Assembly (NCBI RefSeq): GCF_000003815.2
Contig: NC_049984.1
Coordinates: forward strand, 11,672,275-11,736,274
Length of the DNA stretch: 64,000 bases
Source: Branchiostoma floridae
Lineage: Eukaryota; Chordata; Leptocardii; Amphioxiformes; Branchiostomatidae
Direction: 5' to 3'
The position numbers and the translations under genes are program-made. The notes under the pieces were generated by a model. It was not told the DNA's origin. It searched no databases and saw only the letters and a list, made by a program, of their open reading frames with translations. The stretch's first letter is position 1, and every line of letters begins with the position of its first letter. Positions 1 through 64,000 of the stretch are shown in pieces.

Positions 1-330
1 TTGCCTATTTTAGCATTGTGGGAGTTATTACATCTGAATATATAATCAAATCTGTCTGTATCATTGAGTCTCTTAAAATCTGTTGTATTTGATTCGAGGA
101 ATGTGAATAACTCATTACGTGAAACATTGTACCTACTGCACATCATGACAAAGTGAAATTCATCTTCAATTTGCTTTGGACAGAATGGGCAAAACCTTTG
201 GTCAGGCGCTACATTATGATACCTGCCTGGTTCTATGTTCAATTTATGACTGCTGATTCTTAACTGGGTTATCGCTTTACGAATTTCAAAGTTATATATA
301 TCATAAAGGTATGTCTCTTGTTCATAACCT
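1..330 (-). mobile_element. LINE (non-LTR retrotransposon) ORF2 C-terminal fragment
   Basis: On the minus strand an open stretch of about 110 codons runs off the left edge. It encodes a run ending QLRISSHKLNIEPGRYHN, then a Cys-rich knuckle (RFCPFCPKQ, EDEFHFVMMCSRYN). This knuckle, with CPFC followed by an E-D-E-x-H-F-x-x-x-C segment, is typical of the C-terminal tail after the reverse transcriptase domain in several animal non-LTR families and in lancelet RT-derived proteins. A stop precedes the frame near position 330, so the upstream part is decayed or lost. No complete catalytic domain is in the window. The clade cannot be assigned from this piece. Confidence 0.7.
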
Positions 331-3300
331 TAAACACAACGAATATAGGTTACTCTGCGTATAAAGGTGAACTAGCGTTAATGATTAACATTCTGGAAAG
401 GTGAAGGATGATCAAGACACGCTTTAAACTCAACTATGTACTTGATGTCAAATCAATCGTTTTTAGTACGCAGTACGCCATACTATTATGTCCAAGTATT
501 ACCTTTGTGAAAGTGAAAATGAAAGTGGTCTCAAACCAGTTAAACTCACTTAATTATAAGGGTCTCATCACCAATTACCACGGACGAATGATAACGTAGC
601 GCCCCACTTAGTTTATCTTCCTCCCGTCGGTACCACCGGATAGTAATTGCCGTCAATGATAATCCGTAACGCTGCCCAGATGGTCCATTTATAACTATCA
701 ACATCGTAATTTCAGGTGATCAGCTTAATCCACAAGCTTTCATGACTGACACAGTATGTACACAGACAGTGCGATCATCAGGACTGTCAGGCATCACTAT
801 TTTCTCCGGGGAAAAGGAACATAGTAGTTAGTTATATCATGTTCCTCTAGCACACTCACGGTTATAGAAGCTTGAGTCAGTACGTCCACATTCAGTAACG
901 GAAACCTGTTCAAAACATATTTTCTAACTATACTTGCTAACTTTATCATCTGTCAGTACATGAGTTTTGTTGTAACTTGGCAAAGCTAGAAAGATGCACT
1001 TTGCATTTATTTAATGGCGATTTAAATGTTTAGTGTGGTAAAACCCCGTTACGTGCATTTGGATGTTTCAGTGACCTGCTTATGAGTCATTAATTAACTT
1101 GATGGATTTCACACGTCATGAGAAATAGACATCACGTAAGAACAATCAATGTGTAATGCAATTTGTTCCGGTGAGCGAGAGTCGACAATAATGATTTCTA
1201 CCCATTAATAAGATACACCGAAGCTCTCTTGAAGTAGAAACTAGATTAAAGTTGGAAATCTGCGACATAATGAAGATGGCACGAAGCATTCATCGCCTTG
1301 GATAGAACGTTCAATAATGGGGTATAGTGAGTTTGGTTTGAAGTACTTTTCTTTGAGTCATTGAGGTATCCATGATATAGCCCGTAACTAGTTTTTAAGC
1401 ACTTCTATGTCACAATGAGACGTATCGTACATGTATGATGGCCAATGACATGTTTGGGATAAAATAATTTCCGATGGAGCTGAGAATCATAGGAAGTATA
1501 GGACCAACATGTTGTACATATATTTCCGATTGTACTATACTGTCAGTCAGTCTAAACATACTATGACTCTGCGCAAAGGAACTAAACGACAACGAAGACT
1601 ATAGGACTCATACTGGTACAGTATAGAATACTGATCAGTCATAAACTTAAGTTCAGTCAGTCAGTCTATACAGACTATAACACTTGTCTACGCAAGTGTC
1701 TTAATCAAGTTATCACTTAGCAAATTAAGAGAAAGTCAAACACAAGGAGCTTGCTTACAAATTTCGTAAAAAAAATAGTCAACATTGATAGATAGTAGAA
1801 TGTCAACTTCAAGGGGACCTAGATTTGGTGGGCTTGCTCATATTACTTCAAATGAAGAGTGCACGATTATACAACGTTTCCATCACTGAAATACACAGTC
1901 GACCCCCCGCAAGGCTAGGGTTGGCAGATTTTGGTAGGGATTGGGCAACCGGAAACAACTTATGTTACCAGACTAGGTCTTACGCTCCCGTACTGCATCT
2001 GCTTTCAAAACAGTTTGCAAATGTCCCAGAACAACACTACACAGGGCTGGGAAACGTATGCAACTAGTGACAGAGAGAATTATCATTTAATGAAAGATCA
2101 TTTACCATCAAGATTCCAACAAAATGTATTAGCCAATATTTTACCAAACAGCTCGAGATTATTCACTGGTTCACCTAACTTTTTTTCAATCTCTGTGGCA
2201 GGCAGCAACAAATACTAGCGTAAAAAATCAGATAACAGCCCCGTGAAGGTAACGGGGTCAATATCTATCCACCCCTTAAAGGGTAAAGCGTTAACCTTTT
2301 CTGCCAGCCGCCCCAACGACACAGACGGTGTTCAGAGGCGGATAAAGGCACTTGAGCAGCTCATCTGCTGCAATCCTTCATTATGCCTCGCACGTATGCG
2401 GCATTGGTGCCAAGATCTAAAGTTATGACTAAATGGCAACGATATATATCGTAAAACATATAAAAGTATATAAAAATTTCATTCATATTCAACAACTTTT
2501 GACCTTTTCTTTTGACTTTTTCTTTTAACGGCCATTCCGACGCAATGATGGAATGCAACCGTGACAATGTATGAAATGTTCAAATTGAAACTGATGGCAG
2601 AGCAATTATGCGTTATGCACATTCATTACCTGGCAACGACATTCTTTCAATCTTTATTAATAGAATATACTACGAAGGACTGGCGTCGTTTTCCATACTA
2701 GACGTTTTATCTGGCATCTCTAACTTCAATAATGGGGAAGAATTAAAAGTCGATAATAATAAAATCAAAGCATGTGAACTATACGATCATTTTAAGTGCA
2801 CCTATCTGTCTTGTGTTATCAGACATAGGCACTATCCATCCGTTTATACCGCAGTATGCTAAAACGCGTGCTATAATGAATAGGCCGCTTTGAAGACAAT
2901 TTCCAGCGACAGTGCGCTCCTAATAGCAGTATTTATCACAAGCGTCAAGATATCTGCTTGAGAACCGCCAGTGTGTAGACAATCAGGCCGGAGGCCACAT
3001 AAAAATCTTGCAGGCTGACTTTGAAGACATTCGGAAACCATTTGTTCAGACTCTTGTAGTGCCTGGTGACACATGGGGTTGCGAGTATTCTTGCTGTTTT
3101 AAGTGTACCGGTACCGGTATATCTCTACAGGGAAGGGTTGCTAGCCCTTCCCTTCAACATGCTTGAAACTTATCGAGCACGGTACCTAAATTCTCCATCC
3201 CTTCTGAAAGTCAGGTACAGTTTCAACCATGATGCCTTACCCTTGATTGCACTGGGGTCTCCGCCAACAAATTTGAACCGGTAGCTGAAATGTGAGGCTG

Positions 3301-5311
3301 TCAGCAGTTGACCTACAGGGACAGCCCTTATTGTTGTAATTGTGTTTTTTACCAGTGGTGATGAATACAAGTAACAGATGAATTTGAGAATGACACATCG
3401 CTTTCAGATTTCCCTTTGAATGGATGCTGTGCCAAACTGATATTACATTTGTGCAACTGGGACTATTTGTGAAAGTGCTGCAATCCCTTGTCGTGTGTCA
3501 TACAGGGTAATCCATGTTTCACATCACCACACACCGGTGAGAAGCAGAAGCGCTGAGGCATCAACACGTTTCCTCCTACAAATACCTCACGTATGTGGTT
3601 AAGCACAGTACTGTTGAAGCCGCCTTTTACAAGACCTCCATTGCTTAGCGACCAAAATTAGACTTTTGTGACCTTGATTTCATGTTTAGAATATGATACA
3701 ATTTTAAAGAATCGTTACTTCTATGAAATACATTTATTTGCATGCTCATGCTCATACATGGTTCACAGGTCGCATGCTCTAGTAAAAAGAGGGTTTATAA
3801 GACGTGTTTTTTATAACTCCTGGGTGATGTCCTGCTTAGCTCATGTTAGGTCAGGATTTGATAGATGACATTGACCAAGAAAACATATCTCAAACTTATA
3901 TCACATACGCATTACCCGTTACTTGGACACGAATCGGTGATCCTATAGGTGATGGCATCTGTAAGCAAACATCTCATTTAACGCCATCAGAGGAGCCGTG
4001 ACGGTGAATGGGTTGTTGATATATACGAGTAATAACGTAGACTGGGTTATTTTCAGAGGGGATTATAAGCTTGTAGGCAGCCCAAGGCTAAAGAGTACGG
4101 ATTTGGCATGCGTTTCGACTTCGTTGTACAGCAGGAGCATATGCATGACCATGGGTTGCTAGTACAAATCACATTGGTTTGATTTGAAATAAATTCAATC
4201 TTGATTTTGTTAGAAAAAATGACAATGGATTCCCTGAATGAATGTGGGAAAATTGAATGTATAATACGAACAAGTTCACCCCATTTCTCGAAGCAAACGT
4301 TCAAGATCCCTTATTTCTTGACATCTCACGCAATGATATGCCATGTCTACTATTGTCATGTACCAACGACATGAATACATCAATCGATCCATGCAGCTTG
4401 GTTACCGCTGACTTACCTTTCTCGTTATGTCCTTCATGCGGCTTCCAAGGTTGATTAGATACAGTCGTGCTGCTAACAAGTGAAGTTGAATGGTGCCTTG
4501 CGGCTGTGTAACTATCACAGCTACATGTACAGATGATTACAACAACATTGCTTCTGGCAACATTGCCCAAAAAAGAGTGGGTTGGACATCAATGACAATA
4601 AATTCCAACTCGTTCAATACTTTGAGCAATGAAGATTCATAACGTGTGTACGTGCTCACTATAACTCGAGAGTGCTCAGTATTCAATTGATGCAATTTGT
4701 GTATTTACTAAGTAATCTTTGCAATGAATATGTTAGAATGGACGATGTAGGTCTTCGTGTCGTGATCAGCACTGGTGATTCATTCAGCAACAACTCAAAG
4801 AAATAGACGTCATCTTGAAAAAAATCAATAAGCGAAACAATCAAAAGTTAATTGGTAGGTGGGAAAAGACAATTAATTATATGTGTTTCTGGAGGCTGTT
4901 GATGGTTTATCAATACTTGGGTGCTTTATATACTGTCGTGTTAGCCTGTTGATGAGGGGGTCGGCGTCATCATGGAATTGAAAGAAAATGTCCAGAATTC
5001 CTGTTAATTCTCAATGATACTGGATTGAAATTCACAGATCCAGCGAACATCAAAGCTGGTATCCGTATCTGTGTTTGTATAACCCGTATAACCGCCATTC
5101 AGCTAGCGTAACACACCCGTTTTGCAGACACGCGGTACGGCAGCAGCTGGTCATTGCACTGAACGACCTGTCGCATCTAACTTCTGCACATCTGTTTAAA
5201 TCTATCTAGTGAGGATAGCCCTACTGTGTTTGTTGGTAACGAGTTCCACCCTACGACAGTTCCAGGAAAATACTGACAACGTTACATGTAGAATTTCCAA
5301 TAAAGGCTTAC
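331..5311. other. Non-coding stretch (first intron or 3' side of the GPR158-like gene)
   Basis: No exon with family similarity and splice sites was recognised on either strand. The open frames are short and have no domain-like composition. A small perfect hairpin with an 8-bp stem lies at 3130-3152 (GGGAAGGG, 7-base loop, CCCTTCCC), within a stretch that looks like a dispersed repeat. Because the exon at 5312-5882 ends in a splice donor on the minus strand, this stretch is probably intronic for that gene, and its later exons lie beyond the left edge. Confidence 0.5.
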
Positions 5312-5882
5312 CTATAGTCACATTTCCTCTGCTCCTCTCCATGGCGTTCTTCCTGACCTCGTAAAACCATTCCGACTCCTCTCCGGTGTAATCATACTCC
5401 ACGGACAGGTCCTTCACATTGATCATGCCGTCCTCAGTCCTGTGGGCGTACGGACAGAAGAGTCGATGATCCCGGAACTCCCACTCGGCGTAACAGTTCC
5501 CGGCGCCAAACAAAGCTCCGTCCGCCTCCACCATCGATCGGACCGCCTCGAAGAAGAAGCCTTCGGAGTCCACGATGTTGGGGATGTTGTCCTTCCAAAG
5601 CCGTGTGAGGAAGTTGGCGCGGTTAACCGCCACCAACGCTTGGGCTCGGAAGCGTTTCCTGCCGTAGTCGAGCACAACGCCTTCCCCTAGATTCAAGGAG
5701 GTCCCAGCAGAACAGTTGTGTTTGTTTCGCTCAACTTCTTCGACGTAGTGCAAGAATCTGTCCACGATGTCGACATCGGGGCTGCTCCTGTTCCTGTGAT
5801 CACCGCCGTCGGAGACCGTAGCCCCAGCAGCCGTCTGCAGGAGCAACAGAGCCGTCGACACGAGCACAATCTGTCCGCTCAT
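5312..5882 (-). CDS. First coding exon, GPR158/GPR179-like orphan receptor extracellular (Cache-type) domain
   Basis: The exon starts at ATG 5882 (A at -3) and encodes 190 codons plus one base. It ends at a consensus donor (ACTATAG|GTAAGC, 5312|5311), so the protein is incomplete. Residues 1-20 form a hydrophobic signal peptide (IVLVSTALLLLQTAAG). Sequons are NRSS, NCS and NVT. The order of motifs resembles the N-terminal ligand-binding domain of GPR158/GPR179: an early NCS, then AVNRANFLTRLW, then GFFFEAVRSMVEADG, then a KDLSVEYDYTGEESEWFYEVR segment. Vertebrate GPR158 is reported as a metabotropic glycine receptor acting at the plasma membrane. Cysteines in GNCYAEW and LFCPYAH could pair. 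GC-rich codon use sets this exon apart from its AT-rich surroundings. The family call rests on remembered motifs; another secreted Cache-like protein remains possible. Confidence 0.55.
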
Positions 5883-8800
5883 TTTACAGAATCAGGATGT
5901 AAGCAAACTGTGTCCTGCTCACAAATGGAACGAACCAGATCATATGAGATGGCTCGTGGCCAACATCCGGCAGATTTCAAGCAATCTCAGATTTACCTTT
6001 TATCTTACGAGGCCATAGATCACTTGTCATGAAACGCAAGCCCTGTCGATGATCCATGGGCTTGTAAATCACAACATGTGGCCCGTGCTAGGAAGAAGGA
6101 GATCCAGACTAAAGATTAAAGATTTTCTATAGCTGTGAAAAACGCTGCCATCGACAACAAAATGTTTGATGTTGTAAATTTCGTTGCGGCAGCAGATTGT
6201 AGGTAGAGATAAACCTCTTCAAAAGAAAAACACGATGGCAGCTGTCTCCGGAACACTGTTATCACCCAGCAGACGCCATGCGCCTTGTACTGAGGAAGCC
6301 TAATTGAGGGGCACTGGCTGGGCCACGGTCACTGAGAAGTGATGGTGCAAACGTCGTCCACTTCAGAATGTCTTTACCTACGCTTCGTGAAGTAACTCTA
6401 GAAAAAAGCTACCCTCTCTCTCCTCTCTATCAGATAGCACAGAGTGCTGAACACCAATAGCTGTGTCTGCCCCCTTCACCTGTCTTCGCAGCTAAAATCC
6501 AGAGAGTTTCCCCATCGCTGTCTTGCGATCCCAAATTTCACATCTGCAACAGCTACATGTCTCTATGCTACCTTTGAGAGCACTATAAAGGCTCACGTAG
6601 CTTACGTCACCTAGGCTATACCATTCTGTGTTTGCGTGGGGGTGACTCTAAACAACCACAGCGTCCGTCAGCTGTAACAATTATGGCATATGGTAATAGC
6701 TTGGAGGCCAAATGAAAATATAAAATTCATGGTCGAAGAGAAACAGAACGTGCGAGGTAATTTAAATCATCTCTCAAAAAAGGGTTTATGGCGGTTAAAT
6801 CAATAATCTAATTTCCAAAAAATATCGCAATGTTGCATTTGATTACACAAGGCGTCAATGACAAAAATTGAGGCTGTCATAAACGTGCCTCCAACTCGCC
6901 AACAGCCAATAACCCCAATGTCGATGCGTATGCATAACCAAAGCTAAAGTTGCAATGCATTTGGAAACTTCACTATCAAGAAGTACATACATCATTATCT
7001 CACGCTAAAGTCACCTTCAGGTGGGGATCCCGCGGCTAAAGATTAAAGTCATCTACAAGAATGGAAAAATCGATTGGGACAAACCCCGGGAAAGATACAC
7101 GATCATCATCAACACCCCGCTAGACTCTGCCTGAAGCTATTTCATTCATACCATTAACCGACCTGTATTGTTATCGTTCTTCCCATACGATAAATAGGAT
7201 GTATCCTCAAGATTCTCTGGGCCTTGGGTTATATTACACCGAGAAGCTGGCATGAACGATAAAGGATGGATTGAATTACGATGTGGGAGTGGCTGCATCG
7301 GTTGGGTAAATGCGGCTACAGAAAAGAAAAATCGACGAATCAAGATTATGTTCACAGCGCAATACGGACCAGACGGGAATGCATCCGTTTCATCATTGTA
7401 AGTACTCATAACAGATTTGGGCAAAATTTGTGAGGTGGAAGAGTGAGAAAGGAAATTGGGTTGAACTAGCTCCACGGGAGGTAGTTTATGGCTGTTTATA
7501 TTAGATTGTACCTGTTTATCACAAAAATCACGTTTTATTTGTGTAGAATGAATCTACTGGATTAACTACCCTTCACGAGGTTTAAGGAAAGTAAAGCTAG
7601 GTTGATGCGAGACAAATAAGGTTTTGAATCCTTTTCTTTTGCATAATACACGTTGAATGAGGCGGTACATATTCTCTCGCACTAAATTTTGTACATGATT
7701 AGTTTTGAAATAAACACACTTTTAATCTATGGCGTGAACGGTTCTTACGACCAGCACTGCTCTATGGATATGCATATATGCTATTTTAGTCATTTTAATA
7801 TGTGGAATAAAATCAGTAGAACAAAATATAGAAATATTATCCAGGTAAACTGTGGGAGAGCGAAAAGTACAAACAGTAAGAGTGAAGATCGGAGCCTACA
7901 GGTGATGGATCTGCCTTCATCCCCAGGATGGTGCCAAAGATATCAAATAGTGTTGGCACACCGTGTAATGCACACAATGTGAGGAAGAGGAAGAAATTTG
8001 GCAGTGGTGCGGATTGCCCATTCAATATTCTCTTTCTCCTGTCGTTAAATGCGCGGGAAAGGAAATACATCATATATAAGGAGCTTGGATTGCGACAGTT
8101 TGCTTTCACTGTGGGAATACGATATATCATATGTCTTATCATATCCATCAAAGTAACCTAAACGTTTCTTTTTTATAGTCTTACTTTCCAGATAGTTTAC
8201 TAAGTAATCTATTATGCTTAATTGCTAATGTTTCAAGTTTAATGTAATGCAGACTTCAACAGTTGCCAACGCAACCAAATATTGTTTTAATTAAATAGAC
8301 ATCATATATCGATACATGACGTACATACAAGGCACAGTAATTTCGGAGATTTCGTGGCTCACTAAGCTCAGTCATGGCCACCCTGTCCCGAGCCTCAGTC
8401 ACAATTTTCCTGAGTCTCTTGATAGTTACTGGATCCAGACTTGACTGTATATACCGTGTTTGTTGAGAGATATATTCTGTCGTCTTTCATGTGATTGCGC
8501 AGAGAGCAACGTTAGGCATATTTAACATGACAAGCACAAACGGAAACATCAACATCACTCACGCCTTGTTGCAGTAACGTTTCTGTCTGTCTATCTGTCA
8601 GTCAGCGATAAGATCTCATTCCGTAGACATGAAACGTAAAATAAACAGGTGATAGATAATAACGTTACTTCCATCTCGCTCGAGAGTCCTAATTTTCCGG
8701 GCAGGAACTGACTGACAAGGGTCAGGAAGCATGCGGTCTCCCTTACTTGTGTTTGTTAGCTACAGCTGGTCTAGTCTCTCCATACGGCAATGTTGCTCTA

Positions 8801-9110
8801 GAAAAACTCCCCTTCCCTTAGGTTCCTGTTAATGGCAACTGAATATGAAATTGTGAATGATGTTATTGGTTTGACGTTCAGCGATTACTTGTTGTTAGCT
8901 GTGCCCGATATGGTACGGCAACTGTGCTACCTGGTTGGGTGTGTGAATTGATTCCTAAACTGATGTTGAGATGCATCATTTCAGTTGCTGCGAAACTGGT
9001 ACGTACTGCATCCCCAGATCTATGTTATATATGGCATACGTCTGTCAATATAAACCATGGTAAAATCCTCCTTGATTCCGCCCTACAGCATCGCCAAGGG
9101 TTTGTAACAG
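5883..9110. other. Upstream flank of the GPR158-like exon, no gene recognised
   Basis: This holds the presumed 5' UTR and promoter of the minus-strand gene starting at 5882. I see no obvious TATA box at a suitable distance and no exon with domain similarity. Frames at 7146-7475 and 7837-8151 look like chance openings: no splice sites with matching phase and no family motifs. Confidence 0.4.
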
Positions 9111-9892
9111 TTAGTCTTTGGGCCAGGTCCCCCAAAATGACCATTTGGTACCAAACAAAGGGACAAAGGGTGACTTAGTTTTTTGAAAAGGTTGATTCCT
9201 CTACTTCATTATTTTGCATGATAACTATGTCAGATGCGTAGCTTTACAGGAATTATCACGTGATTTTGGGACGTCACCCAAATCTATAGAACTACAAAAA
9301 ATCGTTTATTACAAGTCATCAAATGCGGTTTTAATAATCCCCAACCACATTTGATGAGTATTTCTCTGCACTTGGATCATACAAATACCTGTTGAGTATA
9401 CTTGGAACAATTTAGAAATAAACTTAGACAAATTTCTACAACGGTTGACATGGCAACGGCGAAAAATAACATTTTCTCACAGGAAAGTTGCTAAACAAGC
9501 CATTGTTGGATGCTTTTGAAGTTTAGCCATTATCAAGTCTTGACCAATGACACTGAACGATTCATAACTAATGTAAGGGCTCTTAGAAAACGTTTTAGTT
9601 ACGTGAGAAATAAGTAGAACTGTTTTATATTTCATAATTGAAATACATGTATATTGAAATACGTATATATTGTTGATATTTTAGATATCTATCCCGTCCT
9701 TTTCAATAAAGGACCCCACGGCCAGGTCAATTTGGATGACGTCACTTGGTCACGTGATTACAGTAGGAAAGCTACGCATGACAACTGGTTATCATAGCTT
9801 AAAATGAACTTTGGTTCCTGCTAATCAAAAAAATCCATGATAGCACTTGTCCCTCTCGGTGGTACCAAAAACCCCTCTGGCCCATGGACTAA
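9111..9892. mobile_element. Non-autonomous DNA element with long terminal inverted repeats
   Basis: The left end begins TTAGTCTTTGGGCCAG. The right end, read on the minus strand, begins TTAGTCCATGGGCCAG. The two arms stay alignable for about 180 bp (roughly 9111-9300 and 9705-9892), sharing segments such as TTTGGTACCA, GGGACAA, GATGCGTAGCTTT or CATGCGTAGCTTT, ATCACGTGA and GACGTCA. The roughly 400-bp centre is AT-rich and has no transposase frame. This is the layout of a MITE or foldback element. The arms have diverged enough to show an old insertion. I could not fix a target-site duplication, so the superfamily is not assigned. Confidence 0.7.
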
Positions 9893-12097
9893 GTACTGAA
9901 GAAGGCTGAATTTGCCATCAAAGGTGTATCTCTAAACTGACTCCGGTCTAAATCTACATGTTCATCTAATTTGTTTTATACAAGCTAGTCACACTGATTT
10001 GTTGTGGATCAGAAATATCCATTTGGCTTAAGTTTTCTGTCAAACAGAGCTGTTTGATTGCCAATGAGAAGCAGTGATTAGGCTGATTACAATCTTGCTC
10101 CGAGATGCCTCCGACTGAGTGGCACTAGATCTGTGGGAAAAAGGGACCGTTCGGCTTTTAACATCGAGACTCTGTGTCGCACTGAACAGGCAATAAGGGC
10201 TTTACATGGCCGGCTTTACTCAAACAAATCTATCATTCCTATCACAACGTGGCTAGTCAAACACTTGGTAAGGAAGAGTTGCAATCCTTCAGGCGTAGTT
10301 ACAGATATTAAGAACAATCAAAAACTATAGATACAGGGATATGATTTTGAATCTCACTTGAATACGATTGAAAATTGGGCGCCCACAAAAGTATCCACAG
10401 CGGTGATTATAATCATTTATGTCTAAAACGAACATAACAATTGATCCATGGCTTACACGAAGGATCAGACAACAGTAAGACGTATTATTGCAGCAGACAT
10501 TAGCCTACCCCCAGCCGGGACGTAATAATGAAACACACTTGTAGCAATGTCCCCCGTGATTAACGTAAGAGTACTGGTTTTTAACGCCAGCTGCGCCGTT
10601 TGTTAGTCGGGACAGTTGTGTTCTGGAGGGCCACAGTTCTGTGACGTCGGTAATTTTCCGCTCCAATCATGCACGGCGTGGCGACTGATGACAACGAATT
10701 CATTTCTCCGGACGTCTGATTATTCACCTGAAGAGCAATGAACGGTAGCTAATGACACATTGTCAACAACCGTGATCGATTGGTGCCGCCAAATCAACCC
10801 TCTTGGAAAGTGAAGGAGTGCAAATTTAAGGCCATTTAGATAAGGCTTTGCAATCAGTGGTCACAGACGAGAACATAGCGACTAAACTTTCTAATCACGC
10901 CCACGCGGTTACGCTGCTAGGAGCTAATATTTCTGCGATATTCGTTAGTAGTCAAGCTGGGCGCCGTCATGTGTATCAGAACCTCTTTATCATTCCATCA
11001 AGTCTGAAAGTGAGATCCACGATGGTTTGCTGATCAAAGTTGTCTGAAAGCACCCTGTAATGCAATCTATCAGGCGAGATATAGATCTAATGGAACTCGA
11101 AAATGTCAGGATTGCAGCCAAGTTTTATGGCTAGGCACTTCTACACACATAGAACGAAAGCCATATAGTTGGAGAGGGTTCTATTGAGCGCTATGCAACT
11201 AAAACTACAAAGGGCCTACTTTACATTTGATAAGGGGTAAGCCATGTAGTCATTCAGTTGTACTAAAAGCCTTTAACACATACAGCGGGATGATTGTTTA
11301 AGTCGTGACATACATTTATTCTCGTCGTGTGTTGTGACCCTCTATTCAACATGCTCACTTACACGTAGTCCTCGAGAACGGTAAAAGACAGCGTTTATTC
11401 GGCGTGCACGTACGTCGATAAGGTGACATGCTGAGGCCAAGTTATGGTTAACCGTCATCCAATCTGTGGTAACGCGATCCATCATAGCAAGGGATATCTC
11501 ATATCTCATTGTAGAATAACAAAACAACAAGGTCACACACAAGGAGGACGTAAATTTGCCCTTCTCCTTACCAAGAGAGACGCGGACCCACCAAACACAA
11601 TGCCTGCATTTTTCCTTGAGGTAACAAGATCATAGCATGTCCAGGTCAAAAGATGTAACGCCGGAAGCTTCGTATCACCTAGACCAGGGGCCCCAAATCG
11701 ACCTTGAGCTTTGTATTCGCAACACCTTTTCACCTACCAAAGGGATTTCAGTAAACCTCCTTGCACGTACCAAATAACATCACAATCCATCTAAAGGCTC
11801 TTAGGTCATGTTGATCACAAATATCCGGGAAAACAAACAAACGGAAATACTGACAAAGCAAAAGCACCAGTACCAAATACAATTATGACAAGTGTATGTT
11901 ATCCACGTAGAGATCAAAAGCTTACCAAACGTTTATCAAGATTTGAAAGATCGCAAATTATGACTAGTAGATTTAAAAAGGTCACGAACGTAACATGATG
12001 AGTCTTGTGTTCAGGTGTACAAAGGCCGGCATATGCACACATACATCATTGTCAGGATGACAAAGCGCCGAAGATAGGAGCTGATGAAAATCGTTAG
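9893..12097. other. Intergenic stretch, no gene recognised
   Basis: No exon, RNA gene or clear repeat array was identified. Near 11740-11900 the text (ACCAAATAACATCACAATCC and following) resembles a degraded copy of the dispersed repeat tail that is clearer near 27010-27140. Confidence 0.35.
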
Positions 12098-12377
12098 TAT
12101 CGACGGCTAGATCTTGACCTTGACGAGCCTAGAGGATTCTATGTGGGAAGGGCATCGGAATTTAAAAAAGTTCAAGGATACAGTTTCATCTTTGAAGGTC
12201 ATCAACAGCCCGAATACAAGAGAAAGGGATATCTTTTCTATCCAGGAAACCTTTTGCAACAGGATTCAAAGTACAAGGACAATGCTAACCTTGGATGGGT
12301 TTACCTTAATTTCGGAGGAAAGCACGTTTTGATCGATATCCTTGTTGATTGCTACTCAAGATATCTAGAACCTCATG
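12098..12377 (+). CDS. Possible single internal exon, unrecognised protein
   Basis: An open frame of about 93 codons ends at a good donor (CTCATG|GTGAGC at 12377|12378). The upstream acceptor is unclear: candidates are TAG near 12097, CTAG at 12110 and GAG near 12134. The encoded segment has protein-like composition: GFYVGRASEFKKVQGYSFIF, EYKRKGYLFYPGN, then LGWVYLNFGGKHVLIDIL and DCYSRYLEPHG. The last part vaguely recalls the first beta strands of an integrase-type fold or a beta-sandwich lectin domain, but neither match is good enough to name. No neighbouring exon with a compatible phase was found. It may be an isolated exon of a gene outside the window, a pseudogene piece or chance. Confidence 0.3.
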
Positions 12378-12397
12378 GTGAGCAAAGCCTTGCGTGA

Positions 12398-15300
12398 CAT
12401 TTTGATATTGAAGTGGACTAAAACTGGCCCATTCGATACCTCATAGGTCATGAGTTGTCAAGACTATGAGCCCGTAAAGATACCAGGAATATACGAATAG
12501 CAACGCTATCGACTGCCAGTCAGTAGTTATAAACTTTACTATGTCAAAAGTAGTAAAGTCTACATTAAATGCTGTCCTCCAAGTGCTACACCAGATACGG
12601 CACCTTCGTCAATGCAATCTCACTATATTGAGGTGACCGCGTAAGTTAGGAGTTACGTAAATAACGTATGTGATAAACTCTATCGCTGCAACGCATACTG
12701 ACAGGATTACCATGTGAAACTGCGTTTTCTATTGCTATAAGCAACCATGGAAATGGTTATGAATATCTGAGACATATCAGTAATAACTTATTTTTACCGA
12801 TATTGTATACTTTCTCCTCTAGTCAATTTTGCATGAGAATCACGTCGGTAGGACTCAGTTCAGAAATATCATGTATCATTTTTGTTTTGCCCTATGGAGT
12901 TGTTATTCTATCTAAATCGTTTTGCCCACGCGGTCTAATTCCCTAATTCCCGTGCCTTTCTTCATGTTGACATTTGCCATTAAATTCAGTACATCAATAC
13001 CACATTTGTGGAATATCATTATCGAGCAATGACGGTACCCTTATAGTAATTTTATTCGTATGGAAGTACGTACAGATAATGATATTCAATACCTGTTTGT
13101 TTGTTTGTTTCTTGGGTTGTTTGAAAATAAAACTCTACATTTTCTCTCGTGACATCAAATAAAAAGTTAATACTTCCTTCAAAAGTAGTAAGGTGACCTT
13201 AACGCAATGGAAACATTAGATCATCTTAATGTGAATCTCTCATTTCTTTTGACCTTGAAATCGTCGCCCTCTTGTATTTCATGCGTTTAATGATGAGAGA
13301 CAAGTTTACTGAATTGGCCTTTAACTAGTCAGTTAGTGAAGAATCGCACATGCGTGTAGAATGAATAAGGGTGTAAGTCAATGTCGAATATATTACCAGC
13401 AGATTAAAAGCATTGAGTGCAGCAGTAACCTGTTTAGAGCATCTATCTATCTATCTATCCATCACATATCTATCGATCTCTCTATCCCTCAACAAACTTC
13501 ACATGTGAAGAAAATGATACTGTAAACATTTAGGAGGCCTAGCAATAAAACTTCTATTGGTTGCAAAGGTCAGGTTATGGGGTAACGTTTGTCTTCTTGT
13601 ACTTTACAGCTGGCAGTCTGGAGTGAAGTGGAAAACAAAATATCCAGAGCTCCTACAATAGTAGCCATTATCATCTCTTCTTCATGTTAAAGCTGATGAT
13701 TGATTCTAATAGTCTTCGGGAGGGCGATGTTTATCTGGCTACAAGATGCTGCAAGTGATACTCACCATTAGCAAGAGACTCACTATTAGTAACCAGTGTC
13801 CGGCATGTTAATGCCTCTAGGTGCATAATTGCTTTCTTCTATAGCCATATGGTAAGAGACCACCTCTTTGCACAACAGAATTGCGGACAAGATTTACCTT
13901 CAGTCTGAAAAATAACTCTCCCATAAAATGCCTCAAACAGCCAGAGACAGCCCTGCAGTGCTGAACCAGAAGCTACTTATGCACATGTAGATGTGTCTAG
14001 ATAGCGACGGCTTGTGTGTAATGGTGTCGATAATTTGCGCTTCTCCTGCAGAATGGGTGCCAAGGTCTTGAACCCTGTCAAATGTCTTTTCCGTAGAGTG
14101 TGGAAAGTAGGTCTTGCTGTAATTCCCAGATAAGCTTAATAGATTTCTTATGGTAAATGCCATGGCCGGGAGGTCGGTGCTTACTGGCTCAGTGGAATGT
14201 GTCAACGTGATCAGCATTCGGGCACAACTCTTTTTTCCATCGTTCTTTTACTACTTGTCATAGAAACATACAGACATACAGGGCAAGCACAATAATCAAA
14301 ATGGATCCATAAAACAAAATTGATGTAAAGAGTTTAAAGTATGCCAAAAATCTACAAAGCAGAAACATATCCAGAAACAATATAAATTTCATATAATTCA
14401 TAGAAATATGCACAGAACCCTAGAAACTTAAAACTGTCAAAACCACAGTATCCCAGGCACCCACAGAGGTAAATGCTTCTCCCATCAGCCAAATGTCAGT
14501 TTGCTCTCGTCTTGACTTAATTTGCAACAACTGATATTTCATGTGATTCAATAAGTGTCAAATAAGATATTAGTTATTGCAAAACAATTTATCAAAGAAG
14601 ACTAAAAAAACTAAACGACAAGACAGCAAACTATCAGATCTCTCAAACAACAATGGTCAATGCAATCAAACAGCCCTCACAGCAAGTTGTAGTAAGTCCA
14701 TCAGATTTAGAACAGAAAGGCAAATGACAACTCAAATTCAAATAAACCGTCAAGCGTGCAATGATCCTCAACCTACGGATCTAAATACAACATTCCCGAT
14801 GATTCAGCGGAATGGTATGGAAAATCCATTTATCTCTGTTGGTCATAGCTTCTTCCTAAGAATAAAGTCTGTCTGGAAGTTTAAAAGCACAAGTTCATTT
14901 TCCATGCGTTCAACCATGTGTTACAAACTGGTATACAGCTACATTAAGTGCCCCAGATAGTAACATCCAATTGACTATCTTATACAGAATGCACTCTAAG
15001 TGCATCTCGGTTGCTCCATTACCATCAACGTAGATGCATGGCATTCATCCAGTATGATGCTATATGAATCACTTGATCTCACCAACCGTTGCTGAGTACT
15101 GACCTTCAGCATGTGGATAGAAATCATGACTTACATTAGATTGTGCTAAGACGTCATGATATTCACTTTGACGCCATGTGTGAGGGTAATTGTCGCACTT
15201 GTGCGTTGACGTTAAGTCCGTCTTTGGACTTAACGTGAAGAGCAGGTGATGAATCTTTGGGTATTGAAAGCTCGTTCTTCAAGGTTATCCAAACTGATGT

Positions 15301-18300
15301 GATTTCCCATGTACACACCTCCTTCTGCTGCCAGTTTCCTACGTGATGTTGGTCCAATTTTACTGCAAAGTTTAATATACAATAAACGTGGCGGACGTAA
15401 CATGGAACTAATTCATTCTCTCTTACTTGTTATGGGGTAAACCAATTTAACTACATCTTCCATCACACCAGACGCCATTGGGTGAAGCATCTTCCTCTGT
15501 GGATGCCCGTTTAATGTGATTCTGACCGGCCACGCTGATTCGCTACTCTCCAGACAGCTATTATCTATCACTGCCACTCAACAGCATCGTGAATAGGAGG
15601 ATGAACGGCAGATTAAATTCTAGACTCTGATAAAATCCGAAGACTAATAGAAGTCGTAATGAGGGATGAGTACATCTACGTGTAAGGGTGGCAAAATAGC
15701 CTTCGATTCTGGAGGATTCACGTACTTACCTGTTTATCTGTTCTACCTTGCAAGGCGAGAACGTAATATGAACTTAATAAAAGGAATCAAATGACTAATC
15801 TAGGAATAATGTTTCGACAGTAACGGTTGCCTCAATGATATTGTTTTCGATGACTGTACATAGCGAATCCTCCAAACAGCAGATAACTTTTACAGATGCT
15901 TCACATTTCCAAATACAGAATTCATTTCAGATTCTGGATTGGTGGATCAAAGCCCGCAAGTGTGACCTCTGATCGGTCCGAGATCGCCAAGAAGCTGTGC
16001 TTGGGGTTAAGCCTTCGCTTCGTTGTTGCCGTGTCTTGATGTGTAAGGATCGATAGTCTATTACTGTATGCTATCGTTTTCTTCTTCTTTCATTTTGATG
16101 TGTCAAGTTGACAGGAGAGGTTAACTGGAAACTCGTGGACTAACAACCTGTCGCCGGCAGTATGAAGCATTTTTCTGTCTTCATTCTTTTTTGATTGTTT
16201 AATTTTGTTTCGTTAAAAGAGAAGACTCTCGTTTACCTGGCATACTTTTCCCTCATTTGATTCAATCATACCCAATCAAAAACAGGACACCTTTACGCCG
16301 TCGCTCTTTCCCCTGCGTTGCGGTAACCCCGCACAGGCACTCTTCGCCGGAACTGCCTAAATCCCGTGTAGTGGAGGTTAGTGACCTCCAATTTCAGCAC
16401 CAAGGACATCCCCTGCGGACGCCTTTGTATCAAGCACAGATAAACCTCGCAGCGACACAGTCTAGTGGCCAAAGTCATTAGCTGTCCATCACTTGGCAAT
16501 CATTTCTTATCGTCATCATATCAGTCAATATTTCCACTGAGGCGGGTTATTATTTTCCCCATCGCCCCTTGTCTATTGCCGGCATGCCAACCATTGCGCC
16601 CCACCCCCATTCAAAATCCATCTCTGCAAACTATCGCTTCGAATCAAGGTCACGGGAAGGATGTGAGAGAATTTATCATTTCAACCATCAGCCTGTGGTT
16701 TCAGAGATAAATGATTTAGAGCAGCGATGTTACAGAGACAACTTGGGTTTTATTTTGGACAACTATTTCGTACTAGGATCGCGTCATATACTGACATAAC
16801 GGCCAGGAGATGGCTACCCTCAATTACCACATAGACGATCAAGAAAGCACTGACCACTTGAGGATTATTGAACCGTCTCTCGTGACTCTCACATCTCCGT
16901 GTTTGGCTTGATCACAGAATTTGTGATGTACAAAGATAAACCGACGAAAGGTGCAGCAGATAGAGAGCCGAGAGCAGACAAGAATCAGAAAACCCCTCTG
17001 GAGGTAACCGATGCATTTCAAAAGCAGTTTGGGTTTTTCTTTTGATATAACGGTACCCAATATCTTATGAAAGTGTCAAAAGAAAAGCAAACTTTGACGT
17101 CAGCAATCTGTGATCTTAAGAGACGTTTCCCATCGAAATGAATTCAGTTTAATTATTTCAGTTTAGTTAAAAGGGAAGTAGCTTTCATTGTGAGATTGCG
17201 GCGTCGATGCGTGAATGTTGAAAGATCACAACTTCTTTAGATGTTGTGTACACTTTATGGTGCTGTACTGTGTAGATAAGAGACTTTAAAGAGGAACACG
17301 AACGCTCCCTTGTTCGCTAAGGCATTTGTAATATCCATTGGCACGTGCAACAGAAAGGTTTCTTGTTGTTTCGGTACACGGTTGTGGGGGGAGGGGGGGG
17401 GGGCGCTGGACCTTCCCCCTTTAACGTGATCCAGGCACCTCCTGGAGCAAGGATCTCCAGTTTACGTCCACTCGGGGATGCCCTACCCAGGGAAAACAGG
17501 AAACAGGATCTCAAATATGCAGATGATAACAGTTGAACTACAGGGACATTCCATAAAGAAGAGCGGTACGATCTGGAATCAACCGAACACGGCCTTTCGT
17601 CTGACATCTGAACAAAAAGGTCGTCAAAGCTGATTGAAACGTTTGCCTATCACATCATGCAATAGAAAATGCTGTTTGAATGGGCCTACCGCGGCATGTG
17701 TGAAGGGCAGTAGAGAATTGATGTTTACCATGTGACTGTGCTCATTGAAATCGTTGGAATTGATTAATTTTCTTGTCCTTCTATCATTGGCACTTGTTTT
17801 TCGACAGAATTATTCATCAAAATGTAATGCTTACATTATCAAATTACACTGCCATACAAACCAGTCAATTTCAATCACATTCTCTTGCTCGCACTTAACC
17901 CCACACTGCATTCATAATAACTTTAATGATACTCAATCAAAAGCACTTGCACCACAAGGGATGTGTCGCTATCGAAAAGCAATCAACAGAACATCAATCT
18001 AGAACGGTGCATGTCTGAACTCCTGGTGGGGATAGTGTAGATTTCTATCACTCTCACCGCCTACAGCACGATAAGTATCATCTTATACATATATACCGCC
18101 TTGAATACTAGTATTCAAACAACCATTTGTACTGTCGAGAATGATACAAAAGTACGATGATACAATTTTATGATTGCGTCTTCTACAAGGCTACCTGATG
18201 ATAGGATTATTTACCTGAAGTTGTACAGTATGAAACGTACACTTTATACAAGTCAAGTAACGTTGATGTCTGATTTTATCCTTTAAGTTGATCATACAGA

Positions 18301-20250
18301 CATGTTAGCCATGAATAATGTTCGCAGTTTCCAGTGGCGTTTGTGATGAATGATCCAATTAAACTTGAAACTTTCTTGAGAATCACTATCTTATCTCTTC
18401 AGGCTTCGCTGTTCGTCATCACTTGGAAACAGGCTGACCCGGACCAGCGACGTACCTCCAATAAGATAGTTTCAGGAGGTCGGATTGTGATTGGAGAAGT
18501 GGGAGCATTTTGAGTTATAGAACCCCATTTCACTAATGTGGTGACCTCGCTGTGACTTAGCTGCGACTGCTTTTCGACCAACCTATTTGACACAAGGCTC
18601 AACGAGGCCACAGACAATTTTTTTTACTCTTTTTGTTGTCTCTTCTGTCACGTTTTTACACTTTGTATAATATTCCAATTATAACGCCAATGGTTACACT
18701 GGTCGCAGCAATCGACGTCTGGTGAAATGGGCACCCTGGGGCACAGAATGGACTCTGCGAGATGCAACAAAATCCAATCTTACGTAAGATTGATCATGAG
18801 AGCAAGATAGATGAGTTCAAAAGAAGTGTGCTCAGAAAGTCCGTCCTTGAGCATCATTGAGGCGTTCCCTTGAGAAAGATGGGATCAGATAAGACGTAAA
18901 AAAATGCAGATATGGAGCTCAAAGACAGACTGAATAATTCAATATATGCTTTGAAACGATGTTGTTGTGAAATATTATATTCCCACTGGAAGACATCGAG
19001 ATATCTTTAATGATGACTGCTTACATCTCTGGGAACTCATAGTTGTGTAACATGAACAATATTTACTTATCATGGAACTGATTTAAATGTAATCATTGTT
19101 TGATTATCATGGATAATTGAGATTGTAATTTGAAACAGTGTTTGATTGAGTAGCCGCCAAGCTACTGTCGCTAGTGATGACAAACGCTGGAAGGACACAA
19201 AACAATGGGGACCCATACTTCAAACCATTCACAGTGAAGTACGGAAACGGGAAGACAAAGTTAGATGGAGATTATTGAAGCCCCAATCTGAGCAATTCCG
19301 ATTTAAAAAAATACAAGTATTTCCGTTAGCCGTGCTGATTTGGAGATGATCATACCTTTTCCCTTTGCATAGCCTCGCCCTTGATCTATACAATATACTT
19401 TGGGAAAGCTCTGCTAAACCGGGCTGAGGTTTACACTTCGGGGCCTGGCCTAGCCTCAACTAGGAGTCGGGCAATTAGAGAATCGGTTTTACCGAGAACA
19501 ACTTTAAGGCAATTCTCTGGTTGGCTGACAGCTGTTTAGAGGCCACGCCCACAAAAGAGAACACGTGAGCCCGGTCTACCCTAGTGCCGAAGGAGTTTTG
19601 TACAGGCGGTGGGCGAGGCTATGCATAGGAGAATAGGCGAGCCTGGATGGTAAAAGTAGACCGATATTGAGGGATTTACCTGTATGTTTGCTAGTGACAC
19701 TGGCCATGGATCGCCTAACCCCAAAGGAGTTAATTCCAGTGTGCCAGAACGAGCTTGTGTCAAAAGATCAGACTTTCCGAAGAATAAGACTTTTTTCTCA
19801 CATATGGAACGTATCATATGGTTGATGATGAATATCGCCAACTAGTGAACGAGAAGTGTCTATACAAAGTCGTATATGTTATGTGGATTTTGTTATTTTG
19901 CGTCGGAGTGTAGAATCGCCACCTGGCGGTTTTACTATGATGTACATTTATATCATTGTCCTGTAGCTGACTGACGGTTCGGTGCGTACAGCGGAACTAC
20001 TGTCAAATGCTGGTCAGCAGAGCCCCAAGATCTATACATATGCTTAGCTAACTTTAGGCATAGACATGCTATGCGTAGCCGTAGGAGAATGATGGTACCT
20101 AATTTGCCTTTGACCTTGTAAGAAGTATCATGGTGATGATGAAGATGTATCACAGCTGGAATGGAGCTCAACAACCCGTCATTGGCCTACAATTACTGAG
20201 CAAATAAACGGTAAACTTACACCTTTGTTCTGAAACTGGACAAACATTGG
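12398..20250. other. Long intergenic stretch without a recognisable gene
   Basis: Nothing gene-like was supported. It contains an ATCT-type microsatellite (about 13439-13485), a short TTTG run near 13097, an imperfect G-run at 17384-17404, and a palindrome GGAGGT-TAGTG-ACCTCC near 16374-16390. The 127-codon frame at 14577-14960 is Lys/Asn/Gln/Thr-rich, as expected from AT-rich non-coding DNA, and has no splice or domain support. Confidence 0.4.
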
Positions 20251-20970
20251 GCTCTATTGATGTGACGACTGGGGCAAAGATCATCGTTCTTATGGTCATT
20301 TAGAAGGCCCTTGACCTACCAGAACTTACCATCTGTGAAAAACAGTAGGGGAAGTTTAGATGATAACGCCATAGCATTGGGAAAACCTCCATGTAGAACT
20401 CTTCAATAACTGGATCTTCGTAACTAAATTTATAAGGACCAGCTTATCACAACCAGTGACAATGGCTTTGCAAAAAGAACTTGACTTTTCTTTTGGAACA
20501 CAATCCCATTATCGAAGACCCTCCTTAAGTTGTTTTTGTACATCCATATTTACACTTAAATATAAAGAGGTATGACCGCTAGGGCGCAGCATAACAATCT
20601 GTATGACATTATGTTCTATTGATGACGACTGGGGCAAAGATCATCGTTCTTATGGTCACTTAGAAGGCCCTTGACCTACGCCACAGAACTTACCATCTGT
20701 GAAAAACAGTAGGGGAAGTTTAGGCGATAAAGTCATGGAATTCGGCATACCTTCATGCAGAACTCTTCAATAACTGGATCTTCGTAACTATAAGGGCCAG
20801 CTTATCACGAACCAGTGGCAATGGCTTTGCAAAAAGAACTTGACTTTGCTTTTGAAACACAATCCCATTATTGAAGACCCCTCTTTAAGTTGTTTTGGTA
20901 CATCCATATTTACACTTAAATATAAAGAGGTATGACCGCTAGAGTGCAGCATAGCAACCTGTATGACCGA
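20251..20970 (+). repeat. Tandem direct duplication of about 360 bp upstream of the P450 gene
   Basis: Copy 1 spans about 20251-20608 and copy 2 about 20613-20969. They align nearly end to end with small indels. Shared blocks include GACTGGGGCAAAGATCATCG, CTTACCATCTGTGAAAAACA, TCTTCAATAACTGGATCTTC, and the same TATA-like box at 20561 and 20921 (spacing exactly 360). Copy 2 ends about 35 bp before the start codon of the P450 gene. The second copy therefore contains the proximal promoter, and the first is a duplicated promoter-like block further upstream. Confidence 0.9.
20921..20930 (+). promoter_or_regulatory. TATA box of the P450 gene
   Basis: TATAAAGAGG preceded by ACTTAAA lies 85 bp upstream of the ATG at 21006, which leaves room for a transcription start near 20950 and a 5' UTR of roughly 55 bases. 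An identical box at 20561-20570 sits in the upstream duplicate. The assignment is by position and consensus only; no transcript evidence is available. Confidence 0.6.
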
Positions 20971-21005
20971 CCTGTAGTGTCCCCTGCATACAAAACTTGT
21001 CCAGA

Positions 21006-24000
21006 ATGGCCAGTTTGTCCGAAGTCGTGACGACGGCCCGTGACTATGTGGATGTGCCGACGATTCTGGTGGCCGCCTGTGCGTGCCTGCTGACCTTCCT
21101 GTACCTGCAGTGGCCCAAGAACCTCCCGCCCGGGCCCTGGGGCTGGCCGCTGCTCGGGAACATCCCCATGTTAGCCAAGGTGAACACAGTACTAGGATTC
21201 CCTTAGTTTTGTACCATTTCTTATCAGTTGTATTGAAGGTACGTAGTATTGATACAGAGAGCATAGCACAGTTAAAATAGACATAACGGTTAGCCATACT
21301 CATTGGAGTTCGCCTGTTGGCGAATGTTTGAAAAAGTATTGAGACTTGAGACTTTTGCTAGCAGTCGCCAACATGCGAAAATTAGTCGCCTAAAATGTCT
21401 TTTTTGGGAAAATTTACAAAATCGCAATTGGCAAAATATCGCAAATGGAACCAGAGAACTAGAAGCGATCACTGAAAATCTCTTTTTGATGACTCTAAAC
21501 CAGTGACAACACTAGCTGCAATTTCCAACAAAGTTATTTTGCAGCCGACAAATTTGGTGGTGACACAGAGGATGTGACATTTTGTGCGCGGACATTATGT
21601 TTGTAGAGATCACGTATTTCATTCGTCAGGTAAAACTGGCGAAAATTTGCAAAGTTGACGCAATAATTTGTCACCAACTGGCGTGGCCCAGTGGGTTGGG
21701 AATGAGTTAGGTGGGATTCGTCTAATGGTCTGGAGTGAGTCATCGGTAAGTTGGGAACTATTTGGGAGTATAAGTCAGTATTGGTTGTGGCGAGTCAAAT
21801 TTGACTCCCAACCACACCACAACAACGGCCGACTTCCTTCCAATAAGTTCAACTCTTCCCCAACCGTTTTACAACACATTCAAACCCGCCCATTTACTCC
21901 TGAATGTTAACAAAATATGTAACGTTAAGCATGTTTGGCTATGTGTGGCAGGGGCTTAAATCATGCACGGAGCAGCAAAAATGTGTCGACCGAACGGTCA
22001 TTTTTATTGTTTGTCCTTCTAGTGTGCCTTTGTACCTGCGACCTTCACGGAGTTGTCCAAGCAATACGGTGACGTCATGACCGTGTGGATAGGGCGAGAT
22101 GTAAACATCATCATCAGCGGCTACAAGACCATCCGGAACGCCCTGGTCAAAAGGGCCGACGAATTCTCCAGCCGGAGAATTTTTCCTGCAGTAGCGGATC
22201 TACGTGGGCCTGGAGATACCAGTACTTCAACTAAAGGTGATCTTTTTTGTGCAACGTATAATCTACAATTGGTATCACTTCGCGGCTTTTAGCTCTGTAA
22301 ACTTTGGATGTGAAACATAAAAAAAGTATAACTCTACTTATTTTTCTTAGTTCTTGAGACTGGGTATGCAATTAGCCCTCGGGCATGATTTTGCAAATAA
22401 ACAACGATAATAAAGTTCAAAAAATGATCTTTTCTTTCCAGGTGTGCTTTTCGCCGCCTATGGACCGGACTGGAAACATCAGCGTAAGTTTGCCCTGATG
22501 ACCCTCCGGGACTTCGGCGTGGGCAAGCGGAGTTTGGAAGGTAAGATACGAGAGGAAGCCGACGCATTAATCCAGGAAGTCGAGTCGAAAAATGGACTTA
22601 AATTTGACATCAAACAAATGTTGCCGAACGCTGTTTCTAATGTCATTTGCTCTATTGCCTTCGGGAATCGATTTGAATATGGCGACCCTGAATTCCTGCG
22701 ACTGATTGGCTTGATGAACGCTGCCGTTGAAGCTCAACCTTCCAGAGATATTCTTCCAAACATTCATCCCGTGTTTCGGCGCCTTCCATTCGGATCACCA
22801 CATCAGGACAAACTAGTTGACTTGACTTTAGGCCTCCAAGTGTTCTGCTCTGAACAGATAGAGAAACACAGGGAGACATTTGACCCAAACGACATCCGGG
22901 ACTTTATCGACGCTTTCCTCCTTGAACAACGGCAAGCCCAGGACGAGCGAGCACGGGAGAACTTCACCGACAAACAGCTGCAAGAGGTCGGTTCAACGAC
23001 TTTTTTTAATGAACTATGGGCCCGAAGATATTTTATTCTTGGTCGGTACACCTTAAGAACGGATTGATAAGGTCGGTACACCTTAAGAACGGGTTGATAA
23101 ATTGTAATGACATTTGGTTTGTGTGTAGGGTAGGTCTTGGGAAGACAAAGGTGAAAGTCACGTTTTGGACTCCTGGCGGCTATGCTTGGTACTGCAGCAG
23201 AGCTTCCGGTTTGGGTATCTTTTGCCCTAGGCATGCTATGTCTGTAGCCGCCATGCATCAGACTATGATGTATGCGAATAATTAATTGGTTGATGCTATG
23301 TTTTTTTTTCTTGGATATTAGTAGAGCAACATAAACCGATTGCACACTAAACCCTTTAGACAGTGTGGCCGCATGTACACAAAAATGACTGTTGTATGTT
23401 GTTACTCTCAGCTACTTTTTGACTTGTTCATCGCCGGAACGGAAACCACCGCCACTACCACTCGCTGGGCCCTGTTGTATATGATTTTAAACCCCGACAT
23501 CCAGGAAAAGGTACGTGTCTGCGAATCCTGTCATGGTACATGTATATTACTTATACAGTAGTATTTTTTAGCAATCATTACTGTATATATCCTAAAGTGA
23601 CACCTGCGCTTCACCACAGGTTCGCCAGGAGATAGACTCAGTTCTGGGCCAGGCTTTCCCGTCCTATGATCAGCGGAACAACATGCCCTACACAACAGCG
23701 ACCCTAGCGGAAGTCCATCGAATCAACACCATCGTGCCCCTGACCGTTCCCCACGCAGCATCCAAAGACACCACGCTCAACGGCTACAGCATCCCAGCGG
23801 ACGCCACACTCTTCGTAAGGGCTTTGTTTGAGGAATGCCAGGGTTCTCGATAGAAATAAATGGATTCGTGTACAGTGGAAATACAGTAAGACACACAAAA
23901 CACACACACACATATATGGAAAGCGCGATTTCCACTGATGTGTAAAACCGCTGGGGCTATTTTATTTATACATCTTGATCATTATTGTTATTTGGGACCC

Positions 24001-24033
24001 GCTGGCACACACATACACATACACAAAAACCCA

Positions 24034-24096
<63 letters not shown>

Positions 24097-24918
24097 ATAC
24101 ACACACACATACACACACAACCAAAAATAAAACACACAAACAAACACACACACACACATACAAACGGCACCACTATTGGGGAATTAACAACAATACCACA
24201 TCATGACCTTATGTGTTACAGTTTAACCTGTGGTCCATCCACATGGACCCTCAGCTGTTCCCGGAACCAGACAAGTTCAACCCCGACAGGTTCCTGGATC
24301 AGAACGGAAACTTCGTCAAGCATGAGGCGCTCGTGCCGTTTTCCATAGGTCAGTGCGGGAGTACGGTACCTTTTTTGCCTTAAGATACATTCCCGTTTCT
24401 TAACGTTGTTCCAGTTCCAATGTTCATCGATTGGTCCATAGAGTTCTCCCAATCATATTGCAAAGATGCTGGCTATTAAACATAACATCGATTATCATAA
24501 TTCCACCTGGCGCCACCCCAAAAACGTTAGTACATAGGTCTTCCCAAGATTGTCTTGAACGCCGAATGTTAGATATCTTAAATGTAATGTAATTCAGATA
24601 TTTAGGTGTTGAAGACAATCTTGAGAAGGCCTCTATAACAACGTTCTTTGAGCTGGCGGTATAATGGCACCTGGTGATGAGACTGTATGTTACATGCCTA
24701 TTTGTACTGATCTTGGTTTCTTTCTGTCTTTAGGCCACCGAGTGTGCCTAGGCGAGCAGCTGGCAAGGATGGAGCTTTTCCTGCTGTTCGTTTCCTTGAT
24801 GCAACGTTTCACCTTCCACCTGCCAGAGGGCGCCCCAGTGCCTTCCACGGTGGGACACTTTGGCGGTATCGTCAATGTGCCTCATCCCTTCGATATGTGC
24901 GCCATCCCACGCGAATGA
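21006..24918 (+). CDS. Cytochrome P450, CYP2-like microsomal monooxygenase, seven exons
   Basis: Exons: 21006-21179, 22023-22236, 22442-22986, 23412-23510, 23620-23814, 24222-24348, 24734-24918. All phases agree, giving 512 codons plus TGA, a normal CYP2 length. Domains in order: N-terminal membrane anchor (about residues 18-36), Pro-rich hinge [13 protein letters not shown]-helix W140-x3-R144, I-helix AGTETT (319-324), K-helix E375-V-H-R378, meander FNPDRF, and heme loop FSIGHRVCLG with axial Cys456. This predicts an ER-bound, heme-thiolate oxygenase that uses NADPH-P450 reductase; substrate cannot be inferred. All introns are GT-AG; the exon 3 donor (GAG|GTCGGT) is weak, but the protein alignment there is exact. 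Exon 3 (545 bp) spans what are three separate exons in vertebrate CYP2 genes. The ATG follows a tandemly duplicated promoter. No AATAAA was seen within about 1 kb downstream. Confidence 0.95.
21303..21670. repeat. Repetitive-looking segment in P450 intron 1
   Basis: A short perfect inverted repeat TTCGCC-TGTT-GGCGAA lies at about 21309-21324. Further GTCGCC, GGCGA and TCGCCAAC words recur on both strands to about 21690. This suggests a degraded inverted-repeat element in the intron. No coding content is supported. Confidence 0.3.
23041..23100 (+). repeat. Two tandem 30-bp units in P450 intron 3
   Basis: GGTCGGTACACCTTAAGAAC followed by GG(A/G)TTGATAA occurs twice back to back, differing at one base. 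It starts 54 bp after the exon 3 donor. The unit begins with the same GGTCGGT word as the actual splice junction (GAG|GTCGGT), so two decoy copies of the weak donor sequence follow the real one. Confidence 0.9.
24006..24160 (+). repeat. (AC)n microsatellite in P450 intron 5
   Basis: A pure AC run of about 55 bases (24037-24091) is flanked by interrupted ACACAT and ACAAAC runs. It ends about 60 bp before the exon 6 acceptor at 24221. Long frames on both strands here are products of the dinucleotide repeat and are not genes. Confidence 0.95.
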
Positions 24919-25079
24919 TCATAATTATGATCGATAGATTGCTACCATCCTCATTGCAATGTCTCTCTAGATTGCACTGTCACACTATTACCATATTACC
25001 AAATCTGTATATGATTACAAACCTGCTAGAAGTTGCGAAAGTCTCGGCAAGTTCAATTTTGGTTGTATGTTCAGTTGGT

Positions 25080-25790
25080 TATACCCCCCTCACATGTAAT
25101 GATGTTAGTGTTCAGTTGATCTAGAATAGAATGATTGATCAGTTGGTGTAGATTGTCCAGTTGAAGCTACTACTAGAAGGTTCCGTTGATGTTGAATGCC
25201 ATGTTGACGTATGCTGTTTAGTAGAGTGTTTCGGTCATTGTTTTAGTTGATGTGTAATGTTCAGTTGATGTTAAACGTTCAGTTGATGTAGAATGTTCAC
25301 TTAAATGCTCAGTTAATCTAGCATATAAAGATGATGTAGAATGTTCAGTTGGTGTAAAATGTTCAATTGATGTGCCATGTTCAGTTGATCTAGAATTTTT
25401 TGGCCAGAATTTCATATTCAAGATCTCTGAATGATTTTGATTCGTTTGTGTTTATTCAAACAGATACTTTCGACTGTTGATACTCTTCTGTGTATGTAGA
25501 GTGCTTGCGCGATGTTGATGTAGAATGTTCAGTTGATTTAGAATGTTCAGTTGATCTAAATGTTCACTTGTTGTAGAATGCTCACTTGATGTAGAATGTT
25601 CACTTAAATGTTCAGTTAATCTGGCGTATAAAGATGATGTAAAATGTTCAATTCGTGTAAAATGTTCAATTGATGGGCACTAGTGTTCAGTTGATTTGAA
25701 TGGCCAGAATTTCATATTCAAGATTGCTGAATGATTCTGAAACTTCAACGTTAGTGTTTATTCAAAATGGGACTGTCGACTGTTAATGGC
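25080..25790 (+). repeat. Nested minisatellite downstream of the P450 gene
   Basis: The basic unit is close to ATGTAGAATGTTCAGTTG (about 18 bp) and is repeated many times with substitutions. The block is itself duplicated: a segment with TTCACTTAAATG, CAGTTAATCT, TATAAAGATGATGTA and GGCCAGAATTTCATATTC occurs near 25295-25425 and again near 25590-25725, with the GGCCAGAATTTC words 300 bp apart. This is therefore an 18-bp array inside a 300-bp higher-order repeat. It begins about 160 bp after the P450 stop codon and may be part of its 3' UTR. Confidence 0.8.
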
Positions 25791-26005
25791 TGGGTGAGTG
25801 GACCTGCGCTGGACAGGGCTCTCCTTAATCTTGCCAATCTTACTCTCTCAGAACCCTAGGCCCGACAGCTACTTCATCTTGGGGTCTCTTAGTGAACACT
25901 GGCTCAAGGGTACCAGGAATTACTATTTATCTTAAGGTTCATTTACATCTGATGAATGTATCTCTTCTCTATAGAATGTTTAATAGACACCAATTTGAAT
26001 AAAAA

Positions 26006-26341
26006 CTAGAAAAGCCATCGTACTTTTGGTTGCGAGCAAATACGGCATATTTCGCCCATCGCATATTTCCGCCTTTGAAAAAAAATCACTGACTGAAACA
26101 CTGTTCTGCTGCAAAAGTTGAATTTTGACTGGTCAAAATTAATTTCAAAATTGCCCCCCCCTCCACAAAAGAAGACGAAACTCTTCGAGCACCATATGAA
26201 ATAGATCAGTCTCAAAACACTTACAATAAAAATGCGCTTTTGAAAAGTCAAAAATCTAATTTGAAAAAGTTCAAGAAGGGAATATTCCAGAATGTCCAAA
26301 ATGCCCGAAACCTCCAGATTAATCATTCTGAAGTAGTGCAT
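26006..26341 (-). mobile_element. 3' fragment of a rolling-circle (HINE-like) element
   Basis: Read on the minus strand it ends GAAATATGCCGTATTTGCTC, a short degraded hairpin (TTGC-TC-GCAA), then GGCTTTTCTAG. This matches the conserved 3' ends at 33572, 34810 and 36442. The preceding part, with repeated ATTTT words and a C-run, resembles the 3' half of the element at 34811-36442. No 5' end is present, so it is a truncated copy in the opposite orientation. Confidence 0.6.
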
Positions 26342-27140
26342 GCTTTAAAGGGGCATTCCACTCCACACGGGAGTGTTATTTTCCGATAGGTACTAATTTT
26401 AGCAAGTAACTAGAGTTCTGCAAATTAGCTGTTGATTTGCATAATTGGTATCTCATTATGTAGGTCTTCACTTACGCTACCTACATACCAAAAAACATGA
26501 TGATCCGTCAACATGTTCATATTTTCTCATTAATTATGCAAATGAGGTCATCATTTGCATAATTGATATCTATCGACATTTCTCTCCTTCCCAGCTACAT
26601 ATGTGACAAGTTTGAAAGTCCTATCATGGAATGCACTGGATTTATGAATTTTCCTCATTAATTATGCAAATTAGCTGTTGATTTGCATAATTAGTATACC
26701 ATTATGTAAGTCATCACTCATTCTATCTACATACCAAAAATCATGACGATCCGTCAACACGTTGTAGAGTTATTCTCGTCCAAAGTTTGAAAGGAAACCG
26801 GCGCCTGCAGTTCCAAAAAAGCCGCTAGGGGGCCCAAACTCACAGCACTTACTTTCTACCTCAAGGACTATCTACCACTCAAAAATCATGATCACAGCAT
26901 GTCCAGAACACGAGATTTTCCGCTGCAGATTGAGTTTCCGCTGCAGTACCTTAGCAAGCCGCTAGGGGGCCCATTATCGAACTTGACCTTCGTTTTCCCG
27001 ACCCCTACCCACCTACCAAATATCATCGGGATCCATCCAAGGCTTCTCGAGTTATGCTGTTAACACACAGACACACACACACACACACACACAGACTCAC
27101 AAGCCCAAAACATAACCTTAGCCATTCTGGCAAAGGTAAT
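26342..27140. repeat. Octamer-rich dispersed repeat with internal duplication
   Basis: A block containing GCAAATTAGCTGTTGATTTG, a TACATACCAAAAA word and GATCCGTCAACA occurs twice, 246 bp apart (about 26420 and 26666). Words ATTTGCATAAT and ATTATGCAAAT (octamer ATGCAAAT on either strand) occur at least five times in 26430-26700. It continues through GCCGCTAGGGGGCCCA (twice), a CCATCCAAGGCTTCTCGAGT segment and an (AC)n run, and ends TTCTGGCAAAGGTAATAA. Diverged pieces occur near 36760-36920, 38690-38890 and 61125-61720. Confidence 0.7.
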
Positions 27141-27145
27141 AAATG

Positions 27146-30100
27146 CATACTACTTCACATCATACGATAAAGTACCCAGTGACTCCACGTGCCTCAAAAG
27201 TATTCAGTCTTCTACTTAACTCCCCAAGTACCCGCTAATTGAATTAATCCTATGGTTGAATACAATGCAACATTTTTAGGTAAGGTTACAAAACTAATTT
27301 CAGGGGCGCTAAGAAAGATACGTCTTGTTATGTGTTCTTTGATATCTTGTGAACTTCTTGGTGTGCTTAGCGCCCCTCATTTATGCCGAAATTATTCACG
27401 ATAAAGGAAGTGTCTACACGTATAGGGAATGCATTGGTAGGGTGTGCATGGGTTTAGTGAGTGTCATATTGTTTTACAAAACACACAGCGCGTATTTTGT
27501 CCCAAGGTGAATTCCACAAAATTCGGCTGATTATGTACTCATTGACACATTATCTATTGGAAAACATCACCCCTAACAGCCCGGTGGCCATATCCCCTGG
27601 CACGTTTGTACGAAATGTCAGGTCATTTGGCTGTAATATCCGGGCACAGGACCCCAAAATGTACATTTCTGATCTAACATGACCCAAATTTATCAATTTG
27701 AAGTGCCGTTAATGCAATCTTATTTCATATACATAATCAGATCATTTCATAGAGATATGGGGGTCTCCGAACTCTTGTTTGGACTAGGAACGACCCAGAT
27801 GGATTCCTTTAAAGATTGACAAGAGAGTTCAACAAACGTGACAAAAAATATAACGGTTATATTTGGGGAAGTGAAATGTTATGAATAGACTGACATTGCA
27901 CATGTTATTTGCTAATTTACTCTTCTTCTACCAGCTGACATTGTAAGAAATTTTCGTCATCAGAGAATCACCTTGTCATGTCTTCTATACTAATAATAAA
28001 GCCAACGCCACACACCGAATCGACTTTACTCAGTGAATTATAATAGACCATAGTTTTCCCATGTGTGTTACTTTAACAGCGCGGGAATTAGACCATGTAC
28101 AATCGTAACACTCTGCATCGTTATCATTTACCCTTTTGTGTATGCCAAAGGGCAGGTGCCCTCTCACCTTTGGCCAAAAAAGATGCCATGGGAATTGTAA
28201 GGGTCCTGTTGTGCTAGCAATTAACGTCTGAAGGAAGGTGGGGATGGTTGGTATATCACTTATATGTATATCCAATGGAACAGATGCCAGCAACATAGAT
28301 GTTCGCATGAATCACTTACAAATGGTTCCCCCTGGTTGCTGTCGGCTTGCTGGCCTCCCCGTTAATCACTGCCAGGTGCGATTGCGATTGTCCCTCAAAA
28401 TAGTGCAGGGATACAAGAATTCTCCCATTCAGGTCAAGTAAAATACTGTATAGCCTAGAGCTAAGTCACCGTGTCAAAAGAAACTACTGTTCCACTACAT
28501 CACACTAAACAAGGCAACTGTTCTATATGTTCAATCTGTGCATAGTTTTGCTTCATGAAATTCTACTGTCACAGAAACAAAGGCAATATTCTCGTAACAA
28601 ATAAGCACGGTTTTAAAGTTTTGCCAAGGCGAAACTGGCAAAAACGTATTCTAAATGTAGTTCATGTTGTGAGAGTGGTTGGCACCGTCCTCATATAAGT
28701 TGCAGATGACAAATCCACCGTTGAGGAAGGCGAAATTAATCTTGCACGTTTACAATAGGCTTGACTTATGGCATTGTCATGATCCAGTCCAAACGGGTCC
28801 GTATTGCAGTAGCTGCTGAAATCTGTCAAAGCATTGGTGTGAATCACGTGGAGACGAAGGACCAGAAGGCTTTCTCTGAGGAGAGTTGTGCAACGGTGGC
28901 GTTTCTGTATGAATTGTTGCTGCCCATGGAGTTACTTGTCACGGGCAATTCATAATGTGTTGAATGTTACGGGTGTATTTTCTGCCAAGCCAATGAACAA
29001 CATAATACAAATCGGACGGAAAAACACATAACCTTGATGCTGACTTCTGGTATGACGCCCAGAAAAACCTACAGACTCACAATGGCTATCTCACACGCCC
29101 AGACATGGGTCTGTCATGAGCCATCACTTCCTGCACGTCTACAACATTGGAGCCGAGCCAAAGTAGACATCAGATTCTCGAAATAGCCCATTGCAACATT
29201 CACGCTGACCAACTGCAGACAAACACCACTACAGACAAACAAAGAAACAAACAGACTAACTAATTACAATACCGCAATGACAAAGATGAACTCGTACTGA
29301 ACAGCTATTCACGAGTACTTAAACATGTTTCCCATGGCTAATGGCCTACTTGCTCACTCTACTGTACAGATTCCATCTTTTCACATTGCCTTCCAGTCTG
29401 AATTTGTCTAGACGTCTAAGTAGAGTATATTAAGTGGTTTACAGCGAAGTAAAATACTAATCTGACTTGATAACGTTGTTGATAGAAAGACCGAGATTGA
29501 GCGGGCATGGCGGCAACAGGGATTTGCATTCAATGACTTTGACTGAAACGAGGTTACGTTTAGAAGTTAGCTGCATTACACAGCGTGATTCCGTTTTCAG
29601 AGAGGATAAAGCCGTCAGTTTAAAAGAAAAGTTTGGACGTGTAATGGGGCAACCTTTTGGGATTTACAGAAAGGTCATGCTCCTTGACTACAACCGCTTG
29701 AAACTTTGCCTTGGAGGCTCACAACCTGATGGCTCGCAGAGACCTTTGGCAAGAGGTCGTGCACATTCGATAAATCATCATAATCATTTCTCGCCGTAAC
29801 CGTATGTTATCGCCAGACCGTTTGAAACGTTGATCAATTTTTAATGCTGGATCAGGTATATGTTCAAGTTTGCACGGTAGTTTTGTGGGGAGGATTTGTG
29901 CACACAGTGATGACCCCGGCGAGGTCAAGCGAAACTCGACCGAAAATCGATCAAATCGTATTTCAAAACCATAATCATACTTCAGCTGAGATAATTTTAC
30001 TTGCAGATAATGCCTCGTTTGATCTTATTTAATGTCAATATGCGGACAATCGAACGAACAGCAATCCCAAACAGAATGAGTCACCTTGGCATTTGAAGGT

Positions 30101-30191
30101 CGACGTTTCAGAAGCATTCATTCGAACCGTAAAACAATGTCATGACTTTGTCTCGAAGAAATATTCATTTTGCTACTATCAGATATATATT
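27146..30191. other. Intergenic stretch with a possible LINE 3' remnant
   Basis: No gene was recognised. Near 29715-29775 one plus-strand frame reads HNLMARRDLWQEVVHIR then stop, followed by AAATCATCATAATCAT. This resembles the end of a LINE ORF2 (A-x-D-R-x-x-W-x-x-x-V-x-x-R) with a short simple tail, but it is too short to be sure. The remainder shows no repeat array or exon. Confidence 0.35.
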
Positions 30192-30490
30192 TATATTTCA
30201 GCCATACCATAGGTATGGTGAAATATATTGTATTCGTAATTATATTTCAGCCATACATAGTATGGTGAAATATATTGTATTCGTAATGTTTCTTTCTTCT
30301 TCTTTCTTTCTCCTGTCAAATCTTCAAAGTAATTCATCTCCGCCGTTCCTGGACCGAATGACCTGAAATTTGGCACAGGGGTAGAATGGGCCAATACCTT
30401 GATGCTTTTTTCTCAGTTTTTTCATATCTGACTCTAAAATGATTTTATTGAGATTTTTTGGTCAATTTTAGACCAAAACTGTATATTTTG

Positions 30491-31030
30491 GCCCCTGTAC
30501 CCTGGTATTACAACCAAATGAGCTGAAATTCGACAGAGATGTGCCTTGATAATGCCCCCATATAAATTCGATAACACTTTTGGTGTTCAGTACAACAAAA
30601 TGCTTATTTTTGCGATTTTTTGACCAATTTTTGACCAAAAAAGGACACCTTTGGCCCCTGTACCCTGGTATTACAACCAAATGAGCTGAAATTTGACAGA
30701 GATGTGCCTTGATAATTCCCCCATATAAATTCAATAACACTTTTGGTGTACAGTACAACAAAATGCTTATTTTTGCGATTTTTGGCCAATTTTTGACCAA
30801 AAAAGGACACTTTTGGCTCCTGTACCTTGGTATTGCAACCGAATGAGCTGAAATTTGACACAGATGTGCCTTGATAATGCCCCCATATAAATTCAATAAC
30901 ACTTTTGGTGTACAGTGCAACAAAATGCTTATTTTTGCGATTTTTGGCCAATTTTTGACCAAAAAAGGACACTTTTGGCTCCTGTACCCTGGTATTACAA
31001 TTGAATGACCTGAAATTTGATATAGATAGG
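30491..31030 (+). repeat. 162-bp tandem array in element A
   Basis: The anchor GCCCCTGTACCCTGGTATTA recurs at 30491, 30654, 30816 and 30978 (spacing 163, 162, 162). Each unit contains GAGCTGAAATTTGACA, GATGTGCCTTGATAAT, AACACTTTTGGTGTACAGTA and TTTGACCAAAAAAGGACAC. Because 162 is a multiple of three, a 250-codon minus-strand frame stays open across 30468-31220 and its product repeats every 54 residues. I treat this frame as a by-product of the period, not a gene. Confidence 0.9.
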
Positions 31031-32335
31031 CATTAGATACTTGGTAACAAGATTCAAGTAAAATTTTTGACATAAACAACTTTAAAATGATTAATTTTGG
31101 CACTTTTCTGAGGGGAAATTTGTTTTCTTTTGGCCTCCTGACGTGACCTTCCGTGACCCCGCACAGAGCCACACCTGTGCGCGTCAGCCGGAGAGTTAAT
31201 TGAATCAAAGACCTAGCCAATCAGCGAAGAGGAGGCCAAAGGCTAATTAATATTCATAAGCGGGGCCTCATGATCCCGTATATAGCAGTGTTCCCGCCAG
31301 GGGGAGCGAAGCCCGCCTAAGGCTCTCGCATTTTAGACTATTCAGAAGGCTTTATATTGTATCAGTTCTTAGGGGCATATCTATGATAATCGCAGCAGTC
31401 ACTTAACTTCTCTTCAGGAGTTTAGCGTAACACTATTTCAGGTCAAACCGTCAAAGGCAACTAAAAACAAACTTTAACGTTACTGAGTTCAACAGTACTT
31501 ATAACTTGTTATCCGAAGTTGAAACGCTAGCGATGGTATTTTCGCTGCGCTGTTAGCTCCGTGCGACTGTTGTTGACGGTCTTATAACGGTATATTTTGC
31601 ACCCCTGTACCCTGGTATGAGTAACATTTGGTATAGATAGGCATAAGATAGTTGGTAAAATGATCCAAGTAAAATTTTTGGCATAAAGTACTGTAAAAGG
31701 CTTAATTACAGCACTTTTTTTAGGGGAAATTGGTTTTCTTTCGTTCTCCATGCCATGACCTTTCGGACGTTCACCCCACAGAGCCGACATCTGCACCTGC
31801 GTCTAGCCGGCAGGAAGAGTTAATTCAATTAATGGTTCAGCCAATCAGCGAAGAGGAAAGCCAAGGCTAATTAATATTCATAAGCGGGACCACACAATAC
31901 GTTAACTTGAAGACTCAGGCCGTACAGACTTCTCGCCAGGATTTTTTCAAAGCGTCGGACAGGGGTCCGGGGGCCGCCGAAAGTCCCTGGCGGGGTCCAG
32001 GGGCAGGGCCACTGTGGGGGGGACCCAGGTGGGCGAAGCCCCCCCGGAAGCTCTTGCATTTTAGACTATTGAGAAGGCTTCTTTTATCAGTTTTTTTAGG
32101 GCCATATCTACGATAATCGTAGCAGTCACTTACTTCTCTTCAGCAGTTTGACTTTAAAGTATTTCGGGTCAAAGCTTCAAAGACAACTAAAACCTCATAA
32201 ACAACAAACTTTACTTAGCTCAACAGTATACAAAATATTGTACGGGTTGCCATCCTTAGTTGAAGCGCTTATTTATAGCGCTAGTATCTTCGCTGCGCCG
32301 TTAGCCGCAGTGCGACTTTTGTTGACGGTCTGATA
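30975..32335 (+). repeat. Tandem duplication of a promoter-like block inside element A
   Basis: Copy 1 (about 30975-31585) and copy 2 (about 31595-32333) share GATAGGCAT(A/T)AGATA, CCAATCAGCGAAGAGG, GGCTAATTAATATTCATAAG, GCATTTTAGACTATT, and a common end (GCGACT, then GTTGACGGTCT). Copy 2 carries an extra GC-rich segment of about 100 bp (31905-32050) rich in GGGGTCC and CCCCGG words. Copy 1 has CCAAT at 31217 and GTATATAGCAG near 31278, spaced like a CCAAT plus TATA pair, while copy 2 lacks the TATA part. Whether the block drives transcription is unknown. Confidence 0.75.
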
Positions 32336-32942
32336 TCCCTACGTCGCCGCCTCGCTGATATTCCCACGGACATGTTTCAAGAAAAATACCCAGCAAAAAA
32401 CGCTGTTCTGCGTCAAATTCTATTCTATAAAACATGTGGGACTCAGTGTTACAGTCTAAATATTTTGTAGAAGCACCGCTGTAGGAAAGAAGGTCCAAGC
32501 AATATAAAACATCACGTAGCATGAAGTTCGCTGTCAACTGGCACACAGCACATGACTGTTTGAAACTCTAAGTCTAATCAACAGCCGTGTTTGATTGATA
32601 GCCGGCGGTCCTTTGATGAAGTCGGCGAAAGGTGCGTTAGTTAGAAAATCTGCGTTTAGTTTTGATACGTAATTATAAGTTAGACAGTGGCGAGAATGAT
32701 TATTTTCTCATCAATATTTCTCTTCAGAATTATTTGAACTTAATTGTACATCTAAACAATTGGCTTACCTGTGCAATGTTTATATGATTAATGATCAGTG
32801 TATTGAAATCATGTGTAACGTATGGCTCCTAGTCAATAGATCAGCATTTTCTCTATAGTGACCACCTGTCTATAGTGGCCACATTTCCTAGTGCTGTTGT
32901 TGTTTGACATAAACTTTGAACATTTAAATTGTAAGTAACTTT

Positions 32943-33040
32943 AAACTGCAAGAGTTTCAGCCCAATAAAACACTCTCAGCGCCAGGGTATGAACAGACTG
33001 ACCTCCGAAAATAAATCCTTGAACAAGGCTCAATCGTATC
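32943..33040 (+). repeat. Dispersed repeat, copy 1 (partner at 44025-44110)
   Basis: The segment AGAGTTTCAGCCCAATAAAA, CTCTCAGCGCCAGGG and a nearby GACTGACCTCCGAAA match the plus-strand text at 44033-44100 (AGAGTTTCAGCCCAGTAAAA, CTCTCAGTGCCAGGG, CGCTGACCTCGAAA). It is a small dispersed repeat of unknown class, with no coding content. Confidence 0.7.
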
Positions 33041-33572
33041 TTCCGGGTCTGACAGGAAGTTGTTAAACTAAAATAAGAATAGGCTCGATGGCTGATTGCA
33101 TACAAAGTAAAACAGTTTAACAGTTTTACAGCTTGAAGAAAAAAAAACGCTCCTACAGTACCTGCACCTGCTTGATAATTATTAAATCGTATGCCCTACT
33201 TGAATAAAAAAAAGTTCACTGCAATAATAAATGTACCCACATCACAAGGAGCTTATACTTTTTTAAACTTACACCTAGTTATCGTACTGAAAATTGTTAA
33301 TGACATTACATGAAGTCATTCAACAATTTTCAGTCATGATGAAAATTTTCTGAATGGAAGGTGTGATTATTGTCATTTTCTGAAAAATAGAAGCAAGCTC
33401 TGTTTTTACCTGGAATCAATTCACAATACCAGTCCACTTTGGGGGATAATGTACTGTTAAGAGGATGTTCCATTTTTGCGCAGGGGTGATTTGGAACAGT
33501 CCAATGTTGCATGGGAAGGGGTATGGCTGAAATATGCTGTATTTGCTCTTAAGCAAATGTCGGCCTTTCTAG

Positions 33573-34810
33573 TTATATTGCAATCCATACTACAGTATGG
33601 GATTGCAATATATTGCTTTTCCTTTGTCTCTCCTGTCAAATTCTTCAAATGGATTCAACTTTTTCATATTTGGATCAAATGAACTGAAATTTGGCAGGGT
33701 GGTAGAAATAGCAAATACCCCCAGACGTTTTTTTCACTTTCTTGATAGAGGCCTTAGAATTTATGATATTTGGGGTTTTTGGTCATTTTTAGACAAAATA
33801 TGTATATTTTGGGCCGCTGTGCCCTGGAATTACAAGCTAATGACCTGAAATTTGGTACAGAGGTGCATTGGACATATGAGCACAGGAAACAATCAACACT
33901 TTCTTCATAGATCACTTAAAAAATTAGTTACTTTAGGGGTTTTGGCCATTTTTGACTAAAAATGTATATTTTTGGCTCCTATGCCCTTGTATTACAACCT
34001 AATGACCTGAAATTTGGCACAGAGGTGCATTGGACATATGAGCACAGGAAACCATTAACACTCTCTTCATAGATTACTTTAAAAATTAGTTATTTGGGGT
34101 TTTTTGGCCAATTTTTACTAAAAATGTATATTTTTGGCTCCTATGCCCTTGTATAGAATTCAAATGACCTGAAATTTGGTACATAAGTGCATTGGACGTA
34201 TTGGCACAGGATTCCATCAACGCTTTCTTCACTGACCACTTCAAAAATGAGCTATTTTGGAGTTTTCTGCCATTTTTGACTAAAAATGTTTATTTTTGGC
34301 TCCTATGCCCTTGTATAGAAACCTAATGACCTGAAATTCGGCATGAAGGTGTGTCTGGCATGTGCCCACAGTACTTCATTTTCACTTTGTTGATACATTA
34401 CTTTAAATTGTTGAATTTGGGAATTTTTTGCCATTTTTAGACTAAAAATGTTAAGTTTGGGCTCCTGTGCCTATGTATGGAAACCAAATGGTCTGAAATT
34501 TGGTATAAAGGTGTGTACGGTATATGGCCACAGGGCTCTATTCACACCTATGGTGTACATCAATTGAAAATTGTGACATTTGGGATTTTTTGCCGTTATT
34601 GACCAAAAATGTACATTTTTGCTTCCTGTGTCATGAGAAATCCAACTGATCTGGAATTTGGTATTAGGGTAGCTTTAGCACTATAAATGGGAATTGGGCC
34701 ACATAGACTGGTCCATTTTGCATAGATAGGGGTGTTCTGGAAGAGTCCATTATTGTATGATGGATTGCAATATGCTGTATTTGCTCCCAAGCAAATGTCG
34801 GCCTTTCTAG
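33573..34810 (+). mobile_element. HINE/Helentron-like element B (complete, adjacent to A)
   Basis: It starts immediately after the CTAG of element A with a long hairpin, TATATTGCAATCCATAC...GTATGGGATTGCAATATA. It then has CTCCTGTCAAATTCTTCAAA and six anchors of a 162-bp array (33811, 33974, 34136, 34298, 34460, 34621). It ends GGATTGCAATATGCTGTA, hairpin ATTTGCT-CCCA-AGCAAAT, GTCGGCCTTT, CTAG. The B 5' hairpin (TTGCAATCC) is complementary to B's own 3' subterminal sequence (GGATTGCAA) and differs from A's (TTTCAGCC with GGCTGAAA). At 1238 bp it is the cleanest copy in the window. Confidence 0.75.
33811..34640 (+). repeat. 162-bp tandem array in element B
   Basis: The anchor GGCTCCTATGCCCTTGTAT (with variants) recurs every 161-163 bp, with AATGACCTGAAATTTGG and GTGCATTGGACATATGAGCA inside the units. 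The units differ clearly from those of element A (which has GTGCCTTGATAATGCCCC) but share the same period and core, so the two arrays descend from one ancestral unit and were homogenised separately. Confidence 0.9.
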
Positions 34811-36442
34811 TGTTTCTTTCTTTCTTTCTTTCTTTCTTTCTCCTGTCAAATCTTCAGAACACGGTATCTCCGTTGTTCCTCAACCGAATGACTTGAAATT
34901 TGGCACAAGGGTAGAGTGGGCCAATACCCTCGGACGTTTTTTTCATTTTTTCCATATCTGTCTGTTAAATGATTTTATTAAGGTTTTTTGGTCATCTTAA
35001 GACCAAAACTGTATATTTGGGCCCCCTGTACCCTGGTATTATAACCGAATTAGCTGAAATTTGGCACAGATGTGCCTTGATAAGTCCCCCATATAGATTC
35101 AATATCAGTTTTGATGTACAGTATAACGAAATGCTTATTTTTGCGATTTTTTGGTCATTTTTTTTACCAAAAAAGGACACTTTTGGCTCCTGTACCTTGG
35201 TTTTAGAACCAGATGACCTGAAATTTAGTATAGGAGTGCCCTAGACATATGCGCACATGGATTCAATAACACTTGAGGTATACAGTACAACAAAATGCTT
35301 AATTTTGCGATTATTTGGCCATTTTATGACCAAAAAGTACACTTTTGGCTCTTGTGCTCTGGTTTTAAAACCAAATGACCCAAATTTTGGTAAAAGGGTG
35401 CACTAGACATTTATTCAAATGACACATGTATAAATTTTTGTCATAGACTACGTCAAAATGATATATTTGGGGATTGTTTTGTCATTTTCCAATAGCCAGA
35501 GGGGTCAATGACCTTAAGGTCGTTGACCCCAGCTGCAGATTGCACCTACTGGAATATATGTCTATTCAATCTAATTAGATAGGTAACCAATCACTTAGCC
35601 TGAATCTATATCCTAAAGAGGGGGGGGTGGCAACCAATCAGCGAGCCCGGTGTTATCTGGAAGAGTCCATTCTTACCCGGAGGGGTTCATTTTTTTTTAA
35701 ATTCATCATTGGACTGGTGAAGTCTTTCAGTGGATGTATTTTTGGACAGGTCTATTTTGCAATTTTACAGAATGTGTGCTGGAAGAGTCTATTCTCGCAC
35801 GGAGGGGGGATTTTTCAAAATTCATATTTTGGACTTTGGTGACTTCTAGTTTGTCAAAGTCTTTCAGTAGGGTTATTTTTGGACTGGTCTAATTTGCAAT
35901 TTTACATGGGTGTTCTGGAAGAGTCCATTCTTACATAGAGGGGGCTTTTTTAAAAATCCATTTTTTGGACTTCAGTGATTATGTCAAAGTCCTATTTTAG
36001 CGGATGTATTTTTGGACTGCTCTACTTTACATGGAAGAGTCCATTTTTTGCACACGGAAGGGGGATTTTTTCAAATTCAGTTTTGAACGGGTGATGATTC
36101 AAAATTCAATTTTTAGTGGAAGTGTTTTTAGACTGGTCTATTATACCTTTTCATGCACTGGGACCTTTTTTGCTAAATTCAATTTTGGATTTGGTTTCTT
36201 ATTCAAAAGGCCAAGGTTTCAGTGGGAGTATTTCTGGACTGGTCTATTGTGCAAATTCACATAGGGTGCACTGGAGTCCATTCTTGAACGGGGGAATTTT
36301 GTAAGATTCATTTTTGGGTTAAACCGTCATTAGTAAAAGTGATTTTTCAAATGGGTGATTTTGAAATAGCCTATTGTTGCATGGGGAGGGAGATGGCTGA
36401 AATATGCTGTATTTGCTCTCAAGCAAATGTCGGCCTTTCTAG
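34811..36442 (+). mobile_element. HINE/Helentron-like element C (5'-truncated)
   Basis: It is joined directly to the CTAG of element B and begins inside the (TTTC)n tract that follows the 5' hairpin in element A, so its own hairpin is missing. It has three array anchors (35021, 35185, 35347), a 30-bp palindrome at 35501, the CCAATCAGCG word near 35633, a run of diverged roughly 120-150 bp segments with GGAAGAGTCCATT and GGACTGGTCTA, and a standard 3' end (GGCTGAAATATGCTGTATTT, hairpin, CTAG at 36442). Confidence 0.7.
35501..35530. other. Near-perfect 30-bp palindrome with nuclear-receptor half-sites
   Basis: The left half GGGGTCAATGACCTT and right half AAGGTCGTTGACCCC are inverted complements with one mismatch. 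The palindrome contains GGTCA- and TGACC-type hexamers in several orientations, as in nuclear-receptor response elements. It occupies the place in element C where element A has a related TGACCTTCCGTGACCCC stretch. Function is unknown. Confidence 0.8.
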
Positions 36443-38689
36443 TTTATACCATATATCTTCACCATATAGACAGACCGTGAGGCTGAGTCAAGCCGATACG
36501 TTGTTGAATTGTAACGATGCTGTTTAAAGAATCCGCACTAGAAAAGTACAGCAAATGACTTTACATTTGCATAATTTATACATGGTGATGTTCAGTTTCA
36601 ACTACAAGTGCCTGACACGTGTGACAAGTATTATTTCGCATCTTTATCATTGCATAGTTTGTAGTTCACATTGTTTGTCTGCTACCTAGAATAATGAAAA
36701 CCAATCCGTTATTTTTTTCTTTAGTCATCCTCTTCGGATTTTTTTTACAAAAGCGCCCTTCCTGTTCCAGGGCTAGCCGTTAGAAAGCCCACAGTAATGT
36801 CACTTTTTTTCAAGCAAAAGGGCTATCTACTACTCAAAATCATGTTTCTTGTCCAGAACACGAAGTTCTGCTGCAGTACCTAGTTGAGCCGCTAGGTGAA
36901 GTGATAGATTGGAATAATTCCACCGAGGGTAGGGGTGAGTTTGAGACCCAAAAATCGTTCGAAACATAAGGCTGCTATTAGCAAAGCCCCATTGATGATT
37001 CATACCCGAAGAAAATTGTATCCATGCTTCTATTAAGGTCCTAAACACATGGAGTTTTATGGAGATTTTGTTTTTAATCATTCACAGCTGTATGACGGCC
37101 AAGCTCTGTGACCGGGCTTCGGACCAATGACCAAACGGCCAATGCCACGGCCACCCAAACAGTTTTCAAGATATCTATTGTGCATGACAAGTAATGTGTG
37201 CAGATGATAGACAGACGGGCACAGACTATGTTTTAATTATGGGGGCACTGTAGCAGTTGTGACATGTATTCAGCAGAACATATAAAGATAATACATTGGA
37301 CAATACCACTAAATGGACTCTAAATACATTAGGCCTAAATCAGTTTCAAGGATAACAATGTGTGGACGCGTAAAGTTAGTCTATTTTCAAAAGATTGTGG
37401 TTACATAGCAATGACAGTGTGTATGTCTCATATGTCATAGATTGTTGTTGTCCAGTGGGCTTGAACTACATGAAGCTAGATGTAACTATAAGGGAATAAA
37501 ATGTTAATTGTAGTTAATGTCATTATGGCTAGACCAATCGCTGTTAATCGGTGGCATCTGCATTCACCTGATGAAGACATGTCTCAGTCCTCCATTAAGC
37601 CCCCATTCCAGTAGACGGCGACCTCGCTACGTCCTTAATTGGATTTGTGTGGACATTGACTACATAAAGTACTACATACATATCCTTGACGTGACATAAA
37701 ATTGACTACAAAGAATATCATGCAAGATATTAGAGTATGATGGAAAAGACAACAGAAACACCCAATGCGAGATGAAATTCGTCTATTATGTGCTATGAAA
37801 TTAATTGAGGGCTCTGTCTGATCGCTCTGTTCGAAGGCGGTCGTTGAATTCGTTAGATTCTAGATCCCAGCCTGGTCTCAGCCAGCTCGCCGCCCTAGTA
37901 GAACGGGGTATCAGCATAAGTAACGTTTATACCTGCTAGCATAGGCTTCTTAGCGACTGATGGATGATGAATACGGTAATAATGGTTATACATATCTTCT
38001 TTTTTCATACTAGAAATTGCAAGAAATCAAAATGCTGCCATATTTGGTTGTCAAAGAATTCTGTTGAATGGGACCTGGACAAATATCCAATGCTGTCTGC
38101 CGTTTTCAGTCAATAACATCACAACCTAGTAACTTCAAGTCAGCGTTATTTGATACGAAAACTAATTTCACTACCATCTGCGGTTCCGAATCAATTCCTG
38201 TTTTTGCTTCCATCGCGCCGGTTAACGCTAATGGAAAAGCTAGCGCTGTGCTGTCACAAAATCTGCTATGAACGTGGCCTGACATGACAGGACAAAGTAA
38301 GACATAATTTATAGCTTGTACCAAAGCCAAGAAATGAAACTGGCTGAACCTGATCGGGGGAACAGGAACCGCGGGGTGGGCAAAGGTGGCGGTAAAGTCT
38401 GACATAAAATTGACTGCTGGGGAACAGGAGCGGACAAGGTCTCAGGCACTGCAGTTTGAGTCAGGAAGTGGAAGTATGATACTATCTATGGCTGATAGAA
38501 ACTAGTAAAATGATGCACGACCTTTGTCTTTCCCATAAGAAAAAAATCGTCAAGTTAGAAATCCGTTAAGATGATCTGTCATGCGTGGTTTATTTTCATA
38601 TAAAGGAACAACAACATGTAGCAACTAGAGTTCCGAGACTTCATACCTTCGCCGATTAATATTATTGAAATCTCCTGACGTATTCTGAA
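36443..38689. other. Intergenic stretch with degraded dispersed repeats
   Basis: No gene was recognised. The 36760-36920 part (TCTACTACTCAAAATCATG, GTCCAGAACACGA, CTGCTGCAGTACC, GAGCCGCTAGG) is a diverged copy of 26850-26970. Near 37600 the words CCATTCCAGTAGACGGCGAC resemble the dispersed repeat also seen near 57670 and 61050. Confidence 0.4.
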
Positions 38690-38890
38690 AGTTTAACATG
38701 TGTTATGCAAATAAGGCCTTCATTTGAATAAGATATTTCAAGCAATGATCTTCTCTACAAAATAAAACATGTAATAGAATTTCTTCATTAATTTGTGCAA
38801 ATTTGGTCTGATTTACATAATTCATGACTAATGATGCCCACTTGTAGTTTAAATAGGGATATTTGCTGCTGTACCAAAGGAAGCCACCAG
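38690..38890. repeat. Diverged octamer-rich repeat
   Basis: TTATGCAAATAAGGCCTTCA, TTCATTAATTTGTGCAAATT and GATTTACATAATTCATGA are degraded versions of the TGCAAAT/ATTTGCATAAT words of the repeat at 26342-27140, next to a GTACCAAAGGAAGCCACCAG segment. It abuts the LINE fragment at 38940. Confidence 0.45.
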
Positions 38891-38939
38891 GGATCCCATG
38901 ATCTATGTATTATTTTTATATTGCCAACACTCAATAACT

Positions 38940-39131
38940 AAATCCTCTTCTGTACCCAGTGGCACGTAAAGCTTCAGGAAGTTCTTCCATCGTTGTCTGT
39001 CGGCAGCAATTTTTGGTGTCTCATCCAATGAGAAACCCCTCTTCTTCACCTCCTTCTCTATGCAGCGCCTCCATGTCTCTTTCGGCCTTCCTCTCGCTCT
39101 CTTTCCCTGTGGAGTCCATATTGTTTTTTTA
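38940..39131 (-). mobile_element. LINE ORF2 C-terminal fragment
   Basis: The minus-strand frame encodes WTPQGKRARGRPKETWRRCI, then a Glu/Lys-rich helix, then IAADRQRWKNFL and GTEED. The K-R-x-R-G-R-P-x-x-T-W-R-R block followed by A-x-D-R-x-x-W is the standard end of the reverse-transcriptase ORF in several animal LINE clades. Upstream sequence in the same frame (39132-39340) is a different repeat fused by chance. There is no catalytic YADD box. Confidence 0.8.
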
Positions 39132-41757
39132 TTGTTCACTCGGAGCGTTTTACAGGGTTGGGTAGCTAACCCTACGCCTAACCGTCCTCCTTCCCTACGA
39201 CTACCAACATACCAAATATCATACCAGATCCATCCACGACGTACAAACACAGCAACGAAAGTATAACCTTTTGGCGATGTGGTGATAACATCAACTGATA
39301 GTAGTTGATATGAGAAAAGTACATACAGTGCCACAACCATACATATGTGCCCACTTGGATCAAGGACAAGACATATACTCCGTCTTATTTATATTGAAAC
39401 TCTAAATTGTAACACTCTATGCTGGAAACAAAATTTGATCCTGCAAATGTCAATATTCAAAATGGCCCAATAGCAATAACATAAACGCTCTTTTTCTTTT
39501 ATGGATGAGACTAAAGAAATCGAAGCTTGTTGGAGCATATCTGCATTGATTTACAACGTCAGTTATTCTGCGACGTTGAATTGCATGGGAAGGGATAAAT
39601 GTGTAACGGAACGATTTGTTGGGACTACAAAATATCGGAAATGAGCGAATCCCTGGGGTTCTGGTCTCCTGTGTATGGACGATGTAGTCGTGTTCTCCTT
39701 TGATATTGTAAATTTTGATGTGCGACGAATTGATTTTCCAAATAAATGGATACTTGTTCAAAGCAGGCCTAGTTTTTGATGATAAGCTCTCTTAGCCATA
39801 GGGCCGAGGCAGCCGTCTCAGGGAGTCATGATTCAATGGATTACCGCGATTCTATCATTCTTATCCGTGTTTTTACAGCCATCGTATCCGTGTTAATTTC
39901 TGTGATATAGCAACAATTGTCAGTCAGGTCCTCAAACACTATATATATCACTGTTGTCGACATTTCCTCAGGATAGCACTTGTTTAATTTGCAGTCGTAA
40001 TACTATCACTGTATCACAACAATGGTGTCAGAGACAACGATGGTCATTCTGACCACTCAATATGTCAGGGCGCTTGGTTTCCCTCAGTCTATGCGATGAC
40101 ATAGTTAGTGATGGGAAAAAATCAACAAATCATCATAGAAAGCAGATTTAGTAGAATTTCAATTTGGTAACATAAGCTCGCTTCCTTTACTAGTGAAGAG
40201 ATAAATACCTCAATGTTAACATTCACATATTTCAGTGAATTGTATATTCAGATGTTTTATCAGATTCAACACAAGTTAGCTAGACTATTTATTATACATA
40301 TTTGTAGTCACTGGGTAGTGTACGTTATCATATGTTCCGCTTATTTGTATGGTCTTTCGAAGAGAAAGCCTTAGCTTGCTTCGCCCTCCAGAACTCCGGT
40401 AAGTTGTTAAGGCGACATATTTGTGTATAACGTTACAAATGTATTAATATACCTGCGTCGTCAACATCAGACATGTATTTTTATCCATCCAGTAAGAATT
40501 CCGGTCATGTCCCAACCCAACTGAATGAGTCCGTACAGTGAAGGCGTTTCCTGACTTCTGGAATAACTTCTGCATTCACCATTAATAATGAGAGGTCTGC
40601 ACTTCCTTTCTTCCCAAGCTTGCTTGTCTTGATCATTTGGGTCGAATATCAGCTACAAGCCTTAAAAGCTACATTTAAACCCGCTAGACCAAAGCAAATT
40701 GTTAGAGAAACCATTAATTGCCTTGATATTTTTGTCGCCGACATTTCATGTAGTTTGCAGTTTAGTAATTCAGACTATAAAGACGAGTCGAGTCGAATGA
40801 AAGAAACCTGTTCGCCCTCTGTATCTTGTTGTGACGCCTGCCTCAGCTTGGTCCCTCAGGCAAGCTTGCAGAGAGTTTTTCTTGTGGAGAAGACTTGAAA
40901 GTCTCCTCTGTGCCGATAAGATGGGCAAAGTGTTGCTGCCTACTCAAGGATGTGGGCATTTGGTGTATGTACAGACACTTGCTTCTCCCGATCGCAAGGT
41001 TCTCTTTGAGTTCTCCCGGTGGCGGAGGCTGGATTCGCAACATCATCCAGTTGTTGAAGCAGAACGTGCCAAAATCTGCCGACAAATGATAACGTTAATG
41101 GAAGCGTCGTCTCCATCCGAAGATTTCTTATCTTTTGTCTGTGCGATTTTTCCGTTGTAAAGTTCGCATGTCACTGGCGCTTGAAACGATGCTGTCCTAT
41201 AAACCTGCTTTCTAAAATACTATCTAGATTCAAAATTCATCTCTGTGCAAGGCCGCGTTGGTGCTCAGAATAGTCCAATTCCAGTTCCATGCATATAGAA
41301 GCAGGAGCTAAATGGTTCGAGTCTTTTTCATCTATCAGTGCTTTTTGACGTTTCCAAACTAATATCTAATGTCATAAGTTTTCAATTCATTTCCTTGTAT
41401 CACATTAAACAATGTCAATAAGTCTATCTGTATTAATAGGTTTTTGAGAAGACGATGAAACTGAATAATGATCAAATGAAGAAGTTTCCTTGCATCGTCC
41501 TTTGTGTCAGGTTGCCACGGGTGCAAAACAGTCGTGTCAGCGGACAGATGTTGTTTCCTTTTAGAAGACTTCTTTGTTTCACAGCACGAGACATCTGTTG
41601 GTGCAAGTTGATTGTCGAACTTCATTGCACCATAGAATGAAATGAACGGTAGTCCGTTTTGGAGGAAGTGCACATCACACAGTTCCAGCTGTGCCCACGA
41701 AAATGTGCTCATGGGTCCACGATCGCAGTTGCGTTTTCTCTTGCTTACCCGAGGCAA
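39132..41757. other. 3' flank of the Cys-loop receptor gene, with repeats, no other gene
   Basis: 39197-39275 has CATACCAAATATCATACCAG, CCATCCACGAC and AAAGTATAACC, a copy of the dispersed tail seen at 27015-27130. The lower-coordinate side of the receptor stop should hold its 3' UTR, but no AATAAA on the minus strand was seen close by. The frame 41359-41757 continues in phase after the receptor stop and is discussed as a finding. Plus-strand frames at 40620-41160 have no splice or family support. Confidence 0.4.
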
Positions 41758-44700
41758 TCATGTCTGCACGATATAATTATATGTCACCCAGTACATGATA
41801 TTAAACAATAAAAACGCGAGAGGGAATCCCCATCTACAGATGTGGTCGATGGTGTCTGCTATATTGCTTCCACCTGCGTTAGTTAGAACTGTGTCGTCCA
41901 CACTGTTCTCCGGGTGTGAGTTCGAGTTCGTAGGAAACGCGTTGGCGTTGGAGTTCCTCTTCGCCGCCGGTGGTCTGATGTAGCGTTTTAAGGCTTTGGC
42001 TTCCTGCAATGCAAAAGAAATAATCCTGATTGATTTTAACTTCTTAATGTATATATGTCGGCGTCTATACTCCACATGGTACATTTGAAACCTGAAGTAG
42101 TTTCTCTTTTGAAAGTGGCACGGTGAGACGCAGACAGTAGGGTGCGATGTGGTAATTAGGATCCCATTTTGAAAGATTGCCAAGATTCCCTTTTTGAAGG
42201 ATTGCCAACCACTCCAACAAAGATTCAGTGCGTGTTTCTGGTTATTTGATGTCATATTTGATGTTTTCAAAGGACTCCAACTTGGCCAAGTTGGCTAATG
42301 GTTAATGGCCACACCGTTGCCTTAGGGCGGTGACCTCGCTCGAATCGTGCTGTGACCGAAATTTTAACAGATCACTCAACAAACTTTATATGAATGAATG
42401 AATGAAGACCTTTATTCTACGTTTTTGCTTTCTAACAAGCTAAGTACAGGTCAGGATGAATAGAATACATCTCCTAGAGATTCTAAGTACAATCTATGTA
42501 GGGTGTGATAGATAAAATGTTTTTTTTTACGCTTTATGTGCTTTGCTGTATTTTCAGTCATACTTTTACGATTTGTATGGAACCAAGGGTTACACAAATC
42601 TAATTGAAGTCACAGTGATCACCGCCAGGTGGAATCGAGTTTCATCTTAGTAGCTGTGTAAGAGAAAATGGCAAATGTAGTAAAACTAAATGAAACCTAA
42701 GCCAAATACCTGTCTCGCAAACGGTTATGAATAAAATCTATGAACTCTCTAGTCGGCGCAATTTAATGCGAAGAGGTGCCAAATATGTATTTGTCACGGA
42801 AGTGCGATTCTATCAATTTTTCCAAGGACGCACTACAAGAAGTAATTAAAGGCAAAGTAGATCTAATCTAGTAGTGTTGATTCCCAGGGAGTCTGGGTCC
42901 CTGTCCAATATATGTGGTCCAATTCCCCTGACGCTTGTCCTCATTTTTCTAAATTGGAACATGGCAGGTAATATAGTAGACAGCGAGGTGATTCTTTTCA
43001 TCCGTGACACGGAGCCTTCGTTGCTAGATAATTGGATGAAAACCTAATCGTGACAAGGTCTTGTTACCCTCTCTCCACCTCATAACCAACGTTTATGTGA
43101 AGTGGTTTATGCCCGACAACGCCCTCTATGCAGCTTCATGCCAACTTCGTATAAATCCTCAAGTGCAGCTCTTTACGTGATAAAGCAGGGCTTTTGACCT
43201 GGATCAAAATGATCGAAAAGGTGTTACATAATTGAAAAGGTATTGATGAATTCGGGTGAAAATTGGGCACGGCAAGCTTATATAACCATACACAGTTACT
43301 TGCAATAGAAATAGCCATTTGTCTTCCTATAGATTTTGCTGTTTCTCTATACACACGAGATATTTGCCCCTTGGATACTAGGGACGTTTGAAGGCGTCTG
43401 GGTGGTCTAAAAGATGACATTGATCCTTCGCCCTTCGTTTATGATCAGAGCCGTTGAAGAAAAGGTGCATATATATAAAAGAAATACTTTTAGTGCCTAT
43501 TTCCAAAGGGACATAATCTGCACCCTGCGCTGAAAGCTTTAAAAATCACACAGGTGTTTGGCAGAGTTAAGAAAGCAATTGAGATGTATCAAGGGCATCA
43601 GTTCGCAGGGAATGGACAGACATTTGCATCTAAATCCGTTCGAGTTTACAAGGTATTTAATGTAGGGCTGTGGTTTGCCGGCAACAGCTTTCTGCGTAAT
43701 TGGTGAAAATAAGTAGCGCGGTTCACAGTATCTGACAGCAGATGACATTAGGCTTGTAGCCCTGAAAGAAAGACTTGATATATCTACAGGAACGTTGCTA
43801 CTGCTGTATGACATTACTGGTTTCGTGTATAATTCGGAGGCGGGTGTCACTGTATCTCAACTGGTAGCAGCCTTACAGTTGATATCCTGGTTCCAATAAC
43901 TAGTAACTGGTTAACAGCGGTTCAATCCTGGGCATACCGATAGGGCATTTCAGTTGGGCTACACCCATATTTTTTGGTCTTGCAGAACCATACCAACAGT
44001 TACCAGAACCACAGGCCTAACCCTTAAACTACCAGAGTTTCAGCCCAGTAAAATGCTCTCAGTGCCAGGGTTTGACCGCTGACCTCGAAACCATCGACAA
44101 GGCCGACTCTCCGAACCTCCGAGTTTTACGCGCGCGCAAAGCTGTTTCTTCGGGGGATGCCCTATCCCGGTTACATCAGGGTGTGACACACAGGGCATAT
44201 ATTCGTATGCCGGATATATCAGGGCTTGGCCGTTTAAGGGACAACAGACTAGTAGTTGCAACGTTTAGAGTGGCAGAGTTGCAATGGAACAAGGGGATCA
44301 TTAAATAAGTTATGAGTTTCACCAAGTGTGGAGCCAAATTTATGCCACGCCTGATTTTTCTCATGAGGTAAGACGTAGGAGATAGGACTAGAGTTTAGGC
44401 CAGGGTAAGGGATATGGCTATAGGGTTAGGATTTGGGTTAGGATTAAGGCTAGGGTTAAGGTTAGGGTTAGCGTTAGCGTTTGGGTTAGGGTTAGTTTTT
44501 ACAGCGCGACCCGTCCTCTAAGATTATCACGCCCTACGAGGATTACGCACTTTTCTCCCCGAAGGTATACAGGAAAACCCCAAGCAGTGTTGGAACAAAT
44601 ATTTAGCAGGGACAGAAGTTTAGCTTAACACCGGAAACAAAGGACATAGCTCTAAACTATAAAACCTTCTATTCATGTAGACCTAACCTCCAACTTGTGG

Positions 44701-47700
44701 TCATTTCTCTCCAGGTGACGCCCCTATAAGAATTAGTAGTCAAGCGGAGAAAAACACGAGTAAGGAAAGAGTTTACAACAAGTACTGTGGCTACAGTTGT
44801 ATGGTTCTAGTGTACCATTCCACTCCAAGCAGATGTATCGAGGGAATAGACATTATCAAAAGGGCTAAGAGGTACCCAGATGGCCCCCGAAGACACTGTT
44901 TATTCCGTTGTAAACTGCTCCCTATACTAGATCTGCTTGGAGATTAGTTCCCCTTGCCATGAACTCTGCAAAGACGGACGTGTTTGGTAAGAAGGCCCAT
45001 TGCAGTAGAACCGAAAAGACGTGATTAGCTAATGACCTCTGGTTGCAGCTCAATCGTCCATGTTTTACCCCTTTCTTTAACCTAGCGTCAGATATAGATT
45101 TTCGAAAGGGCGTCGCCAGCAAGGAAATGGCCGCAGTGATCTGAGTTCTGGTATAGTATACAGTTAAGCCGGTGAAATAGGAGGTGCCAAAAACAGAATG
45201 AACATGACATTCAAATAGTGTATAGAAGTATGACCCTTGGCAAATACGCAATGGAAAAGTTATTGCGTCCAGGGAGCAGTATCGACCCCAGGATTCCAAT
45301 AATGTGAACTTGAGATATCATCATGACCCTAAGGAGGAATTGAGAAATGATTTGGAAACTAGCACTTATAGATGTGCGTGACTTACTTTCAGTCTTCTTG
45401 ATATGTAGTTGACGGCAGCGTATTCTATCAGAGCCAAGAAGACGAAGAGTTGGCAAACTAATAACCATACGTCTACGGCACGCACATACGACACCTCAGG
45501 CATTGGAATCGGCCTGCCGCTCTGAAAGGAAGATAAAAGTTCAGTCAGGAACTCTTTTGTTTTTGCACGGATGTCTCCTTGTGAAGATAGAACTGCTCTA
45601 TCAGATCTAGTGTTGGTAATGTCAGGTCAAAACTGTCTTGCCTGAAGGTCTGAAGGGGCATTTATAAGTTGAAAGGGGTGTGTTTTGCACGGGACAACGG
45701 GTAGAGATTAATTTTAGTCGGAAACTTACTAGATTTAAATAACTGTTTCATGCATTGAAGAATAAAATGTTGACTTCTTTTCCTATTTTCCCGTCCTACA
45801 TTTTCCTGTCATTTTAACATTTAGATTCAATCGCTTTTGTCCTAAGATATGTTTGCTTGGATACGCACAATGCAAGATCGAGGTACTTGGAAGATCGTAC
45901 TGGATCATATATTTGAGAGAAAAATAAGATACACAAGTTATCAAATATTTGGCCCTCATATTCTAATAAGCTGAAAACACCTCGAAGTTGAGATGGTTTG
46001 TCCACCTGTGTGATCATGGTGAGAACTGTGGTGACCCCAAGCGCAGTTCTGGCCGGTGAAGACTCGATGTTGATCCAGAAGGAAACCCATGACATGGCCA
46101 CGATACTGATGGACGGGATGTAGATCTGCAGCATGTGGTACGACAGACGCCGCCTCAAGCTAAACCTTAGCTCCGCCGTGGTGAACACCAGGTCACCTTC
46201 TGACACTGTATGGAAGGGCAGAAGTCATGCGGTGAAATTCATTTTTCCTGCTCAGCATCATTTTGCTATCATGACTCCTACCAATGATCTAACTATACTT
46301 TTAGATACAACTGTAGTTGTACTGTAGTGCTGGAATTAAGGTTTTATTACCTGTGTTACACAATGAGCGTGTTCACGGGTCCAACAGCGCAACCGCAGGT
46401 CAAAGGTAAAGGCCCGGAGCAAAACATGTCCGGGCGTCGTCATACAAATATACTAACGGAGGCCATGTACATATATATCCGGACATGTATAAAGCGAGAC
46501 AAGAACTCTACAAGTGCAGGTGTATTCGCCTTTGACTTGCGCATGCGCAGTTGGATCCTTGAACATGCTTATTCCATTGGGTAGATGTTTACTCCAGGCT
46601 AAGCAAAGTGACCTACGAGGTACTTGCAACGATCACATGATCTAAAAGAAATAAAATCATACCCATGAGGAGACCGAAGACACAATCTTCAGGTTTTCTG
46701 ACAGCTAACTCGTCTGTGCCGTTCTTGCACTCCCCGCCGAAATAGTTACAAGTCCGACACTGTTCCGTGGTAATCTTTTCTACACTGGTACACTGTGCTC
46801 GAAGACAATTTTCTGACTCCCGATAATCACAGGTGACCCCCTGGTAAACACAGATCAGTTCTGGAAGGTAAGAGACAATAACGATTTGGAACCGCATTAT
46901 CAAGAGCTCGAGCGACACCAAGTTACATTGTGGAATAGAACTAGTCAGTATTGCCCTGATGGAGACAGACGGTCACAGAAACGTCGGGTGTTGTCTATAT
47001 ATCATGGCTGTGAATAAGGAATCTTGTTATCCTGTAATTTTCCTACCTGAAATTACTCATGGAAGGAACAATGATTGTCTTTTGTTCGGTAGAAAACTTA
47101 TGACTAGGATCCTGCTGATGACCTATACTGGTCATCTACAGAGTACAATGCCAACAATGGCTGCTTTATGACACAGACGCAGATTACAGTAAGGTACTTC
47201 GCGTTGTCATCAACGCGTGTATGTCATCCGTGGCAGGGCAATTGCTCAGACAAAGATTACATCGGTTACCCATCTTGTTTCGTAATGCAGTTTCCCTAGC
47301 GCAATCTCTGTTAGGTCAAGATGGTGTGTTGAGCATTGTATCTGATGGCATATCACCATTCGTCACAAAAGTAAAGCACGAAAATTGCGGCTCTAAAGAT
47401 AGAAGCAGGCAAATCTGTTGTTCAAGCTGCCTACAGTTTTGGATGGCACTGTATTTGAGTCATACTTACCCGGATAAAGTAATGAATTGACGTAGGCGAA
47501 TGATTCTACCGTTTCCAGAGAGAGCTGAGAGTGTAACCCGGATGTACGCGTTACTATGGGCGTGTCACCTGGAAACCAGAAGGTCTCCCAGCCCCAAACA
47601 ATCTTCACTCCTCCACCTAATTTAAAAAAAACACACACAGAACAAATGGTAAAGTATCATAGAAACGAACCTTGCTTTGATGGCCTATAAAAACCTGCCT

Positions 47701-50700
47701 ACGAATGGCAACTTAATAGTTGATATTTTATCGATTTATCACTATCTAAATGGACTGGAATCATGGAAACGAACTAAACTTGTCATTGATGGACTATGAA
47801 AGCCAGCCTAAGGATTGCGATTTTGGAGTTGATATCTAATCGATTTATTTTTACCTGATTAACGAGGCAACGTCTCGCATCATAACCAATGAAAGCTGGA
47901 TCTATATGTTATTAAAAAGTGGTTTATCCTTATTTTCCATAGTGGATACTAGTGACCACCGACAGGAGTATATTGCCTAGTACTATAACAAACAGCTACC
48001 TAATAATGAATACATGGAAACAGGTCTCAAGGAATTTGTTACACCTTAGACAAAACCCAAAAGGCCATGATTACGTCAAGCATGTTGACTCTTGTTGGAG
48101 TCTTGGGCTAGCATTAGGGCAAAGTTGACCACGTCTGATTGCATTCCTCTGGAGGTCGAGAAAAATATCATGACCTGACCGTCGTTTCTGTCTACGCGTA
48201 ACTGCATCTTGTGTCAAGGTCCAAGGCTACAATGTGCCAAAAAAACTTCCATCCATCCAGATGGAATTTCATCTCCGGGAACAATAATGCTGATGCCATT
48301 CTATTAAGTTTGGTAGCAATAACTATACTTAATCAGAGCTTTAATTTCGATCATTCAAGGACTCTTCGGTAGTAGTTGCATTTCTAATGGTAACTGTAAG
48401 CTCATTGTTATCATCACTCATAAAGCGTAGTAAGCCTCAGTGATGGTTGTTTTGATCGAGGGAAAAAATGATCACCAACTTGACCTTGCGTGGTCATATC
48501 CATTGAGTCTACACGAGTTTCTAATGAAAAGGCCCAATGCAGTTTAAAATAGCCACGTGCACTACGGGATCAAACGTACACCACTTACCCCATGCCCCAA
48601 GAGCTATTCATCACTTTAAAGTCACGACCATAGAACTTCAGGAGACACCAAACCCGGGCGAAAATGGTCTTTTATTCAATAGTGTTTTTATCTATACTCA
48701 ATCTGTTGAAACCTTTGTGCAAAAGTTCTGAAAAAAATCCACCTCAGTGTCATACTCGATCACTGAAGCAGCAACTGCACGAGTCATTAATGCTATTCCA
48801 CAAGCCCAGATCTTGGGTAATCACAATTAGCCTTCTAATTTGTAAGTCGTATTCCAGATCCGAAACCGACCCCCTAAGGTAAACTCTGCCAGGAAAAGCA
48901 GGTTATTGGAGGACAAAATTAGAGATTCAAGAAATGCTTAAAAACAGCTTTAAGGGACTCCTGGGGGCGTCCTGCAGAAACCGATAAGAGAAAACTCCAC
49001 AGAATTAGAGTTCCCAGTCCAATTAGCACCGCTCCATGCGGCACGTGACCTACATGTGAAACTGTGTTTCTGGCGGCAACAAGCCTCATTAGCTCCTCCA
49101 AACCCACCAGACTAGACATAAAACGGCTATCCAAGAAGGCATCCTTGGCCATACTCTAGAACAAAGAATGAGTCTCAAATAAGAATAAGCTAATTATTCA
49201 AAGCTGATATTCCACACACTACTTCCATTAGTAATCAAACTGTCTAATAAGCAATCAAGACGTGACCAAAGTTAGAATGAAAGTTTGTAAATATATCTAG
49301 ACTAAAAGAGAATATTAATCACAGATCTCGGACAGATTTGACCGCGGGATATGCAAAGTGGAATACGTTTATCAAATTCAAAGAGGTCGCGGGATATGTG
49401 AAGTGGAGTCCGTTTATCCAAGATGGCGGCCACTTTTTCTCTACTCGTTATATTTTCAGTAGGTTGGGAGAGTTCATTCCCTCGACACTCGTGCCTAAAC
49501 GTTTCAACACACCTCCTCATAAAATCCCTTCTTTTGTGTTACCTGAGACAGGTCACCTTCATGGGCCGCATACGTTGCCAAAGTAATTTCGCAACTAATC
49601 TTGTTTTAAGCATTAGTCTTTTTCCAATCAATGCGAGCTAGTCCTAGTATTGGTGTCCTCTAAAGCCTGCTATGATGAAAGAGCATAGGAAGTGCACTCG
49701 AATTTTGAAGCGTGTTTCTTTCCTCTAGCATGTGATGTGACTAAACAATGTACTTACGATTTTGAATGAGCAGGCTGCACTTTTGATGGTCCAATGGATA
49801 GGCGTGAAGCTGCATCAAGCACGTTGCTTTTATCGTGAACCTGTGACATAAATGATTATTACGGGATGTAAAGAACCTGAGCCAATAACTGATGATGCCT
49901 GGCACTTATTTCAAGGCGTAATACGATTTACTGCATAGACATGCTGAGTTCCTCGGTATTACTGTCTCGCAAAAACCGCATTACCTAGCTGAACTTCTGA
50001 CGAACCTGTACTAACACAATAAAAGTTGCGTCTGGACGTCTGATTCTCCACATGCGCACACTTAGTCAAGGGGCTTGGAAAGAGCGGTTGCGTGGCTCTG
50101 GAACATCATGGCATTGATTTTGTGTTAGAGCCAGATTGCTGGAGTAGCCTCGGCTATCGAACAAAGGTTCAACAGATGTCATTTTAGTGGAAGAGCTTTG
50201 ATCCATAACACGCGAGATTGGATAGTTTGGACAAGCTCTCTCCTTACATCGTGTACATTCTAGGGGTTCTACTGGCTACGATAACATGTCAATACCTTTT
50301 TCGTAGAAGCCATACATGATGAGACAGAGGCCGAATCGGCCATCTTTTTACATTTAGTGTATAAAGCAACATAATCATCATCTAAGAAGGATGTGTATCT
50401 ACTCTATAACAATAAGGACATTCAACTAGAATAAGCTGCAGTTATCTGTACCATTGCATCATAAGCACATTTCCTTCACGTGACACACTGAGAGCAGAGG
50501 TGTAAGGTGTGCTCTCTTTCGCTACGACATCTATGGAGGGCTTCCAGATCTCCATCCCCTCCGGTATCGCCACGTGTTCGGACGTGATGTTAGCTAACCG
50601 CCCATCTCGCCACTGGCACCCCAGTATCAGGCTCAAATCAAAGTCCTGGACTCACAAGAAAGAACTGATGTTAGGTATTGCAACAGACGATGTAGCCTGA

Positions 50701-51356
50701 GTACTTTAGTATCCCATGTAACACAACTTAATTGCTGCATTTAGCCCACATGGGCAGGAACATGCAAATAAAGATCACCATTAAGTACTGTGTTATAAGT
50801 AGCTTTGAGTACCAGCAACTCGATTGTCACTGGCTTTTAACAGCAATTGACCGTTGGACGGGGGCCAAAGCTAATATGACTAGATTGAAAGCTACAGAAA
50901 ATGTTCATATGAGGCCAAGGAATATTCGCTAGCTTCATATCATTAATGTTTGCCAAATAGCTATGAAACAAGAGATACATGAAGAAGCCCAACGGATGTT
51001 AAGAGTTATAGTATGCAATACTTTATTTCTGGTTAAGGAGCTTATAAATTATTATTAAACACATGTATTACTAATGTAATCACATTGATCTGGTATAATC
51101 GACTCTAAGGAAAGATATTGCAATCTTTCATGCATCAAATATGGGAAAGTATATATGTTTATGCATGTCCATATGTATGTATGTATGTATGTATGTATGC
51201 ATGTGTGCATGCGTTTGTACGTTTATGGAATCACTTGGTCTCTTATTAAGCAAAATCTTTAACTTAAGAATTCAAATAACAGACTTACCATAGTTTTCTC
51301 CGAAAAGGCCCCTAAACTGTCGATGTAAATACTGCACACGACTTCAACTGGAGGAC
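41758..51356 (-). CDS. Anion-type Cys-loop ligand-gated channel subunit (glycine/GABA-A-like), N-terminus missing
   Basis: Exons, 5' to 3' on the minus strand: 51356-51289, 50645-50452, 49840-49758, 47616-47470, 46860-46663 (cassette), 46205-46006, 45521-45387, 42003-41758. Phases agree throughout and give 423 residues. In order: beta1 strand ([15 protein letters not shown]), loop A (IWKPSIDVV), sequon NITS, Cys-loop with C-x13-C ([15 protein letters not shown]), beta8-9, loop C, TM1, TM2 with the anion-channel motif PAR, Leu9' and ending MITQ, TM3 and TM4, ending QT*. It should form a pentameric chloride channel in the plasma membrane. The 68-bp and 83-bp exons equal the corresponding exons of vertebrate glycine receptor genes. 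Odd points: loop B lacks the usual aromatic GYT-like segment, loop C lacks the second GlyR disulfide, and the TM3-TM4 loop is short. Signal peptide and first exons were not found above 51356. Confidence 0.93.
42293..42365 (+). repeat. tRNA-like sequence, possible SINE head
   Basis: TGGCTAATGGTTAATGGCC resembles the A box/D-arm of Ser- or Leu-type tRNAs, and GCTCGAATCGTG about 40 bases later is a weakened B box. The spacing fits a class II tRNA with an extra arm. Acceptor pairing is not preserved, so this is a tRNA-derived repeat or pseudogene rather than a working tRNA. It lies in the last intron-to-exon region of the receptor gene, upstream of its final exon. Confidence 0.35.
42395..42540 (-). 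mobile_element. 3' tail of a CR1/L2-type LINE
   Basis: On the minus strand the text ends AATAAAGGTCTTCATTCATT with (ATTC)n repeats. A poly(A)-less 3' end made of short tandem repeats is typical of CR1/L2-group LINEs. The roughly 110 bp upstream (TACTTAGCTTGTTAGAAAGC on the minus strand) would be the 3' UTR. There is no coding part here. Confidence 0.45.
42541..43842. other. Receptor intron sequence, no feature recognised
   Basis: This is the middle of the 3.4-kb intron between the TM3 and TM4 exons. Phase 0 on both sides means an extra TM3-TM4 loop exon could be present without breaking the frame, but none with splice sites was found. Confidence 0.4.
43843..43966 (+). mobile_element. tRNA-derived SINE, copy 1
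   Basis: GTGTCACTGTATCTCAACTG, GTAGCAGCC, CTTACAGTTGATATCCTGGTT and the B-box-like GCGGTTCAATCCTGG are followed by TAGGGCATTTCAGTTGGG and CTACACCC. The same order of words occurs at 57069-57170. A-box and B-box spacing fits a tRNA-derived Pol III promoter. This copy lacks the longer body seen in the second copy. Confidence 0.65.
44025..44110 (+). repeat. Dispersed repeat, copy 2 (partner at 32943-33040)
   Basis: It shares AGAGTTTCAGCCCA(A/G)TAAAA, CTCTCAG(C/T)GCCAGGG and the CTGACCTC(C)GAAA end with the copy at 32943. Here it lies directly after the SINE at 43843-43966, inside the receptor intron, so the two may form one composite insertion. Confidence 0.65.
44421..44496 (+). repeat. Degenerate interstitial telomere-like repeat
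   Basis: About 75 bp of GGGTTA-type hexamers with substitutions: TAGGGTTAGGATTTGGGTTA, then GGATTAAGGC, TAGGGTTAAGG, TTAGGGTTAGCGTTAGCG, TTTGGGTTAGGGTTAG. At least five exact TTAGGG or GGGTTA units are present. It lies in the receptor intron between the TM3 and TM4 exons. The vertebrate-type telomere repeat is TTAGGG. It may equally be a simple-sequence array that arose locally. Confidence 0.7.
46361..46579. mobile_element. Foldback MITE in a receptor intron
   Basis: The left arm CAATGAGCGTGTTCACGGGT, CCAACAGCGCAACCGCAGGT, CAAAGG pairs with the right arm, which on the minus strand reads CAATGGAATAAGCATGTTCA, AGGATCCAACTGCGCATGCG, CAAGTCAAAGG. The arms are about 55-60 bp and flank a centre with GTACATATATATCCGGACAT. 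It sits between the Cys-rich cassette exon (46663) and the TM1 exon (46205). Transcribed as part of the intron, it would form a long hairpin. No protein is encoded and no clear target duplication was fixed. Confidence 0.7.
46663..46860 (-). CDS. Cysteine-rich cassette exon inserted in receptor loop C (phase 1-1, 66 codons)
   Basis: The acceptor is strong (GTCTCTTACCTTCCAG|AA) and the donor is ATGG|GTATGA. Entry phase 1 joins the G of the preceding exon (47470) to make Glu; exit phase 1 joins TG of the TM1 exon (46205) to make Val. Length is 198 bp, so inclusion or skipping both keep the frame. The product has eight cysteines spaced C-x6-C-x7-C-x4-C-x10-C-x2-C-x6-C-x14-C and a sequon (NGT), with no membrane segment, so it looks like a small disulfide-bonded extracellular module. 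In glycine receptor genes the intron at this place splits loop C, the flap that closes over the agonist. I know of no family member with such an insert and do not recognise the module. The alternative is an unrelated or nested exon that happens to fit. Confidence 0.75.
47655..47850 (+). repeat. Imperfect tandem duplication of about 100 bp in a receptor intron
   Basis: ATCATAGAAACGAACCTTGC, GATGGCCTATAAAAACC, GTTGATATTTTATCGATTTA (47657-47738) recurs as ATCATGGAAACGAACTAAAC, GATGGACTATGAAAGCC, GTTGATATCTAATCGATTTA (47761-47850). It lies upstream of the 147-bp beta8-9 exon on the minus strand. Confidence 0.75.
49343..49430 (+). repeat. Two tandem 45-bp units in a receptor intron
   Basis: CGCGGGATATGCAAAGTGGA, then TACGTTTATC at 49343, is repeated 45 bp later as CGCGGGATATGTGAAGTGGA, then TCCGTTTATC at 49388. 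There is no coding significance. Confidence 0.75.
51172..51212 (+). repeat. (ATGT)n microsatellite
   Basis: About eight to nine ATGT units with flanking ATGC variants. It lies in the receptor intron about 80 bp from the 51289 splice donor. Confidence 0.9.
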
Positions 51357-54300
51357 CTGAGGGATGAAAAACCACATGCGAAGTAAATGGCACCTTTAGC
51401 TGGGACGTTAATTGTCGTTGTTGGATTGACGACGACAGGGTTCGTAACAGAACCGAATACTTGGGCATCGTTCCATCTAACCAACAGCCCGTAAGAAAAT
51501 GAAATGGAACATTGTGCGTATTTTTCGTTTAGGCTTCTCATAAGTCACACAAATGTAGTCTGACGCTAGATCCCAATTGGAAAGCGTTAACCGAGTACAT
51601 TGGCAACTATGCTGAAGTTCCTGTGGCAGTGAGTGTATTCCTCGTGACATATTAGGTCTTGTATTCACGAACAGCTTGCCAGAATCACTTTGTAATCTTG
51701 ACTTGCATCAGAAGGTGGCAATGCATTTATAATTGTCAGCACTTCCTCAGGCTTAATCGTGAAGGCATTCAGAGTACTGCTGTTCCAGTGGTGGCAATCT
51801 TCTCGGGTCGTTGCTCACTGTTTTGCGACGTTTTAATAAAGCGACTGGACTGTCCACATGGCTTATCACGTTCGACCACTTTCACGAGGAAATTGCTCGG
51901 TCCCTTTTTTCTTCCGTATTCCACATCCCAGAACGAAGATCCCTGATCATTTCAGGAGCAAGCTTTTTCGTGATCATGTGTGTAACCTAAAAAATTTAAG
52001 ACAAAGCTGGACAGGCATCTGTCACTACAATCCTGTTAGTGTAACTTATCCTATAACATTTGAGTGACTCACAAAGAGCCACGTTCTGACTCCCCCTACA
52101 ACTCGTAATGAGAAAAGGTAAAAAAATGTAGTTAAGTGACCCAAATCTGTTCACCCTCTTCACCATAATCGTCCCTTTCACCCTTGTGATAACGATTTCC
52201 TTTTTATTTGGACCTACCTAATGTCCCATGGGCAAATCTCATTCGTTTCATTTTAGTGAGCTTTGGCGCGGATATGTCAGAACAACGAATATTCTCATCA
52301 AGTCTTCCTGACTAAACTAGGGCAACCATCTGGTATACAATGTCCCTGGTGTCATCTAAAAGACATGACTTGATATTTGGTTTGAAATATAGCGTCAGGT
52401 CATCCGTGATGAGAATGTCTTCGTATTTATTTGGGTATTCCCTTAGGAAGATGAATGGTAGAAATTCTAGGAACATGGGTCCCTGCTATATACCTTACAT
52501 AAATTCTTCAGGGACAGAAACTGACATCATTTCAGTCCAACAAATTGCAGACGTACTTACCAATGTTTGTCAACATTGTAGGTAATGCTCCCATTTAAAA
52601 TATTTCAGGAAGGAATAGTTTTTTAAATGGTAATTCTAAATTACCAGGCATATCATTAGTACCGAACTTTGTGTCTTTGTGTCTCATGCCCAGGTGTTGA
52701 TTAAACCTAATTACCTTATTTCCTCTTGTACAAAGTTTCCCATTAACATCATTACGCTTGGTTACCAATAACACGCATTCACCAATATCACGCATCACTT
52801 GTGATGCTTCTTTCTCGGACCGATAACGATTGGTAAGTCTCGGGACAACCGTTAGTTCTCAGGGGGGGAATTTGATAGAGAAGAATATCCACCCCACAGG
52901 ATGTTTCAATGGTACGCCGTTAATTAGAAGGTTTCTCTACATCACCTTGAAAGATGCCGTTTGCCCAGCAGAGTAACATTGGATTTCAATCAACACTGAA
53001 AGACTCATCAGACCTGGATACAAAGCAATGGTGATGTCCTACAGCTCCAGTAAAGTGGTCGCCAATGGGGTTAATGGGCCAGAAACGTCAGCACATGGTT
53101 CTATATACATTTCTCATCATTACTTCAACTTCAAACAACGCTATTACTGTCTAACCATGGAGATCCATTTCTATATCTAGCCAGGACATGTCAATATGTA
53201 TTCATGACATTTGTAGCTTGGGTCCCACCTTTCCTAGCGAACTGCCAGCGCTGTGGGTAACCACGGTTAACTATGGAGGATAGTACCATTGTCAATTGTA
53301 ATGTCAATTTGACTCGTCAATGCCAACTTGTGTGATTAAAACGAAATTAAACTGTCTAAAGGTTTTGCAAGCTCCATTAACCCCATGTCTAGCCACGTTT
53401 CTGGACAAGCAGGACATAATAGCTGTTTGGCGCGCCCACATTCACGTAAAGGTTTACACTTACGAGGTACAGAGCAGCCATTATGTTGTCCATGTAGTAA
53501 CTAGTAAGTGGTCAAAAATGGGTCGGCTTTAATGGAGTTTGAAGAGCCATTTGACCCCATGGCCGCCCAAATATGGCAAAACACAAACGCGTTGACACAT
53601 AACAATATGGCAGTATGTTATTTCAATGATGTTTGACACTTTCGGGTTATGTTTTTATATAACATTATATTCTATTGATAAGAAGTATTTACATCACACA
53701 GCTACTCTCGTACTTTTAGATAAACTGCTAGTTGTAACATATTGTTTAAACACTGACCGTTTCCAAAACCATATCCAGTTACTTGAGTAACTACTTTTTC
53801 GTGTATCTTGTTACCTTGATGTCTAACCTACATCGACGTATTGTTTAAACTTGCTGTTACAAGTGTTAGCTGCATATTTACTCCTACATGTTTAGCACTG
53901 GGTATTTGCATGCAGCGCGTGTAAGATAATCATAATTAACGGCCGGATTTGCACATGCAATCTCTTTCAGGCTTATTTCATTAAATCCTGAGAACGGCTC
54001 AATTATCGGTCTCAAGGCTATGTACCCAGCTTAAGGAGGTTAACGAGAAGCCGAATAAAGAAACCACATCCGTGAAACGCGCTTTCCTTCCGTCGATGTC
54101 TTGTGTGCCCTGGGTGTACTACTGAGCGGAACGTTAACAAGCAAGTGGGTGACCTAACAAACAATTTATGTTCAGCATATCAGAAACCATTCGTCAGCAT
54201 AGTCCTTCTTAGATTAGCTGTCACTTTGTATACTCTTCAACTCAAGCCGTTGAATGGGGACATGCAGTCACGGGGAGGGGGGTACAGCCATGTGCTTTAT

Positions 54301-55570
54301 ATGATATAAAAGGCGCCTTCTATGCTTCAGGGCTTAGAGGAGATACGGACGAACATTAAACCTTCATCATGTTCTCACTGGCCATGTAACGTCGAAGGTA
54401 ATTCTCCCCATTTGGAATGTAGACTTTCTGACGGCCCTGATGTTAAAACCTGGCGACATCATATTTTTAGAGAGAGTCTTGTGGTTATGAATGTACTTCA
54501 TATATATATCAACGGCGTCATAACCTGTTACAATAGTGCAGTGATTTGAAGACATAACAATTTATGTTGGCCAGATGGACCGCTAATAACTCTTTGCAAT
54601 AATTTGATCTTCATATACGGTTCATTTAGCTGCGAGGATATAACGCTACCCAATATCATTGTACCCGCATACCATAGGTTACAAGGCACGGAAATGGCAC
54701 ATTTTCATCGCAATAAACTCTGTGCAAGGAACCATTTCATTCTTGAGAGATGCGCCTTAAAACCCATAGACCCGGTGGCCTGTTATAAGACAGTAACTGT
54801 TCCGTCATGCTTCGCTTACAATGTGACAATAACAATACATCACGCCAGACATTAGGTTCAAGGGGAGGCATGCCATGGTTCAATATTTCCCGCACCGTCT
54901 GACTCAATAGCCGCGGGTAAAATCTGTCATAATGACTTTTTGGGGCTGACCTAGAATTGTCCATCAGTAGGAAATATTGCTTGCACATTAATGTAACCTT
55001 AATGCTTTAAGAGGTACGCATATCTACGAGCAAGTTGTGTAGCTAAGACCACAAGGAAGTAAATTTCTTTGATGACATCCGCGTACACATTGATTTTCGC
55101 AAGACAATTTCGTTGGGCTCTAATTGCAAGAGCCCTGAGTGTAGTTGCAAAAGTGACGCTAATGTGGTAGCATCCTGTACTTTTAGTGATACTAGTAAGC
55201 CACTTCTTGTGATGCCATGTTTTGTCATTTAGCCATCTTGTTTATTGCCCAGTCTTTTCTTCGTGCTCTCGCAGTTGGTTTGGAGTCTGCGGTGGATCTC
55301 ATCCGTAAATTCACATTCTGTAGCCCATACGTCGCACATATTGCGCTGAACATGTGTGATGGAGCGAAAACATCGCCTCTCGTGAGCATGACTCACGACA
55401 TGTTTTTGATTCGCAGTCCATGTCAAAATAAAAGGGAGAACGGTTTGTCAAATGAAGCTGCAGCTGCTGCATAAATTGAATCTTTCAGAACGCCTGAAAA
55501 CGTGGGTAAAGGGTACGCTTTTTGCATTTTGCGACTTGCAGTCGCAAAATGCCTTCTGGCCAGTGTAGTC
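51357..55570. other. Upstream receptor intron and intergenic stretch
   Basis: The 51356 acceptor (TTTTTCATCCCTCAG on the minus strand) implies at least one more 5' exon above this point, ending in phase 1, but none resembling a receptor N-terminus (a YD-x-R-x-R-P motif ending in Gly) was found. 53040-53570 has related words at its ends on opposite strands (CCAATGGGGTTAATGGGCC and, on the minus strand, GGCCATGGGGTCAAATGGC), possibly an old inverted-repeat element. Otherwise nothing is supported. Confidence 0.4.
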
Positions 55571-55574
55571 GCCG

Positions 55575-55632
55575 TTGTGATGTTGAGATGTTGTGATGTT
55601 GAGATGTTGTGATGTTGAGATGTTGAGATGAA
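55575..55632 (+). repeat. Short minisatellite, unit about 17 bp
   Basis: GTTGTGATGTTGAGAT is repeated about three and a half times (GTTGTGATGTTGAGATGTTG and so on). It lies about 65 bp upstream of a tRNA-like sequence. Confidence 0.9.
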
Positions 55633-55695
55633 CGGACCTGTTCAATCCATGCCAAACATTTGTATACCATATAAAACAGGCATTTCTTCAAAATG

Positions 55696-55765
55696 TTCGC
55701 ACTAGCGCAGTGGTAAAGTTTACGCATGCTAAACCAATGCACCCGGTTCGAATCCGGGGAGGTAG
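55696..55765 (+). tRNA. tRNA-like gene or pseudogene (possible tRNA-derived repeat)
   Basis: The T-arm is perfect: CCCGG-TTCGAAT-CCGGG (55742-55758), with B box GGTTCGAATCC. The A box TAGCGCAGTGG (55703-55713) is a good match. An anticodon-arm candidate GCAT-...-ATGC with loop CTAAACC gives anticodon AAA if T33 is placed normally. The D-stem partner and the acceptor stem pair poorly (TTCGCAC against GAGGTAG), so a working tRNA is unlikely. A run of T follows directly (55766 onward), as expected of a Pol III terminator. Most likely a tRNA pseudogene or SINE head. Confidence 0.45.
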
Positions 55766-57068
55766 ATTTTTTTCAACTTTTTTTTTTTTTTTTTACATCC
55801 ATTAAAATACTAATTTTTACATCCATTTGGCCACACCAATTTATTTCTTTGATTAACGGATTCGCCGCTTCGTTTTTTTGCCGAATAGAAATAAAAATTT
55901 AAAAAAAAAACTTAAAATTGCCCCGCAACAGAGCTCACTCAAAAACAGGCAATGTGTAGTGAAATTTGCTGCAGTTCACGCAAATTTTAACAGGTGGCGT
56001 CTAGATCTGCTGCAGTTCAGGCACATATGTGAATCTCTCCATGCGCCAATATCAGGTTTAGTTACTCTGTTCTATTTATATGACATTCTAATAACTAGAA
56101 AAAAACGTTCACACACGCAAACATTGGCAAAATGCCAGCTTTTTTAAAAGCACTTGTTTATGAAAGTGTGCTTTACGAATATTCTACATATGCTTTACGT
56201 GGGCTTAAAGATTTGGTGTAAGGAAATTTATTCCCCTCTTTCCCCGCAAGGCATTCATTTAACGTATATACGATATCAGAAGGTGAATGTGTAATGCACT
56301 TCTGTTGATGGAGTGTTATTTAGCTATTTTGCTTTTACTGTCTGTCTTCTGGGACAAACATAGCAATTATAGAACGAATGTTTATGCTTACATATGGAAT
56401 TGTTTGATTGTTGCTATGATTATGTGTGGCACTGTAATAATCGTGTTCTGCACATATATAGAGAAAGTATGTACTTGAACCACAGGGCGGCAATGATGTG
56501 TTTACAACGTGTCGAAGTTCATCATCATCATCTCGGCATGCTGCCCGGACCAAGTCGACCCTCTCCCTATCCAGACGTTAATGTCCCCCATAGCGTTAAC
56601 GTTAATTTCCAACAACCTTGACTTATCAAAACCAATACAAGGAAGTGGAGAATACAGCTGTGGCAATCACAGCAGGAGAAGTTGAAGGCCATTATTCGGC
56701 GACGGTAAAATACAACAACTCCCCAACGGAATCACTACAGTACACCGACAGCGATATTGCTTGGTTTTATCTGTATCCGGGGAGGTCGCCTTCAATTACC
56801 TGAAAGTACCAGAAAAGTGTCGAACGTGCACAGGTCAAATGATAGCATTTTCTGACACCAGGTCTACTACTTAAGTAAAATAGGAATTGCCCGGGGACAA
56901 TATTCTTTACATTTCTATAGTACAATCTTTGCCGCAAGGTCCGTCAATACAGATTTACCACTAACAGCAAAAAGGTCAATTATTCCAGTCATGTACTATT
57001 ACCTATCGAACAAAGTGTATCTTTCATATGCCGTGCTTCGCCAACTGTTTCCACCCTTTAGTATGTAT
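55766..57068. other. AT-rich intergenic stretch, nothing recognised
   Basis: It begins with T-runs and A-runs (55766-55915) after the tRNA-like sequence. No exon, array or further RNA gene is supported. The hydrophobic frame at 56287-56478 is AT-driven and has no splice or start support. Confidence 0.4.
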
Positions 57069-57285
57069 GCCAGGGATGTCACTGTAGATCAACTAGTGGC
57101 TGCCTCAAAGTTGAGCTCCTGGTTATAGTAAGATGGAACTGAGAGACCGTTCCATCCCTGGTAGGGCATCTCGGTTTGGGATGCACCCGTCTTTCGGAAG
57201 GGACATAAAATGGGGCCCCGAGGAGGACGGACGTTAAAGGTGAAACCCCTCCCTGTAAAAAATAAATACGCTGCCACTTAAACAT
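57069..57285 (+). mobile_element. tRNA-derived SINE, copy 2 (longer)
   Basis: GATGTCACTGTAGATCAACT, GTGGCTGCCTCAAAGTTGAG, CTCCTGGTTATAG and CCGTTCCATCCCTGG parallel the copy at 43843-43966. Downstream the body continues with TAGGGCATCTCGG, GATGCACCCGTCTTTCGG, GGGACATAAAATGGGGCCCC and CGGACGTTAAAGG, and it ends CCCTGTAAAAAATAAATA. Pol III boxes and this body/tail arrangement define a tRNA-derived SINE. Confidence 0.7.
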
Positions 57286-57654
57286 CAAGGAAACTTGCGC
57301 ATGCTACGTATGTGTCTCACTAGGCACTGAAAGAGTCCAAACGACACGAAACAAATGCATATCACTGTCAACCTGGCTGACGCACGCCAGGGCCGGGATG
57401 GTGGGGTTGAGCAATGTAAACGAAAGCTCCTGTCTATCCTAGCGACAAAACACGTAATGAAAAATGTAGATATGACTTCAGAGGTTAAAGTAGAATGCCC
57501 GAGCGATACATTGAGTCTTTGAGCAGTATGTTATGTATAGACATGACTGGCGGGTATGGCGGCTTCATGTGATTAGCAAGGGGACTCTGAGCTGTCTCGT
57601 AACCCTTGGAATTGATTAAAACCAAACCGGTCAGCAATATGACAAAGGAAACGT

Positions 57655-57850
57655 CACCCAAGGTCCCCAGTCCACAAGACGGCGATCGCTAAACGACCGT
57701 ATAGCGACCAAAATGGGATTCGCATAACCCTTGATTTGATGATTGAAATACCATTTAACATGTAACGTTAAATGTATGATTCAAAAGACAGCAAAATGCA
57801 TTAAACGTAAAATTGTTCTTTATCTATGAAATTGTTTGATTGGTCTATCG
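57655..57850 (+). repeat. Dispersed repeat (partner at 60285-60460)
   Basis: GGCGATCGCTAAACGACCGT, AGCGACCAAAATGGG and CTTGATTTGATGATTGAAAT match GGCAATCGCTGAACGATCGT, AACAACCAAAGTTGGG and CTTGATTTATAACTTGAAAT at 60305-60375, and both continue to GAAATTGTTTGATTGG or GGAATTGGTTGAGTG. This is an old dispersed repeat of unknown class. Confidence 0.6.
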
Positions 57851-58739
57851 GATCTGTCGTCGCCTATCAGTCGCAGCTTCTAGCTACAGTGAAGCACTTC
57901 GATGTCTCAGCAAAACCCAATCCCAGAGTCGTTCGCCAAACAGTTTGAAATGCGTGAACGTGAATTGTTCTTCATACTGGGAAGCTACAAGATTAGAAGT
58001 TGGCTGAAGAAGTATTTTGTAATCTGTTATTCAATCTTGTTGACCACCTTAGAGCGTTATAGCTCACAGGCAATCAAAAATGTTCAAGGTTCAGCGCTAT
58101 CCGGTAGTTTTCTTTATGCATGGTTTTTGAAGCAAAAGTGTTGGAGAGGAAGTTGAGGGTCCTTCTGGTGCACCGGTGTCGTGGAGTAATTTTCAAGAAG
58201 TAGTCTGGGCGGATTTTATGAGGAGGGATCGCGCCGAGGAGACTAACAATAATACTTATCCTACCCTTACTCTACGCCTGTCAGAATTTTACATAGTAGA
58301 GAAGTTACGTCTGATCGCATTATATTCACTCTTCTCCTTTGTCTATACTGTATCAAACTGTACGATCAAATGTACGTAATATACAAAGGTCCAATAGACG
58401 TGAACCGTGATAACAGGCATAGAACGTTATGTTTATGAGGCCCAAGCCTACCCAACTTTTTTCCTCACATCATAACATATCTGCTACAAAAAAAATAATA
58501 ATCATAGCACGTCCAGGACAAAAGATACAAAAATATACGTTTACTTCAGTACTAGGTCACACACCAAGGGTCATACACCGACAGTTTTTCCTTATGAAAC
58601 AAAAGATGTTATGAGAAACCGGGTATATCAGACACTGCTATATATATATATTTGACATATATTAAGCCCAGTAGCTTCTTCTTTGATTGACGTGACAGAC
58701 CGGTCTTTGTAAACCCTCGAAGTAGGTGCCAAGTTCAGT
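57851..58739. other. Intergenic stretch, no gene recognised
   Basis: No exon or RNA gene is supported. A short (TA)n run lies near 58640. AGCACGTCCAGGACAAAAGAT near 58506 recalls the AGCATGTCCAGAACACGAGAT word of the 26342 repeat. Confidence 0.35.
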
Positions 58740-59100
58740 TCAGTTCAGTTCATCCTCTTGGAGGTGACACCTGTGTCTCCACTCATTTCTGTCCAGCATT
58801 ACTGATCGGAGTTCGTTGGCCTCCAGACCTGTTTCCTCAAGCATCAGCTTCCTGAGTGTGGCCGAAGGGCGGCCACGCCTGCGCGGCTCGTTTGGCTCCC
58901 AGAGCAAGACCTGACCTGCCATTTCCTCATGGCGCACCACGTGTCCTGCCAGACGCAATCTTCGGCTGCGGACAACAGCCGATATTTGCAAGGGAGGCAG
59001 GGTACAGGCTCTTTGTTGGAGATGTGGCTCCTCCAAGAAACATCAAGGGCAGCACGAAGCATGTGATTAGTGCTCCCATCAAGTTGTGTACATAGAGATT
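58740..59100 (-). mobile_element. LINE ORF2 C-terminal fragment with a frameshift
   Basis: One minus-strand frame encodes LDGSTNHMLRAALDVSWRSH then ISNKEPVP. After a frameshift near 59000 the next frame gives RSRRLRLAGHVVRHEEMAGQ, then WEPNEPRRRGRP, and ends around DRNEWRHRC. This is the order found after the reverse transcriptase domain of many LINEs (L-D-x-x-x-x-x-M-L-R, W-x-x-x-x-x-N, R-x-R-x-x-L-A-G-H, R-R-G-R-P, D-R-x-x-W). The frameshift shows it is dead. It differs from the pieces at 1-330 and 38940. Confidence 0.8.
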
Positions 59101-59110
59101 TTGTTATCAT

Positions 59111-60284
59111 CCATGAACCATGAATGAAGGTGCCAAAACAGTTATTAATGTTATTGCCATATATGTGATATCTATTATTAACAATAATTATATACTACGA
59201 TATCAAACCATCCGTAACTATTGCAATTTCACAGCTCAGTCTCGGTGAGAGGATTCATCCCAGGTCTCTGGGGGCAAATACTCTGGAGAAATTCAATTGG
59301 GCGTTATACATTACCAAACATCATTATAGAGGTGTCTTGAGAGATAAAATTTCCCCTGACACCCTCCTGATAAAGGTGTACTGCTGATGATTTGGTGAAA
59401 GTGGGACATGGCAACCTAGGAGGATTTCGATGGCGATGATTGATAATGTAGCATCCCCCCCCCCCCGAAACAATTACTCCTAGTTTCTAGGTCACCTGAC
59501 ACACGATGTAAACGCCAGAGCCTTTCACTGCAGTTACTGACTGTCAATGTTTCATGTTGAATCATAAAGCAGAAGCTCATAAGGCCACACGTGTCCAGAC
59601 TAATGAATAAGGAGTTTCGCGATTTTTAAGTTCGCAGGTGCGGTGATAAGCATTGTGGGTAATATGTCAAAGGTGAAGACCCATGAGATATAAACAAGAC
59701 ACATCTGGATATTGTTATGCAAATCGAGACAAGAACTTTTTACAGATTAGGGTCCTTCACCTTACATATTATCCACACTGCATTTGGCTGCGAATGCTTA
59801 CTCCGAATCGTGATCCTCCCTATAGAAAAAACGTCAGTTATAGCAGCAGTAAAGCCATAATCGTAAACCCCTGCGTGCGCGCATAGTAAGCGACATCCCC
59901 CCACGTAGGTGATGAATGGCTTTAAGACTGCAACAAGAAGATTAGTTATTTCAGCTCCTTGGAGAGGTAGAAAAAGTAACCAAATCAAACTTTATTTAAC
60001 GTGTTGAATCTTTCATGAGAGGGCGGGGATTCATTATTTTGCTTGCGTCATCACTGAATTGTTATATGCTCGTTAGTTTGGGAGGGGAGGATTAGTTTGG
60101 TCGACTGATGATGCTCTTCCGAAGACTACTAATCAGTAAGACGCAGCTGTGCAAGCATTGTGAGCAAGGGAAGTCAATGTCGTAAGGCCAAGGACGAAGT
60201 CAGATAGCTTAGTACGCAAGACAAGAGACAATCAATTTTGTCTTACAGGGTTTAATAGTCGATGTGGAGAAGATAATGCAGTGA
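59111..60284. other. Intergenic stretch, no gene recognised
   Basis: It contains a C-run at about 59453-59466 and otherwise nothing distinctive. Frames here lack starts, splice sites or family motifs. Confidence 0.4.
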
Positions 60285-60460
60285 AGCACACCCTGCCCAT
60301 TGGGTGGCAATCGCTGAACGATCGTTTAACAACCAAAGTTGGGTTTGTTTAAATCTTGATTTATAACTTGAAATATGATGCACATTGCAAAATGATGACA
60401 ACAAGGCCGTCGAAACCCAAAATGATTCGTCAGTATCTACGGAATTGGTTGAGTGACCTG
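60285..60460 (+). repeat. Dispersed repeat (partner at 57655-57850)
   Basis: This is the second diverged copy of the element described at 57655, with GGCAATCGCTGAACGATCGT and CTTGATTTATAACTTGAAAT as best conserved words. Confidence 0.6.
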
Positions 60461-60754
60461 TAAAATGTTTTTGATTTCTTTTTCTTATTTTATTCAAATT
60501 CATCTGAAGAGCATAGGACAAAAAGCATATCGGCTCATGTGAGTCTTCTGCTCAATAAACCACAAAAACAAATAACAGTCAACGTCAACAAAGGGAACTT
60601 ATGAATACAACAAATAACAAAGATGGACATTGAGTAAATTAAATCAGCATCAACGGAAGAAAAGTAATAGTTGTAAGGTTGCACCCATCAGTTGTTTATG
60701 TCCTTTTGTGTTTTGCCTTTATTTTCCCTGTGTTTTAAGGCACTATCACCCGTA

Positions 60755-60830
60755 ACTAACAAAACATGCGCTCTGCTAGTAATCCCCGTCAAGGGGGCTG
60801 AGCAGTACAAAAGAAGAAGAAGAAGAAGGT
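60755..60830 (+). repeat. Dispersed repeat end with (GAA)n tail
   Basis: GTAATCCCCGTCAAGGGGGC, TGAGCAGTACAAAA then (GAAGAA)n at 60812-60829. The CCCCGTCAAGGGG word is a small inverted repeat. The layout, hairpin then trinucleotide tail, looks like the 3' end of a retroposon. Confidence 0.4.
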
Positions 60831-61124
60831 TACAATAAAAAAAACTAGCTAAAAACAAGATAACGGCAGTACAGACACAATGTCTGGTCGCAAATGTTTG
60901 ATCGCTCTGTGTTAACAGACTCTGGTAGAAGGAGTGGAAAATGGCCCGACTGCTTGAAGACTTGAAGAAGCGGTTTGATCATAATGGAGGAGTGGGAGGG
61001 AGCAATTAAGTCAAACAAGGTTTATGAAGGCGATGTGGTAAGGTCTCCATTCCACTAGACGACGCTGCAGTCTAAACTAACTTCGTGTGCCATTTGACTT
61101 CATAATTAGAATGTGAATTCAAAA

Positions 61125-61720
61125 GACTGAAGAGATGACATTTGCATAATTAATGAGAATATTCTATGATAGCACCATTCTAATGTATATCTTGTCCCGA
61201 ATATGATATGGTCTTGATATGTGGGTGGCAGATAGCGTTTACGGCCAGGACAAGCTGGGGCAGGGTTGAGCCCCACCGCATTTAATTTTGGAAATGCATT
61301 GGCTTTTTTTGTCAAAAAAAGCAAAACCTTTTAAAGAGGATAACTAAAGAAAGGTACGACGGATTTCCCTCATTTAAAGCATGGAGATAGCTTAGACAAA
61401 GATGTGCACAGTGATCATCATGAATATCATGCAAATGAGGACTTACTTACTTTATATAATTCATGAGGAAATTGTATAATTCCATTGTTTTTCGTATCTA
61501 CACTTCAATAAATGCAACACAGTAATTCCTAGCAGGTGGAGCATAAACAGATACCAAACATGCAAATAATGGATACAACAATTGCAAAACCGCTTCATGA
61601 TAAATGATGGGAATTTAATTCTTGTAACATGTGTTAGTTGAAGGTGAACATCCCCATTGATAATTATATGCAAATGTGTGAGTCATTTGCATAAGATCTA
61701 TTTCATTGATGTATAAGGTT
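61125..61720. repeat. Octamer-rich dispersed repeat, diverged copy
   Basis: ACATTTGCATAATTAATGAG, ATATCATGCAAATGAGGACT, TATATGCAAATGTGTGAGTC and ATTTGCATAAG are the same octamer-bearing words that mark the repeat at 26342-27140. The copy is interrupted by unrelated sequence at 61180-61380. Confidence 0.45.
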
Positions 61721-64000
61721 GCTGAACTCTAGTTTAAATTATGCTAGATCATAAATTGCTATCTGAAGTTTCTCACAATGCCGAATTCATCCTTTGTGAT
61801 GTAGATATTATTCATTTTCTAGATTGCATGAACTACTTATGGCCTTGTGATTCATACTACTGTACACTCTTCATCGAACTATCAAAGCGATTACAGTTAC
61901 ACTATCTGCTATCTCCTAGTACTAAAAGTAAGACAGCAGCGTCTAGGTAGGGGATGTACAGGCACGAATCGTGTTAAGGAAGTTTGGCCGAATCTCACGT
62001 TTTCAATCACACATGGATTTCAAGTTCAAAGCGGTGAAAGCCTTGCTCGTGACTCTAAGGCACTGGCAGTATCTTTAGGATGGAATCCCATGTCTGGTTG
62101 GAAACTGAGCCAATGCATGCATATTATTGGGGGCACTCAAGTACAAAGAAACGCATTTGTTTGAAATTCCGGCTTATACAACAAAAGAGGAAATGTTATC
62201 GGTGGTTTTAACTTAAGTTACATTTTCACCGCGACCTAAAAAAAAAAAACACCGAAAACATTTACAGTAAAACCCTGCATAGCAAAATCTTGTATAGCAC
62301 TTTAAATCGCAAACTTAAAACCACGGTGAACACTCGGTTTCTCTCTAAATCCCCGCGCACATTTTCCCTTTTACAGTAATACAGATATATACATTAATGC
62401 AGCTTTAAACTTTGTATTTCTGACTCATCTATCTCATTAACTCTTTCACAAATCAACTAATATAGTATGTTAAATCTACTACTAGATTAACTATGTGCTA
62501 GATCTACAGCGTTCTCTCTGATTTCGACAAACAGCAGTTCTGCATTCGCTAAGGTTTCCCTTCATCAATACCATTTAAGCGTCGTCCACAGCTATGGCGG
62601 TGGTGTGCCCGTAGGCTGATTTACAAGCCAATGTTTAGAGTCCACCCTGAAAGCCGTGTGTATTTTACGCTATGGCTCAGACATACTGATGTGGTAGTCG
62701 CAGTAAAAAGCCCCGAAGAGAGCTACGCGTGGCACTCCTGTATGCGATGGAGGCAGAAATGTTAAACCTGACTGCAGTGCCATTCCCCCGCCTAATTTCC
62801 GTTGAGTATTAACTCGGTTCCTGTGTGATCCTTCAAATCAATATTATCACATCAACTAAACATGCCAAGAATAAAGTCAACTCTGTGAGGGAAAATATCC
62901 CTCCCGCTGATGAAATTCACCAGCTCAGTTGTAAATGTTGGGTATGGTGCCTTTTTAGGCTCCTGCTGTTCCAACTTGTTATAAAACGGGCCCATGCTGT
63001 GGCTAAATCAACCATTCACTACTAGTTTTAATGTTAAACAGTCTCATCCTATTAGATATAGACAATATATCATGAAGTTAACAACATAAATGGGAAGCAG
63101 GTCTACATAAGATATTTTAGATGATAGTTTTATGTCGACTAAGAAATCATTTGCTCCACCTCAAATGATTCCGGATAAAGCAATAACATAATTAGTATGA
63201 TCACTATGATGTCTTCTAATATACGATCAATGGCAAAAGCCCAATATTCAACATTATTTTATGAAAGAATGGGTCACGTTTTTAGTTTCGTACGGATAAC
63301 CTCCAAACCCTCACGTCTTGCCTAAGTCTATAATCTCGCAGCTCCAATATAACTGACCATGTTGGCGCAATTGTCTGCGGTGTTTGTGTTTTAGAAGACC
63401 GTGCTCAACTTGCCATGAACCTGGTGAAGAAAATATTGTGTTTTGCTTAACTCCTAGGCCTAGGAAATTTAATGCTGTGTTTCCATTGGCATTGCGGTCC
63501 TGAAAAAATAGGGTCGTAAGTCAGGGATTTTCTTTCCTTTATTTATATTTCGCCATCAAAATAACTTTGTGTCAACATGAAGTCGACAGGAAGGGGGCCT
63601 ATGTGTGGGTGGTCTGTTTTTATGTCTTTTCTTCTGCAGTAGAACTAAGGAAGTAATTGGAAAACTGTGATGTCTGATCCATAAATCAGGTGCCCCTTGC
63701 TAGCGGCCGAACCAGAAACCTGCTTCGTAGTTTTTCAAGGATTGGCTGGTAAACCGGAAACACAGTTTTTACCGAGGCCTTATCTGCTTCTTGGTTGCGA
63801 AATACTGATACGGAGGAACGGTCATTCCTTACAATTTTTTTTTGTCCTGCACAACACAGTTGCACTGGGATTCCCTCCTGTTTTACTAATGAACCGCGGA
63901 TGTGGTAGCTAGGTTACGTGCAAGTGTATCCCGCAAGATAAGCTAGGAGGAAAACGTTTCACTACAAGACGTTTAAATCCCTGTCTCTGTTTGATGAAGT
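61721..64000. other. Intergenic stretch to the right edge, no gene recognised
   Basis: Frames at 61741-62164 and 63697-63912 are isolated and carry no recognisable domain, acceptor/donor pair or signal peptide. No array or RNA gene was seen. Confidence 0.4.

What the first reader, a model, noticed from the sequence alone, without database searches (positions are those of the whole stretch)
46663..46860. Eight-cysteine cassette exon placed in the agonist-binding loop C of an anion-type Cys-loop receptor
Seen directly: a 66-codon exon with a strong acceptor and good donor, phase 1 at both ends, lies between the beta8-9 exon (47470-47616) and the TM1 exon (46006-46205). Joining with or without it keeps the frame. 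Its product has eight cysteines (x6, x7, x4, x10, x2, x6, x14 spacing) and one sequon. Known: in glycine receptor genes the intron at this place interrupts loop C, and symmetric phase-1 exons are the usual unit of extracellular module shuffling. Inferred: the gene makes receptors with a disulfide-rich lid on the orthosteric site, perhaps by alternative splicing, which would change ligand access or add a partner-binding surface. I know of no described pentameric receptor with such an insert.
Basis: partly seen in the sequence, partly recalled or inferred. Interest (0 to 1): 0.82.

Follow-up and report, generated by a model that had tools for sequence, protein, structure and literature searches.

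The report
Cysteine-rich module in receptors' loop C
A whole branch of neurotransmitter-receptor-like ion channels in this animal (probably a lancelet) carries a small cysteine-rich domain, matching no catalogued one, in the flap that normally closes over the transmitter, which suggests that these channels sense something other than the usual transmitters.

Summary
The exon is real: it lies where reported, is phase 1 at both ends and encodes eight cysteines. It is not a one-gene curiosity. In the window's own genome every confident match to it sits in a Cys-loop receptor gene, upstream of the TM1 exon. Of 43 TM1 loci inspected (not a random sample), 37 have a clear module, 2 are uncertain, 3 lack it with the whole loop C intron read, and in 1 it was not found in the 1.8 kb read. 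On a TM1 tree the module-type rows form one clade (99/97), so one gain is the simplest history. Two module-less receptors have a phase-1 intron at the same loop C spot (YSTG|). Third codon positions have changed far more than the protein. No Pfam family or PDB chain matches consistently. In 13 of 17 genes whose loop-D exon was found, none has the arginine that glycine receptors have there. Best reading: a fixed disulfide-rich lid on the orthosteric site of an expanded orphan receptor clade, in some respects like octopus chemotactile receptors. Alternative splicing is unproven; family-wide retention makes it less likely as the main function, though this gene's donor is weak. Structure, ligand and transcripts are untested.

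The parts
46663..46860 (-). Loop C module exon: 66 aa, 8 cysteines, phase 1 at both ends
   Evidence: homologues
47470..47616 (-). beta8-beta9 exon, ends LLYPG| in loop C, phase 1
46006..46205 (-). TM1-TM2 exon, starts |[15 protein letters not shown], anion-type PAR motif before M2
45387..45521 (-). TM3 exon
41758..42003 (-). TM4 exon with stop codon
49758..49840 (-). Cys-loop exon (C-x13-C)
50452..50645 (-). Loops D, A and E exon; donor |GTACAG set by eye
51289..51356 (-). beta1 exon ([22 protein letters not shown]), ends set by eye

Best explanation
The exon encodes a compact, probably disulfide-bonded domain that is a fixed part of a single, much expanded clade of mostly anion-type pentameric receptors in this genome. 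It most simply arose once, when a phase-1 exon entered the pre-existing phase-1 intron at the tip of loop C, and was then inherited through gene duplication. On the tip of loop C it would sit over the orthosteric pocket at each subunit interface. Together with the loss of amino-acid-coordinating residues, it most likely makes a remodelled ligand-recognition site: a lid that contributes its own contacts and changes which ligand closes loop C. Shown here: the exon, its position and phase, its conservation in the clade, one clade on a TM1 tree, purifying selection, and absence of the loop-D arginine. Inferred: disulfide formation, constitutive inclusion, the lid geometry and the non-classical ligand.
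For: All 17 matches to the window's module (itself included) lie upstream of a TM1 exon in receptor genes; a phase-1 acceptor and donor were found for each (which looked for phase-1 sites only). Twenty more clear cases came from 26 further TM1 loci. TM1 tree: module-type rows are one side of a branch, 99/97. Module-less L043 and L044 have the phase-1 intron at YSTG| in loop C. Module dN about 0.19, dS not computable (as when saturated). 33 of 35 aligned modules keep all eight cysteines; the two exceptions, neighbours on the tree, lack the same two. GlyR alignment: R to G and F to I in loop D, SFGY to NRGG in loop B. Arg at the loop-D position in 0 of 13 genes, of 17, where the exon was found.
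Against: No transcript, structure or ligand data. The window gene's donor is the weakest of 17, so skipping in this gene is possible. The single-sequence fold failed (pLDDT 53.5). The tree has 59 columns and four module-less rows, one of which (L067) is module-less only as far as it was read; two module-labelled rows are uncertain; long branches meet in it. In one search the module tree and the TM tree place L029/L030 differently, both with starred support. One loop E serine is retained. Disulfide pairing rests on one shared loss of two cysteines.
Confidence: 0.7

Rival explanations
1. The module is a partner-binding or assembly domain: it projects from loop C and binds a secreted or membrane partner, or controls which subunits assemble, without shaping ligand binding.
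For: It is an exposed insert with at least one sequon in 26 of 35 modules and varies strongly outside its cysteines (mean column identity 32%), like recognition domains.
Against: The same genes lack classical loop B and loop D ligand residues, which points at the pocket itself.
Confidence: 0.25
2. Alternative-splicing switch: including or skipping the symmetric exon toggles between a lidded receptor and a conventional one.
For: Symmetric phase-1 exon (phase-1 sites found for all 17 genes scored); weakest donor of the 17 in the window gene.
Against: Retention: no clade member inspected whose stretch could be read lacks a module (L066 is degenerate, L065 masked). The skipped product would still lack the loop-D arginine, so it would not become a classical glycine receptor.
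Confidence: 0.15
3. Built-in three-finger (Ly6/Lynx-like) or toxin-like modulator fused in cis to loop C.
For: Extracellular, many cysteines, at the site where three-finger proteins and conotoxins bind receptors (recalled).
Against: No UPAR_LY6 hit among 21 families listed for 35 members; a CD59 model hit 1 of 35 at E 5.9, Toxin_12 2 of 35 at best E 0.063, Toxin_7 1 of 35 at E 2.6. The cysteine spacing differs from the recalled Ly6 pattern.
Confidence: 0.06
4. Chance open frame or an exon of an unrelated gene nested in the intron.
For: None beyond the lack of database matches.
Against: Homologues upstream of TM1 at 36 other receptor loci, with phase-1 sites in the 16 of them that were scored.
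Confidence: 0.01

Closest known systems
Vertebrate glycine receptors (GlyR alpha)
   Same: Best PDB matches over the N-terminal LBD and TM1-TM3 (8dn2 and others, best E 2.5e-54); Cys-loop, PAR motif; two module-less GlyR/GABA-like genes of this genome have the same loop C phase-1 intron.
   Different: No such insert in GlyR loop C (recalled); the loop D Arg and Phe and the loop B SFGY stretch are not kept in the window gene.
Octopus/squid chemotactile receptors
   Same: Lineage-specific expansion of pentameric receptors with altered ligand binding (PMC11526382, passages: up to 26 CRs in Octopus bimaculoides; PMC10338036, passages). Likeness of function is an inference.
   Different: CRs come from nicotinic receptors; these genes are GlyR-like with an anion-type motif, and carry an added domain. 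No ligand is known here.
Alvinella Alpo4
   Same: Receptor lacking known signature ligand motifs, native agonist unknown (PMC10338036, passages).
   Different: No added loop C domain mentioned in the passages seen; nicotinic-like.
Ly6/uPAR three-finger proteins
   Same: Small cysteine-rich extracellular domains acting at Cys-loop receptors (recalled).
   Different: No Pfam UPAR_LY6 match; cysteine spacing differs from the recalled pattern.

Membership tests
Cys-loop pentameric receptor | Neur_chan_LBD and Neur_chan_memb domains | tested here: met
   Pfam 45.3 and 123.1 bits, over the cut-offs 26 and 28.1, for the joined protein without the module
Cys-loop pentameric receptor | Cys-loop with 13 residues between cysteines | tested here: met
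   [15 protein letters not shown], exon 49840-49758
Cys-loop pentameric receptor | Four transmembrane segments | tested here: met
   TM1-TM4 exons read from sequence; part of the M3-M4 loop unresolved
Cys-loop pentameric receptor | Pentameric, ligand-gated channel | not testable with these tools
   Needs expression
Anion-selective subgroup | PAR motif before M2 (role recalled) | tested here: met
   [15 protein letters not shown]; distant clade members deviate, e.g. L059-L064
Glycine/GABA-gated receptor | Loop D arginine and aromatic, loop B SFGYT-type motif (roles recalled) | tested here: not met
   Aligned to GlyR: R to G, F to I, SFGY to NRGG; Arg in 0 of 13 genes, of 17, whose exon was found
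Ly6/uPAR three-finger domain | Sequence match to Pfam UPAR_LY6 | tested here: not met
   No UPAR_LY6 match in 35 members; CD59 model 1 of 35 at E 5.9
Octopus chemotactile receptor | Descent from nicotinic receptors | tested here: not met
   The 60 best PDB matches shown (of 188) are glycine and GABA-A receptors or chimeras holding their parts
Alternatively spliced cassette exon | Transcripts with and without the exon | not testable with these tools
   No RNA data held

The most novel reading that the evidence does not exclude
A chordate lineage independently turned inhibitory glycine-type receptors into a roughly 40-gene chemoreceptor (or peptide-receptor) family by grafting a new disulfide-rich domain, with no sequence match in Pfam or the PDB, onto the agonist-capping loop C. 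The domain itself would be the variable ligand-binding element and the cysteine core its scaffold.
Probability: 0.3. Interest if true: 0.92.

Novelty: new variant of a known kind. Interest (0 to 1): 0.78.

Why it matters
Loop C capping is a central and debated step in activation of pentameric receptors. A natural clade with a separate domain on that loop is an experiment on how much loop C can change while keeping gating, and a clean case of exon insertion into an ancestral phase-1 intron with large later expansion. If the receptors prove to be chemoreceptors, it would be a chordate parallel to the cephalopod ones.

Tried and rejected
Pfam and PDB searches with the single module, a 16-member set and a 35-member set gave no consistent family. 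PDB: nothing at E up to 10. Pfam, 35 members: Zn_clus in 6 (best E 0.045), MSG in 5 (best 0.058), Toxin_12 in 2, all others in 1 each, the best value being zf-rbx1 8.6e-5 in 1 of 35. I take these as chance cysteine matching because no family is shared by most members. The AlphaFold run on the window module alone was of low confidence, so no fold search was made. A module-versus-TM tree comparison agrees in part but places L029/L030 differently with starred support in both, so I do not lean on it. In one search the L010 module was cut at 19 codons by my script; that row is not used. Considered and rejected: chance ORF, nested foreign exon, single-gene oddity, three-finger domain. Weak matches away from receptor TM1 hits (C11:10783834, C5:19164079, C1:30697329, C1:29949185; E 0.05-0.28) were not followed up.

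Full report
Observation. The minus-strand exon 46860-46663 exists as described. It is 198 bases, 66 codons, phase 1 at both ends, with eight cysteines and one sequon. The acceptor is good (16 of 20 pyrimidines); the donor tgg|gtatga is the weakest of the 17 homologous donors scored (4.3 against 4.8-10.8, weights recalled), so 'good donor' is generous. The frame is kept with or without the exon.

The gene. Around it lies a nearly complete Cys-loop receptor gene: beta1 exon 51356-51289, loops D/A/E exon 50645-50452, Cys-loop exon 49840-49758, beta8-9 exon 47616-47470, the module, TM1-2 exon 46205-46006, TM3 exon 45521-45387 and TM4 exon 42003-41758 (some ends set by eye). A joined protein without the module matches Pfam Neur_chan_LBD (45.3 bits) and Neur_chan_memb (123.1 bits). 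With the module included, the best PDB relatives are glycine receptors. The first exons (signal peptide) and part of the M3-M4 loop were not resolved.

The module is a family. A protein search of that genome with the 66 residues gave 17 matches including itself; four of the 16 others have E 0.5-2.75 and are accepted because of their place, not their score. All 17 lie on the same strand as, and upstream of, a TM1 exon (for C6:1401428 the full TM1 exon lies about 5.5 kb away at C6:1395731). An upstream beta8-9 exon was found in 16 of 17 (one, L033, at E 0.036 only); for L032 only the Cys-loop exon and earlier exons were found. Phase-1 acceptor and donor candidates bound each module; that script reported phase-1 sites only, and the L032 acceptor is poor. 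All 16 distinct proteins have eight cysteines.

Extent. A TM1-exon search gave 78 matches. I inspected 43 loci covering 45 of them, chosen by me and not at random: the 17 above and 26 more (L042-L067). Profile searches of the open frames found a clear module in 19 of the 26 (L045-L054, L056-L064). Eight of these (L045-L052) were found with the first profile, built without them, at E 8e-6 to 0.029; the other eleven with a profile that included those eight, at E 1e-5 or better. A twentieth, for L055, appeared when more upstream sequence was read (L068). L065 is partly masked (E 0.61) and L066 degenerate (E 0.052): both uncertain. L042, L043 and L044 have none in the fully read loop C intron. In L067, a GlyR-like gene, none was found but only 1.8 kb was read, so absence is not established. 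Totals of 43: 37 clear, 2 uncertain, 3 without, 1 not found as far as read. The same profile on 691 reverse-strand frames of those 26 loci gave nothing better than E 0.18. For the 20 later cases phase was read by eye at most (one search shows eight of them) and the beta8-9 exon was mostly not located.

Origin. L043 and L044, module-less, carry a phase-1 intron at the corresponding loop C position (YSTG|LYTC and YSTG|SYSR, by eye). The module therefore sits in what looks like an older loop C intron. On a TM1 tree of 41 rows and 59 columns (37 labelled module, of which L065 and L066 are uncertain; L027, L040 and L042 left out; GLRA1, L043, L044 and L067 as module-less) the module rows form one side of a branch with support 99/97, and one change of state suffices. 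The module-less sample is small and the program warns that long branches meet.

Selection. Between the window module and that of the paralog at C6:1.54M, 37 of 53 residues are identical, codon-position differences are 14, 6 and 37, dN is 0.19 and dS could not be computed, as when saturated; the beta8-9 exon behaves alike (9, 7, 28; dN 0.17). Across 35 aligned modules, six cysteine columns are invariant and two are kept in 33 of 35; mean column identity is 32%. The two exceptions (L045, L050), neighbours on the tree, lack both of those cysteines, which suggests that these two pair with each other; this may be one event.

Known domains. No match in Pfam or PDB for the single module; none in PDB for 16- and 35-member profiles. 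Pfam on 35 members gave only weak or scattered hits: Zn_clus in 6 (best E 0.045), MSG in 5 (best 0.058), the best single value zf-rbx1 at 8.6e-5 in 1. The AlphaFold run on the lone sequence reached pLDDT 53.5 and says nothing.

The pocket. Aligned to glycine receptor alpha-1, the window receptor has Ile and Gly where GlyR has the loop D Phe and Arg, and NRGG where GlyR has SFGY in loop B; the loop E serine is kept (residue roles recalled). The loop D exon was found in 13 of the 17 genes (window included), and none of the 13 has Arg at that place; nine of the 13 have a cysteine next to it. This argues against glycine or GABA as ligand.

Mechanism. Loop C closes over the agonist in this family (PMC12749857, start of abstract in a listing). 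A separate, probably disulfide-bonded domain on its tip must move with it or block it. I infer a lid that takes part in ligand recognition in an orphan, expanded receptor clade. Octopus and squid chemotactile receptors are a functional parallel (PMC11526382 and PMC10338036, passages), not kin. Rivals are partner binding and splice switching; RNA data would decide the latter.

Literature. Nine searches of the held library (several listed only the top 10-25 of hundreds) and passages of PMC4795631, PMC10338036 and PMC11526382 showed no loop C domain of this kind and no description of this expansion. The library lacks most subscription papers, and no eukaryotic protein database was available, so presence in other animals is open.

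Noticed in passing
L037 2742-2810, 2877-2945, 3013-3222: Three tandem copies of the start of the loop D exon in one receptor gene; possibly alternative or decayed exons.
   Followed up: no
G000:C9:22212690, 22213077, 22213451 (L066): Two partial copies of the TM1 exon lie upstream of a full one, with further fragments in the frames and a degenerate module upstream.
   Followed up: partly
L040 3679-3747 (-): A partial second copy of the module's 3' half lies between the TM3 and TM4 exon matches.
   Followed up: partly
window 50645-50452 and loci L029-L036: A cysteine two residues before the conserved loop D tryptophan in 9 of 13 genes (window included), absent in L037, L039, L040 and L041.
   Followed up: partly
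L026 and L027 (C6:1.54M and 1.40M): Two nearly identical receptor genes in opposite orientation about 136 kb apart (module DNA 99.4% identical over 53 codons); a broken piece of TM1 exon lies next to one of them.
   Followed up: no
window about 44395-44500: Interstitial telomere-like TAACCC repeats between the TM3 and TM4 exons.
   Followed up: no
L046-L064 TM1-TM2: Many members of the distant half of the clade have strongly altered M2 starts (for example TARVQLCVTAILALIT, TGRVTLGAMAILSM), so ion selectivity there is uncertain.
   Followed up: no
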